NCBI GenBank assembly: GCA_903887485.1
Contig: CAISPV010000016.1
Coordinates: forward strand, 1 to 64,000
Source: an uncultured Desulfobulbaceae bacterium
Lineage (GTDB): Bacteria; Desulfobacterota; Desulfobulbia; Desulfobulbales; Desulfocapsaceae
DNA: 64,000 nt
Reading direction: 5' to 3'
Shown here: one piece after another, positions 1 to 64,000 of the stretch
Numbering within the stretch: the first letter of the stretch is position 1
How the letters are laid out: every line of letters begins with the position of its first letter
Notes under the pieces: generated by a model
Told to the model about the DNA's origin: nothing
Databases searched by the model: none
What the model saw: only the letters and a program-made list of their open reading frames with translations
Program-made: the position numbers and the translations under genes

Positions 1-102
1 AGGGCAGGAGTAATGAGACGTAGGGGTGGCGACGATCAGGGAGGGTGGGAGTGGCCTACTTCAATGCTGTCCGGTGATTTCCGTCTTGTCAAAGAGCTGT
101 AA
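1..102 (+). CDS. C-terminal tail of an unidentified upstream gene (partial)
   Basis: Frame 1 is open from the first base to a TAA at 100-102 and ends in the residues GDFRLVKEL. The 33 codons look like ordinary coding sequence and stop 34 bases before rlmE. Too little is present to recognise a family, so no function is offered. It could also be chance, since a stop-free stretch of 33 codons is not rare. Confidence 0.35.
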   Translation, partial: RAGVMRRRGGDDQGGWEWPTSMLSGDFRLVKEL

Positions 103-136
103 ATGGAATAAAGTGTGCGGAAAATATGTGTAAATT

Positions 137-781
137 ATGCGTAAAATAAAAGATTTTTATTATCAGAAGGCCAAGCAGGATAAATATCCGGCCCGCTCCA
201 TTTATAAGTTGGAGGAGGCACAGAAGAAATATCATCTTCTGCGTCGGGGTGATTCGGTGCTGGACCTGGGCTGCTGTCCTGGAAGCTGGTCTCTCTACGC
301 CTCAGAGATCGTTGGCGAAACGGGTATTGTCGTGGGTGTTGATCTGCAGGAGACTGCCAAAATCCCGCGGCCTGGTGGCGCTCCTATTCACTGGATTATC
401 GCCGATATCATGGCCCCTGAGCTGGTGCTGCAGGTGCGGAAGATCAGGCCAGCCTTTAAGGTTCTGATCTCAGATCTTGCCCCTAAAACTACGGGTAATC
501 GCTGGGCCGATCATCAGCAGTCGCTGAATCTGGCGCGTCAGACTTTGCTGATGGCCGATACCCTGCTTCACGAGAAGGGGAATTTCTTTTGCAAGGCCTT
601 TCAGGGTGAGGACTTTCCTGCCTTTGTGGAGGAGGTTCAGACCCGTTTTGAGCAGGTCAAGGTGGTTAAACCCAAGAGTTCCCGAACCGAGAGCCGGGAG
701 GTCTTTGTCATGGGGCTGGGGTTTAAGAAATTGAAAACGCTTTGTGAGCAGGATGGTCAGCAGCCTCTGGCTGTCGATTAA
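137..781 (+). CDS. rlmE: 23S rRNA (uridine-2'-O-)-methyltransferase RlmE (FtsJ/RrmJ)
   Basis: Predicted SAM-dependent enzyme that 2'-O-methylates the A-loop uridine (E. coli U2552) of 23S rRNA late in 50S assembly. The 214-residue length is normal for the family. The N-terminal YPARSIYKLEE segment carries the first catalytic lysine. VLDLGCCPGSWS is the SAM-binding loop (usual form DLGxAPGGWS; CCPGS is a variant). ISDLAPKTTG supplies the catalytic aspartate, FFCKAFQG the second lysine and SSRTESREVF the final glutamate, which completes the K-D-K-E tetrad. It is cytosolic. The next gene is of the YebC family, also translation-linked. No strong Shine-Dalgarno is visible before the ATG. Confidence 0.93.
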   Translation: MRKIKDFYYQKAKQDKYPARSIYKLEEAQKKYHLLRRGDSVLDLGCCPGSWSLYASEIVGETGIVVGVDLQETAKIPRPGGAPIHWIIADIMAPELVLQVRKIRPAFKVLISDLAPKTTGNRWADHQQSLNLARQTLLMADTLLHEKGNFFCKAFQGEDFPAFVEEVQTRFEQVKVVKPKSSRTESREVFVMGLGFKKLKTLCEQDGQQPLAVD

Positions 782-871
782 GCCTTCAGGATTTAATCTT
801 TAATCTTTGTCGTTTATCGTTCAGATATTAACTTTCAAATTATTCCTTTCACCTTTTTTCAGGAACATATT

Positions 872-1621
872 ATGTCAGGACATTCTAAGTGGTCAACAAT
901 CAAACACAAGAAAGGCGCAACCGATGCCAAACGGGGCAAGATCTTTACCCGGTTGATTAAAGAGATCACTGTCGCGGCCCGAATGGGCGGCGGTGACCCT
1001 GATGGCAATCCCCGGCTGCGCTCTGCCATTGCCTCTGCCAAAACAGAGAATATGCCGAAAGACAACATTACCAGAGCCATCAAGAAGGGAACGGGTGAGT
1101 TGGAAGGGGCTATCTACGACGAGATCCTCTATGAGGGCTATGGGCCGGGCGGAGTGGCCGTGCTTGTTGAGTGCATGACCGATAACCGGAACCGGACAGT
1201 TGCCGATGTGCGCCATTTCTTTGCCAAAAATAACGGGAATCTGGGTGCGGCTGGCTGTGTGGCCTGGATGTTTGACAAGAAAGGGCTGCTGCAGGTGGAA
1301 AAGGCAGGGCTTACGGAAGAGCAGCTGATGGACATGGCCCTTGAGGCCGGGGCTGAGGATGTGGTGGAGGAGGATGACGAGTTTCAGGTGATCACTGCCC
1401 CGGATGCCTTTGACGCGGTGCATGATGCCCTGGAGGCCAGCAAGGTACGGTTCATTGAGGCCGCCATTACCATGATCCCCCAGAACAACATTGAAGTGAC
1501 TGACGAGAAGATCGCCATATCCTTGCTCAAATTGCTGGAAAGCCTTGAAGATCATGATGACGTGCAGAAGGTGCATGCCAACTTTGATATTGATAACGAG
1601 CTGATGGAGAAACTGTCGTAG
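872..1621 (+). CDS. YebC/TACO1 family protein
   Basis: The 249-residue protein opens with [15 protein letters not shown], the hallmark of YebC/PmpR/TACO1 proteins, and contains GGxPxxNPRLR-type and [14 protein letters not shown] motifs typical of the family. Family members were long called transcription regulators; more recent work links YebC-type proteins to relief of ribosome stalling. Which applies here cannot be read from sequence. It lies directly upstream of ruvC-ruvA-ruvB, a gene order (yebC-ruvCAB) common in bacteria. An AGGA lies about 8 bases before the ATG. Confidence 0.92.
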
Positions 1622-1644
1622 GTATCGGTGGCCAGGCTGATTGT

Positions 1645-1673
1645 CTTCAGCCTTCAGTCCTCAGCCTTCAGCC
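1645..1673. repeat. CTTCAGCC short tandem repeat upstream of ruvC
   Basis: Imperfect tandem copies of a CTTCAG(C/T)C unit fill the yebC-ruvC gap. Related copies lie in the ruvC-ruvA gap, in opposite orientation at 2160-2176 and in the same orientation at 2212-2230. Reading ruvC from 1641 would translate this repeat, so that longer N-terminus is probably spurious. Confidence 0.6.
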
Positions 1674-1679
1674 TTTTTC

Positions 1680-2147
1680 ATGACCCGCATCCTTGGCATT
1701 GATCCTGGTTCCCGGATTACCGGGTATGGTGTTATCGAAGTTGTTGCCGGCAGGATCCGTTTTGTCGCCTGCGGGGTGGTGAAGACGACCCAGCAATTTC
1801 CCTTTGCCCATCGTCTCAATGAGATCTTTGATGGGGTCAATGAGGTGATCCAACTCCACATGCCTGAGGTCGCGGCGGTGGAAGATGTGTTCATGGCCAA
1901 CAACGCCAGTTCCGCCCTGAAGCTTGGCCAGGCCAGGGGGGCGGCAGTGGTTGCGGCCATGCAGAATGGCCTGGGTGTCCATGACTACAGCGCCAAAAAA
2001 GTGAAACGGTCGGTGGTCGGTTACGGTCAGGCGGAAAAGGGGCAGGTGCAGCATATGGTCCGGGTGCTGCTGGGCCTTTCAGCTTTGCCCAGCTCCGATG
2101 CCGCCGATGCCCTGGCGGTTGCCATCTGCCATGCCCATCATCTGTAA
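1680..2147 (+). CDS. ruvC: Holliday junction resolvase RuvC
   Basis: Endonuclease that cleaves Holliday junctions with RuvAB. The start chosen is the ATG at 1680 (MTRILGIDPGSRITGYG), because in-frame sequence further upstream is the CTTCAGCC repeat. This gives 155 residues, slightly short of the usual 160-175. The four acidic/metal-binding positions are present: Asp in GIDPGS, Glu in AAVEDVF, and the DAADALAVAICHAHH C-terminal block. QARGAAV and the conserved Y-xxKKVKRSVVG segment also match. It is the first of the ruvC-ruvA-ruvB group; ruvA follows after a 119-base gap that holds an inverted repeat. Confidence 0.93.
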   Translation: MTRILGIDPGSRITGYGVIEVVAGRIRFVACGVVKTTQQFPFAHRLNEIFDGVNEVIQLHMPEVAAVEDVFMANNASSALKLGQARGAAVVAAMQNGLGVHDYSAKKVKRSVVGYGQAEKGQVQHMVRVLLGLSALPSSDAADALAVAICHAHHL

Positions 2148-2159
2148 TATTAGGTGGAT

Positions 2160-2230
2160 AGGCTGAAGGCTGAAGGTTGTTAGGGGCAAAATAATGCGTG
2201 ATCATGCCACACTTCAGCCTTTAGTCTTCA
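2160..2230. repeat. Inverted CTGAAG/CTTCAG repeat between ruvC and ruvA
   Basis: AGGCTGAAG at 2160-2168 is the exact reverse complement of CTTCAGCCT at 2212-2220, giving a 9-bp stem with a 43-base loop. The same units occur in the gap before ruvC (1645-1673). No run of T follows, so a rho-independent terminator is unlikely. It is probably a dispersed short intergenic repeat. Confidence 0.55.
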
Positions 2231-2266
2231 TTTTCTCTTCTCCCTTTATTCTTCCCTGTAAAAACC

Positions 2267-2899
2267 ATGATTGCCACACTGACAGGAAATGTGTTGATGA
2301 CAGGCTCGGATCGGGCCGTGATTGATGTGAGTGGGGTGGGGTATGAGGTTTTTCTCTCCACGGACGGGGTGGCCCGTCTGCCCGAAAAAAACAGTCAGGT
2401 CTTTCTCCACATCCATACCCATGTCCGGGAGGATGCCATTATTCTCTACGGTTTTCTGGAGGCAGACGAAAAAGAGTTGTTTCTTATTCTCAAGACGGTC
2501 TCTGGTATCGGCCCCAAACTTGGCCTTGCCATCCTCTCCGGGATGCGAGTGAATGAGTTGTGTCAGGCGATCGTCCGTGAAGATATCACTCGCCTTACTA
2601 CCTTGCAGGGGGTGGGGAAGCGGACGGCGGAGCGGCTCTGTGTGGAGTTGAAGGACAAGGTGGGGCATCTCCAGGGCGCACCAGATGGGCGTGAGGGGGC
2701 AACAGGAAAAACAACAGTTCAGTCATTGGCCTCAGGTGGCGCTGTCGCCGATACCCTGTCGGTGCTGGTCAACCTCGGCTACCCTGACCCGGTGGCCAGG
2801 CAGGCCCTGACTACGGTGAAGAAACGGGTGGGGGACGCCTCTTTTGCCGCCATGCCGGTTGAAGAACTTATTCGGGAAACCTTGCGGACACTGGCATGA
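2267..2899 (+). CDS. ruvA: Holliday junction DNA helicase subunit RuvA
   Basis: RuvA binds four-way junctions and loads the RuvB motor. The 210 residues show the N-terminal OB fold ([21 protein letters not shown]), the helix-hairpin-helix pair ([15 protein letters not shown] and [19 protein letters not shown]) and, after an alanine/glycine-rich linker, a C-terminal RuvB-binding domain (VLVNLGY...[13 protein letters not shown]). The ATGA overlap with ruvB points to translational coupling. Confidence 0.95.
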
Positions 2900-3957
2900 A
2901 TATCGAGGAAGAAATAGGCGTCGAAGAGCGGCTGGTCACCCCGAGGGCGGTCAGTCGTGAGCCCTTGTATGAGTATGATCTGCGGCCCAAAAGGCTGGTG
3001 GACTATATCGGGCAGGAACCCCTGCGCAAGAGTCTGGACATCTTTATCCGCGCGGCCAAAGGGCGCGGCGAGCCCCTCGACCATGTCTTGTTTCACGGTT
3101 TTCCTGGCTTGGGCAAGACCACCCTTTCTCATATTATTGCCAATGAGATGGATGCCGGGATCAAGGTGACCTCCGGCCCGGTCATTGAGCGGCAGGGTGA
3201 TCTTGCCGCCATCCTCACCAGCCTGCAGGAAGGGGATATCCTTTTTATCGACGAGATCCATCGTTTGAATCATGCGGTGGAGGAGATCCTCTATCCGGCC
3301 ATGGAGGATTTTCAGCTTGATCTGATTATTGGCCAAGGGCCTGGCGCCCGGTCAGTGCGCATGGATCTGCCCCGTTTTACTCTGGTGGGGGCCACCACCC
3401 GCACGGGTCTGCTTACCCCCCCGCTGCGTGATCGTTTTGGGGTTATCCTTCGCCTGGAATTGTATGCCCCTGAGGAACTGGTCGTTATTGTTCAGCGGTC
3501 GGCCCTCATCCTCGGGATGCGGATTGATGCCAGTGGGGCCCTTGAGCTTGGACGCCGGTCCCGCGGCACCCCCAGGATTGCCAATCGGCTGCTGCGGCGG
3601 GTGCGGGATTTTGCCGAGGTCGGGAATCACCCGGTCATTGATGCCGGGGTGGCGGACGCGGCCCTGAATCTGTTGAACGTCGATGGCTTTGGCCTGGACG
3701 AGATGGATCGGCGGATCATCCTGACCATCATTGATACCTTTCAGGGCGGTCCCATTGGCCTGGAGACCCTGGCCATTGTAGTGTGCGAAGAGAAAAGCAC
3801 CCTGGAAGATGTCTATGAACCTTTTCTGATCCAGTCCGGATTTCTGGCCAGAACTTCCCGGGGACGGGTGGCTACGATCAAGGCCTATCAACATTTTAAG
3901 CGCAAAATTCCCAAACAGAATATCTGTCAGCCTTCACTCTTTGATATTGGAGAATAA
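2896..3957 (+). CDS. ruvB: Holliday junction branch migration helicase RuvB
   Basis: AAA+ motor of branch migration. At 353 residues it is a normal length. Walker A is [10 protein letters not shown], Walker [10 protein letters not shown], sensor 1 VGATTRTG, and the arginine finger lies in LRDRFG. The winged-helix C-terminus ([13 protein letters not shown]) binds DNA. It overlaps ruvA by four bases and precedes panB by three, so ruvC-ruvA-ruvB-panB may be co-transcribed. Confidence 0.96.
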
Positions 3958-3960
3958 GCC

Positions 3961-4800
3961 ATGGCCAAACGAAAGACCGTCGCTGATTTTATTGCCCTGA
4001 AGGCAGCAGGTGAGAAGATCGCCATGCTGACCGCTTATGATGCCTCCATGGCCGCCTTGCTTGCTGGTTGTGGTGTGGATTCCCTGCTGGTTGGGGACTC
4101 ACTCGGCATGGTGGTGCTTGGCTATGATTCCACGGTGCCGGTGACCATGGATGAGATGATCCACCATGCGGCCGCAGTCAGGCGGGGGGCACCCGGCGCC
4201 TTTGTCATTGGTGACATGCCCTTTGGCTCGTATCAGAGCAGTCCGCGTGATGCCATTATCAATGGCGGCAGGTTTTTGAAAGAGGCGGGGTGCGATGCGG
4301 TGAAGCTGGAAGGGGGGCTGGAGGTGTGCGCGACGGTGGCCGCCATGGTTGCGGCCGGGATCTCGGTGATGGGCCATATCGGACTGACGCCGCAAACAGC
4401 GACCCAGCTTGGCGGCTACAAGGTGCAGGGCAAGGATCTGGAATCGGCCCGGAAGATGATTGCCGCAGCAAAGGGCTTGCAGGAGGCCGGGGCCTTTGGC
4501 CTGGTCCTGGAGTGCATCCCTGATCAACTGGCCAGGATTATAACGGAATCCCTCTCTATCCCCACCATCGGCATTGGCGCCGGTGTCCATTGTGACGGCC
4601 AGGTGCTGGTCACCCATGACCTTCTCGGGATGTTTGAAAAATTTATCCCCAGTTTTGTCAAGACCTACACCAGCCTCTCCCCTCTGATCAAGGAAAACGT
4701 GACCCGCTATGCCGAGGAGGTGCGCCAGGGTTCGTTCCCTGATGAAGCGCACAGTTTTCCCACCCAGTGTGATTTTAGTGAGCTTCTAGGGCAGAAATAA
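3961..4800 (+). CDS. panB: 3-methyl-2-oxobutanoate hydroxymethyltransferase PanB
   Basis: First committed enzyme of pantothenate synthesis: transfers a hydroxymethyl group from 5,10-methylene-THF to 2-oxoisovalerate. The 279-residue TIM-barrel protein shows MLTAYDASMA, VGDSLGMVVLGYDSTVPVT (metal- and substrate-binding Asp) and the second metal ligand region VKLEGG. GIGAGVHCDGQVLVTHDLLG is the family signature. It sits directly after ruvB; no panC is in the window. Confidence 0.95.
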   Translation: MAKRKTVADFIALKAAGEKIAMLTAYDASMAALLAGCGVDSLLVGDSLGMVVLGYDSTVPVTMDEMIHHAAAVRRGAPGAFVIGDMPFGSYQSSPRDAIINGGRFLKEAGCDAVKLEGGLEVCATVAAMVAAGISVMGHIGLTPQTATQLGGYKVQGKDLESARKMIAAAKGLQEAGAFGLVLECIPDQLARIITESLSIPTIGIGAGVHCDGQVLVTHDLLGMFEKFIPSFVKTYTSLSPLIKENVTRYAEEVRQGSFPDEAHSFPTQCDFSELLGQK

Positions 4801-4938
4801 TCGGTCTTTTGTGCGTGTCAAGTCTTGTCTGTTTTTAGAGAAGGGGAACAATGAGGTTCGTTGAATTCTGGTTTTTTATTGTGACAGCTTAGAGTCTTGA
4901 TATCGTCGATTCCGACGGAAAGCAGGTTTGTCGATGCC

Positions 4939-6603
4939 ATGAAAAAATCTCTGTTTGCCTTGTTGTTCCTCGTTCTTCTGTTTGCTTCCTTTCGGGTAGG
5001 CACCTGGTACAGCCAGCGCTGGACAGGCGGAAATCATAATTCCGGGGGGGAACGTTCGATTCTTCACTATGTCGATCCGATGAATCCGGAAAATGTGTCT
5101 GATAAACCCGGGATTGCGCCGTGCGGCATGCCTATGGAACCCGTTTACGGTGACGGGGACGTCGCAGGTTCCGGGGGCACGATGCCACCGGGTACCGTAA
5201 AAATAACACCGCAGAAACAGCAGGTCATCGGGGTACGGGTTGGGTCAGCAGAGAGGGTGTCGGAAACCCACACAATCCGGACCTTGGGCCGCATCGCCGC
5301 GGATGAAAACCGGATATATCCGCTGGTTTCGGCCACAGATGGCTGGATGTCATATATCCCGGAGGGTACTGTCGGCAGTCTGGTTCAAAAAAACCAGCTC
5401 ATGGCTCTGATCAAGATCTACAGCTATGATTTTTTCTCCTGGCAGCAGCGCTATCTGACTGAGCTTGCCAATACGGGGCGAAGGCGGCTGCCGGCAACAA
5501 ATTTTACCGGTGCCAGGCAACCTTTGGCGCAACCGTCCGGGTTGCCATCTGCGGCGCCGTTGCCGCCTGCAGAGATGCATGCTGAGATGGACATGTCGTC
5601 TTCAGGCATGTTGGGTGAGCAAACGCCTCCCGCAGATCCGCAGCCAGAGTTACCATCTGCCGAGATGTCACCGTCCGGTTCCTCCAGGGTCGATCCGTCA
5701 CAACCCGATATTCACCAACCTGAAACACCCAATTCCGATACCATCCATTCCGTAAAAAAAACGCCTGTATCCATGCCGGACATGAGCGATCACTCGATGC
5801 ACGAGGAGATCGAATCCCCTACTGACTATGCTTTTATCCGTGAGGACGATATCCTCTATGCCAACAAGGCCAAACTGGAACTGTTGAATCTGGGGGTCGG
5901 CGCAACCCAGCTTGAGGAACTGGCCCGCAGCGGGAAATATGTAAAAACCATCGAAATCAGGTCGCCGGTCACCGGTCTGGTGATCGATCGCCGAGTTTCG
6001 TCTTTGCAAAAGGTTGATCGCGGTGCCGAATGTTTCCGGGTGGCTGATTTGAGCCGTGTGTGGATTGTGGCGGAGGTTTTTAATACTGACGCCAAGTACA
6101 TTCAACCGGGAATGAACGCCAGGATATCTCTTCCCCGACAGAACAAATATATGGAGGCCAGGGTGAGTGACGTTCTGCCGCCGTTTGATACCAAGACGCG
6201 CAGGCTGAAGGTGCGTCTGGAGATGGATAATCCGGAATATCTGTTTCGCCCGGAGATGTTTGTTGATGTCGAGTTCCTCGTTACCCTGCCTCCGGCCGTC
6301 ACGGTTCCGGCAGATGCAGTCCTGGATTCAGGGCGCAGAAAGGTGGTTTTTATCGCCCTGAAAGATGGGTATTTCGAGCCCCGCGAGGTGGTGACAGGCT
6401 GGCGCTTTGGCGACCGTGTCGAGATTGTTAAAGGGCTTGCTCCGGGAGAACAATTCGTCATTTCCGGTAACTTTCTCATTGATTCTGAAAGCCGGATGAA
6501 ACTGGCTGTTGCCGGACGTACGACAAAACAGGAAACGGAAAAGGGGGTTTCAGACCAATCAAAAACTGGCCCTTCCGATCAGGGGAAGCACGGGCATGAT
6601 TGA
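4939..6603 (+). CDS. cusB: CusB-like RND periplasmic adaptor with heavy-metal-binding domain
   Basis: Membrane-fusion (HlyD/CusB) subunit predicted to link an inner-membrane RND pump to an outer-membrane channel for Cu(I)/Ag(I) efflux. The start is the ATG at 4939, which puts a clean membrane anchor (MKKSLFALLFLVLLF) at the N-terminus; 554 residues. Residues ~42-70 form a heavy-metal-binding domain (DPMNPENVSDKPG...CGMPMEP). A Met/His/Pro-rich insertion of about 100 residues (~195-295, many Met and His) interrupts the hairpin region and could bind copper. The C-terminal part has the usual barrel domains (IEIRSPVTGLV, VTVPADAVLDSGRRKVVFI). It overlaps the pump gene by 8 bases. No TolC/CusC channel gene is adjacent. 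Confidence 0.9.
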   Translation: MKKSLFALLFLVLLFASFRVGTWYSQRWTGGNHNSGGERSILHYVDPMNPENVSDKPGIAPCGMPMEPVYGDGDVAGSGGTMPPGTVKITPQKQQVIGVRVGSAERVSETHTIRTLGRIAADENRIYPLVSATDGWMSYIPEGTVGSLVQKNQLMALIKIYSYDFFSWQQRYLTELANTGRRRLPATNFTGARQPLAQPSGLPSAAPLPPAEMHAEMDMSSSGMLGEQTPPADPQPELPSAEMSPSGSSRVDPSQPDIHQPETPNSDTIHSVKKTPVSMPDMSDHSMHEEIESPTDYAFIREDDILYANKAKLELLNLGVGATQLEELARSGKYVKTIEIRSPVTGLVIDRRVSSLQKVDRGAECFRVADLSRVWIVAEVFNTDAKYIQPGMNARISLPRQNKYMEARVSDVLPPFDTKTRRLKVRLEMDNPEYLFRPEMFVDVEFLVTLPPAVTVPADAVLDSGRRKVVFIALKDGYFEPREVVTGWRFGDRVEIVKGLAPGEQFVISGNFLIDSESRMKLAVAGRTTKQETEKGVSDQSKTGPSDQGKHGHD

Positions 6604-9600
6604 TCGCATCGTTGATCTCTCCGTCAACAACCGCTTCGTCGTCTTTATTCTGATTGCCGCCGCCTGTGTCGCCGGCTGGTGGTCCATGAACCGTGTTGCC
6701 CTCGACGCCATTCCTGATCTCAGCGACACCCAGGTGATCGTCTATTCGCGGTGGGACCGCAGCCCGGATATCATCGAAGACCAGGTGACCTATCCCATCG
6801 TGACCGCGATGCTCGGGGCACCGGGGGTAAAAACGGTGCGTGGCTTTTCTGATTTTGGTTATTCCTACGTCTATGTCATCTTTGAAGAGGGCACCGATAT
6901 CTACTGGGCGCGGTCGAGAACCCTGGAATATCTTTCCGGCGTTTTGTCGCAGCTGCCAAAAGGAGTGCAGACCGAACTGGGGCCGGATGCAACGGGCTTG
7001 GGCTGGGTCTTTCAGTATGCCCTGGTCGATGAGTCTGGAAAGCACAGTCTGGCTGATTTGCGCTCCTGTCAGGACTGGATGGTACGTTATCATCTGAAAT
7101 CGGTGGCAGGTGTTGCGGAGGTCGCGCCCATCGGCGGTTTCAGCAGGCAGTATCAGGTTAATGTTGATCCGAACTTGCTACAGGCCTACAACCTGCCGCT
7201 CAGTCGGGTGGTGGAGGCGGTGCGGGGCGGCAACACCGAGGCGAGCGGCCGGATGATCGAGTTTGGCGGCACCGAGTACATGGTTCGGGGGCGCGGCTAT
7301 GCCAAGTCTATTGCCGATTTTGAAAATATCCTGCTTACGACCAGTGACAGCGGTGCTCCGATTCGCATCAAGGATGTCGGGCAGGTGGTGCTGGGCCCGG
7401 ACCTGCGCCGGGGCGTCACTGATCTGGACGGCACCGGAGAAGTCGTCTCCGGCATCGTGGTCATGCGACAGGGACAAAACGCCCTGGATGTCATTGACCG
7501 CGTCAAGGCCAAAATCAGGGAAATCGAGCCCGGACTGCCTGCCGGGGTGAAGATCGTTCCCATCTATGACCGCTCCGAGTTGATCCTTCGGGCCATTGAC
7601 AACCTGAAGTCCACCCTGGTGGAAATCATTGTTACCGTCGTGCTGGTGATCCTCCTTTTCCTCCGGCATATTCCCAGTGCCATCATTCCGATGATCACCA
7701 TTCCTGTCGCGGTATTGCTGGCATTTATCCCCTTCCGGCTGATGGGGCTTACCGCCAATATCATGTCGCTCGGGGGTATTGCTATTGCCATTGGTGTCAT
7801 GGTGGATGCGGCCATCGTGGTGGTTGAGCAGACTCACAAGAAACTGGAGGAATGGGAACAAGGAGGCCGGAAAGAGGAGTACCGGACGGTTGTCGTCGCT
7901 GCCGTCAAACAGGTTGCCGGTCCCAGTTTTTTTGCCATGCTGGTGATCGCGGTCTCTTTTCTGCCGGTACTGACCCTTGAGGCCCAGGAAGGCCGCCTGT
8001 TCAAACCGCTTGCCTACACCAAGACCCTTGCCATGTTGATCGCCGCAGGGCTCGTCATCACTCTGGATCCGGCGTTGCGGCTGTTTTTCACCCGCCTGCA
8101 TCGCTATGACTTCCGCCCCCGCTGGTTGTGCCGGGTGGCGAATGCCGTGGTTGTGGGAACTATTCATTCCGAAGAAAAACATCCGCTCAGCCGGGTGCTG
8201 ATTCGATTCTATCAACCCATTGCCGAGTGGACGCTGCGACGGAAAGGGATTGTGCTCGCCGCGGCGCTTATCCTGGTGCTTGCTACTGTTCCGGTCTTTC
8301 TGCGCCTGGGATCGGAATTCATGCCCCCACTCGATGAGGGGGCAATCCTCTATATGCCGTCAACCTCACCGGGGATTTCCATTGCCGAAGCACAGCGGCT
8401 GCTTCAGGAAACTGACCGGATTCTCCACCGGTTTCCGGAAGTGGACCGGGTGCTGGGCAAAGCCGGACGGGCCGAGACCTCCACCGATCCGGCGCCGCTG
8501 TCAATGATGGAAACGGTGATCACGCTCCATCCCAAGACCAAATGGCGGTCTGTGGACACCTGGTATTCCTCGTGGGCACCGGAGTGGGCCAAGGTCATCT
8601 TGCGCCGTTTTACCCCGGATCGTCTCTCCACGGAAAAGCTGATCAGCCGGATGAACGAGGCCCTTACCCTCCCAGGCCTTGCCAATGGCTGGACCATGCC
8701 GATCAAGGGGCGGATCGATATGCTGACGACTGGCATTCGAACGCCGGTCGGGCTTAAAATTTCCGGGGCTGATCTCACCGTCATTGAGGAGATCGGCGCT
8801 CAGGTCGAGGCCTTGCTGCCGACGGTGAAGGGGACTCGCAGCGTCTTTGCCGAAAAGACAGGCAGTGGCTATTTCCTCGATTTTGAATGGAACCGTGAAC
8901 AACTGGCCTTCTTCGGCCTGAGCATGGACGAGGCCCAGGCCGCGGTCCAGAATGCCATCGGTGGCGAAACCGTGACCACGACCGTTGAAGGCCGGGAACG
9001 CTACTCGGTTAATGTGCGCTACCAGCGCGATTTTCGAACGGATCTTGATGCGCTTGGCCGGGTGCTGGTTGCAGATCCGGAAGGGCGGCGGCAGATTCCC
9101 ATCGGCCAACTTGCCGATATTAAGGTCGCCACTGGCCCATCGATGATTCGCAATGAAAACGGCTTACTGACCGGCTATGTCTATGTGGATATGGCCGGAC
9201 GTGATCCAGACGGTTATATCAAAGAGGCCGACAGTCTGATCAGAGACAAGGTAAAGCTGACTGCCGGGTATACTGTTTCCTGGAGCGGTCAGTATGAAGC
9301 GATGCAGCGGGTCAAGCAGCGCCTGGGAGTGGTTCTGCCCCTGACCTTGTTTCTGATTTTTGTGCTGCTGTATCTGAACACCCGGTCTTTTACCAAAACC
9401 GGCATCGTTTTGCTGGCGGTCCCGTTCTCCGCCATTGGCGCGGTGTGGCTGCTTTTTCTGCTCGGATATAATATGAGTATCGGAGTCTGGGTGGGACTCA
9501 TCGCCCTGTTGGGTGTCGATGCGGGAACCGGCGTCTTCATGCTTCTTTATCTTGACATTGCCTATGAACAGGCCCGGAAAGAGGGTCGTCTCCGCAGTCT

Positions 9601-9847
9601 GGACGAGCTGCGCAAGGCCATTCTTGAAGGGGCGGTCAAACGTCTGCGGCCAAAGTTTATGACCATGGCCACAATGTTTCTTGGACTGGTTCCGATTATG
9701 TGGTCTACAGGAGCCGGGGCCGATGTCATGAAGCGCATCGCGGCGCCCATGATCGGCGGTATTTTCACCTCATTTTTGTTGGAGCTTCTGGTCTATCCGG
9801 CGATTTATGAGATCTGGAAATGGAATTTCGAGGTTAAAAAAACGTGA
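6596..9847 (+). CDS. cusA: CusA-like heavy-metal RND efflux pump (HME-RND)
   Basis: Inner-membrane proton-driven exporter of monovalent copper/silver. The start is the ATG at 6596 (MIDRIVDLSVNNRF, typical for CusA), overlapping the adaptor gene; 1083 residues. The first periplasmic loop (DAIPDLSDTQVIVY) and TM4 Asp (GVMVDAAIVVVE, ~residue 404) fit the family. The three methionines of the Cu site are conserved in context: LYMPST, PLSMMETV and RIDMLTTGI. In the transmembrane proton relay the Lys of RLRPKFMTM is kept. However, the Glu that normally follows in GVDAETGV is Gly (GVDAGTGVFMLL, G977). Two Asp residues flank it and could compensate. Confidence 0.93.
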   Translation: MIDRIVDLSVNNRFVVFILIAAACVAGWWSMNRVALDAIPDLSDTQVIVYSRWDRSPDIIEDQVTYPIVTAMLGAPGVKTVRGFSDFGYSYVYVIFEEGTDIYWARSRTLEYLSGVLSQLPKGVQTELGPDATGLGWVFQYALVDESGKHSLADLRSCQDWMVRYHLKSVAGVAEVAPIGGFSRQYQVNVDPNLLQAYNLPLSRVVEAVRGGNTEASGRMIEFGGTEYMVRGRGYAKSIADFENILLTTSDSGAPIRIKDVGQVVLGPDLRRGVTDLDGTGEVVSGIVVMRQGQNALDVIDRVKAKIREIEPGLPAGVKIVPIYDRSELILRAIDNLKSTLVEIIVTVVLVILLFLRHIPSAIIPMITIPVAVLLAFIPFRLMGLTANIMSLGGIAIAIGVMVDAAIVVVEQTHKKLEEWEQGGRKEEYRTVVVAAVKQVAGPSFFAMLVIAVSFLPVLTLEAQEGRLFKPLAYTKTLAMLIAAGLVITLDPALRLFFTRLHRYDFRPRWLCRVANAVVVGTIHSEEKHPLSRVLIRFYQPIAEWTLRRKGIVLAAALILVLATVPVFLRLGSEFMPPLDEGAILYMPSTSPGISIAEAQRLLQETDRILHRFPEVDRVLGKAGRAETSTDPAPLSMMETVITLHPKTKWRSVDTWYSSWAPEWAKVILRRFTPDRLSTEKLISRMNEALTLPGLANGWTMPIKGRIDMLTTGIRTPVGLKISGADLTVIEEIGAQVEALLPTVKGTRSVFAEKTGSGYFLDFEWNREQLAFFGLSMDEAQAAVQNAIGGETVTTTVEGRERYSVNVRYQRDFRTDLDALGRVLVADPEGRRQIPIGQLADIKVATGPSMIRNENGLLTGYVYVDMAGRDPDGYIKEADSLIRDKVKLTAGYTVSWSGQYEAMQRVKQRLGVVLPLTLFLIFVLLYLNTRSFTKTGIVLLAVPFSAIGAVWLLFLLGYNMSIGVWVGLIALLGVDAGTGVFMLLYLDIAYEQARKEGRLRSLDELRKAILEGAVKRLRPKFMTMATMFLGLVPIMWSTGAGADVMKRIAAPMIGGIFTSFLLELLVYPAIYEIWKWNFEVKKT

Positions 9848-9927
9848 AATCAGGCACGTAACGAAGTAATGTTACACTTAACGATTCACGAATATGCATT
9901 GCTATCTGCAACTAAAAGGAGGGTGCT

Positions 9928-10446
9928 ATGAAAAAAGGAATTTTGTCTGGCCTGTTGATCGTGTTTTTGTTGTCCCTAGCCGGATTCGTTTGGGCCCAGG
10001 ATGATATTCAAAAAGAGCCATCTTGTAAATTCTGCGGTATGGACAGGGGAAAATTCGCACACAGCAGGATGCTCGTGACCTATGATGATGGAACAACGCT
10101 GGGAACCTGCAGTCTTCATTGTCTCGCGATTGATCTTGCCGTGAATATCGATAAAACGCCCAGTTCCATTGAGGTGGGAGATTTCAACAGCAAAAATCTC
10201 ATTGATGCGGAAAAGGCATTTTGGGTCATTGGTGGCAACAAATCAGGAGTCATGACCCAAAATGCCAAATGGGCCTTTGAAAAGAAAGAGGATGCGGAAA
10301 AATTTATCATGGAAAACAGCGGAACCCTGGCGACCTTTGATGAGGCGATGAAGGCAGCCTATGAAAGCATGTATACCGATACCGGGATGATCCGGGAGAA
10401 GAGAAAAATGAAAAAGATGCAAGGGGTTGGTCATCAGCATCAGTAA
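9928..10446 (+). CDS. NosL-like periplasmic copper-binding protein (first copy)
   Basis: The 172-residue protein has a signal peptide (MKKGILSGLLIVFLLSLAGFVWAQ) and the NosL-type Cu(I) motif CKFCGMD (C33, C36, M38). A conserved C-x-LHC element (GTCSLHCLA) and a C-terminal His tail (GVGHQHQ) add likely metal ligands. NosL is a Cu(I) chaperone for nitrous oxide reductase, but no nosZ is nearby, so a general copper-delivery or sensing role in the periplasm is the better inference. A strong Shine-Dalgarno (AAAGGAGG) precedes the ATG. It begins a six-gene tight operon ending at 14108. Confidence 0.85.
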   Translation: MKKGILSGLLIVFLLSLAGFVWAQDDIQKEPSCKFCGMDRGKFAHSRMLVTYDDGTTLGTCSLHCLAIDLAVNIDKTPSSIEVGDFNSKNLIDAEKAFWVIGGNKSGVMTQNAKWAFEKKEDAEKFIMENSGTLATFDEAMKAAYESMYTDTGMIREKRKMKKMQGVGHQHQ

Positions 10447-10473
10447 TGGCGTCAGTAATCAGGAGAAAGTGGC

Positions 10474-10947
10474 ATGTCTGTTTTGCGAGTGATTGTTGTT
10501 GCGGTTCTTTTCATGTTGTCATTGCCGCTGACGGGTGAAGCAGCACCCGTCACGGCCGCGAAAGCGGACAAGTGCCCGGTCTGCGGCATGTTTGTGGTCA
10601 AGTATCCGGATTTTTTGGCCCAGATCATCTTCACGGATGACTCCCATGCCCTTTTTGACGGCCCCAAGGATATGTTCAAATATTATTTCAATATCAAAAA
10701 ATATAATGCGGCCAAAGAGCTGTCCGACATCGCCTTCATCTATGTCACCGACTACTATAGTATGACCCCGATTGATGGCCGGACAGCCTGGTATGTCGTT
10801 GGCAGCGATGTCTTCGGACCTATGGGGCGGGAGCTCATGCCATTTGCCCAGGAAGCGGATGCCGCAGAATTTATGAAAGATCATTCCGGGAAAAAACTGA
10901 TTCGCTTTGATGAGGTCACACCTGATTTGATTCAAGGGCTGGATTGA
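10474..10947 (+). CDS. NosL-like protein (second copy)
   Basis: The 157-residue exported protein carries the motif KCPVCGMFV (C34, C37, M39) after a signal peptide. It also has the NosL-family segments FDGPKDMFKYYF, DYYSMTPIDGRTAWYVVGSDVFGPMG and FAQEADAAEFMKDHSG. It is diverged from the preceding copy rather than a fresh duplication. The downstream gene overlaps by four bases (ATGA), so it is translationally coupled to the small membrane protein and the ABC transporter. Probably a periplasmic Cu(I) carrier. Confidence 0.87.
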   Translation: MSVLRVIVVAVLFMLSLPLTGEAAPVTAAKADKCPVCGMFVVKYPDFLAQIIFTDDSHALFDGPKDMFKYYFNIKKYNAAKELSDIAFIYVTDYYSMTPIDGRTAWYVVGSDVFGPMGRELMPFAQEADAAEFMKDHSGKKLIRFDEVTPDLIQGLD

Positions 10948-11255
10948 TGTTGCTGAGAAAATCAGATATTTTTTTCAGTTCTCTTGTCGTGGGAGCGGTT
11001 CTGATGGGTCTGATGTTCATGGATGCGGTTGTCAGCCAACGTCTTGACAGGGAATTTGTTCGGGAGCGGCGTGCGATCGTCAGGGCACTGACGCTGACTG
11101 ATTTGTGTCTGTTTACCGAGGCGCGCTATACCCGCCATCCGAGCATGACGGAGCTGCATACGCCGTTCCAGGATCATCCGATGGCCCTTGAACATTTTCC
11201 CTCGGGCTCCATCATGGCCGTACCAGCGCGTCTCTACCCACCAGCGCAGCAGTGA
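10944..11255 (+). CDS. Small single-pass membrane protein of the NosL/ABC cassette
   Basis: 103 residues with one N-terminal hydrophobic segment (FFSSLVVGAVLMGLMFMDAV). A basic/polar stretch and a C-terminal part with scattered His and Met follow (HPSMTELHTPFQDHPMALEHF). The family was not recognised. Its position, overlapping the second nosL-like gene by four bases and ending six bases before the ABC permease, indicates a part in the same system. The His/Met-rich tail, if periplasmic, could touch the metal. Confidence 0.75.
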   Translation: MMLLRKSDIFFSSLVVGAVLMGLMFMDAVVSQRLDREFVRERRAIVRALTLTDLCLFTEARYTRHPSMTELHTPFQDHPMALEHFPSGSIMAVPARLYPPAQQ

Positions 11256-11261
11256 GCATAT

Positions 11262-12419
11262 ATGAAAGCCCTTGAAAAACAACGGAATATCCTCGATTTT
11301 ACCCTTTCTTCTCTCGGGCGGAGAAAGGGTAAAAATATTGCCCTGGTGATGGTGTATACCTTTGTAATTTTCCTGTTGGCCTCCGTCCTCTTTTTTACGC
11401 ATTCGCTCAAGAAAGAGGCGGCCCTGATTCTTCAGGATGCCCCGGCCATGACGGTCCAAAGACTGGTGGCGGGTCGGCAGGATATGATTCCGATGCACTA
11501 TATCGATTCCATCAGACAGATCAAGGGCGTTCAATCCGTTGTGCCGCGGTTGTGGGGATACTATTACGATGCCCTGAGTGGCGCAAACTATACCCTGATG
11601 GTCAATGCGGACTTAAATGACCGCGCCGGAGAGATCATTATCGGCAATGGCGTGTCCTGGCGGAGTGCGCCCGGAAAACGGAATAATCAGGGCCTGCAAA
11701 AAAATGACATCATCCCCTTTAAAACCTATGACGGAACTGTTCTGGGCTTGAAGGTCAAGGGACTTCTGCCCTTTGCCTCAGAGCTGGTTACCGCCGATCT
11801 GATCCTGGTCTCGGAGACGGATTTCCGAAAGATCTTTGCCATTGCCAATGATCAGGCCACGGATCTGGTACTCCAGGTCAGAAACGCCAAAGAGCTTCCC
11901 ACCATTGCCGCCAAGATTACCCAGATCCATCCTGATACCCGGCCGATATTACGGCAGGAGATACTGCGAACCTATGACGCGGTTTTCGACTGGCGTGGCG
12001 GGGTGATTCTCATGGTGCTTGCCGGCGTTTTCTTTGCCTTTATCATCCTGGCATGGGACAAGGCCACGGGATTGAGTGCCGAGGAAAAACGGGAGATCGG
12101 TATCCTCAAGGCGATCGGGTGGGAAACCTCGGATATCCTGCTGATGAAATTCTGGGAAGGTGCGGCAGTATCTTTGATGGCATTTTTTATGGGGATATTT
12201 CTGGCCTATCTGCATGTTTTTCTGGCATCTTCCATCCTGTTTGCCCCCGTGCTGAAAGGATGGTCGGTCCTTTATCCCCATTTCAGGTTGACACCGTATA
12301 TCAATGCTTATCAGATAGCGACCCTGTTTTTTTTAACGGTCATTCCCTATACCGTGGCAACGATTGTGCCGTCGTGGCGGTCGGCAACGATTGACCCGGA
12401 TTCAGTCATGAGGATGTAA
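11262..12419 (+). CDS. ABC transporter permease, FtsX/MacB-LolE type
   Basis: 385 residues with one N-terminal transmembrane helix (IALVMVYTFVIFLLASVLFF), a ~230-residue periplasmic domain and three C-terminal helices. This is the layout of FtsX-domain permeases. The cytoplasmic motif LSAEEKREIGILKAIGWETSDIL is the characteristic coupling helix of MacB/LolCE proteins. Such permeases usually act as mechanotransmission devices on periplasmic partners rather than classic transporters. The likely partners are the NosL-like proteins encoded just upstream. The ATPase gene starts 4 bases downstream. Confidence 0.88.
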   Translation: MKALEKQRNILDFTLSSLGRRKGKNIALVMVYTFVIFLLASVLFFTHSLKKEAALILQDAPAMTVQRLVAGRQDMIPMHYIDSIRQIKGVQSVVPRLWGYYYDALSGANYTLMVNADLNDRAGEIIIGNGVSWRSAPGKRNNQGLQKNDIIPFKTYDGTVLGLKVKGLLPFASELVTADLILVSETDFRKIFAIANDQATDLVLQVRNAKELPTIAAKITQIHPDTRPILRQEILRTYDAVFDWRGGVILMVLAGVFFAFIILAWDKATGLSAEEKREIGILKAIGWETSDILLMKFWEGAAVSLMAFFMGIFLAYLHVFLASSILFAPVLKGWSVLYPHFRLTPYINAYQIATLFFLTVIPYTVATIVPSWRSATIDPDSVMRM

Positions 12420-12423
12420 GGTT

Positions 12424-13110
12424 ATGATTCATCTTCAGGATATCCGCAAGGTCTTCAACGCCGGAAAGCCCAACGAATTCGTGGCCATCGAAGGGGTGAA
12501 TCTTGCCATCGACTCCCATGGGGCCATTGCGCTAAAAGGGCCGAGTGGTTCAGGAAAGACCACGTTGTTAAGCATCTTGGGATGTATGGCCAGGCCAACC
12601 TCGGGCAGGATCACGCTGCAGGAAAGGGAGATAACGAGCCTTCCCGAGCGGTTTCTTACCGAAATCAGACGGGAGACATTCGGGTTCATCTTTCAACAGT
12701 TCAATCTCATCAAGGGTATTACCGTCTTGGAAAATGTGATGCTTCCCGCTTATCCCAATGCTGAGAACCATGCCTCCCTGAAGAAACGGGCGATGGATCT
12801 GCTCGATTTGTTGAATATTGGCGGCAAGGCATTGGCGAAAGTTGAGTGGCTTTCCGGCGGCGAGGCGCAACGGACAGCGATTGCCAGGGCATTGATCAAT
12901 AATCCCACCATCATCATCGCTGATGAGCCTACCGCCCACCTTGATACCCATCTATCCGCGGAATTCATGGAAATCATGCGGCAGCTCAAACAGGAAGGCA
13001 AAACCATCCTCCTTGCCAGCCATGATCCCATTGTCTATGAATCGAAGGTCATTGACCGGATTGTCGAGATGAGAGACGGGAAGGTCGTGTCCGCAGGTGG
13101 TGGCCCATGA
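12424..13110 (+). CDS. ABC transporter ATP-binding protein, LolD/MacB type
   Basis: 228 residues. Walker A is GPSGSGKTTLL, Q-loop GFIFQQFNLIKG, signature LSGGEAQRTAIARAL, Walker B IIIADEPTAHLD, and the H-loop is LLASHD. The sequence is closest in style to LolD/MacB/FtsE ATPases, which pair with FtsX-type permeases such as the preceding gene. It overlaps the next gene by four bases. All catalytic residues are intact. Confidence 0.92.
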   Translation: MIHLQDIRKVFNAGKPNEFVAIEGVNLAIDSHGAIALKGPSGSGKTTLLSILGCMARPTSGRITLQEREITSLPERFLTEIRRETFGFIFQQFNLIKGITVLENVMLPAYPNAENHASLKKRAMDLLDLLNIGGKALAKVEWLSGGEAQRTAIARALINNPTIIIADEPTAHLDTHLSAEFMEIMRQLKQEGKTILLASHDPIVYESKVIDRIVEMRDGKVVSAGGGP

Positions 13111-14108
13111 TATTTCATCCCGGCATCCTGGCCTTGCTTTTGGGGTCGGCCCTGACTTCCTCCATGCTATGCTATTGCGCATACGAAGGTGTGCGCATCA
13201 TCTGGGGCTGGGATATCCGCAGTGGCAGTGAGCGGCAACTGGAGCTGGAACGCAGAACCTATCTGGTTTCGTTGGTCATGAGTTATGTCCTGGGTTTCCA
13301 GCTCCTTTCCCTGTTTCTGTTCATCTATACGGCCGACACGCTCAGCCCTCTTTTTATCGGTGCCATGTGCGCGGCCGGCAGCCTCAAGGTCAATGGATTT
13401 GGCTATCCAGCCCTTATTCTCAAAATCGTCACTTGTCTTCTTGCCGGTCTGTGGCTCATTGTCAATTTTACCGACAACAAGGCCCCTGATTATCCGTTAA
13501 TCCGGATCAAGTACTGGTTGCTGCTTTGCATCACCCCTTTCCTGATTGCCGAAGCCAGTGTTCAGGCAGGGTATCTTTTGGGCCTCAAGCCCAATATCAT
13601 TACATCTTGTTGCGGGACGCTTTTCAGCACCGATGTCAACACGGTCATATCTGACCTTCTTGCTCTTCCCCGTTTGCTGTCGCAAGGAGCCTTTTTGGCA
13701 AGCACGCTCATTACAATGGCATTGGGATTGTATGTGTATCTGAAGACAAAGGGGGCCTGTCTTTTTTCCATCGTCTCCCTTTTCCATTTGTTCATATCCG
13801 TTACCGCACTCATTTCGTTTATCAGCATTTATTTCTATGAACTGCCCACCCATCATTGCCCGTTCTGCATCCTGCATTCGGAGTATGGGTACGTGGGGTA
13901 TCCCCTGTATTTGGTGATTCTTGTGAGCGCCTTATCCGGTCTGGGGACGGGCATTATTAGCCCGTTTCGAAAAATTGCAAGCCTCCACGACGTTATTCCG
14001 CACATTCAAAAACGACTTGCCTTGATCTCGATCCTGGCAAATTCCGTTTTTATCTTGATCGCCGGATACGGCATTCTGTTTTCCAACCTGAGTCTGGCGG
14101 CATATTAA
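13107..14108 (+). CDS. Polytopic membrane protein with CxxC and CC motifs
   Basis: 333 residues, strongly hydrophobic, with about eight predicted transmembrane segments. The family was not recognised. Cysteine pairs stand out: SMLCYCAYEG near the N-terminus, ITSCCGTLFS in the middle, and HHCPFCILHSEY between two helices. A membrane-embedded CPFC next to two histidines suggests thiol redox chemistry (VKOR/DsbB-like) or copper binding; neither is proven. It is the last gene of the tight nosL-ABC group (ATGA overlap with the ATPase gene), so it probably serves the same pathway. Confidence 0.8.
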   Translation: MIFHPGILALLLGSALTSSMLCYCAYEGVRIIWGWDIRSGSERQLELERRTYLVSLVMSYVLGFQLLSLFLFIYTADTLSPLFIGAMCAAGSLKVNGFGYPALILKIVTCLLAGLWLIVNFTDNKAPDYPLIRIKYWLLLCITPFLIAEASVQAGYLLGLKPNIITSCCGTLFSTDVNTVISDLLALPRLLSQGAFLASTLITMALGLYVYLKTKGACLFSIVSLFHLFISVTALISFISIYFYELPTHHCPFCILHSEYGYVGYPLYLVILVSALSGLGTGIISPFRKIASLHDVIPHIQKRLALISILANSVFILIAGYGILFSNLSLAAY

Positions 14109-14435
14109 CGCAAGTTGCCGGGCTGGCGTAATCATTGAATATTATTAAATGATTATCATCAACATCCTGAGTGGTAACGAATTGTTATCACGATACCTTC
14201 TGTGAGGGGTGTAAATCACCTTGACATTCTCACGAATATGGGAATAACTATTATGTGCTTTCAATGAAAGGGAGAAAACTTGTAAGGGCATCAATGTTTT
14301 TCAGTTTGTGTAAATGGAATGGAGGCCCAATCTTACAATAACGAGTGAACATGTATTTTTTTAAAGGCTAATTCCATGGCTCATCGGTTGTCGAAGGTTG
14401 GCGTTGATTTGAAAAAAAATAAAAAGGGGTGGCGT
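14109..14435. other. Intergenic region before the repeat-protein gene
   Basis: 327 bases without a convincing gene. It holds an ATGAT-T-ATCAT palindrome (14149-14159), a TTGACA hexamer at 14221-14226 with only a weak AATAAC candidate -10 sixteen bases downstream, and AT-rich leader sequence. A promoter for the 14436 gene is likely here but its exact position is uncertain. Confidence 0.5.
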
Positions 14436-17162
14436 ATGAAGCGGGATAATGTTTTCAGGCATATCTTTGGATGGTTGCTCTTATTTATTTTAGGTGTGTG
14501 GGCTGGCCCTGTTTTTGCTGCCACCATTTCCGGCACGGTGACGAATAATGCCGGAACGCCAGCACTCCTTGCTCTTGTGCCTGTGGTTGCCTATACCGCA
14601 GTTGATCCTCTTGTCACTGTTGATCCCTGCAATCCCGCCACTTATCAGATAGCCGGTACAACCGTTACAGATGGCAGTGGCGTATATATGATTACCCATA
14701 CGCTCTCCAGCACAAGTCTCCCGGCTGGAGATTATTATTTAAGGGCCATCCCCGCTCCTCCTGACAATTATATTGCTGAATGGTGGGCATTGGCAGGGAG
14801 CACCTCTGTCTGCGGTTCAGCAGAGCTAGTGACCGTGGCAGTGGGCGGGGCGGCTACAGGCAAGGACTTCCAGCTTGACGTCGGCGCCACCATTTCCGGC
14901 ACAGCGAGGGACAACCTCGGGGCTCTTCTTACCTCCGGATATGTCGATGCCTACGCCTACACTGGCCCTCCCCTCCCCTGCGCCCCCATGACTTACACCT
15001 TCGCCGGTACTGCCACTATTGGAGCAGATGGTACTTATACCATCATTGGCCTCCCTGCCGGCACCTATTACCTGAAGGCCTTTTCTGACAATCATATTTC
15101 CGGGTGGCGGGCAGCGGCCGGGAGCAGTTCTGACTGCGCTTTAGCAGAAACAGTATCCGTGTTGGCAGGCGCGACGGTTATTGGCAAGGATTTCCAGCTT
15201 GATATCGGCTCCAAAATTTTTGGCATCGTGAGAGATAGCGCCGGAGTTCCCCTCGTTGACGATTTGGGCTATGTCGAGGCCTATACTGATGCCTGTCTTT
15301 ATAGCTACGCAGGCCATGCCTTTATAAATTCGAATGGAACGTACGAGATTACAGGGCTTCCCCTCGGTACCTATTACCTCAAGGCGTATCCTTCGGGTAA
15401 TTATGTCTCCGGGTGGCGCATTAATTCGACAACGAGCACTCTTGACTGCAACTCTGCAAGTTTTGTATCAGTGACGGTCCCAGGTCAGGTGATTTCGCCC
15501 ACGGATTTTCAGCTTGATTCCGGCGCTCAAACTTCCGGTGTCGTCACTGACAATTATGGAACCCCTGTGGTCTGGGCGAGTGTCGATGCCTACGACGGCG
15601 ATCCCTGCGGCGCCACCTCTGCCGTCCCTAAAGGCACTTTTACGACGGATGTGAATGGCGCCTATAAAGTTATCGGCCTTCCCGACGGCACGTATTATCT
15701 CAAGGCCTCTGTGGATGTTACCCATATTCCTGAATGGTGGGCTGATCCTTCGAGTACCGCCGCCTGTGAAGGGGCGCAGGGTGTGATCGTGATCGCCGGT
15801 GGAACTGTTGCCGGCAAGAATTTCCAGCTTGATGTCGCCGCCAACATCTCCGGTATAGTAACAGGGGGCGCCGGAACTGATGGTGGGTACGTCGATGCCT
15901 ATAGCGGAAGTGCCTGTAGCGGTACCTGGGTTGCGAGTGGTTCTCTGGATACGTCCGGTGCGTATATGATTGAGGGGATTCCGGCCGGCACCTATTACCT
16001 GAAGGCCTCTGCCAATGGGAATTTCATCCCTGAGTGGTGGGCAGGATCTGCGAGCACTCCTGCCTGTGGCAGCGCGGGGACAGTGACAGTAACGGTGGGC
16101 GGGACGGCTTCCGGCAAGAATTTCCAGCTTGGCGCCGGCGCCACCATTTCCGGCACGGTGTATGATACCTCGCCCACTCCCGTTGCCATTAGTAATGGGG
16201 GGTATGTAATGGCCATTGCCGGTACCCCTTGTGGCTCTTATACCGTTTTCAGGGTTGGCGACATAGGAACGGATGGCACCTATACGGTTACAGGCCTCCC
16301 TGCCGGAAGTTATTACCTGAAGGCCTACCCTCTCGGACTCTTTGCCTCTGAATGGTGGGCTAATCCTGCGAGCACTCCTGACTGTAGTGTTGCCGGGTTG
16401 GTGGTAACGGGGACATCCGGCAATAACTTCCAGCTCGACACCGGATTTCTGGTGACGGCTTCGGCAAGTCCTGTTGCCGGTGGCACTGTCAGCGGCAGCG
16501 GTACTTATGCTTCGGGTGGTACCGCCACCGTCACTGCCGCGCCGGCAGCAGGTTATCACTTTACCGGTTGGACTGGTGACGTTCTCATACCCGGTGACAC
16601 TACAAATCCCCTGTCTATCACGGTTGATGCGCCTAAAACTGTCGCGGCGAATTTTGCCCGGAACAGTTATACGGTGACAACCTCGTCGGCAACGCTTCCG
16701 TCAGGTTCGGGTGGCACTGTTAGCCCTGGCGGTACCTATAACTCCGGTTCCACCGCGACACTGACGGCATCGCCGGCATCAGGCTATGTCTTTACCGGTT
16801 GGAGCGGCGACACCACGGGATCAACAAACCCTCTTGGTATTCCGGTTTATTCCAATAGAAATATCGTCGCGAATTTTGCTAAAACCTATACGGTGACCAT
16901 CTCGGCACTCCCTGCTGCTGGCGGTACTTTTACAGGTAATGGTATTTATGCCTACGGCAGTACCGCGATTCTAACGGCAACACCGGCACGAGGCTATCTC
17001 TTTACCGGCTGGAGTGGAGACGTGCTCCCTGCGGATCTCAAAAAAAATCCTCTGGGGATTACGGTTTATGCAGATAAAAATATTACTGCGAATTTTGTTA
17101 AGAGACATATGGCTATACCTATTCGCACAATAGATGGCACAACCGTCATTATTTTCATGTAG
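14436..17162 (+). CDS. Large secreted repeat protein (carboxypeptidase-regulatory-like and InlB-B-type repeats)
   Basis: Start set at the ATG at 14436, preceded by AAAAAGGGGT and giving a signal peptide (FRHIFGWLLLFILGVWAGPVFA); 908 residues. Six to seven repeats of ~90-100 residues follow. Each has the order ISGTV...D, YVDAY, GTYTITGLPAGTYYLKA, PEWWA, S(T)xxC, GKNFQLD, which is the beta-sandwich pattern of CarboxypepD_reg-like domains. From ~residue 665 the repeat type changes to three 70-80-residue InlB B-repeat-like units (GGTVSGSGTY, FTGWSGD, ITVYADKNITANF). No catalytic domain or sortase motif is seen. Probably a cell-surface or matrix protein. The final ~20 residues (AIPIRTIDGTTVIIF) are unlike the repeats. 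Confidence 0.85.
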   Translation: MKRDNVFRHIFGWLLLFILGVWAGPVFAATISGTVTNNAGTPALLALVPVVAYTAVDPLVTVDPCNPATYQIAGTTVTDGSGVYMITHTLSSTSLPAGDYYLRAIPAPPDNYIAEWWALAGSTSVCGSAELVTVAVGGAATGKDFQLDVGATISGTARDNLGALLTSGYVDAYAYTGPPLPCAPMTYTFAGTATIGADGTYTIIGLPAGTYYLKAFSDNHISGWRAAAGSSSDCALAETVSVLAGATVIGKDFQLDIGSKIFGIVRDSAGVPLVDDLGYVEAYTDACLYSYAGHAFINSNGTYEITGLPLGTYYLKAYPSGNYVSGWRINSTTSTLDCNSASFVSVTVPGQVISPTDFQLDSGAQTSGVVTDNYGTPVVWASVDAYDGDPCGATSAVPKGTFTTDVNGAYKVIGLPDGTYYLKASVDVTHIPEWWADPSSTAACEGAQGVIVIAGGTVAGKNFQLDVAANISGIVTGGAGTDGGYVDAYSGSACSGTWVASGSLDTSGAYMIEGIPAGTYYLKASANGNFIPEWWAGSASTPACGSAGTVTVTVGGTASGKNFQLGAGATISGTVYDTSPTPVAISNGGYVMAIAGTPCGSYTVFRVGDIGTDGTYTVTGLPAGSYYLKAYPLGLFASEWWANPASTPDCSVAGLVVTGTSGNNFQLDTGFLVTASASPVAGGTVSGSGTYASGGTATVTAAPAAGYHFTGWTGDVLIPGDTTNPLSITVDAPKTVAANFARNSYTVTTSSATLPSGSGGTVSPGGTYNSGSTATLTASPASGYVFTGWSGDTTGSTNPLGIPVYSNRNIVANFAKTYTVTISALPAAGGTFTGNGIYAYGSTAILTATPARGYLFTGWSGDVLPADLKKNPLGITVYADKNITANFVKRHMAIPIRTIDGTTVIIFM

Positions 17163-17212
17163 GTTGCAGCTCGCAGAAAGATTGAGATTAATAATCTAAT
17201 AAAGGAGTAGTT

Positions 17213-17515
17213 ATGAACAAGAAAATCATATTTCCCATCGTATCTATCGTTATGTTCATGATGTCTTTTTTCAGCATTGCCGGCGCTGCTGTTTTGTCGC
17301 CGGAGAAGCAGGCACAAATTCGTGTCGAACGGATGCAACTGGAAACAGTCAGAAAAAAAATGCTTATGAGTTGCAACCAATTCAAGGAGGCAAATCCTGA
17401 CAAGTATGCCAGGTGCGTGAGTGATCATACTGCTCGACATGAGGCGAATGTGCAGTTGTTGATGAGAGATCCAGGTGCCTATTTTGCAAGGAAAGAAGCA
17501 AGTTTAAAGAAATAG
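17213..17515 (+). CDS. Small exported protein of unknown function
   Basis: 100 residues with a signal peptide (MNKKIIFPIVSIVMFMMSFFSIAGAA) and a good Shine-Dalgarno (AAAGGAG) ahead of the ATG. The mature part is charged and helical, with two cysteines (LMSCNQFKEANPDKYARC) that could form a disulfide. Not recognised. It lies between the large repeat protein and the FKBP gene, all on the same strand with short gaps, so it may belong to a secretion-related transcription unit. Confidence 0.7.
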   Translation: MNKKIIFPIVSIVMFMMSFFSIAGAAVLSPEKQAQIRVERMQLETVRKKMLMSCNQFKEANPDKYARCVSDHTARHEANVQLLMRDPGAYFARKEASLKK

Positions 17516-17717
17516 GTGTGATGCTGGCGCTGGTTCTCTGTGCTGGCTCCAGTATCTATTCCCTTTTTGTTGCTGTTGTGACGGTATCTGGTTTCTATGC
17601 GGCGCATGGGAATCAGATGTACGATGCTTTTGAATATGTAGATAAAAATTAAGAATGGATGGTTTGGTAACACGTCATTCATCTTCCTGTCCTGAAGATA
17701 GACCCAAGGGGGTTGGA

Positions 17718-18497
17718 TTGAATACTCGCAGCTTATTTTTCCTCGTCTGTCTGGTTGTTGCTATGATGTCAGGTGGCTGGGGAGTTGACCAGGGTGCTTG
17801 CGCGCAATCTCAACCAGTTGTGGTGTCGCAGACCGAACAGGGAGTGCAGGCGTCACCAGATAAGCCTGCTGAAGATTCGGTTCTGAAGTCACAAAAGGAT
17901 CAGATTAATTATGTTATCGGCGTCAATTTAATCAATAACCTTAAAAAGCAGGGAGTCGATATTGACCTGAATCTGGTGATGAAAGGTATGCAGGATGCCT
18001 TTGCGGGTAATAAACTTCTTGTGTCTGATGCTGAGTTTGTAAAGGCTATCAAGCAGTATCAGACCGAGGTGCGGCGAAAGCGGGCCAAGATCATCGCCAC
18101 GGCAGCGGAAGACAATAGGACTGCGGGAGAAGCCTTTTTGACGGAGAACGGGAAAAAGGAAGGGGTTGTGACCTTGGCAAGCGGTTTGCAGTACCGGATT
18201 GTGAAGTCAGGCGATGGCGCAAAGCCAACTGACAGTGATAGAGTGGAGTGTCATTATCGGGGAACGTTGATTAATGGAACCGAGTTTGACAGTTCATACC
18301 GTATGGGACATCCCGCAACATTCAAGGTTAATGACGTTATTGCCGGCTGGAAAGAGGCGCTTAAACTCATGCCGGTTGGTTCAACCTGGCAGATTTTTTT
18401 TCCGTCACAGCTTGCTTATGGAGAGCAGGGTGTGAGCGGATCCATCGGTTCAAATGCCGCACTTATTTTTGAGGTCGAGCTTCTTGCCATCAAGTAA
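17718..18497 (+). CDS. FKBP-type peptidyl-prolyl cis-trans isomerase, exported
   Basis: A TTG start at 17718 is preferred: AAGGGGG lies five bases upstream and the product then begins with a proper signal peptide (NTRSLFFLVCLVVAMM). An ATG at 17655 in the same frame would add 21 polar residues with no ribosome site. The protein has an FKBP N-terminal dimerisation domain (INYVIGVNLINNLKKQGVDI...) and a C-terminal FKBP domain (LQYRIVKSGDGAKPT, VECHYRGTLINGTEFDSSY, VIAGWKEALKLMPVGS, IFFPSQLAYGE). This is the Mip/FkpA architecture. A periplasmic folding role is likely, perhaps for the secreted proteins encoded around it. Confidence 0.92.
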   Translation: MNTRSLFFLVCLVVAMMSGGWGVDQGACAQSQPVVVSQTEQGVQASPDKPAEDSVLKSQKDQINYVIGVNLINNLKKQGVDIDLNLVMKGMQDAFAGNKLLVSDAEFVKAIKQYQTEVRRKRAKIIATAAEDNRTAGEAFLTENGKKEGVVTLASGLQYRIVKSGDGAKPTDSDRVECHYRGTLINGTEFDSSYRMGHPATFKVNDVIAGWKEALKLMPVGSTWQIFFPSQLAYGEQGVSGSIGSNAALIFEVELLAIK

Positions 18498-18601
18498 ATG
18501 TTGGCGGTAAATGAAAACAGTAAAAATTGAAACCAAACATGATTTAAGTACGATTTGCTGATGAGTTAAGCGTGTCATTTAACTGAAAGGGGGAAAGGGA
18601 T

Positions 18602-18991
18602 ATGAAAAGAGTGTCTTGGATAGCCATATGCGTGTTGTTGTCGTTCATATGGATTCCCTTGGTGAACGCCGCGACGAAAAATAGCTCGTCAACTCAGGAG
18701 CAACAAGATCAGGTGCGAACATCCGTACAGAATGATCTGCTGATACAGCCCAGTACAAGGATGACTATTCCCTGGAAAGAGAAAGGCACGATGCCGCGTG
18801 AACGTCAGATCCAGAGTGATCCGATTATACAGCCACGGGCGGGTATTTCCTGGAAAGAGAAGGTGATGAGGGAACGCGCAATTCATAGTCGGGCTGAGGC
18901 CAGTCGAAATGCCTTGCTGAGACAAGCGGCACTTGACCGCGAAAATAAAAGCCAGAGCACCATGCAGCAAGCGTCACCAATGATGCCTTAA
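18602..18991 (+). CDS. Small exported protein with duplicated PWKEKG-type motif
   Basis: 129 residues; signal peptide MKRVSWIAICVLLSFIWIPLVNAA; GGGGGAAAGGG-like ribosome site just before the ATG. The mature part is polar and contains an internal duplication, LIQPSTRMTIPWKEKGTMPRER and IIQPRAGISWKEKVMRER, spaced about 27 residues apart. Family not recognised. It directly precedes the multicopper oxidase gene on the same strand, so it may be a small partner of that enzyme; this is inference from position only. Confidence 0.65.
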   Translation: MKRVSWIAICVLLSFIWIPLVNAATKNSSSTQEQQDQVRTSVQNDLLIQPSTRMTIPWKEKGTMPRERQIQSDPIIQPRAGISWKEKVMRERAIHSRAEASRNALLRQAALDRENKSQSTMQQASPMMP

Positions 18992-19032
18992 CCGATACCC
19001 TCTAAGCACTTTTAATATAAGTGGAGGAAAGA

Positions 19033-22000
19033 ATGACCAGAAAGCGATTGTCAACCATGATTGTCATGTTTGCGGCATTGGCGGTCCAAGTTTCAGCCAT
19101 TGGTCAGGAAGAAGCCGTGGCCAGTCCTCGTGACACCGGTATTCCGGATTACTTCAATACACCCAATTGGTCCAACAGCCCCCCGCTTCGGAAATTTGTC
19201 GATGGACTGCCAGGGCTTGGGGCTGCTCATAAAAACAATCTCGGCCAGTATATCCCGGTAGCTATTCCAGATCAGCTAACCTATCCGGGCTCCGATTATT
19301 ATGAAATTGAAATCGGTCAATATCGGGAGCGGATGCATAGTGATCTGCCGGTGGTAGCCGGAAGCTCAGGAGGGACCTTACTTCGGGGCTATCGGCAGAT
19401 TAATACGACGGTGCCGGAGGTGAAACAGTTCCACTATCTGGGGCCCTTGATTGTCAGCAGCAAGGACCGGGCGGTGCGTGTCAAGTTTGTTAATTCGCTG
19501 CCAACTGGTGCAGCCGGTGATCTCTTTATCCCAGTTGATACCACTATCATGGGAGCCGGGGAATTTGAAGTTGATTATGACCCGGAAACGAAGCAGCTCA
19601 AGCCTGCGACCACCGGCGTATTTACCCAGAACCGCGCCGATCTTCATCTTCATGGTGGCCGTACGCCTTGGATCAGTGACGGAACCGCCCATCAGTGGAT
19701 CACTCCAAAGACGGAAAGCACGGATTATCCCAAAGGTGTCAGTGTGGCCTATGTGCCGGATATGTGGTTTGATGCTGCAGGAAGCACAATTACTGCCTGC
19801 GCGGGAAAAACGACTTGTACAGTGGTTGGCGCCACAAATAATCCCGGTCCAGGGGCGCAAACCTACTACTGGACCAATCAGCAGAGTGCGAGGTTGATGT
19901 TTTATCATGATCATAGCTGGGGAATCACCCGCCTTGGTGTTTATGTTGGTGAAGCTGCAGGTTATTTAATCAGGGATCCTACGGAGACTAAGCTTATAGC
20001 GGACGGGCTTATTCCTGCTGATGAAATTCCACTGATTATTCAGGACAAGACTTATGTAGATGGTAATGCAGCAAGACCGACTTACGTCCTCAAGACGGAT
20101 CCGACCTGGATATGGGGAAGTCATCCGGGGACAATCGTGCCTTGGACTACCACAAATGCGGCTCCCGTGACCGGTGATCTCTGGTGGCCCCATGTATATA
20201 TGACTGCCCAGAATCCAGACAATCCTGATTTGAGCGGGATAAATGCCTATGGTCGATGGCATTATGGCCCTTGGTTTTACCCACCTACTCGAGAAATTCC
20301 CTATGGGCCGGTAGTAAATGTATATTACGATCCAAACTGTGTGCCGGATGCTACTAATAATTTTTTCTGTCAGCCGCCGGAGATGCCAGGGACGCCTAAT
20401 CCTTCCTGGGTCGGAGAGGCTTTCATGGATACCCCGGTAATCAATGGAACCCCTTATCCTACACTCACGGTAGCTCCCAAAGCCTATCGTTTGCGGATCC
20501 TGAATGCGGCTCATGACCGGTTCTGGAATCTTCAGTGGTATGTGGCGGATCCAGCCCAGGTCTTTCAGGGACGGCTGACGGAGATCAAGATGGTTCCCGC
20601 AGCACCGACCGCCGGGTATCCGGCGGGCTGGCCTACTGACGGCAGGGTAGGTGGCGTGCCAGCACCGGCCACCAGAGGACCAGCCATGATCCAGATCGGA
20701 ACGGAAGGCGGCTTCTTGCCGGCCCCGGTATTGTTGCCCAACCAGCCGGTTACATGGAACTATGATCCGACCACCTTTACGGCCGGAATAGTACTGCAAC
20801 AGAATCAGGGTGGCGGGACGTTGATGTTGGGACCAGCCGAACGGGCGGATGTCGTCATTGATTTCTCCAAGTTTGCCGGCAAGACCCTGATCCTCTATAA
20901 TGATGCACCTGCACCATGGCCGGCAATTGACCCGCATTATGATTATTTTACGGGTGCTCCGGACAACAGATCAATGGGTGGTGCCAATACAACTCCTGTC
21001 GGCTATGGCCCCAATACCCGGACGATCATGCAGGTTAAGATTTCGGGGGCGGGAGGTGTCGCGACTCCCGACGACTATAATCCAACGACATTAGCTAATC
21101 TGCAGACCGCGTTTAAATCAACCTCGACAACAAAGGGGGTTTTTGCAAGCGGACAGGAGCCGATCATTGTTGGACAAACTGCCTATAACAGCACGTATAA
21201 TAAAACATTTCCCGCAACCGCCCCTAATTGGGGACTGTCGCGAATTTCTGATACTTCTTTGAGTTTTATGAGGGTTGATGGCTCAATGGTGTCTAAATAT
21301 CCCATGAAACCCAAAGCCATGCATGATGAAATGGGTGCGGTGTATGATGATTATGGACGTATGAGCGCCAAGCTGGGTCTTGAGTTGCCATTTGTTTCTA
21401 ACTTGACTGCGAACTTTGTCATGCAAAACTTTATTGATCCACCTACCGAGATCGTGGCCAAGGATCAGGTTCAGATATGGAAGATTTCTCATAATGGTGT
21501 AGATACGCATCCTATTCACTTTCATATATTCGATGTACAGATTCTTAACCGGGTTGGCTGGGACGGATTTATCTATCCGCCTGATCCTAACGAATTGGGC
21601 TGGAAAGATACGATTAGAATAAACCCGCTGGAGGATACGATTGTTGCTCTCAGGCCTGCTCAATTCACATTCCCCTTTACGGTCCCTGAAAGCATTCGTC
21701 CACTTAATCCGGCATTTCCTCTGGGCTCTCCTGTTGGATTTACGAGCTTGGATCCGCTGACCGGGCAGGCACTCATCCCGGCAACGATTAATGAAATGTA
21801 CAACTTTGGCCATGAGTATCTATGGCATTGTCACATACTCAGTCACGAAGAAAGTGACATGATGCGTCCGATTGTCGTAAACCCCAACACCAAAGTTGAT
21901 ATTCTCTGGAGAAACAGCAGGGATGGCAAAAATCTGGACTGGTTTATGGATGGGATAACCACAGTTTCACAAACTTTACTTCCAGTGGAAGCGGACCAGA

Positions 22001-22626
22001 ACTGGAAAATTGTGGGTAGAGGTGACTTCAATGGTGATAGTAAGACTGATATCCTGTGGAGGAACACTTTGACGGGCGCGAACAGGGTCTGGTATATGGA
22101 TGGCAATATAAGGCTTGGGCAAGTGCCCATCCTTCCCATTGTTGCCGATCAGAACTGGAAGATTGTGGGTACCGGTGACTTTAATGGTGATGGTAAATCT
22201 GATATCCTCTGGAGAAATATCTCAACGGGCCAGAATAAGGTCTGGTATATGAATAAAATAATTTATTCAGGTAGTGGATCGATAGCAACGGTTCCCGGTT
22301 CAGCCTGGACAATTGCCGGTACCGGTGATTTTAATGGTGACGGTAAGTCTGACATTCTCTGGGAAAATACCTCGACCGGGGCAGTATTGGTTTGGTATAT
22401 GAATGGAGTGACCTTTCTGGGCAGTGGAACAACTACATCCGAAACTGATAAGAACTGGAAAATTGTAGGTGTTGGCGATTTTAATAACGATGTTAAGCCG
22501 GATATTCTTTGGAGGAACAGTGTGTCAGGTGCCAACAGGGTCTGGTATATGGATGGGATGGTAAGACTTGGGGTGGCCCCACTCCTTCCCACTATTACTG
22601 ATCTGAACTGGACAATTGTCAATTGA
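19033..22626 (+). CDS. Secreted multicopper oxidase fused to C-terminal FG-GAP/VCBS-type repeats
   Basis: Start at the ATG at 19033, with GGAGGA immediately upstream; signal peptide MTRKRLSTMIVMFAALAVQVSA; 1197 residues. All four copper-ligand motifs are present: HLHGG (~205), HDHSWG (~293), HPIHFHIF (~826) and WHCHILSHEESDMM (~930). Type 1, 2 and 3 copper sites are therefore expected to be complete. From ~residue 953 there are about four and a half repeats of ~50 residues with GDFNGDGKSDILWRN and VWYMDG, a calcium-binding beta-propeller (FG-GAP) signature. Large multicopper oxidases of this kind oxidise metals (Mn, Cu) or phenolics; the substrate here cannot be told. The nearby Cus and NosL-like genes make a copper link attractive. 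Confidence 0.92.
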   Translation: MTRKRLSTMIVMFAALAVQVSAIGQEEAVASPRDTGIPDYFNTPNWSNSPPLRKFVDGLPGLGAAHKNNLGQYIPVAIPDQLTYPGSDYYEIEIGQYRERMHSDLPVVAGSSGGTLLRGYRQINTTVPEVKQFHYLGPLIVSSKDRAVRVKFVNSLPTGAAGDLFIPVDTTIMGAGEFEVDYDPETKQLKPATTGVFTQNRADLHLHGGRTPWISDGTAHQWITPKTESTDYPKGVSVAYVPDMWFDAAGSTITACAGKTTCTVVGATNNPGPGAQTYYWTNQQSARLMFYHDHSWGITRLGVYVGEAAGYLIRDPTETKLIADGLIPADEIPLIIQDKTYVDGNAARPTYVLKTDPTWIWGSHPGTIVPWTTTNAAPVTGDLWWPHVYMTAQNPDNPDLSGINAYGRWHYGPWFYPPTREIPYGPVVNVYYDPNCVPDATNNFFCQPPEMPGTPNPSWVGEAFMDTPVINGTPYPTLTVAPKAYRLRILNAAHDRFWNLQWYVADPAQVFQGRLTEIKMVPAAPTAGYPAGWPTDGRVGGVPAPATRGPAMIQIGTEGGFLPAPVLLPNQPVTWNYDPTTFTAGIVLQQNQGGGTLMLGPAERADVVIDFSKFAGKTLILYNDAPAPWPAIDPHYDYFTGAPDNRSMGGANTTPVGYGPNTRTIMQVKISGAGGVATPDDYNPTTLANLQTAFKSTSTTKGVFASGQEPIIVGQTAYNSTYNKTFPATAPNWGLSRISDTSLSFMRVDGSMVSKYPMKPKAMHDEMGAVYDDYGRMSAKLGLELPFVSNLTANFVMQNFIDPPTEIVAKDQVQIWKISHNGVDTHPIHFHIFDVQILNRVGWDGFIYPPDPNELGWKDTIRINPLEDTIVALRPAQFTFPFTVPESIRPLNPAFPLGSPVGFTSLDPLTGQALIPATINEMYNFGHEYLWHCHILSHEESDMMRPIVVNPNTKVDILWRNSRDGKNLDWFMDGITTVSQTLLPVEADQNWKIVGRGDFNGDSKTDILWRNTLTGANRVWYMDGNIRLGQVPILPIVADQNWKIVGTGDFNGDGKSDILWRNISTGQNKVWYMNKIIYSGSGSIATVPGSAWTIAGTGDFNGDGKSDILWENTSTGAVLVWYMNGVTFLGSGTTTSETDKNWKIVGVGDFNNDVKPDILWRNSVSGANRVWYMDGMVRLGVAPLLPTITDLNWTIVN

Positions 22627-22730
22627 CATAGTCTGTATTTTTTTTGGCGGAAAATCTGTTGTTATTGTATTGAGTGGTTCCGCCGGATTTGCTGATTATT
22701 TGTTCAATTTTGTTTCTGTATGTGTGTTTT

Positions 22731-22780
22731 TAATAAGCAAGGGATCCACCTCCATTTGGGGGTGGATCCCTTGCTTATTA
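22731..22780 (+). terminator. Strong hairpin, probable terminator of the oxidase gene
   Basis: TAATAAGCAAGGGATCCACC (22731-22750) pairs perfectly with 22761-22780 over 20 bp, with a 10-base loop. It lies about 105 bases after the oxidase stop codon. There is no T-run after the stem, so it may act as a terminator only in part or protect the mRNA 3' end. Confidence 0.6.
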
Positions 22781-23049
22781 AATAGGAACTCAAGATTTAT
22801 TTCTGCCTTGCTCCTTCGATCTTTTTTCTTCTGTCCTGCCTGTTAAATCAAAAAATACTGTCTGCAATATTTGGTTTGTTATTTCAGCATGTTGGTCTTT
22901 CTTTATGACAGGCCATCCTCTTGTCATTTTCCGGATAATGTTTCTGTTGTGTCTTCTGTTGCGTATTTTGTTTCACTGCTGTACATTCTGTAGTATTCTT
23001 ATCTTTAAGTATTTGAAGGAAGTCGTTTTTTATAAATTTGGGAAAAATC

Positions 23050-23077
23050 TTGACAAGTGGTCTCCTCCTGCTATAAA
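23050..23077 (+). promoter_or_regulatory. Sigma70-type promoter of the dcw cluster (PmraZ)
   Basis: TTGACA at 23050-23055 and TATAAA at 23072-23077 are separated by 16 bp. This is near-consensus, about 60 bases upstream of the mraZ ATG. Predicted transcription start is near 23084, immediately before the MraZ-box array, so bound MraZ would block promoter clearance. Confidence 0.8.
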
Positions 23078-23086
23078 AGGGTAAAT

Positions 23087-23136
23087 AGTGGTGTAAAGTG
23101 GTGAAGAAGGGAACGTGGTGGAAGAGGGTGGCGGGA
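23087..23136 (+). promoter_or_regulatory. MraZ-binding box array with 10-bp period
   Basis: Five consecutive 10-base units run from 23087: GTGG starts at 23088, 23098, 23118 and 23128, with a variant AGGG at 23108. The second unit reads AAAGTGG, matching the repeated motif described for MraZ operators in other bacteria. One-helical-turn spacing fits the ring-shaped MraZ oligomer. An extra GTGG lies inside the promoter spacer (23057-23060). Confidence 0.75.
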
Positions 23137-23140
23137 GGCC

Positions 23141-23611
23141 ATGGAAAACAGCAACTTGACAACCAGCAGATTTCGCGGCAGGTCGGAACACGCGCTCGAT
23201 ATCAAGGGACGATTGAATATCCCCAGCCGTTTCCGGGATGTTCTGGCGCAGTATGAGTCCGAGGAGCTGATGGTGACCAATTGGGGTGCCCATCTGCGTG
23301 CCTTTCCGGTCTCGCAGTGGGAGATCCTGGAAAACAAGTTGCTGACTAATGGCCGTGAACAGCCCGGTCTGACCAATTTTATTCGTCTGGTGGTCTCTGG
23401 CGTTACTCCCTGCCTTCCTGATAAACAGGGGCGAGTGTTACTGCCGCCATCGCTGCGTAGTGAGGCTGGCATTGTTCAGGATGTAGTCTTGGCTGGAATG
23501 CTTGATTATGTCGAGATCTGGGATAAAGGCGCATGGGAGCTGGAGAATCAGGCCACCCGTGACAATTTTGGGGATTACAAGGAGAGTCTGGCCAGGTTGG
23601 GGATTTTCTGA
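23141..23611 (+). CDS. mraZ: Transcriptional regulator MraZ
   Basis: First gene of the dcw cluster; an AbrB-fold DNA-binding protein that represses its own operon. The 156 residues contain the two tandem MraZ half-domains with DNA-contacting loops, DIKGRLNIPSRFR (~25-37) and DKQGRVLLPPSLR (~94-106). GGGAGGCC before the ATG supplies the ribosome site. The stop overlaps the rsmH start (TGATG), coupling their translation. The operator array directly upstream supports autoregulation. Confidence 0.95.
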   Translation: MENSNLTTSRFRGRSEHALDIKGRLNIPSRFRDVLAQYESEELMVTNWGAHLRAFPVSQWEILENKLLTNGREQPGLTNFIRLVVSGVTPCLPDKQGRVLLPPSLRSEAGIVQDVVLAGMLDYVEIWDKGAWELENQATRDNFGDYKESLARLGIF

Positions 23612-24510
23612 TGGATCCTGATCGGTCGGAAGCGTCAATTCATTGTTCGGTACTGCCCGAAGAAATTCTTACTTATCTTGCTCCCCGTTCAGGTGGAGTG
23701 TATGTGGATGGCACTTTAGGTCTTGGCGGGCATACCGAGGCGATTTTGCGTCACTCCGCGCCGGATGGACGGGTCATCGCCTTTGAATGGGATGAGGCCG
23801 CCATTGCCAGGAGTCGGGTCAGGTTGCAGCCCTTTGGCGATCGTTTGACCATTGTCAGGCGTAATTTTGCCGAGATTGCCGATGGACTTGCCGAGCTGGG
23901 AGTGGAACAGGTGGATGGCGTGCTCATTGATATCGGTCTTTCATCGTTGCAACTGGACTTGGGCGGCCGCGGCTTCAGCTTCCAGCGAGATGAGCCCCTT
24001 GATATGCGGATGGATACCAGGCGAGAAGTGACGGCCGCATCAATGCTTGCGTCGTGTACCGAGAAAGAGCTGGCAGATATTTTTTTTTATTACGGGGATG
24101 AAAAACAGGCCAGACCAATAGCCCGTGAGATCGTACGGTCCCGCTTTCCTGAAAAGATCGTAACCTCTGGACAATTGGCTGCTGTTGTGGCCCGGGCTAT
24201 TCCGCGCCGTTTTCATCCAGAAAAGATTCATGTGGCGACCAAGGTTTTTCAGGCTTTACGGATCGCGGTGAACAGTGAGTTAGAAAATCTGGCACGGATC
24301 CTTGATGATGTGCCGCCACTGCTTCGATCTGGGGCCAGGTTTTGTGTGATTTCGTTTCACTCTCTGGAAGACCGGATGGTGAAACGAAAATTCAGGGAAC
24401 AGGGTGATATGGAGATCCTTACTGCTAAACCTGTAATGCCTTCACCTGCGGAGATTGCAGCAAATTACAGGTCGCGCAGCGCACGATTGAGAGTAGCGGT
24501 CAAGAAGTGA
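23611..24510 (+). CDS. rsmH: 16S rRNA (cytosine1402-N4)-methyltransferase RsmH
   Basis: Methylates N4 of C1402 in 16S rRNA using SAM. 299 residues. The motifs are VDGTLGLGGHTEAIL (SAM site), DGVLIDIGLSSLQLD, FSFQRDEPLDMRMD, HVATKVFQALRIAVN and ISFHSLEDRMVKRKFR, all typical of MraW/RsmH. Overlaps mraZ by one base and is followed by the ftsL-like gene after 57 bases. Confidence 0.95.
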   Translation: MDPDRSEASIHCSVLPEEILTYLAPRSGGVYVDGTLGLGGHTEAILRHSAPDGRVIAFEWDEAAIARSRVRLQPFGDRLTIVRRNFAEIADGLAELGVEQVDGVLIDIGLSSLQLDLGGRGFSFQRDEPLDMRMDTRREVTAASMLASCTEKELADIFFYYGDEKQARPIAREIVRSRFPEKIVTSGQLAAVVARAIPRRFHPEKIHVATKVFQALRIAVNSELENLARILDDVPPLLRSGARFCVISFHSLEDRMVKRKFREQGDMEILTAKPVMPSPAEIAANYRSRSARLRVAVKK

Positions 24511-24567
24511 CAGTTTGAGTCTTGTCGTATCAGAGTTTGTATTAAGTAACAAACACAGGAGCGTATC

Positions 24568-24930
24568 ATGTTGATCAACCATTCTACCCCAGCATATTGT
24601 CGTCCCATGATATCATCCTCGATGCGTCGACAGGTATGTCAAAAAGTCCTCGGCCTGATTGGCCCCAAAGTATTGTGGATAGCTGTAGGAAAGGTCTTGC
24701 TTCTTTTTTTCCCTTTGTTGTTTCTGGTTAATTTCTGGCTCTCTTCCTCTGCGGAGCGGAATGCTGCAACAATCCTGGCTGCCGAGGAAGGTCGTTATGC
24801 CCTTACGGATGAAAATATTAAGCTCAGGGCTGAGCGAGCCCGTCTTTATTCTCCTGAGTCTCTCAATACAATGGCGGCAAAACAGCTGGCCCTGTATGTC
24901 CCTGAAAAAGGGCAGATCACCCGGTTTTAG
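24568..24930 (+). CDS. ftsL: FtsL-like cell division protein
   Basis: 120 residues: basic cytoplasmic tail, one transmembrane segment (VLLLFFPLLFLVNFWLSS) and a periplasmic alpha-helical, heptad-rich part (NAATILAAEEGRYALTDENIKLRAERARLYSPESLNTMAAK). FtsL sequences diverge widely, so the call rests on this layout and on position between rsmH and the ftsI-position gene. FtsL with FtsB normally activates the FtsW-FtsI septal synthase; here both members of that pair are abnormal or missing in the cluster. AGGAG precedes the ATG. Confidence 0.75.
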   Translation: MLINHSTPAYCRPMISSSMRRQVCQKVLGLIGPKVLWIAVGKVLLLFFPLLFLVNFWLSSSAERNAATILAAEEGRYALTDENIKLRAERARLYSPESLNTMAAKQLALYVPEKGQITRF

Positions 24931-24981
24931 GGCTTCAATTCTTTTCTACTGTCTGTTAACAGCGGCTGAATCAGGATTAAG

Positions 24982-27027
24982 ATGGTCATACGGTCGCGTC
25001 GGAAGGCAAAGAAGAGTGGACGAGGCCGGCTGGCGGTTTTGTGTGTGGCCCTGGTCGTTGTCGCGGGAGTTGTCGGCGGTGTTTTCTATAAACAGGAGAT
25101 CACCGCTTTTGTTTGTAAGGTATTTCTTAAGCAGGGCAAAACGACGGAGAGAAAAAAAAATGAGCGCGGGACTATTTATGACAGGAATTTCAAAGAACTG
25201 GCCCTGTCTCTTGACCGGGTTTCTGTCTATGTAAAACCCAGAGAGCTGGAAGATATTCACGGGAGCGCCGAGCAGCTTGCCACTGTTCTGGGGATGCGTG
25301 AACAAGAGCTGCTGGGTCGTTTGGAAAAGGATACGCAGCAGATCTGGCTGGCAAAAAATATCAGTATAGAAGAAGAAAAGGCCATAACGGATCTTCATCT
25401 TCATGGTGTCTTTTTTGACAGGGAGCAGGTTCGCTATTATCCGTACAAGGGTGTTGCGGCCCATGTGATTGGTTTTGCCGATCATAATATGGGATTGGCC
25501 GGGGCTGAGCATTATTATAATCGCCTCCTGAGTCAGGCCAGTATCAGTCAGGAGGAGTTTCCTCATATCGATTTGGCTGGACATTCTCGGTCTGGCGTCA
25601 GTGGTCAGCATCTTGCTTTGACCATCGACCTGAAAATACAGGATTTTCTTGAAAAATACGTGGCAGCTCTCGGGGGAGTGCATGAGGGGGTGGAGATTGC
25701 AGCCATTCTCATGGAGACAGAAACGGGTGCCATTGTCGCCAATGCCAATTTTCCCTCTTTTGATCCAAATATATTCTATCAATATAAGAAGAAACTTCTT
25801 GCCAATATCCTGCTTGAGCCAGTGGTTATTCCTAAGGAGATACGGGGCTTCTTTCAGGATGCGGCCCTGCTTCAGGCCGATTGGGATAGATATGAACAGG
25901 GTTATCCATGGAGCATTGCAGCGGGCAGTGTTGATGCCGGCAGTGAGCTTCGTTTGTGGGAACGGTTGGGCTTGAGTGCGGTGCCGGATTTGGACTTCTC
26001 GGTGCAGGCAGACCATGGACGATCTGGTCAGCGAGCTGGAAGCGAGACTCTGAGTGTCGCGGGCGCCAAAGACAGTGCGGGAACGACAAATGGCAAAGGC
26101 AATGTTGTCGGGCTTGGGAAAAAAGCTGTGGCGCCGGAAAAGACAACAGGAACTATGCCGGTTGAGGCGACGCCAATACAGATACTTCTTGGTATGAATT
26201 ATCTCTTAAATGGCAGTCATCAGGTTTTGCCGCATGTCCTTGATCGTGTCCTGGAGCGGAATGGTGAGCATGAGTATCCTTTCAGGTTGTCGGCAACAGG
26301 TGAAACGCCCCGCTCAACAGCGCTTCCTGCATCAACAGAAATCTGGAGATTATTCAAGGCCAGAGGGCATAAAGGGGTGCTTGATTCTGTTTTTGTTGAT
26401 ACCCGTGAGCTCTCTTTTCAGCCGGTTGAGGCTGGAATGACCGCAGGTCAGTCCGGTGCCGGGGACGGCAAGGACGGCGAATATGTCAGGAACAGAATGA
26501 TGTTTGCTCTGTTGCCGGCAGAAAAACCGGAACTGATTTTTATGGTGATTGTACGTCAGCCGTATCTTGAACCATCTCTTGCCTCTGCTAAAGATGTGTG
26601 GGACTTGGTTGGACCAGCCGGCAAGCTCTTGCCGTCGATGGTGGCCCTGCAGCAGGTGCATAAAAATCTTTCGGATATGATGAGTATGTCTGAGAGAAAG
26701 GGTAGTAATTACCAGCAGGAGCAAAAGAAAAAAGCCTTGGCTGGGTTGGAGACTGTCCTGGAATTGCATCATCCTCTCATGCCTGATCTTGGTGGTATGA
26801 GTTTACGGCGGGCCTTGCGGTTGTTGCAGGACAAAAAAGTCAAGATCCGGATTCAAGGAACTGGACGGGTTGTATCTCAGAGCCCGTCAGCAGGAATACC
26901 CTTGGATGGAGTGAAAGAGTGTCTGCTCACTTTGAAAAAAGATGAAAAAATTGATAAGATAGCACCCGCCCAAAGTCAGACAGCAAGTGATGGGAAGATA
27001 AAGAATAAAGCTGAAAGTAAAAAGTAA
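24982..27027 (+). CDS. ftsI: FtsI-position penicillin-binding-protein homologue with lost active site, plus PASTA domain
   Basis: 681 residues, open without frameshift. The class B PBP frame is clear: basic tail and membrane anchor (~16-34), RGTIYDRN (62-69), pedestal, AILMETETGAIVANANFPSF (241-260), VGLGKKA (376-382), TPIQILLGMNYLLNG (397-411) and a PASTA domain (~598-652). The catalytic motifs are gone. Where FtsI has EPGSTFK this protein has EPVVIPK (279-285), so the nucleophile serine is Val282. No SxN is found in the expected stretch (GYPWSIAAGSVDAGSELRL). The KTGT position reads MTAGQSG (486-492). It should not bind beta-lactams or catalyse transpeptidation; a structural or scaffolding role is inferred. 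Long linkers (341-392, 430-500) look unconstrained. Position between ftsL and murE is standard. Confidence 0.85.
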   Translation: MVIRSRRKAKKSGRGRLAVLCVALVVVAGVVGGVFYKQEITAFVCKVFLKQGKTTERKKNERGTIYDRNFKELALSLDRVSVYVKPRELEDIHGSAEQLATVLGMREQELLGRLEKDTQQIWLAKNISIEEEKAITDLHLHGVFFDREQVRYYPYKGVAAHVIGFADHNMGLAGAEHYYNRLLSQASISQEEFPHIDLAGHSRSGVSGQHLALTIDLKIQDFLEKYVAALGGVHEGVEIAAILMETETGAIVANANFPSFDPNIFYQYKKKLLANILLEPVVIPKEIRGFFQDAALLQADWDRYEQGYPWSIAAGSVDAGSELRLWERLGLSAVPDLDFSVQADHGRSGQRAGSETLSVAGAKDSAGTTNGKGNVVGLGKKAVAPEKTTGTMPVEATPIQILLGMNYLLNGSHQVLPHVLDRVLERNGEHEYPFRLSATGETPRSTALPASTEIWRLFKARGHKGVLDSVFVDTRELSFQPVEAGMTAGQSGAGDGKDGEYVRNRMMFALLPAEKPELIFMVIVRQPYLEPSLASAKDVWDLVGPAGKLLPSMVALQQVHKNLSDMMSMSERKGSNYQQEQKKKALAGLETVLELHHPLMPDLGGMSLRRALRLLQDKKVKIRIQGTGRVVSQSPSAGIPLDGVKECLLTLKKDEKIDKIAPAQSQTASDGKIKNKAESKK

Positions 27028-27098
27028 AAAAACAGATAGTCTTTTTTGGCCATTGATTACGGTTTTATCATTCAACTTCCATCTCTCAACCATTCTCA

Positions 27099-30000
27099 AT
27101 GAATCGTGTAAAACCTGAAAGGCAGTTTTCCCAAGAGAGTGGCAGCGGAGAATATTCTCTGCAGGCGCTTTTGGGCTCAGTGGCGTATTCTGTTTTGGGT
27201 ACAAAACTGCCCGCCGGAATAACGGTCTCTGGGGTGACGGCTGATTCGCGAAAGGTTCAGGCCGGTTCTCTTTTTGTGGCCCTGGCCGGTTGCAGAACTG
27301 ATGGTCATGTCTATCTGGAACAGGTGATGGCTGGCGGTTGTGCTGCATTGGTGGTGGAAAAAGGCAGGGTGACAGCAGAACAGCTTGCGGGATGTGGCCA
27401 GTGTGTGATTATGGTTGCGGACAGCCATTTGGCCTATGCACAGATCGCGGCCAATCTGTATGGGCAGCCAGCACAGGGCTTGACTCTTGTTGGCGTCACC
27501 GGCACCAATGGCAAGACCACGGTCAGCTATCTCCTTGAGAGCGTCTTGACACAGCTTGGTCTGCCGGTTGGGGTCATCGGAACGGTCAACTATCGTTACC
27601 ATGATGCCAAGGGACAGGATGTTACCATTCCCGCCCCTTTCACAACTCCTGAGCCGCTCTTGCTTCAGGCCCTCCTTCGGCAGATGGCAGACGCGGATGT
27701 GACCCATGTAATCATGGAAGTTTCTTCGCATGCCCTGGTTCAGCGCCGCCTTGGAGCTCTGCAGTTTGATGTGCTTGCCTTTACCAATCTCTCTCGTGAT
27801 CATCTGGATTATCATCAGGACATGGATGATTATTTCGCGGCCAAGGCCCTCCTGTTTCGTGATCATCTAAAAAAAGGCGGCAAGGCGGTTATTACCCGTA
27901 CCGCCTGCTATGACCCTGAAGAAGAGAACAGGACGCGACGGCTGGTTGAGCTGTGTGCAGCTCAGGGCGCTCAGGTCTTGCAGTGTGGCAGGAGTGGTGA
28001 CGGTGATATCTATCCTTTGACGATCCAGTCAGATTTAAATTCCACGGTTATGACCCTGCATGTTTCCGCCGATGAGATGCAGGTTGCAACTCCTCTGGTG
28101 GGTGACTTCAATGTGGCAAATCTGCAGACCGTGATGGGGCTGGGACTGGCCCTGGGCATTCAGGCCAAGGCTTTGTCCTCCATGCTGGCCCATGCGTCCG
28201 GGGCTCCAGGTCGTATGCAGCGGGTGCTGCCGGCAGAGCAGCAGGCTCATCTTCGGCCCGCAGTTTTTGTTGATTATGCCCATACCCCGGACGCCTTGGA
28301 AAAGGTACTGGAGACCCTGTCCCGGCTTCCGCATCGGAGATTGATCTGTGTCTTTGGCTGCGGCGGTGACAGGGACAAAGGAAAGCGCGCGATTATGGGT
28401 GAGATTGCCGGTCAGCGTTGTGATGTGGTGATCGTTACTGATGATAACCCGCGCAGTGAATCGCCTCAGGAAATAGTCGCCCAGATAGTGTCCGGTATCC
28501 GTTTGAGCGGTAACGGCGAGCGATCCTCTTCCTGGCTTCGGACCTCAGTAGTGAGCGAGAAGGGTTTTCTGGTAATCCATAGTCGTGCCCAGGCTATCGC
28601 TGCGGCCATTGGTGCGGCAACAGCTGAGGATATCGTGCTCATTGCCGGCAAAGGGCATGAATTGTATCAGCTCAGTCAGGATGGAAAGCGTTTTTTTGAT
28701 GATACCCTTGAGGCAAAAAAGGCGTTGACCGCCTGGAGGCTTGAGGATCTCAAGCTGGCGACCAAGGGTGTGTTGACCTGTGATTCGTGCGGAGCAGCAG
28801 GGCTTGGGGCAGTGGTCACGGACAGCCGGAAGGTGGCGGTGGGCGATATCTTTGTGGCTCTTGCCGGCGAGCGCTTTGACGGGCATGATTTTCTGGAACA
28901 GGTGGCGGCGTCCGGTGCAGGTTGTCTTGTTGTCTGTAAGGATATACCGCAAGAGACACTTCCTGCTATTCCCTGTCTGTTGGTGGATGATACCTTGCGG
29001 GCCCTTGGCGATCTGGCCGCGTACCGGCGGCAGGTGATGAAGGCGGTCAGCCGACCGTTGGTGGTGGGGATGACCGGGAGTTGTGGCAAAACCACGGTCA
29101 AGGAGATGACGGCGGCGATTTTTGAACAGCATTGGCCTTTCCGTCAGGACGTGCCACCTGATCAGGTATTGAAGACCCGGGGTAACTTTAATAACCTTAT
29201 CGGGTTGCCTCTTTCACTCTTACCTCTTGGCCCTGGCCAGAAAGCAGCCATTCTGGAGATGGGGATGAACCGGCCCGGTGAGATTGCAAGGCTTGCCCAG
29301 ATTGCTGATCCTGATATTGCCTGTATCGTCAATGTCCATGCCGCACATCTGGAAGGACTGCATTCTCTGGAAGGGGTTGCCCAGGCCAAAGAGGAGTTGT
29401 TTGTTGGCAGCGGCGCTGCCACGACGCTGGTTGTTAATCTGGATGATCCCCTTGTGCGGGCCTGTGCTGAGAAGTATCCGCAACAAAAGATTTCATACGC
29501 CGCAGATGAAGCCGGTATGCGCTACGCGCCTCAGGTCTTTGCCTCTGACGTCCAGAAAGCGGGGAACTTTGCCCAGAGTTTTGTCCTCCATGCTGCCGGC
29601 GAGACCATTCTGGTGACCCTGCAGGTACCAGGCGTTCATAATATCTCCAATGCAGTGGCCGCCGCTGCCATTGCCTGTGCCGCTGGGATTGGCATCAGTG
29701 AGATTGCCGCAGGTCTTGGGAGCTTTCAGCCTGCTGATAAGCGGATGCAGATTGTTACCGGAAAGGGCGGCTTGCATATTTTAAACGATACCTATAATGC
29801 CAATCCGGCTTCCATGCGGGCAGGACTTGCGACCCTTGGCCGGCAGGATGGCGGCAGACGGGTGGCGATTCTGGGAGATATGCTGGAGCTGGGGCCGACA
29901 AGTGCCGGCGCGCATCGGGAAGTGGGGCGTTACGCGGCGGATCAGGGTGTTGATTATCTGGCCATAGTCGGGGATTTCGCCGATGAAACAGCCACGGGGG

Positions 30001-30179
30001 CCAGGATGGCAGGCATTGATGGTCAGCGGATCAGGATTTTTCAGGAGAAGAAAGATGTGACAGCCTGGATTGAAGGGCTGCTGGCTGCGGGTCAGTTGCA
30101 GGCTGGCGACTGGTTACTGGTCAAAGGTTCAAGGGGTATGCGTCTTGAAGTCGTGGTTGAGCAGTTAATGGTTCCTTGA
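27099..30179 (+). CDS. murE-murF: MurE-MurF fusion: UDP-MurNAc-tripeptide synthetase / D-Ala-D-Ala-adding ligase
   Basis: 1026 residues encode two Mur ligases in one chain. The MurE half (1 to ~545) has VTADSRKVQAGSLFVAL, the ATP loop GVTGTNGKTT (~134), HVIMEVSSHALVQ, YAHTPDALEKVL and DDNPRSE (~449); the DNPR signature indicates meso-diaminopimelate as substrate. The MurF half (~557 to 1026) has VVTDSRKVAVGDIFVALAGE, GMTGSCGKTTVKEM (~657), TRGNFNNLIGLPL, NVHAAHLEG, LNDTYNANPASMR and ILGDMLELG. Both ATP sites look intact, so the two consecutive cytoplasmic steps (adding mDAP, then D-Ala-D-Ala) are physically joined. In most dcw clusters these are separate adjacent genes. Confidence 0.94.
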   Translation: MNRVKPERQFSQESGSGEYSLQALLGSVAYSVLGTKLPAGITVSGVTADSRKVQAGSLFVALAGCRTDGHVYLEQVMAGGCAALVVEKGRVTAEQLAGCGQCVIMVADSHLAYAQIAANLYGQPAQGLTLVGVTGTNGKTTVSYLLESVLTQLGLPVGVIGTVNYRYHDAKGQDVTIPAPFTTPEPLLLQALLRQMADADVTHVIMEVSSHALVQRRLGALQFDVLAFTNLSRDHLDYHQDMDDYFAAKALLFRDHLKKGGKAVITRTACYDPEEENRTRRLVELCAAQGAQVLQCGRSGDGDIYPLTIQSDLNSTVMTLHVSADEMQVATPLVGDFNVANLQTVMGLGLALGIQAKALSSMLAHASGAPGRMQRVLPAEQQAHLRPAVFVDYAHTPDALEKVLETLSRLPHRRLICVFGCGGDRDKGKRAIMGEIAGQRCDVVIVTDDNPRSESPQEIVAQIVSGIRLSGNGERSSSWLRTSVVSEKGFLVIHSRAQAIAAAIGAATAEDIVLIAGKGHELYQLSQDGKRFFDDTLEAKKALTAWRLEDLKLATKGVLTCDSCGAAGLGAVVTDSRKVAVGDIFVALAGERFDGHDFLEQVAASGAGCLVVCKDIPQETLPAIPCLLVDDTLRALGDLAAYRRQVMKAVSRPLVVGMTGSCGKTTVKEMTAAIFEQHWPFRQDVPPDQVLKTRGNFNNLIGLPLSLLPLGPGQKAAILEMGMNRPGEIARLAQIADPDIACIVNVHAAHLEGLHSLEGVAQAKEELFVGSGAATTLVVNLDDPLVRACAEKYPQQKISYAADEAGMRYAPQVFASDVQKAGNFAQSFVLHAAGETILVTLQVPGVHNISNAVAAAAIACAAGIGISEIAAGLGSFQPADKRMQIVTGKGGLHILNDTYNANPASMRAGLATLGRQDGGRRVAILGDMLELGPTSAGAHREVGRYAADQGVDYLAIVGDFADETATGARMAGIDGQRIRIFQEKKDVTAWIEGLLAAGQLQAGDWLLVKGSRGMRLEVVVEQLMVP

Positions 30180-30223
30180 AGAATTCAAGGGATCCTCTTT
30201 TAATTTAACACTTACAATTAGCT

Positions 30224-31303
30224 ATGCTCTACCATCTGCTCTATCCATTGCATGCGACTATCGGCGGGTTTAACGTATTCCGCTATATTACCGTGCGCTC
30301 TATTGGCGGGGCAATGACAGCCTTTCTCCTGATGATTGTGCTGGGGCCGATGTTTATCAGGGCCTTGCGACGTTTTCAGATAGGACAGGTGGTGCGGGAT
30401 GATGGGCCGGAAACCCATCTGGCCAAGCAGGGAGTGCCGACCATGGGCGGGGTGCTGATCCTTGCTGTCATTACCTGTGCTACGCTGCTTTGGGCCAGGT
30501 TGGATAGTTCGCTTGTCTGGCTGCTGCTCTTTGTGACCCTCTTTTTTGGCATGATTGGTGGAATTGATGATCTGAGAAAGGTGCGCAAAAAAAACAGCAA
30601 AGGTCTGAGTGCCCGGGGGAAATTGATCCTGCAGATTGGTGGCGCCTTGGTTGTTGGGCTCTTTGTCATTCTGCATCCAGGATTTGACGGGCAGTTGAGT
30701 GTGCCTTTTTTTAAGAATATTCATCCGGATCTTGGCTGGTTTTATCTTCTCTTTGCAGTGTTGGTGATTGTCGGAGCTTCCAATGCGGTGAATCTCACCG
30801 ATGGTTTGGATGGCCTGGCCACAGGTCCAACGGTTATCTCCGGATCCGTCTATCTCATTTTTTCCTATCTGGCCGGTCATACTGTGCTGGCGGATTATCT
30901 GCAGATTCCCTTTGTGCCAGGGGCAGGTGAGCTGGCGATTTTCTGCGGGGCCATGGTTGGGGCCTGTCTTGGATTTCTGTGGTTTAATGCCTATCCGGCC
31001 CAGATATTCATGGGTGACGTGGGATCCCTGGCCCTGGGCGGGGCCTTGGGCTCGATTGCCATTATTATCAAACAGGAGATCCTGCTGGCCATTGTTGGCG
31101 GGATCTTTGTCATGGAGGCGTTATCAGTCATCATGCAGGTGGGGTACTTCAAGATGACCAAAGGCAAGCGGATCTTTCTCATGGCCCCTTTTCATCATCA
31201 TTTTGAGAAAAAAGGCTGGCATGAATCAAAGGTGGTGGTCAGGTTCTGGATCGTATCCATCGTCCTAGGCCTTTTTGCCATTGCCACCTTGAAACTGCGC
31301 TGA
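30224..31303 (+). CDS. mraY: Phospho-N-acetylmuramoyl-pentapeptide transferase MraY
   Basis: Integral membrane enzyme that makes lipid I from UDP-MurNAc-pentapeptide and undecaprenyl phosphate. 359 residues with about ten transmembrane helices. Signature blocks: [35 protein letters not shown] (Asp-rich catalytic loop), [29 protein letters not shown] and [12 protein letters not shown]. Its TGA overlaps the murD ATG by one base. Confidence 0.97.
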
Positions 31304-32709
31304 TGAACATGCAAGATGAAAAAAAAATAATCGGCACGCATGTCGCGGTGATGGGACTGGGGGTCTCCGGCCGGGCGGCGGTGCGGTATCTGGTGGCGCA
31401 GGGGGTGGAGGTGTCGGTTTCTGATGCCAGGAGTGTTCAGACTTTGCCGGCAGCAGATCTGGCTTTTCTTGCCGACCATGGGGTGGAGTACGAATGTGGC
31501 GGCCATACCCTGACTTTTCTTCGGCAGGCTGACCAAATCCTGGTCAGTCCCGGTATCAGGCAGGATCTGGAGATTCTAGAGCAGCTTCGAGCCCTTGGAA
31601 TTCCAGTGCTGGGTGAACTGGCTATGGCCGCACCACTGCTGCATAATCCCGTGGTAGCAATTACCGGCACTAATGGCAAGACCACGGTGACGGCCCTGAT
31701 TGGCGAGCTGCTGCAAAGAGCGGGGAAAAAGGTCTTTGTTGGTGGCAATATAGGCAGGTCGCTCTTTGATTACCTGAGCAATCCTGATGATATTGATGTG
31801 CTGGTCCTGGAGCTTTCGAGTTTTCAACTGGAGTCTCCAGGGGCCTTTAAGGCCGATGTGGCGATCCTGCTCAATGTGACCCCGGATCATCTGGATCGCC
31901 ATGGCACTCTGGCTGGCTATGCCGCTGCCAAGATGAAAATCTTTACCGGGCAGGGGCCGAAGGATACAGCGATTGTGAGCGGTGATGACATGTTGTGTCG
32001 AGAGCTGTCGGCAGGACTTGACGGGGGGCAGCAACTGCTGCTTTTCGGCCATGACAGTGATTGTCAGGCGCAGGTTGATGGCCATTGCATTCATCTGCAG
32101 TGGCAGGGGAAACAAGAACGGTATGATCTTGCAGAATCGATGCTTGCTACTGCGACCGGAGGATTGAACAGCGCTGCGGCCATCCTTGCCGCGCGCACCC
32201 TTGGTTGCCAGCCGGAGGCGATAGCGCAAGGTCTGGCCGCCTTTCAGGTGGCGGCGCATCGGATGGCCCTGGTAGGGGAGAGTGCGGGGGTCTTGTATTA
32301 TGATGATTCCAAGGCCACCAATACCGGTGCCGTTCTCAGCGCCTTGGAAAATTTTAGCGGCAATGTGATCCTTATTGCCGGGGGCCGGGACAAGGGCGAT
32401 GATTATACCCTGCTGCGAGAGAGTGTCGGCAGGAAGGTGTGCTGTCTGATCCTGATTGGTGAGGCTGCAGAGCTGATTGCCCAGGCCCTGGCTGGTGTAA
32501 CGGATGTGCGCAAGGTCGGTTCAATGGAGGAGGCGGTCATGCTGGCGGCAGCCATTGCCAAAGCGGGGGATACGGTGCTGCTTTCTCCGGCCTGCGCCAG
32601 TTTTGATATGTTTGAGAATTATGGCCATCGGGGCAAGGTCTTTGCGGCAGCGGTGCACAAGGTGATTGGCCAGTCCGAACCAGTTGGATGCAAGGTTGGT
32701 AGCGTCTGA
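31303..32709 (+). CDS. murD: UDP-N-acetylmuramoyl-L-alanine:D-glutamate ligase MurD
   Basis: Cytoplasmic ligase adding D-Glu to UDP-MurNAc-L-Ala. 468 residues: N-terminal Rossmann part (VAVMGLGVSGRAAVRYL), ATP loop AITGTNGKTTVTAL (~120), ELSSFQLE, LNVTPDHLDRHG, YDDSKATNTGAV and LLSPACASFDMFENYGHRG. In most dcw clusters ftsW comes next; here the murD TGA overlaps the murG ATG by one base, so ftsW is cleanly absent. Confidence 0.97.
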   Translation: MNMQDEKKIIGTHVAVMGLGVSGRAAVRYLVAQGVEVSVSDARSVQTLPAADLAFLADHGVEYECGGHTLTFLRQADQILVSPGIRQDLEILEQLRALGIPVLGELAMAAPLLHNPVVAITGTNGKTTVTALIGELLQRAGKKVFVGGNIGRSLFDYLSNPDDIDVLVLELSSFQLESPGAFKADVAILLNVTPDHLDRHGTLAGYAAAKMKIFTGQGPKDTAIVSGDDMLCRELSAGLDGGQQLLLFGHDSDCQAQVDGHCIHLQWQGKQERYDLAESMLATATGGLNSAAAILAARTLGCQPEAIAQGLAAFQVAAHRMALVGESAGVLYYDDSKATNTGAVLSALENFSGNVILIAGGRDKGDDYTLLRESVGRKVCCLILIGEAAELIAQALAGVTDVRKVGSMEEAVMLAAAIAKAGDTVLLSPACASFDMFENYGHRGKVFAAAVHKVIGQSEPVGCKVGSV

Positions 32710-33821
32710 TGGCACAGGGGCGGGAGTCCATACGTCTGTTGCTCACTGGCGGCGGTACCGGTGGGCACCTCTTCCCGGCCATTGCCACTGCCGAGGCCCT
32801 GTGTCGGCGTCTTCCTGGAACCCAGGTTCTTTTTGTGGGGACGCACCGGAAGATGGATACAACCAGCCTCGCTCAATATGGGTTCAGTGCCAGGGCCATT
32901 CATTGTCAGGGGATAAAGGGAAAGGGGGTGTTGAAGCTTGTTCAGGCCCTTGTTTTGCTCCCGGTTGCCTTTGTCGAGGCTCTCTGGCATATTCTTCGTT
33001 TTCGTCCGCATCTGGTGGTCGGGGTTGGCGGATATGTGACCGGGCCGGTGGTGGCTGCGGCCAGGATACTGGGACGGCCAACAGTGATTCATGAACAGAA
33101 TTCCGTGCCCGGTCTTGCCAACAGGAAATTAGGGGCCCTGGCCACCAGGATCTGTCTTTCGCTGCCAGGCAGCGAGGTCTTTTTCCCGGCAGGAAAGACG
33201 GTGCTGACCGGTAATCCTGTGCGTCGCCAGATCCTGGAACTGGCTGGACAGCCATTAAGGAAAATTGGTGACAAGGTAACAATTCTGATTCTGGGTGGCA
33301 GTTTGGGGGCGCACCGGGTCAACGAACTGGTGGTGGGTGTCCTGACCGAGTATGGCCGGTTGATGCCGGCAGGGTTCCGGATTATTCACCAGACCGGCGC
33401 AACGGATGCGGAGTGGGTGAAATCAGTTTATCAACAGGCCGGAATCAAGGCGACAGTGGCCGCTTTTTTTACGGATATGGCTGAGGTGTATGCCGGGAGT
33501 GATTTAATTCTCTCCAGGGCGGGTGCCACGACCCTTGCCGAGTTGGCAGTGTTGGGAAAACCGGCGGTATTGATCCCTTATCCCTTTGCTGCGGATGATC
33601 ATCAAGAAAAAAATGCTTGTTATTATGCCGAAAGTGGTGGGGCCGTGGTTTTGGTGGAGCGGGAACTGACGGCCAGGAAACTGGCTGAGACCCTGGCAGA
33701 GCTTGCTTGCAATCCAGTCCGATTGCAAGAGATGGCCGAGGCCATGCGGGCCAAAGGGCGTCCTGATGCCACGGAAAAAATCGTTGATAGTTGTCTGGAA
33801 GTAATGAAATGGCAAGGCTGA
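32709..33821 (+). CDS. murG: UDP-GlcNAc:lipid I N-acetylglucosaminyltransferase MurG
   Basis: Inner-face membrane-associated GT-B enzyme that converts lipid I into lipid II. 370 residues with LLTGGGTGGHLFPAIA (first glycine-rich loop), VVGVGGYVTGPVV (second), HEQNSVPGLANR, LILGGSLGAHRVNE and DLILSRAGATTLAEL (UDP-GlcNAc site). Directly coupled to murD by a TGATG overlap. Confidence 0.97.
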   Translation: MAQGRESIRLLLTGGGTGGHLFPAIATAEALCRRLPGTQVLFVGTHRKMDTTSLAQYGFSARAIHCQGIKGKGVLKLVQALVLLPVAFVEALWHILRFRPHLVVGVGGYVTGPVVAAARILGRPTVIHEQNSVPGLANRKLGALATRICLSLPGSEVFFPAGKTVLTGNPVRRQILELAGQPLRKIGDKVTILILGGSLGAHRVNELVVGVLTEYGRLMPAGFRIIHQTGATDAEWVKSVYQQAGIKATVAAFFTDMAEVYAGSDLILSRAGATTLAELAVLGKPAVLIPYPFAADDHQEKNACYYAESGGAVVLVERELTARKLAETLAELACNPVRLQEMAEAMRAKGRPDATEKIVDSCLEVMKWQG

Positions 33822-33838
33822 AACAGTGATAATAGATC

Positions 33839-35224
33839 ATGTATAAAAAAACTAAACATATCCACTTTGTCGGTATTGGTGGCATCGGCATGAGCGGTAT
33901 TGCCGAACTCCTGCTGAATCTGGGGTACAAGGTGTCGGGGTCTGATCTGTACACCTCGGCCATCACGGCCAATCTGGCGGCGCTTGGCGGGGTGATTTAT
34001 AGAGGCCATCAGGGGCAGTGGGTGAGTGGTGCTGATGTGGTGGTGACCTCATCGGCCATTGCCGAAACCAACCCGGAGGTGGTGGCTGCCCATGAAGCGA
34101 GTATCCCGGTGATCCAGCGGGCGGAGATGCTGGCCGAGTTGATGCGGCTGAAGAAATTCGGTATTGCCATTGCCGGCAGCCATGGGAAGACTTCCACCAC
34201 CTCCATGGTCAGCTGGATGATGACCATGGCCGGACTTGATCCCACCATTGTGGTCGGGGGCAAGGTTGACAGCCTGGGCGGTAATGCCAAGCTCGGGGAG
34301 GGCGAGTTTCTGGTGGCTGAAGCCGATGAAAGTGATGGCTCGTTCCTGAAACTCTCGCCTGTGCTGGAGGTGGTTACCAATATTGATCTGGAACATCTTG
34401 ATTATTACCGGGATATTGACCATATCAAGTCGGTGTTCATGGAGTTTATTGACAAGATCCCTTTTTATGGCGCGGTGATCCTCTGTCTGGATGATGCCAA
34501 TATCGCCGATCTCCTGCCGGGGATCAGGAAAAGAATGATCACCTATGGTCTCACCGCCCAGGCGGATGTCCATGCGGAGCAGTTGGAGGCGGCCGGGGGC
34601 AAGACCCGCTTCATGGTCAGGAAAGGTGACGTGCAACTGGGCGAAATCCATCTGTCCCTGCCGGGCCGTCATAATGTCTATAACGCGCTGGCCGTGGTGT
34701 GTGTAGGGCTTGAGCTGGAGATCCCTTTTGCCGTGATTGCCGGGGCCCTTGGCAGTTTTGGGGGAGTGCAGCGGCGTATGCAGTTGAAAGGGGAAACGCG
34801 GGGAATCACGATCATGGATGATTATGGTCATCATCCCACTGAGATCAGGGCAACCCTGGCCGCCCTCAAGGAGGCTTGGCCTGACAAACGGTTGGTGGTT
34901 TTGTTTCAGCCCCATCGCTATACCCGGACCAAGGCCCTGTACAAGGAATTTCAGACCGCGTTTCATCAGGCGGATTTTTTGGTAATGACTGATATCTATG
35001 CTGCCAGTGAGGCACCGATTCCGGGCGTGAGCAGTGAAAATCTATTGGTGGATATCAAACGCCATGGTCAGCGTCACATCCATTTTATCCCGACCGTGGA
35101 AGGGCTTGCGGAAGAGCTGTTACCCCTGCTGGCCGGCGATGATCTGGTACTGACCCTGGGCGCTGGGAATATTGTGCGGGCCGGTGAGGAACTGCTTGAC
35201 CTGCTCAGGAAACAGAAGTCATGA
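33839..35224 (+). CDS. murC: UDP-N-acetylmuramate:L-alanine ligase MurC
   Basis: First Mur ligase of the pathway. 461 residues: [30 protein letters not shown] loop [15 protein letters not shown] (~110), [37 protein letters not shown] and [12 protein letters not shown]. All family motifs are intact. Not fused to Ddl or MurB, unlike some relatives; murB follows after 18 bases. Confidence 0.97.
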
Positions 35225-35242
35225 AGCGGTTATAAGGCGGGT

Positions 35243-36169
35243 ATGGATGCCGTATTGAAACAGGCCCTGGCGGCGTTGGCAAGTAGCCCTGTGCTTTGGG
35301 ATTGCCTTTTATGTGATTATACCTCGTTTGCCATAGGTGGTCCGGCTACAGCCCTGATTGTGGTTGAGGAGCTGGCGGAATTGCAGCGGTTACTCCTCTT
35401 TTTGGGGGAGCACGAGATTCAATGGCGTATTATCGGCAGGGGTACCAACCTGCTGGTGAGTGATGCCGGGTTTGATGGGGTTATCCTCCTGCTTGGTAAA
35501 GGCTTTGGCGCTATTGTTCGTGGAGATGCGGTCAGGAGTGAAGGAGTGGTTATTCAGGCGGGAGCAGCCTGCAGTCTGGCCCGTCTTGGCGGCTGGTGCG
35601 TTGATCAGGGCATCTCCGGTCTCGAGTTTGTGGCCGGAATTCCCGGGACGATTGGTGGCGCCGTCATCATGAATGCCGGGGCTTGGGGTCGTGAACTGGC
35701 GGAGGTGATTGTCTCCGTGACCGTGGTAACGTCATCGGGGCAAGTCTGCACCCTGTCCCGCTCGGAGCTGCAATTTGGGTATCGGATCTGGCATGATCAT
35801 GAACATGCCGCGGAGGAATGGGTGCTGATCGGGGTGGAGTTGCAAGGTGTGGTGGCAGATCAGGACCAGATCCGCAGCCTCTGCCAGTCGTATCATCAAA
35901 AGCGCCAGATTAAACAACCCAAGGGCGTGCCTAATGCCGGATCATTTTTTAAAAATCCGCAAGGGGATGCGGCCGGGCGTCTTATTGAGGCCAGTGGTTT
36001 GAAGGGGCTCAGGGTTGGGGGTGCCATGGTGTCACCTGTTCATGCCAATTTTCTGGTCAATAGTGGTGGGGCAACGGCTGCTAATGTCTTGGAGCTTATG
36101 GAAAAGGTGCGGGTAAAGGTCCAGGCAGATAGCGGAATTGTCCTTGAACCGGAAGTTCATTTTCTCTAA
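35243..36169 (+). CDS. murB: UDP-N-acetylenolpyruvoylglucosamine reductase MurB
   Basis: FAD-dependent reductase that turns enolpyruvyl-UDP-GlcNAc into UDP-MurNAc. 308 residues. TSFAIGGPATALIV and IIGRGTNLLVSDAGF bind FAD, VAGIPGTIGGAVIMNAGAWG is the flavin phosphate loop, KGVPNAGSFFKNP holds the catalytic serine and LEPEVHFL the final glutamate. Sits in normal dcw order after murC. Confidence 0.96.
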   Translation: MDAVLKQALAALASSPVLWDCLLCDYTSFAIGGPATALIVVEELAELQRLLLFLGEHEIQWRIIGRGTNLLVSDAGFDGVILLLGKGFGAIVRGDAVRSEGVVIQAGAACSLARLGGWCVDQGISGLEFVAGIPGTIGGAVIMNAGAWGRELAEVIVSVTVVTSSGQVCTLSRSELQFGYRIWHDHEHAAEEWVLIGVELQGVVADQDQIRSLCQSYHQKRQIKQPKGVPNAGSFFKNPQGDAAGRLIEASGLKGLRVGGAMVSPVHANFLVNSGGATAANVLELMEKVRVKVQADSGIVLEPEVHFL

Positions 36170-36183
36170 ATGGTTTTAGACAC

Positions 36184-37239
36184 GTGTTGAACTTTATTAA
36201 AAAAATCGGTTCTCTTTTTCGTTTGCATAACAAAAACAAGCAAGCTGTCCGTTCTGGTTCTGTTGCTGGCCGTGGGGAACAGCCGGCGTTTACCTCAAGG
36301 TCTGCTGTTCAGGATCACAAACGAAGTGGGCTGGTCAGCAGGATATGGGCCAGGTTTCAAAGGGCTGCCAGACGTAAAGAGTTGAAACGATCGCCCGCTG
36401 TGGCAAAAAACAGGGTCAGGGGCCTTGTGGTTCCACTCTGTTTTCTGGTGGGCATAGTGCTTGTAGCCTTTGTGGCGTATGGTCCGCTTGTGAATGCTGT
36501 ATCTGATATGCCATTTTTTAAGATACGGGAGATCATGATCACCGGTTGTCGGCAGACTACTCCCACGTTGATTCGTGAACTTGCCGGGGTTAGGTATCAG
36601 ACCAGTCTGCTGACCCTGAGGCCGACACATATTGAGGCAATTCTCAGGGCACATCCATGGGTCTCGGAGGCTGTGGTCAAACGTGACTGGCCTGGTGTGT
36701 TGGTGATCTCTATTAAAGAGTATGTAGCAGAGGCCCTGATTGCTATAGAGGCTTCTGGCCGTAAGCAATTTTTTTATCTCGATAAGAGCGGGACCGCGTT
36801 TGCGCCAGTTGAGCCGGGACAGGATATGGACTTCCCCATTATAACCGGCCTTGATGTAAAAGGAGATGACGGCCAGGGACGGCCTAATGCCGCAGGAACC
36901 AAGGCTGGCGGGAGCGGCAAAGGTGAGCGAAAAGCGATGATTCGTGAATCTCTGGCCTTGCTTAAATTGGTTAAACAGAATAATCCTAATCTGCCGGTTC
37001 AGAATCTTTCCGAGATCCATCTTGATCAGGATACGGGAATGACTCTCTACCTGGCTGATTATCCCTTTCCTATTTATTTTGGAAAAGGGGAGGTCAGAAC
37101 GAAATACAGTCGTTTGAAGAGAGTGTTAGAGGTTTTATATAAAGAGACAGAGCAGGGAATGACCATTGCGGATGTTGTCTATATTCGTATGGATTATCTG
37201 GAAAACAAGGTGCTGGTCGCACACAGCGGATCGGGTTGA
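36184..37239 (+). CDS. ftsQ: Cell division protein FtsQ
   Basis: 351 residues with a long basic cytoplasmic tail (~80 residues), one transmembrane helix (VPLCFLVGIVLVAFVAYGPLV) and a periplasmic POTRA domain (FKIREIMITGCRQTTPTLIREL). A beta-domain containing HPWVSEAVVKRDWPGVLVISI and the C-terminal beta segments follow. Start is a GTG (36184) or the adjoining TTG. It overlaps ftsA by four bases (ATGA). FtsQ recruits FtsL-FtsB to the divisome. Confidence 0.92.
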   Translation: MLNFIKKIGSLFRLHNKNKQAVRSGSVAGRGEQPAFTSRSAVQDHKRSGLVSRIWARFQRAARRKELKRSPAVAKNRVRGLVVPLCFLVGIVLVAFVAYGPLVNAVSDMPFFKIREIMITGCRQTTPTLIRELAGVRYQTSLLTLRPTHIEAILRAHPWVSEAVVKRDWPGVLVISIKEYVAEALIAIEASGRKQFFYLDKSGTAFAPVEPGQDMDFPIITGLDVKGDDGQGRPNAAGTKAGGSGKGERKAMIRESLALLKLVKQNNPNLPVQNLSEIHLDQDTGMTLYLADYPFPIYFGKGEVRTKYSRLKRVLEVLYKETEQGMTIADVVYIRMDYLENKVLVAHSGSG

Positions 37240-38507
37240 AACTGATGGATGATATAAAAGAGATAGAGCCAGTGGCTGAGGTGGAGCAGGATGCGGAGAA
37301 GCGGGCGCCAGGTGAAGTCTTGGTTGGCCTTGATATAGGAACCACGAAAATATGCTGTGTCGTGGGCGAGGTCTTCGATGACGGGGTAGATATTATTGGT
37401 GTCGGCACTGCGCCATCAGTGGGCTTGAAAAAAGGTATTGTGGTCAATATTGAGTCCACCGTCAAATCCATACGGCAGGCCGTGGGGCAGGCGGAAGATG
37501 CGGCGGGATGTGAACTGCATAGTGTTTATGCCGGGATTGCCGGGAATCATATCAAAGGGTTTAACAGCCCTGGAATCCTGGCTATTAATGGCCGGGAGAT
37601 CAAAGAGGCTGATGTCGAAGATGTGATTGTCGCGGCCAAGACCGTGAAGATCTCGGAAAATCAACAGATTATTCACGTCCTGCCCCAGGAGTATATGGTT
37701 GATGATCATACCGGAATTCAGAACCCTTTGGGGATGACCGGTGTCCGTCTCGTCACGAATGTCCATATTGTGACCGCTGATATGGGTGCCGTGCATAACC
37801 TCTATACCTGTTGCCGGAAAGCGGGTCTGGAAGTGCTGGATATGGTGCTGGAATCCATTGCTTCAGCCTACGCCGTGCTCAGCGCTGACGAGATGGAACT
37901 GGGGGTGGCTCTGCTTGATATTGGCGGCGGAACCACTGATCTTGCGGTCTTCTGTGATGGTACCATCAGGCACACCTGTGAAATAGGGCTTGGTGGACAT
38001 AATCTGACCAATGATCTGTCAGTGGGGCTACGGACACCGCTCCAGGAGGCTGAGCGGTTAAAAGAGGATTATGGCAGCGCCATTGCCTCGTTGATCAAGC
38101 CGAATCATGTGGTTGATGTGCCGACGGTAGGGGACCGGGAACCGCGTAAGGTAACCCAGAAGGTACTGGTGGATATCCTGCAGGCCCGTATTGTCGAGAT
38201 CTTGGAGATGGTCAATCAGGAGCTTATTAACTCCGGGCAGAAAAACAAGATCCATGGCGGGGTGGTGATCACGGGTGGCACGGCGCTGCTTGCCAATCTG
38301 GTGGATCTGGCCGAGCAGATCTTTGATCTGCCGGTACGGATCGGGTATCCGGTAAAGATTGGAGGACGTGTTGAAGAGGTACATAGCCCGCGTTGCACGA
38401 CTGCTGTTGGTTTGGTCATGTATGGCCGCAAGAATCGGGCGCAGAAAATCAACGATGATTCTTCCGTGGTTGGAAGGATGAAGTCGTGGATGAAAAAAAT
38501 CATGTGA
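37236..38507 (+). CDS. ftsA: Cell division protein FtsA
   Basis: Actin-like ATPase that anchors FtsZ to the membrane. 423 residues: VLVGLDIGTTKICCVVGEV (phosphate 1), the 1C subdomain (SVYAGIAGNHIKGFNS), LDIGGGTTDLAVF (phosphate 2), GGVVITGGTALLANL (adenosine) and a C-terminal amphipathic membrane-targeting helix (GRMKSWMKKIM). The N-terminus has an acidic extension of ~25 residues before the ATPase core. Confidence 0.96.
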   Translation: MKLMDDIKEIEPVAEVEQDAEKRAPGEVLVGLDIGTTKICCVVGEVFDDGVDIIGVGTAPSVGLKKGIVVNIESTVKSIRQAVGQAEDAAGCELHSVYAGIAGNHIKGFNSPGILAINGREIKEADVEDVIVAAKTVKISENQQIIHVLPQEYMVDDHTGIQNPLGMTGVRLVTNVHIVTADMGAVHNLYTCCRKAGLEVLDMVLESIASAYAVLSADEMELGVALLDIGGGTTDLAVFCDGTIRHTCEIGLGGHNLTNDLSVGLRTPLQEAERLKEDYGSAIASLIKPNHVVDVPTVGDREPRKVTQKVLVDILQARIVEILEMVNQELINSGQKNKIHGGVVITGGTALLANLVDLAEQIFDLPVRIGYPVKIGGRVEEVHSPRCTTAVGLVMYGRKNRAQKINDDSSVVGRMKSWMKKIM

Positions 38508-38623
38508 TTTGGACGTTTTTTTGTTTAAGCGAGTATCGGCAGGTGCTATATTCTATTTGCTGATATTTTGTTAACAGGCCTTCACGCAGGGGGCTTTGGC
38601 GAATCGTACTCAGGGGTGAGCTT

Positions 38624-39865
38624 ATGACTATGCCGTTTAGAATGGCGGAGACAGAAGGGGTTGCAGTAGTTAAGGTTATTGGTGTTGGCGGTGGCGGCGG
38701 GAATGCCATAAACACCATGGTCAACAATAAACTTCAGGGTGTTGAGTTTATTGTGGCCAATACGGATAAACAGGCCTTGAACCAGTCTCTCGCCGATGTT
38801 TGTATGCAGATTGGTCCCAGTATTACCAAAGGCTTAGGTGCAGGAACTGATCCGGAGATCGGCGCCCAGGCTGCCCATGAGTCCTTGGAGGAACTCAAAA
38901 AAGCCCTGAAGGGAAGTGACATGGTTTTTGTCGCGGCCGGACTGGGTGGGGGTACCGGCACAGGTGCTGCTCCTGTTGTAGCCAAGGTGAGCAAAGAGTT
39001 GGGTGCACTCACGGTGGCAGTGGTGACCAAGCCGTTTCATTTTGAAGGCAAGGCCCGCATGCGCAACGCCGAGGCCGGTTGGGAAGAACTGCGAAAATAC
39101 GCGGATACCATTATTACCGTTCCCAATGATCGACTTCTCTCTCTGATGCAGAAAAATACCAGACTTTCCGACATGCTGGTCATGGCCGATCTGGTCCTGT
39201 TGCAGGCGGTCAAGGGGATCACGGATCTGATTAATGTGCCGGGGATGATTAATGCCGACTTTGCTGATCTGCGCACGGTCATGCGGGAAGTGGGGCCGGC
39301 CATCATGGGCGCTGGTTCGGCTGTTGGCGAAAACAGGGCGACCGAGGCCGCCAAGCGGGCCATTGATAATCAACTCCTTGAAGATGTTGGGATAGATGGT
39401 GCTCGTGGCTTGATTATCAATGTCTCAGCCACACAAGAGAGTTTGACCTTGGCTGAGTATATGGAGGTATCGGCCCTTATCCAAAGTAAAGTGGATGAGG
39501 ATGCTAAAATTGTCCTCGGTGTGCTCTACGATGAAACCCTTGGTGATGAACTGCATGTGACGGTGATTGCAACAGGAATAGGCAATGTGGTCAAGAAAAA
39601 TGAGCCGATCACATTGCTGGAGGAAGCGCGCAAAGCAGTGAAAATTATGACTACGCAGGAGACCCCGGCCGCGCCGGCCCCGACTAACCCGCGGCCAACA
39701 TTTGCTACCCCTTTGCTGCAGTCTAATTTTGAAGGTTTCGATAACCTTGGCGTGTCCTCACCCCGTAGTAAAGAAGTGGTGCGCAATCAGAAGGAAGCAC
39801 GACCCTGGAATCAGAATGAGGACTATCTGGAGACCCCGACGTATCTTCGTAAAAAGGCAAATTAA
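38624..39865 (+). CDS. ftsZ: Cell division protein FtsZ
   Basis: Tubulin-like GTPase of the Z-ring. 413 residues: IGVGGGGGNAINTM, tubulin signature AAGLGGGTGTGAAPV, NADFADLRTVM (T7 loop with catalytic Asp) and a C-terminal linker ending in the conserved binding peptide ETPTYLRKKAN that FtsA recognises. GGGGTGAGC provides the ribosome site. The 116-base ftsA-ftsZ gap may hold a separate ftsZ promoter (a TATATT lies at ~38548), but spacing to any -35 is poor. Confidence 0.97.
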   Translation: MTMPFRMAETEGVAVVKVIGVGGGGGNAINTMVNNKLQGVEFIVANTDKQALNQSLADVCMQIGPSITKGLGAGTDPEIGAQAAHESLEELKKALKGSDMVFVAAGLGGGTGTGAAPVVAKVSKELGALTVAVVTKPFHFEGKARMRNAEAGWEELRKYADTIITVPNDRLLSLMQKNTRLSDMLVMADLVLLQAVKGITDLINVPGMINADFADLRTVMREVGPAIMGAGSAVGENRATEAAKRAIDNQLLEDVGIDGARGLIINVSATQESLTLAEYMEVSALIQSKVDEDAKIVLGVLYDETLGDELHVTVIATGIGNVVKKNEPITLLEEARKAVKIMTTQETPAAPAPTNPRPTFATPLLQSNFEGFDNLGVSSPRSKEVVRNQKEARPWNQNEDYLETPTYLRKKAN

Positions 39866-39874
39866 TGCCAGAAT

Positions 39875-39914
39875 CTTTGGGGACGGCACGGCTTTTGATA
39901 TCTGTACCCCAAAG
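39875..39914 (+). other. Hairpin between ftsZ and the radical SAM gene
   Basis: CTTTGGGG (39875-39882) is complementary to CCCCAAAG (39907-39914), an 8-bp stem with a 24-base loop in the 75-base gap after ftsZ. Without a T-run it is more likely a folded leader or an attenuating element than a simple terminator. Confidence 0.4.
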
Positions 39915-39940
39915 GGATTTCCTTTAGGGCGTCCTCTGAC

Positions 39941-41701
39941 ATGGATCGTCGCGTACTGCTTGATCTGGAAAAAGGGAGTTATTGCAAAAAATGGACAGGG
40001 CAGCTGCCAGTCGCCCTGATTTATCCCAATTCATATTCCGTTGGGATGTCCAGCCTTGGGTTTCAACTGGTCTATAGTCTGTTGGGCGCCATGGAAGGCA
40101 TTGTCTGCGAGCGCTTTTTCTTTTCCGGGCCAGACGTTCCCCTGCGATCGCTGGAGTCCGGCCGCACCCTTGACAGTTTTCCCCTGATTTTTTTCTCCAT
40201 CAGTTTTGAACATGATTATCTGAACCTGGTTCGTCTTCTTCTGGCCGGGTCTCTCCCCCCTCTTGCTGAAAATCGCGAAGAACAGGTGGCTGCTGCGCAA
40301 CCATTGGTTATTTGTGGAGGTGTCGCCACCTTTATGAATCCTGAGCCTCTGGCCCCTTTTATCGATCTGTTTGTTCTCGGCGAGGCCGAACCTGTTCTGG
40401 TTGCCCTTGTCACCTTTCTTGCCGCCCATCTTGAAGGAGGGAAAAAGGGGAAACGTGCCGATCTGTTACAAGAGGTGAGTCTGCGGTTTCCTGGTTGTTA
40501 TGCCCCGGCGCTCTACACCCCGTGTTATGACAAGAATGGATATTTTACCGGACATCTTCCTGCGCCTGGTTTACCTGGGCGTATTCACAAGGTGACAATC
40601 CAGACCTGTGATCAAGCCGCGCATTCCCAGGTTTTGACCCCGCAGGCGGAGTTCTCAGACCTGTATCTTACCGAGCTTGGCCGGGGATGTTCCCGTGGAT
40701 GTCGATTCTGTGCCGCTGGATTTATCTATCGTCCACCACGACTGTGGGATGTTGACGCCGTCCTGCAGGGTCTGGCCGAACGTCCAGAAACAGTCAAGCG
40801 TATTGGGCTGTTGGGGATGGAGATGGCGGATCAGGATTCCTTGACCCTTCTTTCCCAGTATCTCCTTGACAGTGGTTGTTCACTCTCCTTTTCTTCTCTG
40901 CGTGCGGATCGGATTTCCGGGCCCCTTCTGGGTCTTCTGCAAGAAAGTCAGCTCAAAAGCGTGGCGATTGCTCCCGATGGCGCCTCTGAGCGTTTGCGCC
41001 GGGTAATTAATAAAGGCTTGACCGAAGAAGATCTCCTCGCGGCCGCGGAAGCCTTGGCTCGCGCGGGTCTGTATAAGTTGAAGCTGTATCTGATGATTGG
41101 ACTGCCTACTGAGACGCTTGGGGATCTTGAGGAGATGCTGGCGCTTATCAGAAAGATCAAGGAGCGGATCCAACCCATAGGGCGGAGCCGCGGGCGGCTC
41201 TGTGAAATTACCCTTTCGGTGAACAGTTTTACCCCTAAACCGTGGACCCCGTTTCAGTTTCATCCCTTTGGGGTGAGTGAGCGGCTGGCACCAGGGGAAA
41301 CGCGAGATGCGGCAGATGTTGTGCGGACCCTCAAGAACAAGATAAAATTTTTACAAAATGGGCTGAAAAAAGAGGCCAATGTCCGTATGACCTGTGACAA
41401 ACCGGAGAACGTCTTGTTCCAGGCGGTATTGGCGCGGGGGGATCGCAGGATTGCCCAGGTGTTGGTGGATATGGCGGTACAGGGGATCTCGTGGAAACAG
41501 GCCATGCGTAAAAACCGGCTTGAGGCGGAACAGTTTGCAATCCGTGGATATGGGGCTGATGAACCTGTTCCCTGGAATATTGTTGATCACGGGATCAAGC
41601 AGCAGTATCTGTGGGATGAATATCTGAAGGCCTTTGCGGAAAAGCCAACCATGGCCTGCGATACCAAGGTTTGCAGGCGTTGTGGGGTGTGTGGTGATTG
41701 A
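39941..41701 (+). CDS. B12-binding-like radical SAM protein
   Basis: 586 residues. The N-terminal part resembles the cobalamin-binding-like domain of this group (VALIYPNSYSVGMSSLGFQ...). The radical SAM core has the CxxxCxxC cluster motif in LGRGCSRGCRFCAAGF, followed by LGMEMADQDSLTLLSQYLL and a barrel strand LKLYLMIGLPTET. The C-terminus has an extra cysteine group (DTKVCRRCGVCGD) that could bind a second Fe-S cluster or zinc. Reaction and substrate unknown. It follows ftsZ on the same strand and overlaps the region where the histidine kinase reading frame begins. Confidence 0.87.
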   Translation: MDRRVLLDLEKGSYCKKWTGQLPVALIYPNSYSVGMSSLGFQLVYSLLGAMEGIVCERFFFSGPDVPLRSLESGRTLDSFPLIFFSISFEHDYLNLVRLLLAGSLPPLAENREEQVAAAQPLVICGGVATFMNPEPLAPFIDLFVLGEAEPVLVALVTFLAAHLEGGKKGKRADLLQEVSLRFPGCYAPALYTPCYDKNGYFTGHLPAPGLPGRIHKVTIQTCDQAAHSQVLTPQAEFSDLYLTELGRGCSRGCRFCAAGFIYRPPRLWDVDAVLQGLAERPETVKRIGLLGMEMADQDSLTLLSQYLLDSGCSLSFSSLRADRISGPLLGLLQESQLKSVAIAPDGASERLRRVINKGLTEEDLLAAAEALARAGLYKLKLYLMIGLPTETLGDLEEMLALIRKIKERIQPIGRSRGRLCEITLSVNSFTPKPWTPFQFHPFGVSERLAPGETRDAADVVRTLKNKIKFLQNGLKKEANVRMTCDKPENVLFQAVLARGDRRIAQVLVDMAVQGISWKQAMRKNRLEAEQFAIRGYGADEPVPWNIVDHGIKQQYLWDEYLKAFAEKPTMACDTKVCRRCGVCGD

Positions 41702-41720
41702 CTATATCGCCCCTGGCAAG

Positions 41721-43225
41721 ATGGGCTCGCCGGCAGTTGAAAAACCTTTGCGCCAGGAGGAGGTTCAGGCTGGATTGCGGCCTTTCCGGTTGGTTAAGTA
41801 TTTTTCCTTTACCAGTCTGGGCGTTATTCTTGTTTTTACCCTGATCCTTTCCTGGGTTATTTCCAACCATGCCCGGAAGATCATGCTTGAGCAGAGCGAG
41901 GATTATTCTCTGCTGCTGGCGGAAAATCTGAACCAGCAGGTTTTCCGGAGTTTTGTCCTGCCAACAGTTGTCCGTTTTGGGAAAATTGCCCTCAGTCATC
42001 CTGATCAGTTTGAGTTGCTGGATCGCATTGTCAAAAATGCCACGCAGGGGCTGAAAACCGAATCGGTCACCATCTATGACTCCAGCGTCAATATTATTTC
42101 TTACTCAACACGACCGGAACTCATGGGAAAGAAAGATATGGGTGGGGTTGAATATCAGAAGGCCTTGAAAAACAATTCCAATTCCCAGATCCACTTCAGT
42201 GGTTCCCTCTGGAATCTTATTCCTGGCGCTCCATCGGTGCAATGTCAGCTCAAGACCTATATCCCTTTTCGTCAAGTGGGTAATAGCGGGGCTGCCAGTC
42301 CACAGATAATGGGGGTGATCGAGATTACCCAGGATCTGTCCAAGGAATATGACGCTATCATCCAATTGCAGGGACGAATTATTCTGGTTTCCAGCATTAT
42401 TATGGCGGTGTTGTTTCTGGTGCTGCGAACGATTGTCAGTCGTGGTGATCGGATCATGGAACAACGGGCCACGGAACGGTTTCGTTTGGAGGAAAAGTTG
42501 AATCAGTCTGAACGGCTGGCCCATCTCGGCACTATGGTGGCTACGGTGTCCCATGAGATCAAAAGTCCGCTAGGTATTGTCAGGAGTACGGCCGAACTCC
42601 TTGAAAAGAGGATTAAAAAGGTGGCGCCCGGCAATGAACAGTTGGCCAGGATTATTGTGGATGAGACCACACGGCTGAATAATATTGTCATGGAGTTTCT
42701 TGATTTTGCACGACCCAGGAACCAAAACTGGCAAGGGTTGATGTCAATAGTGTTATTCGTCGGGCCTTGCAGTTTATTGAACCCTCTGCCCGAGAAAAAA
42801 ATGTAGAGGTCCGGGCCGAGCTTGATCCTCATCTAGCCCCAATTGATCTGGATCAGGATATGTTTTATCGGGCCCTGTTAAATATCCTGGTGAATGGTCT
42901 GCAGGCCATGCATGATCAGGGAATACTCCAGGTCACGAGTACCAGTGGAGAAACTAGCGGAGCGGTGACGGCCAGAGATGGCCTAAATCCGCGGGAGCCA
43001 GGGATGGCGGGAGCGGTGAAGATCATGGTCCGCGATAATGGGAAAGGGATGTCTGCCGAGAAGGTAGGGCAGATCTTCAAACCATTTTTTACCGATAAGA
43101 ATCGTGGAACCGGGCTTGGTCTTGCCATCAGCCGCAATATTATTGAGCATCATCACGGAACGATTGCTGTTGAGAGCAAAGAGGGGGAGGGGACAATGTT
43201 TACTATTGTTTTGCCCGGAGTTTGA
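41721..43225 (+). pseudogene. Sensor histidine kinase, split by a one-base frameshift
   Basis: The first frame (ATG 41721 to 42806) gives a transmembrane sensor: TM1 ~LGVILVFTLILSWVIS, an extracytoplasmic domain, TM2 ~IILVSSIIMAVLFLVL, then the dimerisation box VATVSHEIKSPLGIVRSTAEL. At ~42722-42724 (AGGAACCAAAACTGG) the frame is lost. Adding one C restores RNPKLARVDVNSVIRRALQFIEP, which runs into the ATPase domain in another frame to 43225 (N box LLNILVNGLQAM, G boxes DNGKGMS, GTGLGLAIS). The gap between halves is zero, so this is a recent mutation or an assembly error rather than two genes. No response regulator is adjacent. Confidence 0.85.
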
Positions 43226-43354
43226 TTGTTGATGTTTGGATAAATTGATTTCGCACGGAGACGTTGAGGTGCAGTGACAATTGTGCGTTTACAGGAATTG
43301 ACCTTGAGAAATATTGTTCTCTGCGGTCTTGCCTCCAGTTGCTTACCTTACCAT

Positions 43355-43375
43355 GCATGGCTTGTGTCGCCATGC
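43355..43375 (+). terminator. Hairpin after the histidine kinase gene
   Basis: GCATGGC (43355-43361) pairs with GCCATGC (43369-43375) with a 7-base loop, followed by a short CTTTG. It lies in the 230-base gap before the flavoprotein gene. Weak terminator or leader hairpin. A TATAAT at 43409-43414 could be the -10 of the next gene, but no good -35 is seen. Confidence 0.35.
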
Positions 43376-43456
43376 CTTTGCTAAAGAGAATATGCAGGGT
43401 CTTGAGTTTATAATTGGTTTTTATATTAAATAGTTACGAAGAATGGAGGAAAAGCT

Positions 43457-45190
43457 ATGAGCAACAAGGGTGAGAAAATTGTTATTATTGGCGGGGTGGC
43501 AGCAGGCCCTAAGGCCGCGTGTCGGGTCAAACGTTTGATGCAGGATGCGGAAGTGACTATTATTGATGAGGATAGCCTTATCTCCTATGGTGGATGCGGT
43601 ATTCCTTATTATGTCTCGGGTGATGTGTCTGATGAGTCGGAGCTGCGTTCGACCAGTTTTCATATGGTGCGTAATGAGACCTTTTTCAAAGATGCCAAAG
43701 GAGTGAATACCCTTACCCGGATTCGGGCCCTGGCCATTGACCGTAAGCAGAAAGTGGTGCAGGTTGAGCATGTGGAGACCGGCGTCCAGCAGAGTATTGC
43801 CTATGATAAACTGATGCTGGCCACGGGCAGCCGTCCTTTTGTTCTGCCGATCCCTGGCGTAGATCTTGATGGGGTCTTTACCATCAGCAATCTGCATAAG
43901 GCCATTGAAATCAAGAAACGGATTGCCGGTGGCAAGGTGGCGCGGGCGGTCGTTATTGGCGGCGGCGCCATCGGGGTGGAGATGGCTGAGGCCTTGACTG
44001 ATTTGTGGGGGGTGGAGACAACCCTGGTTGAGTTTATGGATCAGCTTCTGCCCCGTATTGTTGATTTTCCCTTTGCTGCCATGCTGGCTAAACATCTGCG
44101 TGACAAAGGAGTGACGGTGCATTTGGGCGAAGGCGCTGCGGAGATTCTGGGGACGGAAGGCAAGGTGACAGGTGTCCGCACCTCTGCCCGTACCCTTGAT
44201 GCCGATCTGGTGATCATGGCCGCTGGTGTGCGTCCCCGTTCAGAACTGGCGCGGGATGCGGGACTTCAGGTCTCACCCATGGGCGCGATTGTGGTTAATG
44301 AGCGGATGCAGACGTCTGATCCGTCTATCTATGCTGCCGGCGATTGTATCGAGGTCCGTCATCTGGTTTCGGGGAAGAAATTCTATGCCCCTCTGGGCTC
44401 GCTTGCCAATAAGGAAGGCAGGGTTGCTGGCGATAACATGGCAGGTATCCCTTCCATTTTCAAGGGGGCGGTGGGCAGTTTTATCATGAAGGCCTTTGAT
44501 GTCTGTATTGGTGCCACCGGATTGAGTCATGATGTGGCCCTGGCTGAGGGGTATGACGCCGATGTGGCCCTTACCGCTCCGTCCGATCGGGCCCATTTCT
44601 TTCCCACGGTGGACAACGTGGTCTTCCAGATGGTTTTTGACCGGCGGACACGAAGGGTTCTGGGGCTTCAGGGATTTGGGCCCATGGGGGATGGAATCTC
44701 GGCGCGTATTGACGCGGCCGCGGCTCTTGTCGGCACGGGGGCCACCATTGATGATTTCGGGACCCTGGAGATGGCCTACGCGCCGCCATTTTCAGCGGCC
44801 ATTGACTCCATTAATGCCGCGGCCTATGTGGCTGATAATATCTGTGATGGCCGTTTGCGTAAGCTCTCCATGGCCGCTTTTCTGGAGTGGATGGCTGATT
44901 TTGCCACACAACCGGATTGGGTGGCTCTTGATATCAGACATTCGAAAGAGGTTGGCCCCTTTGTTGAAAAATTTGGCGGCGAGCGTTGGTTGGGAATCCC
45001 CTATAATGAGGTGCGGGCCAGGTATCATGAGCTACCAAGTGATAAGGTCATGATTGTGCTGTGCGATGCCGGAACTCGTTCTTTTGAGATCCAGAGCTTT
45101 TTGGACAGTGTAGGCCTGAAAAACAGTCTGGTTTTGAGTGGCGGCTTTAATGTGGTGCGCAAGATTGGGGTTGACTGGTATCCCGAGTAA
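43457..45190 (+). CDS. CoA-disulfide reductase-like flavoprotein with C-terminal rhodanese domain
   Basis: 577 residues. FAD site IVIIGGVAAGPKAACRVKR, catalytic cysteine C47 in ISYGGCGIPYYVSG, NAD(P)H site AVVIGGGAIGVEMAEAL and FAD ribityl motif IYAAGDCIEV place it in the CoA-disulfide reductase/NADH:persulfide reductase branch. The C-terminal ~95 residues form a rhodanese domain with active cysteine in VLCDAGTRSFE. The CoADR-rhodanese architecture is known to reduce CoA disulfides, persulfides or polysulfide (Npsr type), which fits a sulfur-metabolising anaerobe. GGAGGAAAAGC precedes the ATG. Confidence 0.92.
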   Translation: MSNKGEKIVIIGGVAAGPKAACRVKRLMQDAEVTIIDEDSLISYGGCGIPYYVSGDVSDESELRSTSFHMVRNETFFKDAKGVNTLTRIRALAIDRKQKVVQVEHVETGVQQSIAYDKLMLATGSRPFVLPIPGVDLDGVFTISNLHKAIEIKKRIAGGKVARAVVIGGGAIGVEMAEALTDLWGVETTLVEFMDQLLPRIVDFPFAAMLAKHLRDKGVTVHLGEGAAEILGTEGKVTGVRTSARTLDADLVIMAAGVRPRSELARDAGLQVSPMGAIVVNERMQTSDPSIYAAGDCIEVRHLVSGKKFYAPLGSLANKEGRVAGDNMAGIPSIFKGAVGSFIMKAFDVCIGATGLSHDVALAEGYDADVALTAPSDRAHFFPTVDNVVFQMVFDRRTRRVLGLQGFGPMGDGISARIDAAAALVGTGATIDDFGTLEMAYAPPFSAAIDSINAAAYVADNICDGRLRKLSMAAFLEWMADFATQPDWVALDIRHSKEVGPFVEKFGGERWLGIPYNEVRARYHELPSDKVMIVLCDAGTRSFEIQSFLDSVGLKNSLVLSGGFNVVRKIGVDWYPE

Positions 45191-45235
45191 GTTGCTGTTT
45201 AAAGGCGGGAGTGGAATTTTTGAGTTATGAATAAA

Positions 45236-45276
45236 AACTAAACAACCACCAGTTAAAAGCTGGTGGTTGTTTAGTT
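45236..45276 (-). terminator. Terminator between convergent genes, overlapping the PHP stop codon
   Basis: AACTAAACAACCACCAG (45236-45252) pairs perfectly with 45260-45276 over 17 bp, with a 7-base loop. Read on the minus strand it is followed by TTTTTAT and serves the PHP gene, whose TAA at 45271-45273 lies inside the stem. In the plus direction it can also stop transcription from the flavoprotein gene. Confidence 0.85.
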
Positions 45277-46077
45277 GACAATTGAAAGTGGCTCCAGAAG
45301 TTCTGGAAGTCGGTGAAAGTATCTGCCCACGTCCTCTGGTCTGTGGGCATCAGATCCTGCAACCAGAGGAATTCCTCTGGTTATGGCCATCTGAATAATA
45401 GCCGGTGCTGGAAAAGGCGTGCCGCGGATAGCAAAGCCTGATGTGTTGATTTCAAGGGCCATGTTCTTGGCCTTGACGGTGTCAAGCAGCTCTTCAATCT
45501 GTTGCCAGTGGCCTTGGGTGAATTGCAGTTCTGGCTGAAAACGCAGGGCGGCGTCCAGATGGCAGAGTACCGTGCCGGGAAGGATGGATACGGCTTCGAT
45601 GAGGGTATTGAAGTAGTTATCAAGGACCTTCTCACAGCCTGTTTCGGCAATAGCCCGCACGTTTCTTTCTTGTCTGCTGACCAGATTCAAGTCAAAGGCT
45701 TGATCAGGAACCGGCATGAAATGGTACGAAATCCCTATTTGATCCCAGCAACGTCTGCTCAGGCGATCCTGCAGTTCCTGATGTTGGGTGACGCTATACC
45801 CTACCTCTACCCCTAAACCGATACTCAACTGGTTGCTATACTTATCCTGCAGTTTCTGTCCTTCCGCAAAATAGTCATCAAAATCCTGATCAGTCAGCCA
45901 GGTTGTCTCAAAGTAATTGACACCTGTTGCCTCCATATGCTCAAGAAAGACGATATGACTCAGACCCTTGTCGATTGCTGACAGCACATACTCTTCCATG
46001 GTGCCGGTAGCATGATGGCACCATCGGGTGTGCATATGGCCATCGAAAGAGAGATCGATCAAAGGTGTGTTTGGCAT
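45271..46077 (-). CDS. PHP-domain phosphoesterase (histidinol-phosphatase-like)
   Basis: 268 residues. Metal-binding motifs of the PHP superfamily are visible: FDGHMHTRWCHHA near the N-terminus, IVFLEHME, GLGVEVGY, SYHFMP, CHLDAALRF and VAGSDAHRPEDVG near the C-terminus. Family relatives include HisK-type histidinol phosphatases and other small-molecule phosphatases; no his gene is adjacent, so the substrate stays open. It is the downstream gene of a small minus-strand pair. Confidence 0.85.
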   Translation of the reverse strand: MPNTPLIDLSFDGHMHTRWCHHATGTMEEYVLSAIDKGLSHIVFLEHMEATGVNYFETTWLTDQDFDDYFAEGQKLQDKYSNQLSIGLGVEVGYSVTQHQELQDRLSRRCWDQIGISYHFMPVPDQAFDLNLVSRQERNVRAIAETGCEKVLDNYFNTLIEAVSILPGTVLCHLDAALRFQPELQFTQGHWQQIEELLDTVKAKNMALEINTSGFAIRGTPFPAPAIIQMAITRGIPLVAGSDAHRPEDVGRYFHRLPELLEPLSIVN

Positions 46078-46098
46078 CTTGCTGCTAGGGATTGGTGC

Positions 46099-46293
46099 TC
46101 AGGCGTTTCCCTTGGGGAAAAAATGGACAATGCCATCAATCTCTGAGGTGTCACAGATATGGCCAAGGTCCAGTTCCAGATCAAGAAACTCACCGATGCC
46201 GCCAAGATTCAAGGACAAGGCAGGGCCATCTGGTAAATGGTAGATCAGGGTCTGAACCTGAGCATAATTAATAGGTCGGACAAAAAGCTTCAT
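46099..46293 (-). CDS. Small protein of unknown function upstream of the PHP gene
   Basis: 64 residues (MKLFVRPINYAQVQTLIYHLPDG...IDGIVHFFPKGNA), no signal peptide or membrane helix. It ends 21 bases before the PHP gene on the same strand and has AGGT seven bases ahead of its ATG. Composition looks protein-like (alternating hydrophobic strands, acidic loop), but no family is recognised. Confidence 0.5.
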   Translation of the reverse strand: MKLFVRPINYAQVQTLIYHLPDGPALSLNLGGIGEFLDLELDLGHICDTSEIDGIVHFFPKGNA

Positions 46294-46431
46294 TGAATAT
46301 ACCTGTGTTGCTCAACGGCGGTGATGGATAATTGTAAAGTGAGTACAGTGTTCATTGTGAAGTGACTATAAGGATTTTTGCAGTAAACTGCAAGGGGATG
46401 AATATCATTGGAGAACGGTCATGAAATAGGT

Positions 46432-46460
46432 TTGACAGTGAAAGGGTATATGCTTATTAT
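46432..46460 (+). promoter_or_regulatory. Sigma70-type promoter of the cysteine-cluster protein gene
   Basis: TTGACA at 46432-46437 and TATTAT at 46455-46460 with a 17-bp spacer; transcription start expected near 46467, leaving an ~80-base leader. Fifty bases upstream lies TTGCAGT-AA-ACTGCAA (46378-46393), a 7-bp inverted repeat that could be an operator. Confidence 0.75.
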
Positions 46461-46546
46461 CTAAAATTCTGTGGATGAGTTTTTCCTTTTTTTATCGGTT
46501 GCTGATCTGGCAATCTGATAACCAAAATTTGATATAGGGTGAGAGT

Positions 46547-47497
46547 ATGAGTGAACAAAAAATGAGCGGTAAAGAGAAGGTCCTTTTTGGTAAAGCAACC
46601 AATCCATCCAACATCCTGCCGCAAAAGCTGACCTTGGACAGTAAAATCAAGTTTCGCTGTCATCCTGGGGTGTCGTGCTTTACCGCCTGTTGTGGAGGAA
46701 TCAAGATTATCCTGACCCCTTATGACATCTTGCAGTTGAGAAAACGGTTGAATCTGCCGGCCCATGAGTTTCTGCATCAGTATGCAACCCCTGTCTATCT
46801 TGAACAGACCGATATGCCCGGTGTGGCTATCAAATTACGTGAAGACAATCAGAAATGTCCTTTTGTGACCCCCGAGGGATGCACGGTCTATAGTGATCGG
46901 CCTTCTGCCTGTCGTTATTATCCTGTGGGTATGGCCGATTTCCATGAGGGTGGTGATAACAAGAGTAAGGATGGAGACCAGAACGACGAAGAAAAATTTT
47001 TCTTTATCGTCAAGGAAGAGCACTGTAAGGGATTTGAAGAAGACAAGGAGTGGACTGTCCGTGAATGGCGTGCGGATCAGGGCGTTGATGTGCGTGACGA
47101 GATGAACAAGGAGTGGTTGCGTCTGGTTATGCGCCGCAAATCATTCGGGCATCAGGCCACCCTCTCGGAGCAGGCCAAACGGATGTTCTTCATGGCCTCA
47201 ACCGATCTTGACCACTTCCGTACCTTTGTCTTTGAAAGTTCCTTCCTTGATACCTTTGTTATTGATGATGAGACGGTTGCCAAGATTAAAGAAGATGATG
47301 TGGAGCTCATGCTCTTCTCTTTCAAATATCTGGCCGCGACTCTGTTTGGCGCCCAGGGCATGAAGATCCGAGAGGACAAAATCCAGGCCAAGGTAGTAGA
47401 AATCAAGCAGCGTCAGGATGAGTCTGTTCTGGAATCGGTTCAGGATTATGAAAATATTAAACAGCAGCGGGAAATGGAAAAAAAAGCTGAAAGCTGA
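46547..47497 (+). CDS. YkgJ-family cysteine-cluster protein
   Basis: 316 residues. The N-terminal half holds the zinc/iron-chelating cysteine pattern: FRCHPGVSCFTACCGG, then LTPYDILQLRKRL, KCPFVTPEGCTVYSDRPSACRYYP and a later EEHCKGF. The C-terminal half is helical and charged without recognisable motifs. Members of this family are thought to bind a metal ion or Fe-S cluster; the biochemical role is not established. A strong promoter is visible 80 bases upstream and a bidirectional terminator downstream, so it is likely monocistronic. Confidence 0.87.
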   Translation: MSEQKMSGKEKVLFGKATNPSNILPQKLTLDSKIKFRCHPGVSCFTACCGGIKIILTPYDILQLRKRLNLPAHEFLHQYATPVYLEQTDMPGVAIKLREDNQKCPFVTPEGCTVYSDRPSACRYYPVGMADFHEGGDNKSKDGDQNDEEKFFFIVKEEHCKGFEEDKEWTVREWRADQGVDVRDEMNKEWLRLVMRRKSFGHQATLSEQAKRMFFMASTDLDHFRTFVFESSFLDTFVIDDETVAKIKEDDVELMLFSFKYLAATLFGAQGMKIREDKIQAKVVEIKQRQDESVLESVQDYENIKQQREMEKKAES

Positions 47498-47520
47498 AAA
47501 CTAAAAGCTGTAAGCGAATA

Positions 47521-47567
47521 ATAAAAAAAAGGGTTTCGGAAAGTAGTTTCCGAAACCCTTTTTTTAT
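47521..47567. terminator. Bidirectional rho-independent terminator
   Basis: GGGTTTCGGAAA (47531-47542) pairs with TTTCCGAAACCC (47547-47558) with a 4-base loop, flanked by eight A on the left and seven T on the right. It therefore terminates both the cysteine-cluster gene (plus) and PFOR (minus). Confidence 0.92.
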
Positions 47568-47580
47568 GGGTAAAGATTGT

Positions 47581-47609
47581 TGAGCCTGCTCTCTGAAAGA
47601 GCAGGCTCA
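47581..47609 (-). terminator. Second hairpin downstream of PFOR
   Basis: TGAGCCTGCTCT (47581-47592) pairs perfectly with 47598-47609 (12 bp, 5-base loop), ten bases after the PFOR stop on the minus strand. It has no T-run of its own and probably backs up the stronger terminator at 47521-47567 or protects the 3' end. Confidence 0.65.
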
Positions 47610-47619
47610 AACGGCCAGA

Positions 47620-50600
47620 TTATTTCTCTGGTTCAAGCGCTGCTGCCCGCGCCTTCAGGAACTTCCAAGACTTAGTCACATCCTTCTGGGACAGAGCCAT
47701 GAGCTCGTCGGCATGGGCTGGATTCATCATCTTGAGCATACGGTAGCGGTTTTCAGCCATGGCGTATTCCTCGAAGGTGATGGTGGGTTCCTTGGAGTCG
47801 ATGGTCAGTGGATTCTTGCCTGCAGCCTCAAGATCAGGGTGGTAGCGATACAGAGGCCAGTGCCCACATTCAACGGCCTTCTTCTGCTGATCCAGGCCCT
47901 TGGTCATGTTGATGCCATGGTTGATGCAGTGGGCGTAGGCGATGATGAGCGATGGACCATCATAGGCCTCGGCCTCGGCAATGGCCTTGGCAACCTGGAT
48001 GGGATTGGCGCCCATGCTGACCTTGGCAATATAGACATTGCCATAGGTTGAGAAGATCATGCCGATATCCTTTTTCGGCATCTTCTTGCCGCTGGACGCA
48101 AACTGAGCGGTCGCGGCCCGTGGGGTTGATTTTGACATCTGGCCACCGGTGTTGGAGTACACCTCGGTATCCATGATCATGACGTTTACGTTCTCGCCGG
48201 AGGCGAGGACGTGATCAAGGCCGCCGTAGCCGATGTCATAGGCCCAACCGTCACCGCCGAAGATCCATACGGATTTTTTCACCAGATAATCGGCGACCGG
48301 CAGGAGGCGTTTGGCAATGATATCTTTGCTGTCTGCAAGCTTGTTCTTCAACTGGGCCACGCGCTCCCGTTGCAGTTCAATGGCGGCCTGAGATTTCTGG
48401 TCGGCATTGAGGATCTCGTCGGCCATCTTCTTGGTGATCATTTTTGCGGTAACGGCCTGACCCACAAGCTCTATCGCCTGGGCGCCCAGCTTATTCACTG
48501 AGGCCCGCATGCCAAGACCAAACTCGGCATTATCCTCAAACAGTGAGTTGGCCCAGGCTGGTCCGCGTCCATCGGCCCGTTTACAGTAAGGGGTGGTCGG
48601 CAGGTTGCCGCCATAAATGGAGGAACAACCGGTGGCATTGGCAACCAGCATCCGGTCGCCAAACATCTGGGTTACCAGTTTGATATAGGGAGTCTCGCCG
48701 CATCCGGCACAGGCGCCGGAGAACTCAAAGAGTGGACGACAGAGCTGACTACCCTTAATGGTGGAGGGATCAATATCGGCTGGGTTGACCTCGGGCAGGT
48801 TGAGGAAATATTCTACATTCTTGATCTCGGTTGTGCGAATGGCCTCGGTGTTGGCTACCATCTGCAGCGCCTTGGTCTTGGCCGGGCAGACAGCAACGCA
48901 CTGGGTGCAGGCGCAGCAGTCTTCAGTGAAGACCTGGACTACAAATTTCTGACCCTTGAATTGTGTACCTACAGCATCTGCAGATTTGAAGGCCTTGGGG
49001 GCTTTTTTCAGATCAGGGACGACCTTCAGCCGGATGGCGGCATGGGGGCAGACGAGAGAGCAACGGCCGCACTGGATGCAGTTTTCAGGGATCCATTCGG
49101 CAACCTGTACCCCAATATTCCGTTTTTCGTACTGGGTGGTGCCGGTTGGCCAGGTACCATCGTCGGGCATCTGCGAAACCTTGACCTCATCGCCTCTGCC
49201 TTCAATCATGGTGGCGGTGACTTCCTTGACAAAGTCAGGCGCGTTTTCGGGGACAGTCGGCGGCATGTCATGACCGCTGGTGGATTTACCCAGCTTGACC
49301 TCAACGATGTTCTTGACGGCGGCATCGACGGCGCTGTAGTTCATCTCCACGACCTTGTCACCCTTCTTGCCATAGGTCTTTTTGATGGCGTTCTTGATAG
49401 CGGTAATTGCATCTTCCTTGGAGAGGATGCCTGAGATCAGGAAGAAGGCGGTCTGCATGATCATGTTGATGCGGGCGCCCAAGCCGAGGGCCTGGCCGAG
49501 GGCAATGGCGTCAATAATGTAGAATTTGGCCTTTTTCTGGATCAGGGTCTTCTGTACCTTGTTTGGCAGCTCGGCCCAGATCTGTTTGGCGTTGAAGCTG
49601 GTGGTCAAAAGGAAGGTGCCGCCTTCTTCCAGGTTGCGGAGCATGTCATATTGGTCAAGAAAGTTGGAATTGTGGCAGGCGATAAAGTTGGCCTTGTTAA
49701 TAAGGTACGGGGCCACAATCGGATTCTTGCCGAACCGCAGATGGGAGGTGGTGATTGATCCCGATTTCTTGGAGTCATAGACGAAATAACCCTGGGCCGA
49801 ATTGTCGGTTTCGGTGCCGATGATCTTGATGCTGTTCTTGTTGGCGCCAACAGTGCCGTCGGAACCAAGGCCGTAGAACATGGCGCGAACAACGTCCTTG
49901 CCCTCGATGCTGAAATTCTTGTCGTAATCGAGACTGGAACCGGTCACATCATCGTTGGGTCCGACGCAGAAGTGATTTTTGGGGGCCATGGAGGCCATGT
50001 TGTCAAAAACCGCCTTGGCCATGGCCGGGGTGAATTCAGCAGATCCCAGACCGTAGCGGCCGGAGAGAATCAGCGGCTGATAGGCGGCGATATTGGTCTC
50101 GGTGGCCTCGCCGATCGCGGTGCGGACATCCTGGTAGAGTGGCTCGCCGGCGCAACCTGGCTCTTTGGTGCGGTCAAGAACGGTGATACGCTCCACCGTT
50201 GGTGGCAGGGCGTTAACCATGGCCTTGCAGTCAAAAGGCCGGTACAGACGGACAATAACCATGCCCACCCGCTTGTCCTGAGCCATCAGGTGATCGATGG
50301 TGGCGGCTACGGTCTCGCAGCCGGAGGCCATCATCACTACGACATCTTCGGCATCCTCGTCACCATAATAATCAAAGAGGTGATACTGACGGCCGGTGAT
50401 CCCGGCAAATTTGTCCATGGTGTCCTGAACGATACCGGGCAGGGCATTGTAATATTTATTAACGGTCTCGCGGCCGGTAAAATAGACATCAGGGTTCTGG
50501 GCGGTGCCGCGGATGGTGGGACGGTCAGGACTGAGGGCGCGGCTGCGATGGGCCACAATCAGGTCTTCGTCAATCATGGCGGTCATATCTTCGCGGGTCA

Positions 50601-51156
50601 GTTCTTCGATCTTCTGGATCTCGTGCGAGGTACGGAAGCCGTCAAAGAAATGGACAAAAGGAATCCGGGAGGCGAGTGCGGCCTGGGTGACAATCAGGGC
50701 CATGTCCATACATTCCTGGACGTTCTGGGAGGCAAGTATTCCCCAGCCGGTCTGGCGGACGGCGTTGATGTCGCCATGGTCACCGAAGATGGAGAGTCCC
50801 TGGCAGGCGATGGAACGGGCGGTCACATGAAAAACGGTGGGGGTGAGCTCACCGGCTATCTTGTACATGTTGGGGATCATCAACAACAGCCCCTGCGACG
50901 CGGTAAAGGTGGTGCACAGGGAACCGGTGGCAAGCGAGCCATGCAGAGAACCGGCAACACCAGCCTCAGACTGCATCTGGGTGACAACAGGGACGGAGTT
51001 CCAGATGTTCTCCTGCAGGCCGGCTGATTTGGTATCTGCCTCAGCCGCCATCGGGGTGGATGGAGTGATGGGGTAGATGGTGATGACTTCGCTGGTGGCA
51101 TAGGCAACATGGGTACAGGCCTGGTTGCCGTCGATGGTGACCATTTTTCGTGACAT
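47620..51156 (-). CDS. nifJ: Pyruvate:ferredoxin (flavodoxin) oxidoreductase, single-chain
   Basis: Central anaerobic enzyme: pyruvate + CoA to acetyl-CoA + CO2 with ferredoxin reduction. 1178 residues with all fused domains. The N-terminal pyruvate site is TIYPITPSTPMAAEAD. The CoA-binding/transketolase-like domain II follows, then two [4Fe-4S] motifs (CIQCGRCSLVCP at ~690 and CCACTQCVAVCP at ~748). The TPP domain has CAGCGETPYIKL, NATGCSSIYGGN and FGGDGWAYDIGYGGLDHVL (~970). TPP metal loop MIMDTEVYSNTGGQ is intact. AGGAG before the ATG. A CBS-domain protein gene lies 64 bases upstream on the same strand. Confidence 0.97.
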   Translation of the reverse strand: MSRKMVTIDGNQACTHVAYATSEVITIYPITPSTPMAAEADTKSAGLQENIWNSVPVVTQMQSEAGVAGSLHGSLATGSLCTTFTASQGLLLMIPNMYKIAGELTPTVFHVTARSIACQGLSIFGDHGDINAVRQTGWGILASQNVQECMDMALIVTQAALASRIPFVHFFDGFRTSHEIQKIEELTREDMTAMIDEDLIVAHRSRALSPDRPTIRGTAQNPDVYFTGRETVNKYYNALPGIVQDTMDKFAGITGRQYHLFDYYGDEDAEDVVVMMASGCETVAATIDHLMAQDKRVGMVIVRLYRPFDCKAMVNALPPTVERITVLDRTKEPGCAGEPLYQDVRTAIGEATETNIAAYQPLILSGRYGLGSAEFTPAMAKAVFDNMASMAPKNHFCVGPNDDVTGSSLDYDKNFSIEGKDVVRAMFYGLGSDGTVGANKNSIKIIGTETDNSAQGYFVYDSKKSGSITTSHLRFGKNPIVAPYLINKANFIACHNSNFLDQYDMLRNLEEGGTFLLTTSFNAKQIWAELPNKVQKTLIQKKAKFYIIDAIALGQALGLGARINMIMQTAFFLISGILSKEDAITAIKNAIKKTYGKKGDKVVEMNYSAVDAAVKNIVEVKLGKSTSGHDMPPTVPENAPDFVKEVTATMIEGRGDEVKVSQMPDDGTWPTGTTQYEKRNIGVQVAEWIPENCIQCGRCSLVCPHAAIRLKVVPDLKKAPKAFKSADAVGTQFKGQKFVVQVFTEDCCACTQCVAVCPAKTKALQMVANTEAIRTTEIKNVEYFLNLPEVNPADIDPSTIKGSQLCRPLFEFSGACAGCGETPYIKLVTQMFGDRMLVANATGCSSIYGGNLPTTPYCKRADGRGPAWANSLFEDNAEFGLGMRASVNKLGAQAIELVGQAVTAKMITKKMADEILNADQKSQAAIELQRERVAQLKNKLADSKDIIAKRLLPVADYLVKKSVWIFGGDGWAYDIGYGGLDHVLASGENVNVMIMDTEVYSNTGGQMSKSTPRAATAQFASSGKKMPKKDIGMIFSTYGNVYIAKVSMGANPIQVAKAIAEAEAYDGPSLIIAYAHCINHGINMTKGLDQQKKAVECGHWPLYRYHPDLEAAGKNPLTIDSKEPTITFEEYAMAENRYRMLKMMNPAHADELMALSQKDVTKSWKFLKARAAALEPEK

Positions 51157-51220
51157 GGAAAAAATCTCCTTTATTCCTTTGATAATAATATGTGTTTCTG
51201 TCTCTTTATGAATTTATTGA

Positions 51221-51898
51221 CTATTTTTTTGGCAGATTGCTGAGGTCGTCAAGGCTCTGACTCACAATATTGTAACCGTTTATTGCCGCGATCTCGCTGG
51301 CCAGGGCATCAGTGTCCTGTTCGGGAAGAATTCGCACTGAGACTCGTTTGAAGCCGTGAGGGGCATCATTAAAAGAGGTAAGAATGGACAGGATGCGGGC
51401 GTTATGCTGGCGCAGGATGTCAACCAGGCGGGAGACGGAACCACCGGCGTCGGGCATGTCAATGACAAACTGATAGGCACCGTCCTGGATCCCGGTGGCG
51501 TGGATGAATCCCCGGAGAACGTCTGATTCTGAAAGCAGGCCCACCAAGTTGTTGTTGTCATCAATGACCACCAGCCCGGAGATCTTCTCCCGCAGCATGA
51601 CTACCGCCGCCTTTTCCAGGGTGTCATCCTTCTTCATGCAGACGGGACTGCCGGTCATGACATCTTTGACCTTCATCTCGGAGAGCAGGTAGTACATCTC
51701 GTGGAGATCCATGTCGGTCTTGCTGGATGGTGATGCATCTTTCAGGTCTCGGTCGGTGATGATACCGGCGAGCTTGCCATGTGACAGGACTGGCAGGCGT
51801 CTGATATTGTTTTCTTTCATCGTGCGGGTAGCCCGCATCACCGAGGTGTTGGCATCCACAGTCAGAATCGTGGTTGCCATCCAGTCCTTTATTAACAT
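51221..51898 (-). CDS. CBS-pair protein with C-terminal ACT-like domain
   Basis: The start chosen (51898, MLIKDWMATTILTVDA) has a consensus ribosome site AAAGGAGG seven bases upstream; the frame continues to 51934 but without one. 225 residues: CBS1 (~1-60, ENNIRRLPVLSHGKLAGIITDRD), CBS2 (~80-135, MLREKISGLVVIDDNNNLVGLLSESDVL) and an ACT-like region (~145-215, QFVIDMPDAGGSVSRLVDIL). CBS pairs usually sense adenine nucleotides and ACT domains small metabolites. Position directly upstream of PFOR suggests an energy-sensing partner or regulator; this is inference. Confidence 0.87.
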   Translation of the reverse strand: MLIKDWMATTILTVDANTSVMRATRTMKENNIRRLPVLSHGKLAGIITDRDLKDASPSSKTDMDLHEMYYLLSEMKVKDVMTGSPVCMKKDDTLEKAAVVMLREKISGLVVIDDNNNLVGLLSESDVLRGFIHATGIQDGAYQFVIDMPDAGGSVSRLVDILRQHNARILSILTSFNDAPHGFKRVSVRILPEQDTDALASEIAAINGYNIVSQSLDDLSNLPKK

Positions 51899-52111
51899 AA
51901 ATGCCTCCTTTGGATTGCGTAAATGGTTGCGCAAATCATAGAAAATGGAATAATGGGTGTTCCTGTGGATGAGCGTGTCTGGACGGCAAGGGAGATGGAG
52001 AAATGCGTCAAGACTGACATGTATAAATAATCTGAAATTACATTTAATAGAAACAATTTGCGACTATAAAATATTTTAAATATTGATGCAAGGTATGAAT
52101 GAAATTGATAT

Positions 52112-54061
52112 GTGCTGCCCATGAATGTTCTCTCCGATCTGGATCTGGATCAATTGCTCATGTTCCTGGCCGCAAGGGAGCAGTTTGTCTTTCTGGATAC
52201 CGCAAAACCCGACGCTGACAATTCCACCTCACTCCTCTTCCTGAACCCGGTCAGTCGTTTGCAATGCCGCAGCGGCGATGACAGCCACTTGTTTCTGGCC
52301 CAGGTTGAATCAGCCTTGGCCGCTGGATACTATGTGGCCGGCTGGTTCAGTTATGAGTTTGGTTATCTTTTAGAGGAAAGCTTGCAGGGACTTCTCTGCC
52401 GGGAGGGTGATGCCTCGCTCTTGCTGGCTGATCTCGGGATTTTTACCGAGCCTTGTTTCTTTGATCACCATTCCGGCAAGACCAATTTCCCCGGTCTGGA
52501 CCAGGCGGCTGGAACGTCGCTGCCCAGCCGCTGTCAGGTAAAAAATATCCGTCCCAGTCAGGGGCGTGAGGCGTATCTCCAGGCCATTCAGGCCATTCAG
52601 CAATATATCCTGGCTGGAGACACCTATCAGGTCAACTATACCCTGAAATTGCTCTTTGATTTCTGCGGATCGCCGGAGGCCCTCTATAAAACTCTCAGGC
52701 GGAATCAATCTGTGGCCTACGGCGCCTACCTCCGCCTTGGAGAACAGCGGCTGCTTTCTTTCTCTCCTGAACTCTTTTTCAGAAAAGACGCGGATGGCAT
52801 TATGGTGCGGCCGATGAAAGGCACCATGAAAAGGGGGCGTTTCCCTGAGGAGGATCAGGAGCAGGTGCGTCTGTTAAGGAATGACGAAAAAAATCGCAGT
52901 GAAAATGTGATGATTGTTGATCTCCTGCGCAATGATCTGGGGCGATTGATGCATGATCTGGGCGATGACCCGGTGCACACCCGTTCGCTCTTTGTTGTGG
53001 AGCGCTATGAGACCCTGCTCCAGATGACTTCCACGGTTATTGCTGCTATCGGTAAGCATTGCGGCCAGGATGGTCTTGCCTCCCTTCCCCTGCAGCAACT
53101 ATTCCAGGCCCTTTTCCCTTGTGGCTCGGTGACAGGCGCTCCCAAGATTCGGACCATGGAGATTATTGATGAGCTGGAGCCAATTCGGCGCGGGGTCTAT
53201 ACCGGGGCCATTGGCTATCTGGCGCCTTCAGGGGCGGCGCTTTTTAATGTGCCGATTCGCACCGTCACCCTTTGCGGCGCGCAAGGGGAGATGGGTATCG
53301 GTTCCGGGATAGTTACCGACTCGGTCCCTGAACAGGAGTGGCAGGAGTGTCTGCTCAAGGGCAGGTTTCTGACCTCTTCTGCCCCGGCGTTTCAGCTCAT
53401 CGAGACCCTGTTGTGGGAGCCAGGGGCAGGCTACTGGCTCCTGGCCGAGCATCTTGAACGCCTCCGTGCCTCTGCTGATTATTTTCTTTTTTGCTGTGAC
53501 CTGTCAGCGCTTGAACAAGCCTTGCAAAAAGAAAGTTGCCTGTTTGCAGGCGTTCCCATGCGGGTCCGTTTAACACTCTCCAAGGATGGAACGGTTGCGA
53601 TCAGCTCGCAGGCGTGTTCACTGCCCGTTGCGCGCAGCCTGCCACGTGCGCCCGATCTGCGGCGTGCTGATTTGCCGTTGATCGATATTTCCTCTGTGCC
53701 GACAGATTCATCTTCACCCTGGTATTTTCATAAAACTACCCGACGGGAAGTGTATGACCGCGAGTTGCAACGGGTGCGGGAGAAGGGCTTGTTTGATTGC
53801 TGTTTTTTGAATGAACGGAACGAGCTTACCGAGGGCTGTATCTCCAATATTATTCTCTACCGACAAGGAATTTATTCTACTCCCTCTTTGTGTTGCGGAT
53901 TACTGGCAGGTACCATGAGGAAATATTTGCTTGCGGATAGACAAATTCCCCTGCGGGAAGAGGTGTTGACACTTGATAATCTCCGCCAGGCGGATGCTGT
54001 GTTTCTCTGTAACGCCGTGCGGGGGGTTGTTCAGGTGACAGGAGATTTTGCATTACTGTAA
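52112..54061 (+). CDS. pabB: PabB-PabC fusion: aminodeoxychorismate synthase component I / 4-amino-4-deoxychorismate lyase
   Basis: 649 residues (GTG at 52112, or ATG at 52121). The N-terminal ~410 residues are a chorismate-binding domain: VNYTLKLLFDF, ELFFRKDADGIMVRPMKGTMKRG (catalytic Lys), NVMIVDLLRNDLGR and FPCGSVTGAPKIRTMEII. The C-terminal ~240 residues match class IV PLP aminotransferases/lyases (FQLIETLLWEPGAGYWLLAEHLERL, NERNELTEGCISNI). Together they make p-aminobenzoate from chorismate and ammonia for folate synthesis. A glutaminase subunit (PabA/TrpG) is not in the window. Confidence 0.93.
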   Translation: MLPMNVLSDLDLDQLLMFLAAREQFVFLDTAKPDADNSTSLLFLNPVSRLQCRSGDDSHLFLAQVESALAAGYYVAGWFSYEFGYLLEESLQGLLCREGDASLLLADLGIFTEPCFFDHHSGKTNFPGLDQAAGTSLPSRCQVKNIRPSQGREAYLQAIQAIQQYILAGDTYQVNYTLKLLFDFCGSPEALYKTLRRNQSVAYGAYLRLGEQRLLSFSPELFFRKDADGIMVRPMKGTMKRGRFPEEDQEQVRLLRNDEKNRSENVMIVDLLRNDLGRLMHDLGDDPVHTRSLFVVERYETLLQMTSTVIAAIGKHCGQDGLASLPLQQLFQALFPCGSVTGAPKIRTMEIIDELEPIRRGVYTGAIGYLAPSGAALFNVPIRTVTLCGAQGEMGIGSGIVTDSVPEQEWQECLLKGRFLTSSAPAFQLIETLLWEPGAGYWLLAEHLERLRASADYFLFCCDLSALEQALQKESCLFAGVPMRVRLTLSKDGTVAISSQACSLPVARSLPRAPDLRRADLPLIDISSVPTDSSSPWYFHKTTRREVYDRELQRVREKGLFDCCFLNERNELTEGCISNIILYRQGIYSTPSLCCGLLAGTMRKYLLADRQIPLREEVLTLDNLRQADAVFLCNAVRGVVQVTGDFALL

Positions 54062-54230
54062 ATAAACTGTTGTTATTTTGCCTCTTGTTGCCCTTGGTGT
54101 TGTTTGGTAATGTCAATTTTAGTCCTTCCTCCTTGATATTATTGTTGTTTGTCGCAAAACTGATATGCTATGAAGGGAAGGAATTTTTAATGTAAATATT
54201 TTATTATTTTAATGAGTTGTGAGAAAGAGA

Positions 54231-55415
54231 ATGAAAATTAAAGGGTTTAAAACAGCGGCAGTCGCTGCCGGTATCAGATATGCAGACAGGCTGGACCTTG
54301 GCCTTATCTTCAGTGAGGTGCCGGCCGTCACTGCCGGGGCCTTTACCACCAATCAGGTGAAGGCGGCTCCTGTTGTGCTTGATATGGAGCGTCTGAAGCA
54401 GGGAAAGGCGCAGGCCATTTTAGTCAACAGTGGTTGCGCCAATGCCTGTACCGGAGAGGCGGGCATGCAGGCCGCCATTGCTGCCGGTAATTGTGCCGCA
54501 TTGGCCCTAGGTATTGCTGATGAGATGGTGCAGGTTTCGTCCACCGGTGTCATCGGTGAACAGTTGAATGTGGCATCCATAAAAAAAGCCATGCCAAGAC
54601 TTGTGGCCGGGCTGTCGCCAGATAATTTTGAGCAGGTTGCCAAGGCCATTATGACCACGGATACCGTTTCGAAAACGGCATACCGCAGTGTTGTTATTGG
54701 TGGGCAGGAGGTTCATTTTATGGGAATGGCCAAGGGTGCGGGGATGATCATGCCCAATATGGCCACCATGCTTGCCTTTGTGCTGACCGATGCCCAGATC
54801 AGTTTTCCCCAACTCCACAGCGCCTTGATCAAGGGTGTGGAGCGTACCTTTAACCGGATCACCATTGACGGTGATACCAGCACCAATGATATGGTGCTGG
54901 TGATGGCCAATGGCGCTGCCGGCAACCCTTGGATTGATGAGGAGACCCCGGACAATCAGGAGAGCTTTCAGGAGACCCTGGCGGATCTGCTCAAGGATCT
55001 GGCCTTGCAGATTGTGGCTGACGGTGAGGGCGCCACCAAGTTTATCACCATCCGGGTCTGTGGGGCCAGAGAAGAGCAGGATGGCGAGCAGATTGCCCGG
55101 ACCGTGGCTAACTCCAATCTGGTAAAAACCGCCTTTTTTGGCGAAGATGCCAACTGGGGCCGAATCATTGCCGCTATGGGACGCTCAGGGGTTCGATTCT
55201 ATCCGGAACGGGTGGATATCTCCTTTGGTGATGTGATGATTGTCAAGGATGGGTTGGGGCAGGGGAAAGAGGCAGAAATGGCCGCAACCGCCATCCTCAA
55301 AGAGAAGAATATTGTGGTGACGATAGATTTGAAAGATGGAACAGGATGTGCCGAGATCTATACCTGTGATTTTTCAATTGATTATGTGAAGATCAATGCT
55401 GATTACCGGAGCTGA
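54231..55415 (+). CDS. argJ: Bifunctional ornithine acetyltransferase / N-acetylglutamate synthase ArgJ
   Basis: Arginine biosynthesis: recycles the acetyl group from N-acetylornithine to glutamate. Start at ATG 54231 with GAGAAAGAG upstream; 394 residues. FTTNQVKAAPV, LVNSGCANACTGEAG and TDTVSKTAY are family blocks. KGAGMIMPNMATMLAFVLTD contains the self-cleavage site, with Thr of ATML becoming the nucleophile of the beta chain. GRIIAAMGRSGV and the typical C-terminus follow. A clear terminator lies 40 bases downstream. Confidence 0.95.
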   Translation: MKIKGFKTAAVAAGIRYADRLDLGLIFSEVPAVTAGAFTTNQVKAAPVVLDMERLKQGKAQAILVNSGCANACTGEAGMQAAIAAGNCAALALGIADEMVQVSSTGVIGEQLNVASIKKAMPRLVAGLSPDNFEQVAKAIMTTDTVSKTAYRSVVIGGQEVHFMGMAKGAGMIMPNMATMLAFVLTDAQISFPQLHSALIKGVERTFNRITIDGDTSTNDMVLVMANGAAGNPWIDEETPDNQESFQETLADLLKDLALQIVADGEGATKFITIRVCGAREEQDGEQIARTVANSNLVKTAFFGEDANWGRIIAAMGRSGVRFYPERVDISFGDVMIVKDGLGQGKEAEMAATAILKEKNIVVTIDLKDGTGCAEIYTCDFSIDYVKINADYRS

Positions 55416-55455
55416 TTCGTAATAGCTGTCCGACAGCGTCCAGAATCATCCATGA

Positions 55456-55484
55456 AGCCAGCGTAAATGCTGGCTTTTTTGTTT
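55456..55484 (+). terminator. Rho-independent terminator of argJ
   Basis: AGCCAGC (55456-55462), loop GTAAAT, GCTGGCT (55469-55475), then TTTTTTGTTTT. Classic intrinsic terminator about 40 bases after the argJ stop. Confidence 0.9.
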
Positions 55485-55581
55485 TGTAGCGTCCAGTATT
55501 GTTTGTTGACAGCCGAATATAAAGCGGGTGTAAAAGGGGGGATATTGGGGCTGGTGGGGAGAGCGAAAAGCGGGTGTAGCT

Positions 55582-55595
55582 TTTTGGTGCCAAAA
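55582..55595. promoter_or_regulatory. TTTTGG-TG-CCAAAA inverted repeat, possible operator
   Basis: Six-base perfect arms around a 2-base centre, about 100 bases upstream of the selenoprotein start. This intergenic stretch (55485-55697) otherwise shows no recognisable gene. Whether a regulator binds here is unknown. Confidence 0.3.
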
Positions 55596-55697
55596 TGCAA
55601 TAGGGACGGGTGGTGAAGTCGCGCCCGACTATCCTCCGGACCGCCACTAACGGTTGTTGATACGCAGCTTACCATGAATGAGGCAAAGAGGTCATCA

Positions 55698-56240
55698 ATG
55701 GAAATGAAGAGAGTGAATCAACCCGCTGTTCCGTTTCAACTTCAGGATGCTGCCGGCCAGCTGCACCGGCTTTCGGATTATACCGGTTTCTGGCTGTTGA
55801 TGGTCTTTCACCGGCATCTCGGTTGACTACCCTGCCAGAGGCATCTCTCGCAGTTGCGGGAGCGGAAAAATGAGCTTTCGACAAATAATATCAAGGTGGT
55901 CGTCGTTACCTTTGAGGCCGGTTTCCTGGCCCGCCGCTATATGGAGGAAAATAGTCTCGAATGGCCGTTGCTGGTTGACGCGAACCGGGAACTCTACCGG
56001 GCCTATGGTATGCTTGACGCCGGTTTTTGGGATGTCTGGGGGCCAAGTACCTGGTGGGCCTATCTCAAGGAAATTGTACGCGGTCACCTACCGCAAAAAT
56101 CATCGGGTGATCTCCGGCAACGGGGCGGTGATGTGCTGATCGATCCGCAAGGCATTGTGCGGCTGCACCATGTAGGCTCCGGGCCGGCAGACAGGCCTCA
56201 GGTTGATACCATCCTCCAGACAGCCGATTTGCTCATTTGA
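55698..56240 (+). CDS. Peroxiredoxin-like selenoprotein (UxxC; in-frame TGA read as selenocysteine)
   Basis: From the ATG at 55698 (AGAGG six bases upstream) the frame is open except for one TGA at 55824-55826, and runs on to 56240: 180 residues with Sec43. The start codes for MEMKRVNQPAVPFQLQDAAG, then LSDYTGFWLLMVFHRHLG-U-LPCQRHLSQLR. In thioredoxin-fold AhpC/TSA-like (PRXL2/SelL-related) proteins the same spot is RHLGCxxC, so the TGA replaces the first redox cysteine and Cys46 is the partner. Downstream is normal family sequence: VVVVTFEAGFLARRYMEE, WPLLVDANRELYRAYGM, GGDVLIDPQGIVRLHHV. A hairpin directly after the TGA (55832-55853) fits a bacterial SECIS. Default annotation would give only a headless fragment from 55854. 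Likely thiol/peroxide redox enzyme in the cytoplasm. Alternative: a nonsense mutation, which would be an odd coincidence at this codon. Confidence 0.85.
55827..55853 (+). promoter_or_regulatory. Putative bacterial SECIS element
   Basis: Immediately after the TGA: CTGC (55832-55835) pairs with GCAG (55850-55853), a C-C mismatch follows, then AGAG (55837-55840) pairs with CTCT (55845-55848) around the apical loop GCAT. The loop begins 14 bases after the TGA and starts with G. This is similar to, though slightly closer than, known bacterial SECIS hairpins, whose loop G contacts SelB. Confidence 0.65.
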
Positions 56241-56337
56241 GGAGACGTGAATCCAGCAGGATAATGCCTGTCTCCTTGTTCGGTCGGAAGGTCGAGACCA
56301 TCATGAAAATATTTTTTTATTTCCCGACCGGCAAGGC

Positions 56338-58146
56338 TCAGGTCGTCCGGGCGGTGCCGTTGTTACTTTGCAGGATCTGCAGGCGCTGATAGATGCCGGG
56401 ACGCGCCATCAACGCCTCGTGGTTTCCTTCCTCGGCCAGACGGCCGTGATCCATGACCAGAATGCGGTCGGCCCTGCGGATGGTGGAGAGCCGGTGAGCG
56501 ATGACCACACTGGTCCGGTTGGCCAGGGTGGCGGCCATGGCCTTCTCGATGAGCATTTCCGTTTCGGTGTCAATGGAGGCAGTGGCCTCATCGAGAACCA
56601 GGATACGGGGGTCGCGGGCCAGCACCCGGGCCAGGGCCAGGAGTTGCCGCTGGCCGGCGGAAAAATCGAGGCCCGCCTCACCGATGCGGGTTTCAAGCCC
56701 CTCCGGCAGTCCAGTGATCAGGGTGGTGAGCTGGGCGGTGGCGATGACCTCGTTCAATCGTGCCTCACTCAACTGGAGGCCGAGAACGATATTCTCCCGA
56801 ACCGAGGCCGGGAAGAGATACACCTCCTGCATAACCAGACCAATCTGCCCGCGCAAAAAGAGGGGATCAAGATCCCGCAGGTCAATCCCGTCCAGTTTCA
56901 CTACGCCGCGGTCGGGGTCGTAGAACCTTTCCAGCAGGCTGATGATGGTGGTTTTTCCGGCGCCGGTGGCCCCGACAATAGCCAGGGTTTCACCAGGCGC
57001 AACCTTAAACGTGAGATCGCGCAGCACCGGCCGCTGCGGGTTGTACCCGAAAGTCACCCCGGCAAATTCGATCTCACCGCGCAACCGTGCCGGGCGGACC
57101 GGACTGACGGGGATGGTCAGGGTATTTTCGGTATCTAAAAGCTGGAAGATGCGCTCAGCCGAAGCCAGGGCCGACTGCACCACCGAATACTTCTGGGAAA
57201 GTTCACGTAACGGCATGAAGAATAACCGCATATAGGCGAGAAAGGCGACCAGCATGCCGATGGTCATCTTGCTCTGGATAATCTGGCCGCCGCCGTACCA
57301 GATAATCAGCGCCACCGCCAGAGAGCTCAAGACCTCGAGGAGGGGCATGAAGATGCCGAAGATCCTGATCTGATAAAGGCTCCGTTCCAGATAGGCTTCG
57401 TTCAAATCCTCAAATCGGGCAAGGGTATACTCTTCCCTGGAGAAGAGCTGGATGATGCTGATGCCGCCTATTGCCTCCTGCAGAAACGAGTTAAGCCGGG
57501 CCAGCTGGGTGCGGATGTCGCGGAAGGCCAGGCGGGCCAGGCGGCTGAAGAGGACGGTGTTAAAAAGGATCACCGGTACCAGCACCAGCATCATCAGGGC
57601 CAGGCGCCAATTCATCAGCAGCAGGATGACGAGGATCCCCACCAGCCGCGCCAGGTCGTTGAAAAGGGAAACGATGACCGAGGTGAACATCTCGTACATG
57701 TTCTGGATATCGTTGGTCAGCCGGGTAACCAGCTTGCCCACCGGATTGCGGTTAAAGAATGGGTTGGCAAGCCCGATCAAATGACGGAAAAGGTCCTGGC
57801 GCAGGGCGTGCATGATCCGCTGCCCGGCCCACTCCAGCACCACCACCTGCAGAAAGTTGGCAACAAATCCGGCCACCATGAGAAGGAAGAAGGAGCCGGC
57901 CAGCCCGGCCACCCCGTTCAGCCGTTCCCCCAAAGCCGGTTTCAGATTGGTGATGAAACCATCCACCGCCAGCCGCATCAGGTGAGGCAGGGCCAGGCTG
58001 CAGCCGGTTATGGCCAGCGACAGGACAATCGCCAGAGAGACCGACTTCCAGTACGGCAGGACATACCGGGCGATCCGTTGCCAGAGACGGAGGTCGCCGG
58101 CCTTCTTGAGTCGATCTTCCTCGAAATAACCGAAGCCGTGCTCCAT
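56338..58146 (-). CDS. ABC exporter half-transporter (consensus ATPase subunit)
   Basis: The start is at 58146 (MEHGFGYFEEDRLKKAG), overlapping the stop of the upstream partner (ATGA); 602 residues. Six transmembrane helices precede an ATPase domain with Walker A GATGAGKTTII, Q-loop GLVMQEVYLFPAS, signature FSAGQRQLLALARVL, Walker B ILVLDEATASID (catalytic Glu present) and H-loop VVIAHRLSTI. The signature is FSAGQ rather than LSGGQ. Type I exporter of the MsbA/MdlB/TM287-288 style, with multidrug, lipid or peptide substrates in relatives. This two-gene segment is visibly more GC-rich than its flanks. Confidence 0.92.
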   Translation of the reverse strand: MEHGFGYFEEDRLKKAGDLRLWQRIARYVLPYWKSVSLAIVLSLAITGCSLALPHLMRLAVDGFITNLKPALGERLNGVAGLAGSFFLLMVAGFVANFLQVVVLEWAGQRIMHALRQDLFRHLIGLANPFFNRNPVGKLVTRLTNDIQNMYEMFTSVIVSLFNDLARLVGILVILLLMNWRLALMMLVLVPVILFNTVLFSRLARLAFRDIRTQLARLNSFLQEAIGGISIIQLFSREEYTLARFEDLNEAYLERSLYQIRIFGIFMPLLEVLSSLAVALIIWYGGGQIIQSKMTIGMLVAFLAYMRLFFMPLRELSQKYSVVQSALASAERIFQLLDTENTLTIPVSPVRPARLRGEIEFAGVTFGYNPQRPVLRDLTFKVAPGETLAIVGATGAGKTTIISLLERFYDPDRGVVKLDGIDLRDLDPLFLRGQIGLVMQEVYLFPASVRENIVLGLQLSEARLNEVIATAQLTTLITGLPEGLETRIGEAGLDFSAGQRQLLALARVLARDPRILVLDEATASIDTETEMLIEKAMAATLANRTSVVIAHRLSTIRRADRILVMDHGRLAEEGNHEALMARPGIYQRLQILQSNNGTARTT

Positions 58147-60035
58147 CAGGCTGCCGCCTCCCCGGCCGTGGTCTGGTGCTGATAAATGGTGCGATAGAAG
58201 GGGCTTGTTTCCAACAGCTGCAGGTGGGTGCCCTGGGCCGCGATGGCCCCCTCCTCCATGACGATGATCCGGTCGGCCGAAAGCAGCGGGGCAACCCGGT
58301 GCGAGACCAGGATGCAGATCCGGCCCGGCAGCCACGTGCCAAAATTCTCGATGATTTGGTGCTCAGTGTCGGTATCGACGGCGGAGAGTCCGTCGTCGAT
58401 GATGACGATGGGACGGTCCAGCAGCAGGGCCCTGGCCAGGGCAAGGCGCTGGCGCTGGCCGCCGGAGAGAAGCAGCCCCTTCTCACCCACCCGTGACTGG
58501 TAACCATCCTTAAAGGCCTCAATCTCTTCGTGGATTCCTGCGGCCCTGGCCGCCTTTTCGATCTCGGCATCACTCGCATCAGGACGTCCGAAAGCAATGT
58601 TGTTGCGGATGGTATCGGAGAAAAGGATGGTCTCCTGGGGCACATAGGCGATCTTGGCCCGCAATCCCGCCAGGGGGAGCCGATTGTAATCGATCCCGGC
58701 CAGGAACAGCCTGTCGTCCGGCACGGGATAAAGACGGGCCAGAAGCTGGCACAGCGCCGACTTGCCGGAGCCGGTGCGACCGACGATTCCCAGCAGGCCG
58801 GGGGCTATATCGAGGCTCAGGTCGTGGAGGGCCATGGTATTCTGGCCGGCGTAGCGGAATGAGAGATTACGGACAGACAGACTGGTGACGGCCGGCAGCG
58901 GCAAGGGGTTCTGGGGCTCGCGCAACAGCGGTTCCTCTTCCATCACCCTGCTGATACGGTGTAGCGAGGTGATCCCGCGCTGGAAGAGGTTGGCCACCCA
59001 GCCCATAGCCATCATCGGCCAGGTCAACAGTCCCAGGTAGGTCATGAAGGCCACAAAGTCGCCAATGGAAATGGAGCCGGCAATGGTCAGCCGTCCCCCG
59101 AAAAAGAGGACCAGCAGCAGGCTGGTACTGGCGATCAAGGTGGAAAAGGGAGTGAGGACCCCCTGGACCAGGGCCAGACGGATATTGTTGCGAACGAACT
59201 CTCTCCCCAGCCGGTCAAACTGCTCGGTCTGGCGCTGCTCCTGGGTATAGGCCTTAATCAGCCGGATGGCCATCAGGGTGGAACGGGCAAACTCGGTGAG
59301 GTCGGAGAACTGTTCCTGCACCCGGTTGTAGCGCTTATGGAGCATAGCCGAAAGCAATCCGGTCAGGATGGCCAGGACCGGCATGGGCGCCAGGGCCAGG
59401 AAGGTGAGACCGGGATGGATGTAGGCCATGAAAACAACGGCTGCGCCGGTCATCAGGAAGGCATCAATGAAGGAGACGATGCCCATGCCGCAGGCCAGCT
59501 GGACGTTGCTGAGATCATTGCCGGAGAGCGCCATGATCTCACCCGCCGAACGGCGATTAAAAAAGGGGCGATCCAGCCGCACCAGACGGCTCAGGAGACG
59601 ACTACGCAGGTCGCGTTCCAGGAGGCGGGAAAAACCTAGGACCAGATATCTCCAGGTGAAGCGAAAGAAGGCGATACCTATGGCGATGAAGAGGATCAGA
59701 CCACCCTGGCGAAGGAGGGAGGCGGAAGTGGCCTGGCCGTGTTGCAGGGCGTCCACCGCCTGCTTGATTACCCGGGGGATGTAGAGCTGGAGGAGATCGG
59801 TGCTCAGCAGGGCGAGGATCCCCCAGATCAGCCGCTGCCAGTATTTTTTGAAATACGGCACCAGCAGCCGGATGGTCTCGCGGGCCTGGATCAGTTGGGT
59901 AATGGTGGGAAAGAGTTTAATGGCGCAACCTTTTGCTTGGGAATAAGGATATTTCAGATAAATATGGTCTGCCCCGATTGTCTCCACCATTCCTGCAACC
60001 ATGACCCACCAAGTTAGTGGTATCATATTTGACAC
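58146..60035 (-). CDS. ABC exporter half-transporter (degenerate ATPase subunit)
   Basis: Up to 629 residues; the first ~45 residues before LIQARETIRLLVPYFKKYW are poorly family-like, so translation may begin inside them. Six transmembrane helices, then Walker A GRTGSGKSALCQL, signature LLSGGQRQRLALARAL, Walker B IVIIDDGLSAVD and H-loop ILVSHRVAPL. The Walker B Glu is replaced by Asp. Combined with the FSAGQ signature of its partner, this gives one consensus and one degenerate ATP site, as in heterodimeric exporters such as TM287/288. The two genes overlap and must form the heterodimer. Confidence 0.9.
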   Translation of the reverse strand: MSNMIPLTWWVMVAGMVETIGADHIYLKYPYSQAKGCAIKLFPTITQLIQARETIRLLVPYFKKYWQRLIWGILALLSTDLLQLYIPRVIKQAVDALQHGQATSASLLRQGGLILFIAIGIAFFRFTWRYLVLGFSRLLERDLRSRLLSRLVRLDRPFFNRRSAGEIMALSGNDLSNVQLACGMGIVSFIDAFLMTGAAVVFMAYIHPGLTFLALAPMPVLAILTGLLSAMLHKRYNRVQEQFSDLTEFARSTLMAIRLIKAYTQEQRQTEQFDRLGREFVRNNIRLALVQGVLTPFSTLIASTSLLLVLFFGGRLTIAGSISIGDFVAFMTYLGLLTWPMMAMGWVANLFQRGITSLHRISRVMEEEPLLREPQNPLPLPAVTSLSVRNLSFRYAGQNTMALHDLSLDIAPGLLGIVGRTGSGKSALCQLLARLYPVPDDRLFLAGIDYNRLPLAGLRAKIAYVPQETILFSDTIRNNIAFGRPDASDAEIEKAARAAGIHEEIEAFKDGYQSRVGEKGLLLSGGQRQRLALARALLLDRPIVIIDDGLSAVDTDTEHQIIENFGTWLPGRICILVSHRVAPLLSADRIIVMEEGAIAAQGTHLQLLETSPFYRTIYQHQTTAGEAAA

Positions 60036-60263
60036 CGCTGTGACAATAAGAAGAATAGGGGCCAGACTGTATCCCGAATCCGTCCCGATTCTTTTGTTTT
60101 TTTGAAAATCTTGTTTTCGCCTGCCGCATCAAGTACTCTCAATAAGTTGTGTGAATATGCAGGGGAAATAGGGAATGTTTGATATTCAAGAAAGATAAGA
60201 GACAGAATCTGCTTAGCACCCTGTTATCCCATCCTGGCTAATACACTATCAGGAAATATCCCA

Positions 60264-61322
60264 ATGATTATTCGAGCTTCAATTACAATAATATTGCTCC
60301 TTTTCTCCATTCTTCTAGATGCACATTGCGCCAGCTTCGATTGCACAAAAGCAACTGGAAAAACAGAAAAAATTATCTGCTCAGATGAAGATATTTCGAT
60401 TTTAGATGAAAAACTTTCAAAGTTGTACAATCATTGTTTGGCAATATCAAACCATGTTGAAAAATTAAGATTAGCCCAAAGACATTGGCTACGTAATGAC
60501 AGAAATCTATGCTCAGATAGTAATTGCGTAATAAAAGCTTATGAAAATCGCATTATTCAACTTGAAAAGGATAAATTTGTTTCTGAATCACGGAACGAAT
60601 ATGAAAGAAATATTGCAATGGAGGATAGACAAAAAAATATCAACGGCAACTGCTTGTTATTATTTTCCCCTTTAGATCTTGTTGGCGAGGAGAGCAGGAA
60701 GATGGTCTGCAAGGGGGAAATAAAATCTCTTCTTGAATTACCAATAAAACCAGTCAATCAACACGACCAATTGGTTATAATAAATTCTGACGGTTCAAAT
60801 CACGAGATCATAACCAATTGTTCACAATACTTGTCAAAAGTTGGATATGGACATGCAGTTTTTTCTCGCATGCAGCAAGTAATTGAAGAACCATTCATGC
60901 GTACCTGTGGTGCACTTGTCAGTTTAGCAAATTCCCAATATGGCAGTGACAAATTCAAAACCATAGAACAAGCTTTTTCACAAGATCACGTCCCGCCTGA
61001 ATTTCTTATTAATTGCGCAACAACTGATTATTGTCAAGAATTGTCATCTGCGGAGGCTGAAGGCAAAACAGCTCTCGATTTAATCTCTGAAGGAGACACC
61101 TCTCACCTCGATTTCTTAATGGAACTCATAGTTATAGCAGATGTGGATGGGGATGGTATCAATGATTACGTGGTAGGCAGAACATATAATAGCAGCACCG
61201 GATCAGATAGCTATTACACAGTTGGATATTTATCTCCGGAAAAGTCCCGGAAAGCTTCAAAATGGGTTCAATTTGACAGCAGCAACATCAATATGGAAAA
61301 AGTGAATAAGAGAGCACAATAA
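60264..61322 (+). CDS. LprI-domain exported protein with C-terminal calcium-loop motif
   Basis: 352 residues with a signal peptide (MIIRASITIILLLFSILLDAHCA). Residues ~25-110 match the LprI (lysozyme-inhibitor-like) domain: SFDCTKATGKTEKIICSDE, LDEKLSKLY, LAQRHWLRNDRNLC, CVIKAYENRIIQLE, with the conserved cysteines. The remaining ~240 residues are not recognised, apart from ADVDGDGINDYVVGR, an FG-GAP/EF-loop-like calcium site. The gene is AT-rich compared with the centre of the window, consistent with acquisition by transfer. Confidence 0.8.
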   Translation: MIIRASITIILLLFSILLDAHCASFDCTKATGKTEKIICSDEDISILDEKLSKLYNHCLAISNHVEKLRLAQRHWLRNDRNLCSDSNCVIKAYENRIIQLEKDKFVSESRNEYERNIAMEDRQKNINGNCLLLFSPLDLVGEESRKMVCKGEIKSLLELPIKPVNQHDQLVIINSDGSNHEIITNCSQYLSKVGYGHAVFSRMQQVIEEPFMRTCGALVSLANSQYGSDKFKTIEQAFSQDHVPPEFLINCATTDYCQELSSAEAEGKTALDLISEGDTSHLDFLMELIVIADVDGDGINDYVVGRTYNSSTGSDSYYTVGYLSPEKSRKASKWVQFDSSNINMEKVNKRAQ

Positions 61323-61392
61323 ATCAACTACCTAATCGGGTAGCCGAGAAAAAAAAGGGGGACACCCATTAAGAAAAAAATGGTATTGGAAA

Positions 61393-61407
61393 CGGGGTCT
61401 GACCCCG
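61393..61407. repeat. CGGGGTC-T-GACCCCG palindrome
   Basis: A perfect 7-bp inverted repeat around one T, next to a GGGGGACACCC run (61361-61371). Palindromes of this kind are often found as dispersed REP-like elements or transposon-end remnants. No transposase is adjacent. Confidence 0.5.
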
Positions 61408-61410
61408 ATT

Positions 61411-61509
61411 GATTCTCTTGCCAAAGGGCGGAAAATTCTTGAAAATGATGGAGGCTTTCAGCTTCGAGAAGAGACGGAAACCTATATTCAAAAAATGGAG
61501 GGCGGATAA
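61411..61509 (+). pseudogene. Short coding remnant just before the DUF1566 gene
   Basis: An open frame without a start reads DSLAKGRKILENDGGF, then QLREETETYIQKMEGG and TAA at 61507-61509, which overlaps the next ATG by one base (TAATG). The composition looks protein-like and could be the C-terminal end of a lost gene. Family not recognised. Confidence 0.35.
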
Positions 61510-62189
61510 TGCGACAAAAGACTTTGAAAAACCGGACAGGATGGATGATTTTTACCGCAACGATATCATTCTGTCTGGCATTAGGGGCGATACCTTCTCA
61601 GGCAGCAGACAAGGTGGTAGTGATTCCCTTGGTACGGGTGATTGAATCGGAGAGCGGACCACTTGCTTCGGTAATCAAAACCGGTCAGACAACATCGTAT
61701 GCGACTGGTGACGATGGAACTTGGCAAAAAGGCGCAAGCGTTTCAGGACGGTTTGTAGATAATGGCAATGGCACGGTGACTGATCGTCTCACAGGGTTGA
61801 TATGGCTGAAAGAAGCACAATGCACAACATTTTTCTCAGGAGATGTAACTGGCACGAACAATAGGAGTTGGGCTCCGGCGATTGCAGCGGCCAATCAGTT
61901 AGCAAGTCCCTATTGTGGTTTATCCGATGGATCTAAGGCTGGAGACTGGCGGTTACCAAATCGGAAAGAGTTAATTAGTTTGATTGATGATGCGCGTTTT
62001 CAACCTGCGCTCCCGATAGACTGTCCTTTGGTGCTTCCTAATGCTTATTACTGGTCGTCTACTACCGTTAATCGCCAGCCAACCGTAGCATATGTAGTCA
62101 ACTTAGACGTCGGCTACATGGACAGCGGGGAAGATAAGTTGAATGTGGTCAATACTATACGTGTGTGGGCAGTACGCGGCGGGCTGTGA
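61509..62189 (+). CDS. Exported DUF1566 (Lcl C-terminal-like) domain protein
   Basis: 226 residues; signal peptide ending GAIPSQAAD. The domain motifs FVDNGNGTVTDRLTGLIWLK, AGDWRLPNRKELISLIDDAR and YYWSSTT...VRGGL are typical of DUF1566 proteins, which are abundant in Deltaproteobacteria and are usually surface or secreted with unknown function. Ribosome site GGAGGG lies 12 bases before the ATG. Complete in length for a single-domain member. Confidence 0.87.
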   Translation: MRQKTLKNRTGWMIFTATISFCLALGAIPSQAADKVVVIPLVRVIESESGPLASVIKTGQTTSYATGDDGTWQKGASVSGRFVDNGNGTVTDRLTGLIWLKEAQCTTFFSGDVTGTNNRSWAPAIAAANQLASPYCGLSDGSKAGDWRLPNRKELISLIDDARFQPALPIDCPLVLPNAYYWSSTTVNRQPTVAYVVNLDVGYMDSGEDKLNVVNTIRVWAVRGGL

Positions 62190-62628
62190 TGAGAATGAGA
62201 GTATTAGATTAATAGCCATTTTTTATCTGGTTCCTGTTCACTGCCAAGGATGAACCGAAAAAAGCCCTTTATATTCTGCCATGGTCAAAATTAATAGGAA
62301 GTGACTTAGGCGAAAAACGAAATTTTTCTTTTAAATCGATATCCTCGCTTACTAAAGATAATATTGATTTATCAGAAGAAATGATGAATCTCTCTAAATA
62401 TCTATAGGAATCATGGAATTCGTATCCTCTTTGGAACGAAGAAAATACAAAAGGATTATTTCATCTCTGGAATAATATTACAAAGAAGCAAGGTTATGAC
62501 TTTGTAGAAGGTACCCTTCAAGATTCGCTGTTGATAACATAAAAATATAACCAAACGCTGCACTGGATTGCGCGAACAACCGCGCAATCCAGTACAGCTT
62601 ATCGTTGTCCATCAAAAGAAGATTAATA
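62190..62628. other. Gene-poor, AT-rich gap holding a gene remnant
   Basis: 439 bases between the DUF1566 gene and the HEPN-type gene. The only coding-like content is the broken frame at 62216-62542; the last ~85 bases look like a leader, with an imperfect TTGCGCGAACAACCGCGCAA inverted repeat (62570-62589). Confidence 0.5.
62216..62542 (+). pseudogene. Broken AT-rich open frame with internal TAG
   Basis: A frame without an ATG reads FTAKDEPKKALYILPWSKL, ...KSISSLTKDNIDLSEEMM..., then TAG at 62405-62407, and continues ESWNSYPLWNEENTKGLF... to TAA at 62540-62542. The ~108 codons look protein-like on both sides of the stop. Probably a decayed accessory gene; family not recognised. Confidence 0.5.
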
Positions 62629-63585
62629 ATGCCAGGATATAGTTTCAGAATACGATTTCATCGTTCTCCTACAGATTCTATAAATATTGATTCAGCAAAA
62701 TGGGAGTGGCCAATACCGAAAACAGGACTATTTCTTGTTTTAAGTTCACATAAACCAGAACAGACAATTAAACAATCATCCACGTTGGTGATTAAAAGTG
62801 AGGGGTGGTCCACAAAGAGAGAGGCCGAAAGTGCAGCTGATAAATATTTAAATGCCTTAATGATAGCACTTGCAAAGCTAAGGATTGGAGCTGATTTTGG
62901 CAACCGTGGCCCAAAATCAATATTTACCAATGCAGGGCTTGATTGGCTGAGCGGAAATTCTGGTACACGTATACTGAATGACTCGCATGGTCTTATGTTA
63001 TATGAATCGAATCCTCAACCTAAATTCGCATCAATGCACATGAGTGCTGAGCGTGGGGTTCCGAAAGAGCACTTCGAAAAAGCCTTTAATCATGCAATAA
63101 ACTGTTCAAGAAATTTAACGGAAAGAGAAAAAATATCTATTGAACTATACAATGCCTCATTTTTTCAAAAAATAATTGATACTCGCTTCCTGCTACTCGT
63201 AATGGCTATAGAGGCGTTATTGAAACCTTCAGAGCGAAGCCAAGTAGCTAAAGAGCATGTAACTATTTTAATTTCAGAAACTGAAAATAATACATATCTC
63301 TCTCCTGACGAAAAAAAATCATTTATTGGCTCGCTTAAATGGCTCTACAATGAATCTATCAATCAAGCTGGGAGGAAACTATCGAGAAGAATCATTGGTG
63401 AAAAAAAATATGCAGACAAAAGTCCCGAGGCATTTTTCTCACATTGTTATAGTATCCGAAGCAGGTTAGTTCATGGGGCGAGTCCACTGCCAACGCAGGA
63501 AATTATTGGTAACGTTGTCGGACAATTAGAAATTTTTGTTTCTGATATCTTGTCTGGAGATTTCCAAAATATAGACTTAACATAA
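62629..63585 (+). CDS. Apea/HEPN-type domain protein
   Basis: Start taken at ATG 62629 (MPGYSFRIRFH); 318 residues, no signal peptide. The C-terminal ~150 residues are helical. They contain YNASFFQKIIDTRFLLLVMAIEAL and YSIRSRLVHG, a pattern of Apea-like HEPN domains; R277-x4-H282 has the RxxxxH spacing of HEPN ribonucleases. The N-terminal part is not recognised. HEPN proteins of this type occur in phage defence and toxin systems, but a single gene without a visible partner cannot be assigned. AT-rich, next to gene remnants, so likely mobile. Confidence 0.65.
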   Translation: MPGYSFRIRFHRSPTDSINIDSAKWEWPIPKTGLFLVLSSHKPEQTIKQSSTLVIKSEGWSTKREAESAADKYLNALMIALAKLRIGADFGNRGPKSIFTNAGLDWLSGNSGTRILNDSHGLMLYESNPQPKFASMHMSAERGVPKEHFEKAFNHAINCSRNLTEREKISIELYNASFFQKIIDTRFLLLVMAIEALLKPSERSQVAKEHVTILISETENNTYLSPDEKKSFIGSLKWLYNESINQAGRKLSRRIIGEKKYADKSPEAFFSHCYSIRSRLVHGASPLPTQEIIGNVVGQLEIFVSDILSGDFQNIDLT

Positions 63586-63731
63586 ATAATGCTAACTACT
63601 AACGGATAGGGTCAGGCTTCCAAGCTGGCAAGTTAAGGCCCCCACCCCCCGAAGTGAGCAAAACACCCCTTTTCCCTTGACCCCTTTTGTTTCCTCTCAG
63701 CTTTTCTCTCCTCTATTTCCTGCCTCCATTG

Positions 63732-63760
63732 TTGACAAGCTGCATCCCGCGGGATACAGT
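63732..63760 (+). promoter_or_regulatory. Promoter with embedded palindromic operator for the toxin gene
   Basis: TTGACA (63732-63737), 17-bp spacer, TACAGT (63755-63760). The perfect 12-bp palindrome ATCCCGCGGGAT (63744-63755) sits in the spacer, as expected for the operator of a self-repressing toxin-antitoxin operon. The predicted start of transcription falls at or next to the ATG at 63767, so the message may be leaderless. Confidence 0.55.
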
Positions 63761-63766
63761 GATGGT

Positions 63767-64000
63767 ATGAAATATGAATTGCACAGCACTCCTGATTTCA
63801 ATAAATGGCTTAACCGGCTGAAAGACGCAACAGTCCGGCAAAAGGTTCTTGCCCGCCTCGCTCGTGTTGAAAATGGCAACTTTGGCGATTACAAACAGCT
63901 TGCCGCCGACCTGTTTGAGTTACGGTTTTTCTTTGGCGGCGGTCTGCGCATTTATTACACCATAAGGGGCGGCCTGGTCGTTTTGTTACTTGTTGGTGGT
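63767..64000 (+). CDS. RelE/ParE-superfamily toxin, HigB/Gp49-like (partial, runs off the window)
   Basis: 78 codons are visible: MKYELHSTPDFNKWLNRLKD, VRQKVLARLARVENGNFGD, ELRFFFGGGLRIYYTIRGG. This matches the addiction-module-killer branch of RelE-like mRNA interferases (usual length ~95-115), so about 20-35 residues and the expected downstream antitoxin lie beyond position 64000. The promoter carries a palindrome in its spacer. In HigBA-type systems the toxin gene comes first, consistent with this order. Confidence 0.85.
   Translation, partial: MKYELHSTPDFNKWLNRLKDATVRQKVLARLARVENGNFGDYKQLAADLFELRFFFGGGLRIYYTIRGGLVVLLLVGG

Follow-up and report, generated by a model that had tools for sequence, protein, structure and literature searches.

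The locus examined here raises the question of whether an in-frame TGA inside an otherwise open gene is read as selenocysteine (Sec) and, if it is, what kind of enzyme the gene encodes. The gene lies on the forward strand near the end of the window, the whole stretch of 64,000 nucleotides that was analysed. It is almost certainly a functional SelL-related selenoprotein gene (NCBIfam NF040769) in a host with the full selenocysteine pathway, and comparative evidence, drawn from sequence throughout, shows the TGA at 55824 to be decoded as Sec.

Reading Frame and Gene Context

Translated with TGA as a residue, the gene at 55698-56240 (forward strand) gives a 180-residue product from 180 codons that include one read-through TGA, at 55824-55826 (residue 43), which is the sole internal one; the terminator is a second TGA at 56238-56240. 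The original prediction had described an open frame from an ATG through a single TGA to a natural end at 56240, preceded by a ribosome site, and both parts are borne out, the first by this read-through translation and the second by an AGAGG stretch a few bases 5′ of the ATG at 55698 that resembles such a site. The alignment of the nearest relative begins near 55704, so the start may be either 55698 or 55704. The residue encoded by the internal TGA, U43, sits in the context FHRHLG-U-LPC, and its assignment as the Sec of a UxxC active site draws on the aligned column and the Sec machinery described below. Its resolving partner in U-L-P-C is Cys46, encoded by a TGC at 55833-55835 (forward strand) and invariant in the alignment.

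The gene is solitary, flanked upstream by an argJ-like gene that ends at 55415 and downstream by ABC-transporter open reading frames on the opposite strand, the names of these neighbors being taken from reading their translations. There is no conserved operon or recurring neighbor to hint at a partner or substrate: no neighbor in the window reappears at the other loci, and the largest neighbor cluster among the loci is the antisense open reading frame of the selenoprotein gene itself. Small subsets of loci (L054, L072, L098, and a few others) have genes nearby that look, as judged by eye, like metal-handling genes, namely YHS/P-type ATPase, MerR, TVP38-like, mercuric-reductase-like, and radical SAM genes.

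Conservation of the TGA and of the Downstream Frame

Within the Desulfobacterota, 9 of 395 genomes contain an NF040769 match above cut-off, and eight of the nine matches carry exactly one internal TGA. Patterns derived from an alignment of those eight genes, with the TGA codon omitted, were run against GTDB contigs. The best 80 of 108 matches make up a sample of 80 loci, which come from Desulfobacterota, Acidobacteria, Planctomycetes, Gammaproteobacteria, Verrucomicrobia, Rokubacteria, and others. When the window gene is added to these best 80 of 108, 80 of the 81 genes have TGA at codon 43 and one, L121, has TGC (Cys); because the sample is ranked by similarity, this Cys count may be low for distant members. 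The expectation that the TGA occupies the position of a redox cysteine therefore holds, the aligned column having Sec (80) or Cys (1) and nothing else. Single-sequence searches of genome contigs and viral contigs found no related loci, and the plasmid collection gave only remote peroxiredoxin-like matches, below 33% identity among the ten matches listed.

The single Cys gene nests among Acidobacterial Sec genes (support 84), has GAT CTG where the Sec genes have CAG TTG, and is without the downstream hairpin. Its placement and these codons indicate that L121 is a switch from Sec to Cys with loss of the SECIS element.

Decay of the frame beyond the TGA would be expected of a broken gene, and none is seen. 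Downstream of the SECIS element, the window gene and its closest relative, L052, differ with a dN of 0.152 and a dS of 1.65 (dN/dS ~0.09), and every one of the 80 Sec genes has exactly one internal stop. These rates indicate strong purifying selection on the part of the frame that follows the TGA, and the earlier reading of the downstream frame as intact is upheld. Synonymous change is also restrained where the hairpin lies: dS is clearly lower in the SECIS stretch than in both flanks in four of five comparisons with relatives, as in the comparison with L060 (0.18 in the SECIS stretch, 0.95 downstream, and 2.69 upstream), whereas the comparison with L052 has no clear dip (0.85 versus 0.60 upstream).

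The SECIS Hairpin

A bacterial SECIS hairpin is found at 55845-55862 (forward strand), with a 7-bp stem formed by 55845-55851 and 55856-55862 and an apical AGUU loop at 55852-55855. The loop with its closing C-G pair, CAGTTG at 55851-55856 (forward strand), corresponds to codons +9 and +10 counted from the TGA and shows no variation across all 80 Sec genes. All of these genes have the hairpin at a fixed spacing, 21-38 nt downstream of the TGA, with the 7-bp stem, AGUU loop, and C-G closure. A bacterial SECIS element, by a rule reportedly set out by Zhang and Gladyshev in 2005, has a G within the first two bases of its loop and a TGA-to-loop distance of 16-37 nt, and the window hairpin conforms to it with a gap of 25 nt.

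Folded as a single sequence, the window hairpin is no better than its shuffles (z −0.91), and the case for it consequently relies on comparison across genes. Among 55 distinct sequences, 94.0% of stem cells are paired (75.0% in shuffles), 65 stem cells carry double changes (23.2 in shuffles), and the covariation score is 0.529 (0.189 in shuffles), with every slid register far lower; five of the seven stem pairs covary. When synonymous codons are shuffled within each gene, which preserves protein and codon usage, at least six contiguous pairs are expected in 5 genes and are observed in 73 of 80. The Leu codon at +10 is TTG in all 80, whereas elsewhere in the same genes TTG accounts for 207 of 1631 Leu codons (12.7%). 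Such codon choice argues that the invariant CAG-TTG loop codons are not forced by the protein sequence.

The hairpin had been predicted to have two parts, and it is the second, at 55845-55862, that covariation supports. The first small hairpin, at 55833-55843, gains no support from covariation and was set aside: pairing holds in only 75% of its cells, and the two pairs that stay constant sit in the invariant Cys and His codons.

Selenocysteine Machinery of the Host

The genome to which the window contig belongs (3.19 Mb in 124 contigs, 97.7% complete) encodes the full selenocysteine machinery. Scores are 620 bits for selA (cut-off 268), 389 for selB (cut-off 242), 377.5 for selD (cut-off 125), and 68.3 for tRNA-Sec (cut-off 47). 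With selA, selB, selC, and selD all found, a lack of machinery, which had been named as grounds for abandoning the prediction, does not apply. The selD gene (L048, 1501-2442; G000:C3) has an in-frame TGA of its own at the active site, within TVKAAGUAAKLGPGDL, so the organism plainly makes selenoproteins. In this setting, SelB with Sec-tRNA would bind the AGUU hairpin and insert Sec at TGA 55824, as established SelB biology suggests, and TGA 56238, with no such hairpin, would terminate translation.

One record from the scan differs in its machinery. The gene L078 (5001-5507 of CP070731.1, “Flavobacteriaceae bacterium isolate bin416 chromosome”, 2.6 Mb) has the TGA and the invariant CAGTTG loop, and this single-contig record has no selA and no selB or tRNA-Sec over cut-off. 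This could reflect a transferred gene left as an orphan, a chromosome that is not complete, or wrong assignment of the record.

Relation to SelL and to Published Selenoproteins

The window gene matches NF040769, “SelL-related redox protein”, with 193.8 bits over nearly its whole length (curated cut-off 120 bits), and its Pfam matches are AhpC-TSA and AhpC-TSA_2. It shares the fold and active-site position of the family and has no feature to distinguish it within the UxxC clade, where it is an ordinary member. SelL itself is said to have been described by Shchedrina et al. in 2007 as a selenoprotein with a UxxU diselenide motif. The window motif is UxxC, and the gene is properly filed, on its motif, as SelL-related and not as SelL. 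As Cys46 replaces the second Sec of SelL, an Se-S bond would be expected rather than a diselenide.

The suggested relation to SelL is confirmed. Three UxxU genes (L137, L138, and L141) have the same RHL/RHF-U-L motif as the window gene and join its clade in the tree with support of 93; the two that were scanned, L137 and L141, score in NF040769, which thus takes in both UxxC and UxxU genes. The window gene groups with L052 (support 99), and the UxxA/UxxS and CxxC groups fall outside the clade formed with the UxxU genes. The three UxxU genes, which are SelL-like, carry two TGA codons each and come from sample genomes of the Acidobacteria phylum. The UxxA genes (L026, L029, L030, L031, and L038) and the UxxS gene (L027) have the motif RHFGUxFA/S, in which Sec is kept and the resolving Cys is absent; this group may be the published “UxxS AhpC/TSA” family (PMC13188914). 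A separate group of short Prx-like selenoproteins, L040-L045, has the motif NRGFxUP[FY]C and occurs in Desulfobacterota.

The gene had been called hidden, a description that does not stand. Papers from 2005-2008 onward describe Prx-like selenoproteins with a UxxC motif, from marine metagenomes (PMC1088965, PMC2398784), and the family appears again in PMC9312934 and in PMC13188914, the latter listing a “Prx-like thiol:disulfide oxidoreductase UxxC, UxxU”. Those of PMC1088965, PMC2398784, and PMC13188914 resemble the window gene in Pfam family (AhpC-TSA), UxxC motif, and bacterial Sec, a likeness by description that does not imply the same exact clade. Given the NCBIfam curation and the prior publication, the window gene is not new as a kind; it is a new member of an already named family, correctly recognized and well supported but ordinary in kind.

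Predicted Fold and Putative Activity

An AlphaFold2 (AF2) model built from 40 alignment rows (pLDDT 85.5, pTM 0.84) places U43 immediately before a helix spanning residues 44-55, so that the active residue stands where the first main helix begins, as in peroxiredoxin and thioredoxin folds. The closest fold matches are Bcp4 (Z 20.7, rmsd 2.5 over 154 residues) and AhpE (Z 19.6), followed by human PGFS/PRXL2B (Z 19.3, rmsd 2.4 over 158 residues), and sequence profile matches include ResA, Bcp, and PGFS. The match to PRXL2B, the prostamide/PGF synthase (PDB 9usa and 9us9; AhpC-TSA_2), has a profile value of 1e-5, and its CxxC cysteines C44/C47 correspond by numbering to U43/C46. PRXL2B is an animal Cys enzyme of ~23% identity whose substrate is not transferable to the window protein.

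The classical peroxiredoxin motif PxxxTxxC/U is missing, there being no Thr at −3 (H40-L41-G42-U43). “Peroxiredoxin” accordingly names a fold and not a proven activity, and the label “peroxiredoxin-like” holds for the former. Fold and motif suggest that the product is most likely a selenol/thiol oxidoreductase or peroxidase of the UxxC type, located in the cytosol and related to the UxxU SelL and to animal PRXL2. As a cytosolic monodomain enzyme of the peroxiredoxin fold, it would use the U43 selenolate to attack a peroxide or disulfide; Cys46 would then resolve U43 as an Se-S bond, which a thioredoxin-type reductant could recycle.

Alternative Explanations

A TGA lies one base from TGC and TGT, and this one falls at the expected catalytic Cys position, as might follow if a Cys gene had suffered a nonsense mutation or been misread in sequencing. 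That the gene is such a pseudogene or artefact is nonetheless vanishingly improbable: the TGA is common to 80 genes of several phyla, almost every one from an assembly of its own, which refutes the idea, and both the purifying selection on the downstream frame and the covarying hairpin after the TGA speak against it. Decoding of the TGA as some other amino acid, by suppression or a reassigned code, is slightly harder to dismiss, since the sequence alone reveals a sense codon and not the identity of the residue. It is still very improbable, as the window gene itself terminates with TGA, as do 28 of the 81 genes, the genome has SelA, SelB, SelD, and tRNA-Sec, the geometry of the hairpin is that of a bacterial SECIS, and Cys is the only alternative in the column.

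A selenoprotein reading leaves a choice of chemistry. It is a substantial possibility, somewhat short of an even chance, that the protein serves in a thiol-disulfide relay or in a lipid or prostamide-synthase-like reduction and not in peroxide removal. The motif is UxxC and not TxxU, the classical PxxxTxxC is missing, ResA is among the best PDB sequence matches of the profile, and human PGFS/PRXL2B is among the fold matches; against such a role, the folds closest by Z are the Bcp/AhpE peroxiredoxins.

Implications for the Family

The SelL-related selenoprotein gene at this locus bears on annotation, as a pipeline without TGA recoding would truncate it at residue 42 or call only its 3′ part (open reading frame 55854-56240). 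The family also offers a clean comparative case of a bacterial SECIS element, with fixed spacing and loop and covarying stems, and includes one natural switch from Sec to Cys with loss of the hairpin. Its least ordinary point is the rarity of Cys-for-Sec replacement, abundant Cys forms being known for many Prx-like selenoprotein families (PMC2398784). With Cys in place of Sec in a single gene of the 81 sampled across phyla, and with the codons of the SECIS loop fixed, the RHLGUxPC clade might be near-obligately dependent on Sec, a proposal that we make tentatively and regard as rather doubtful. If it is true, the chemistry would need selenium where Cys cannot serve. The scarcity of Cys forms in itself makes the clade a good place to test why some enzymes retain selenium.
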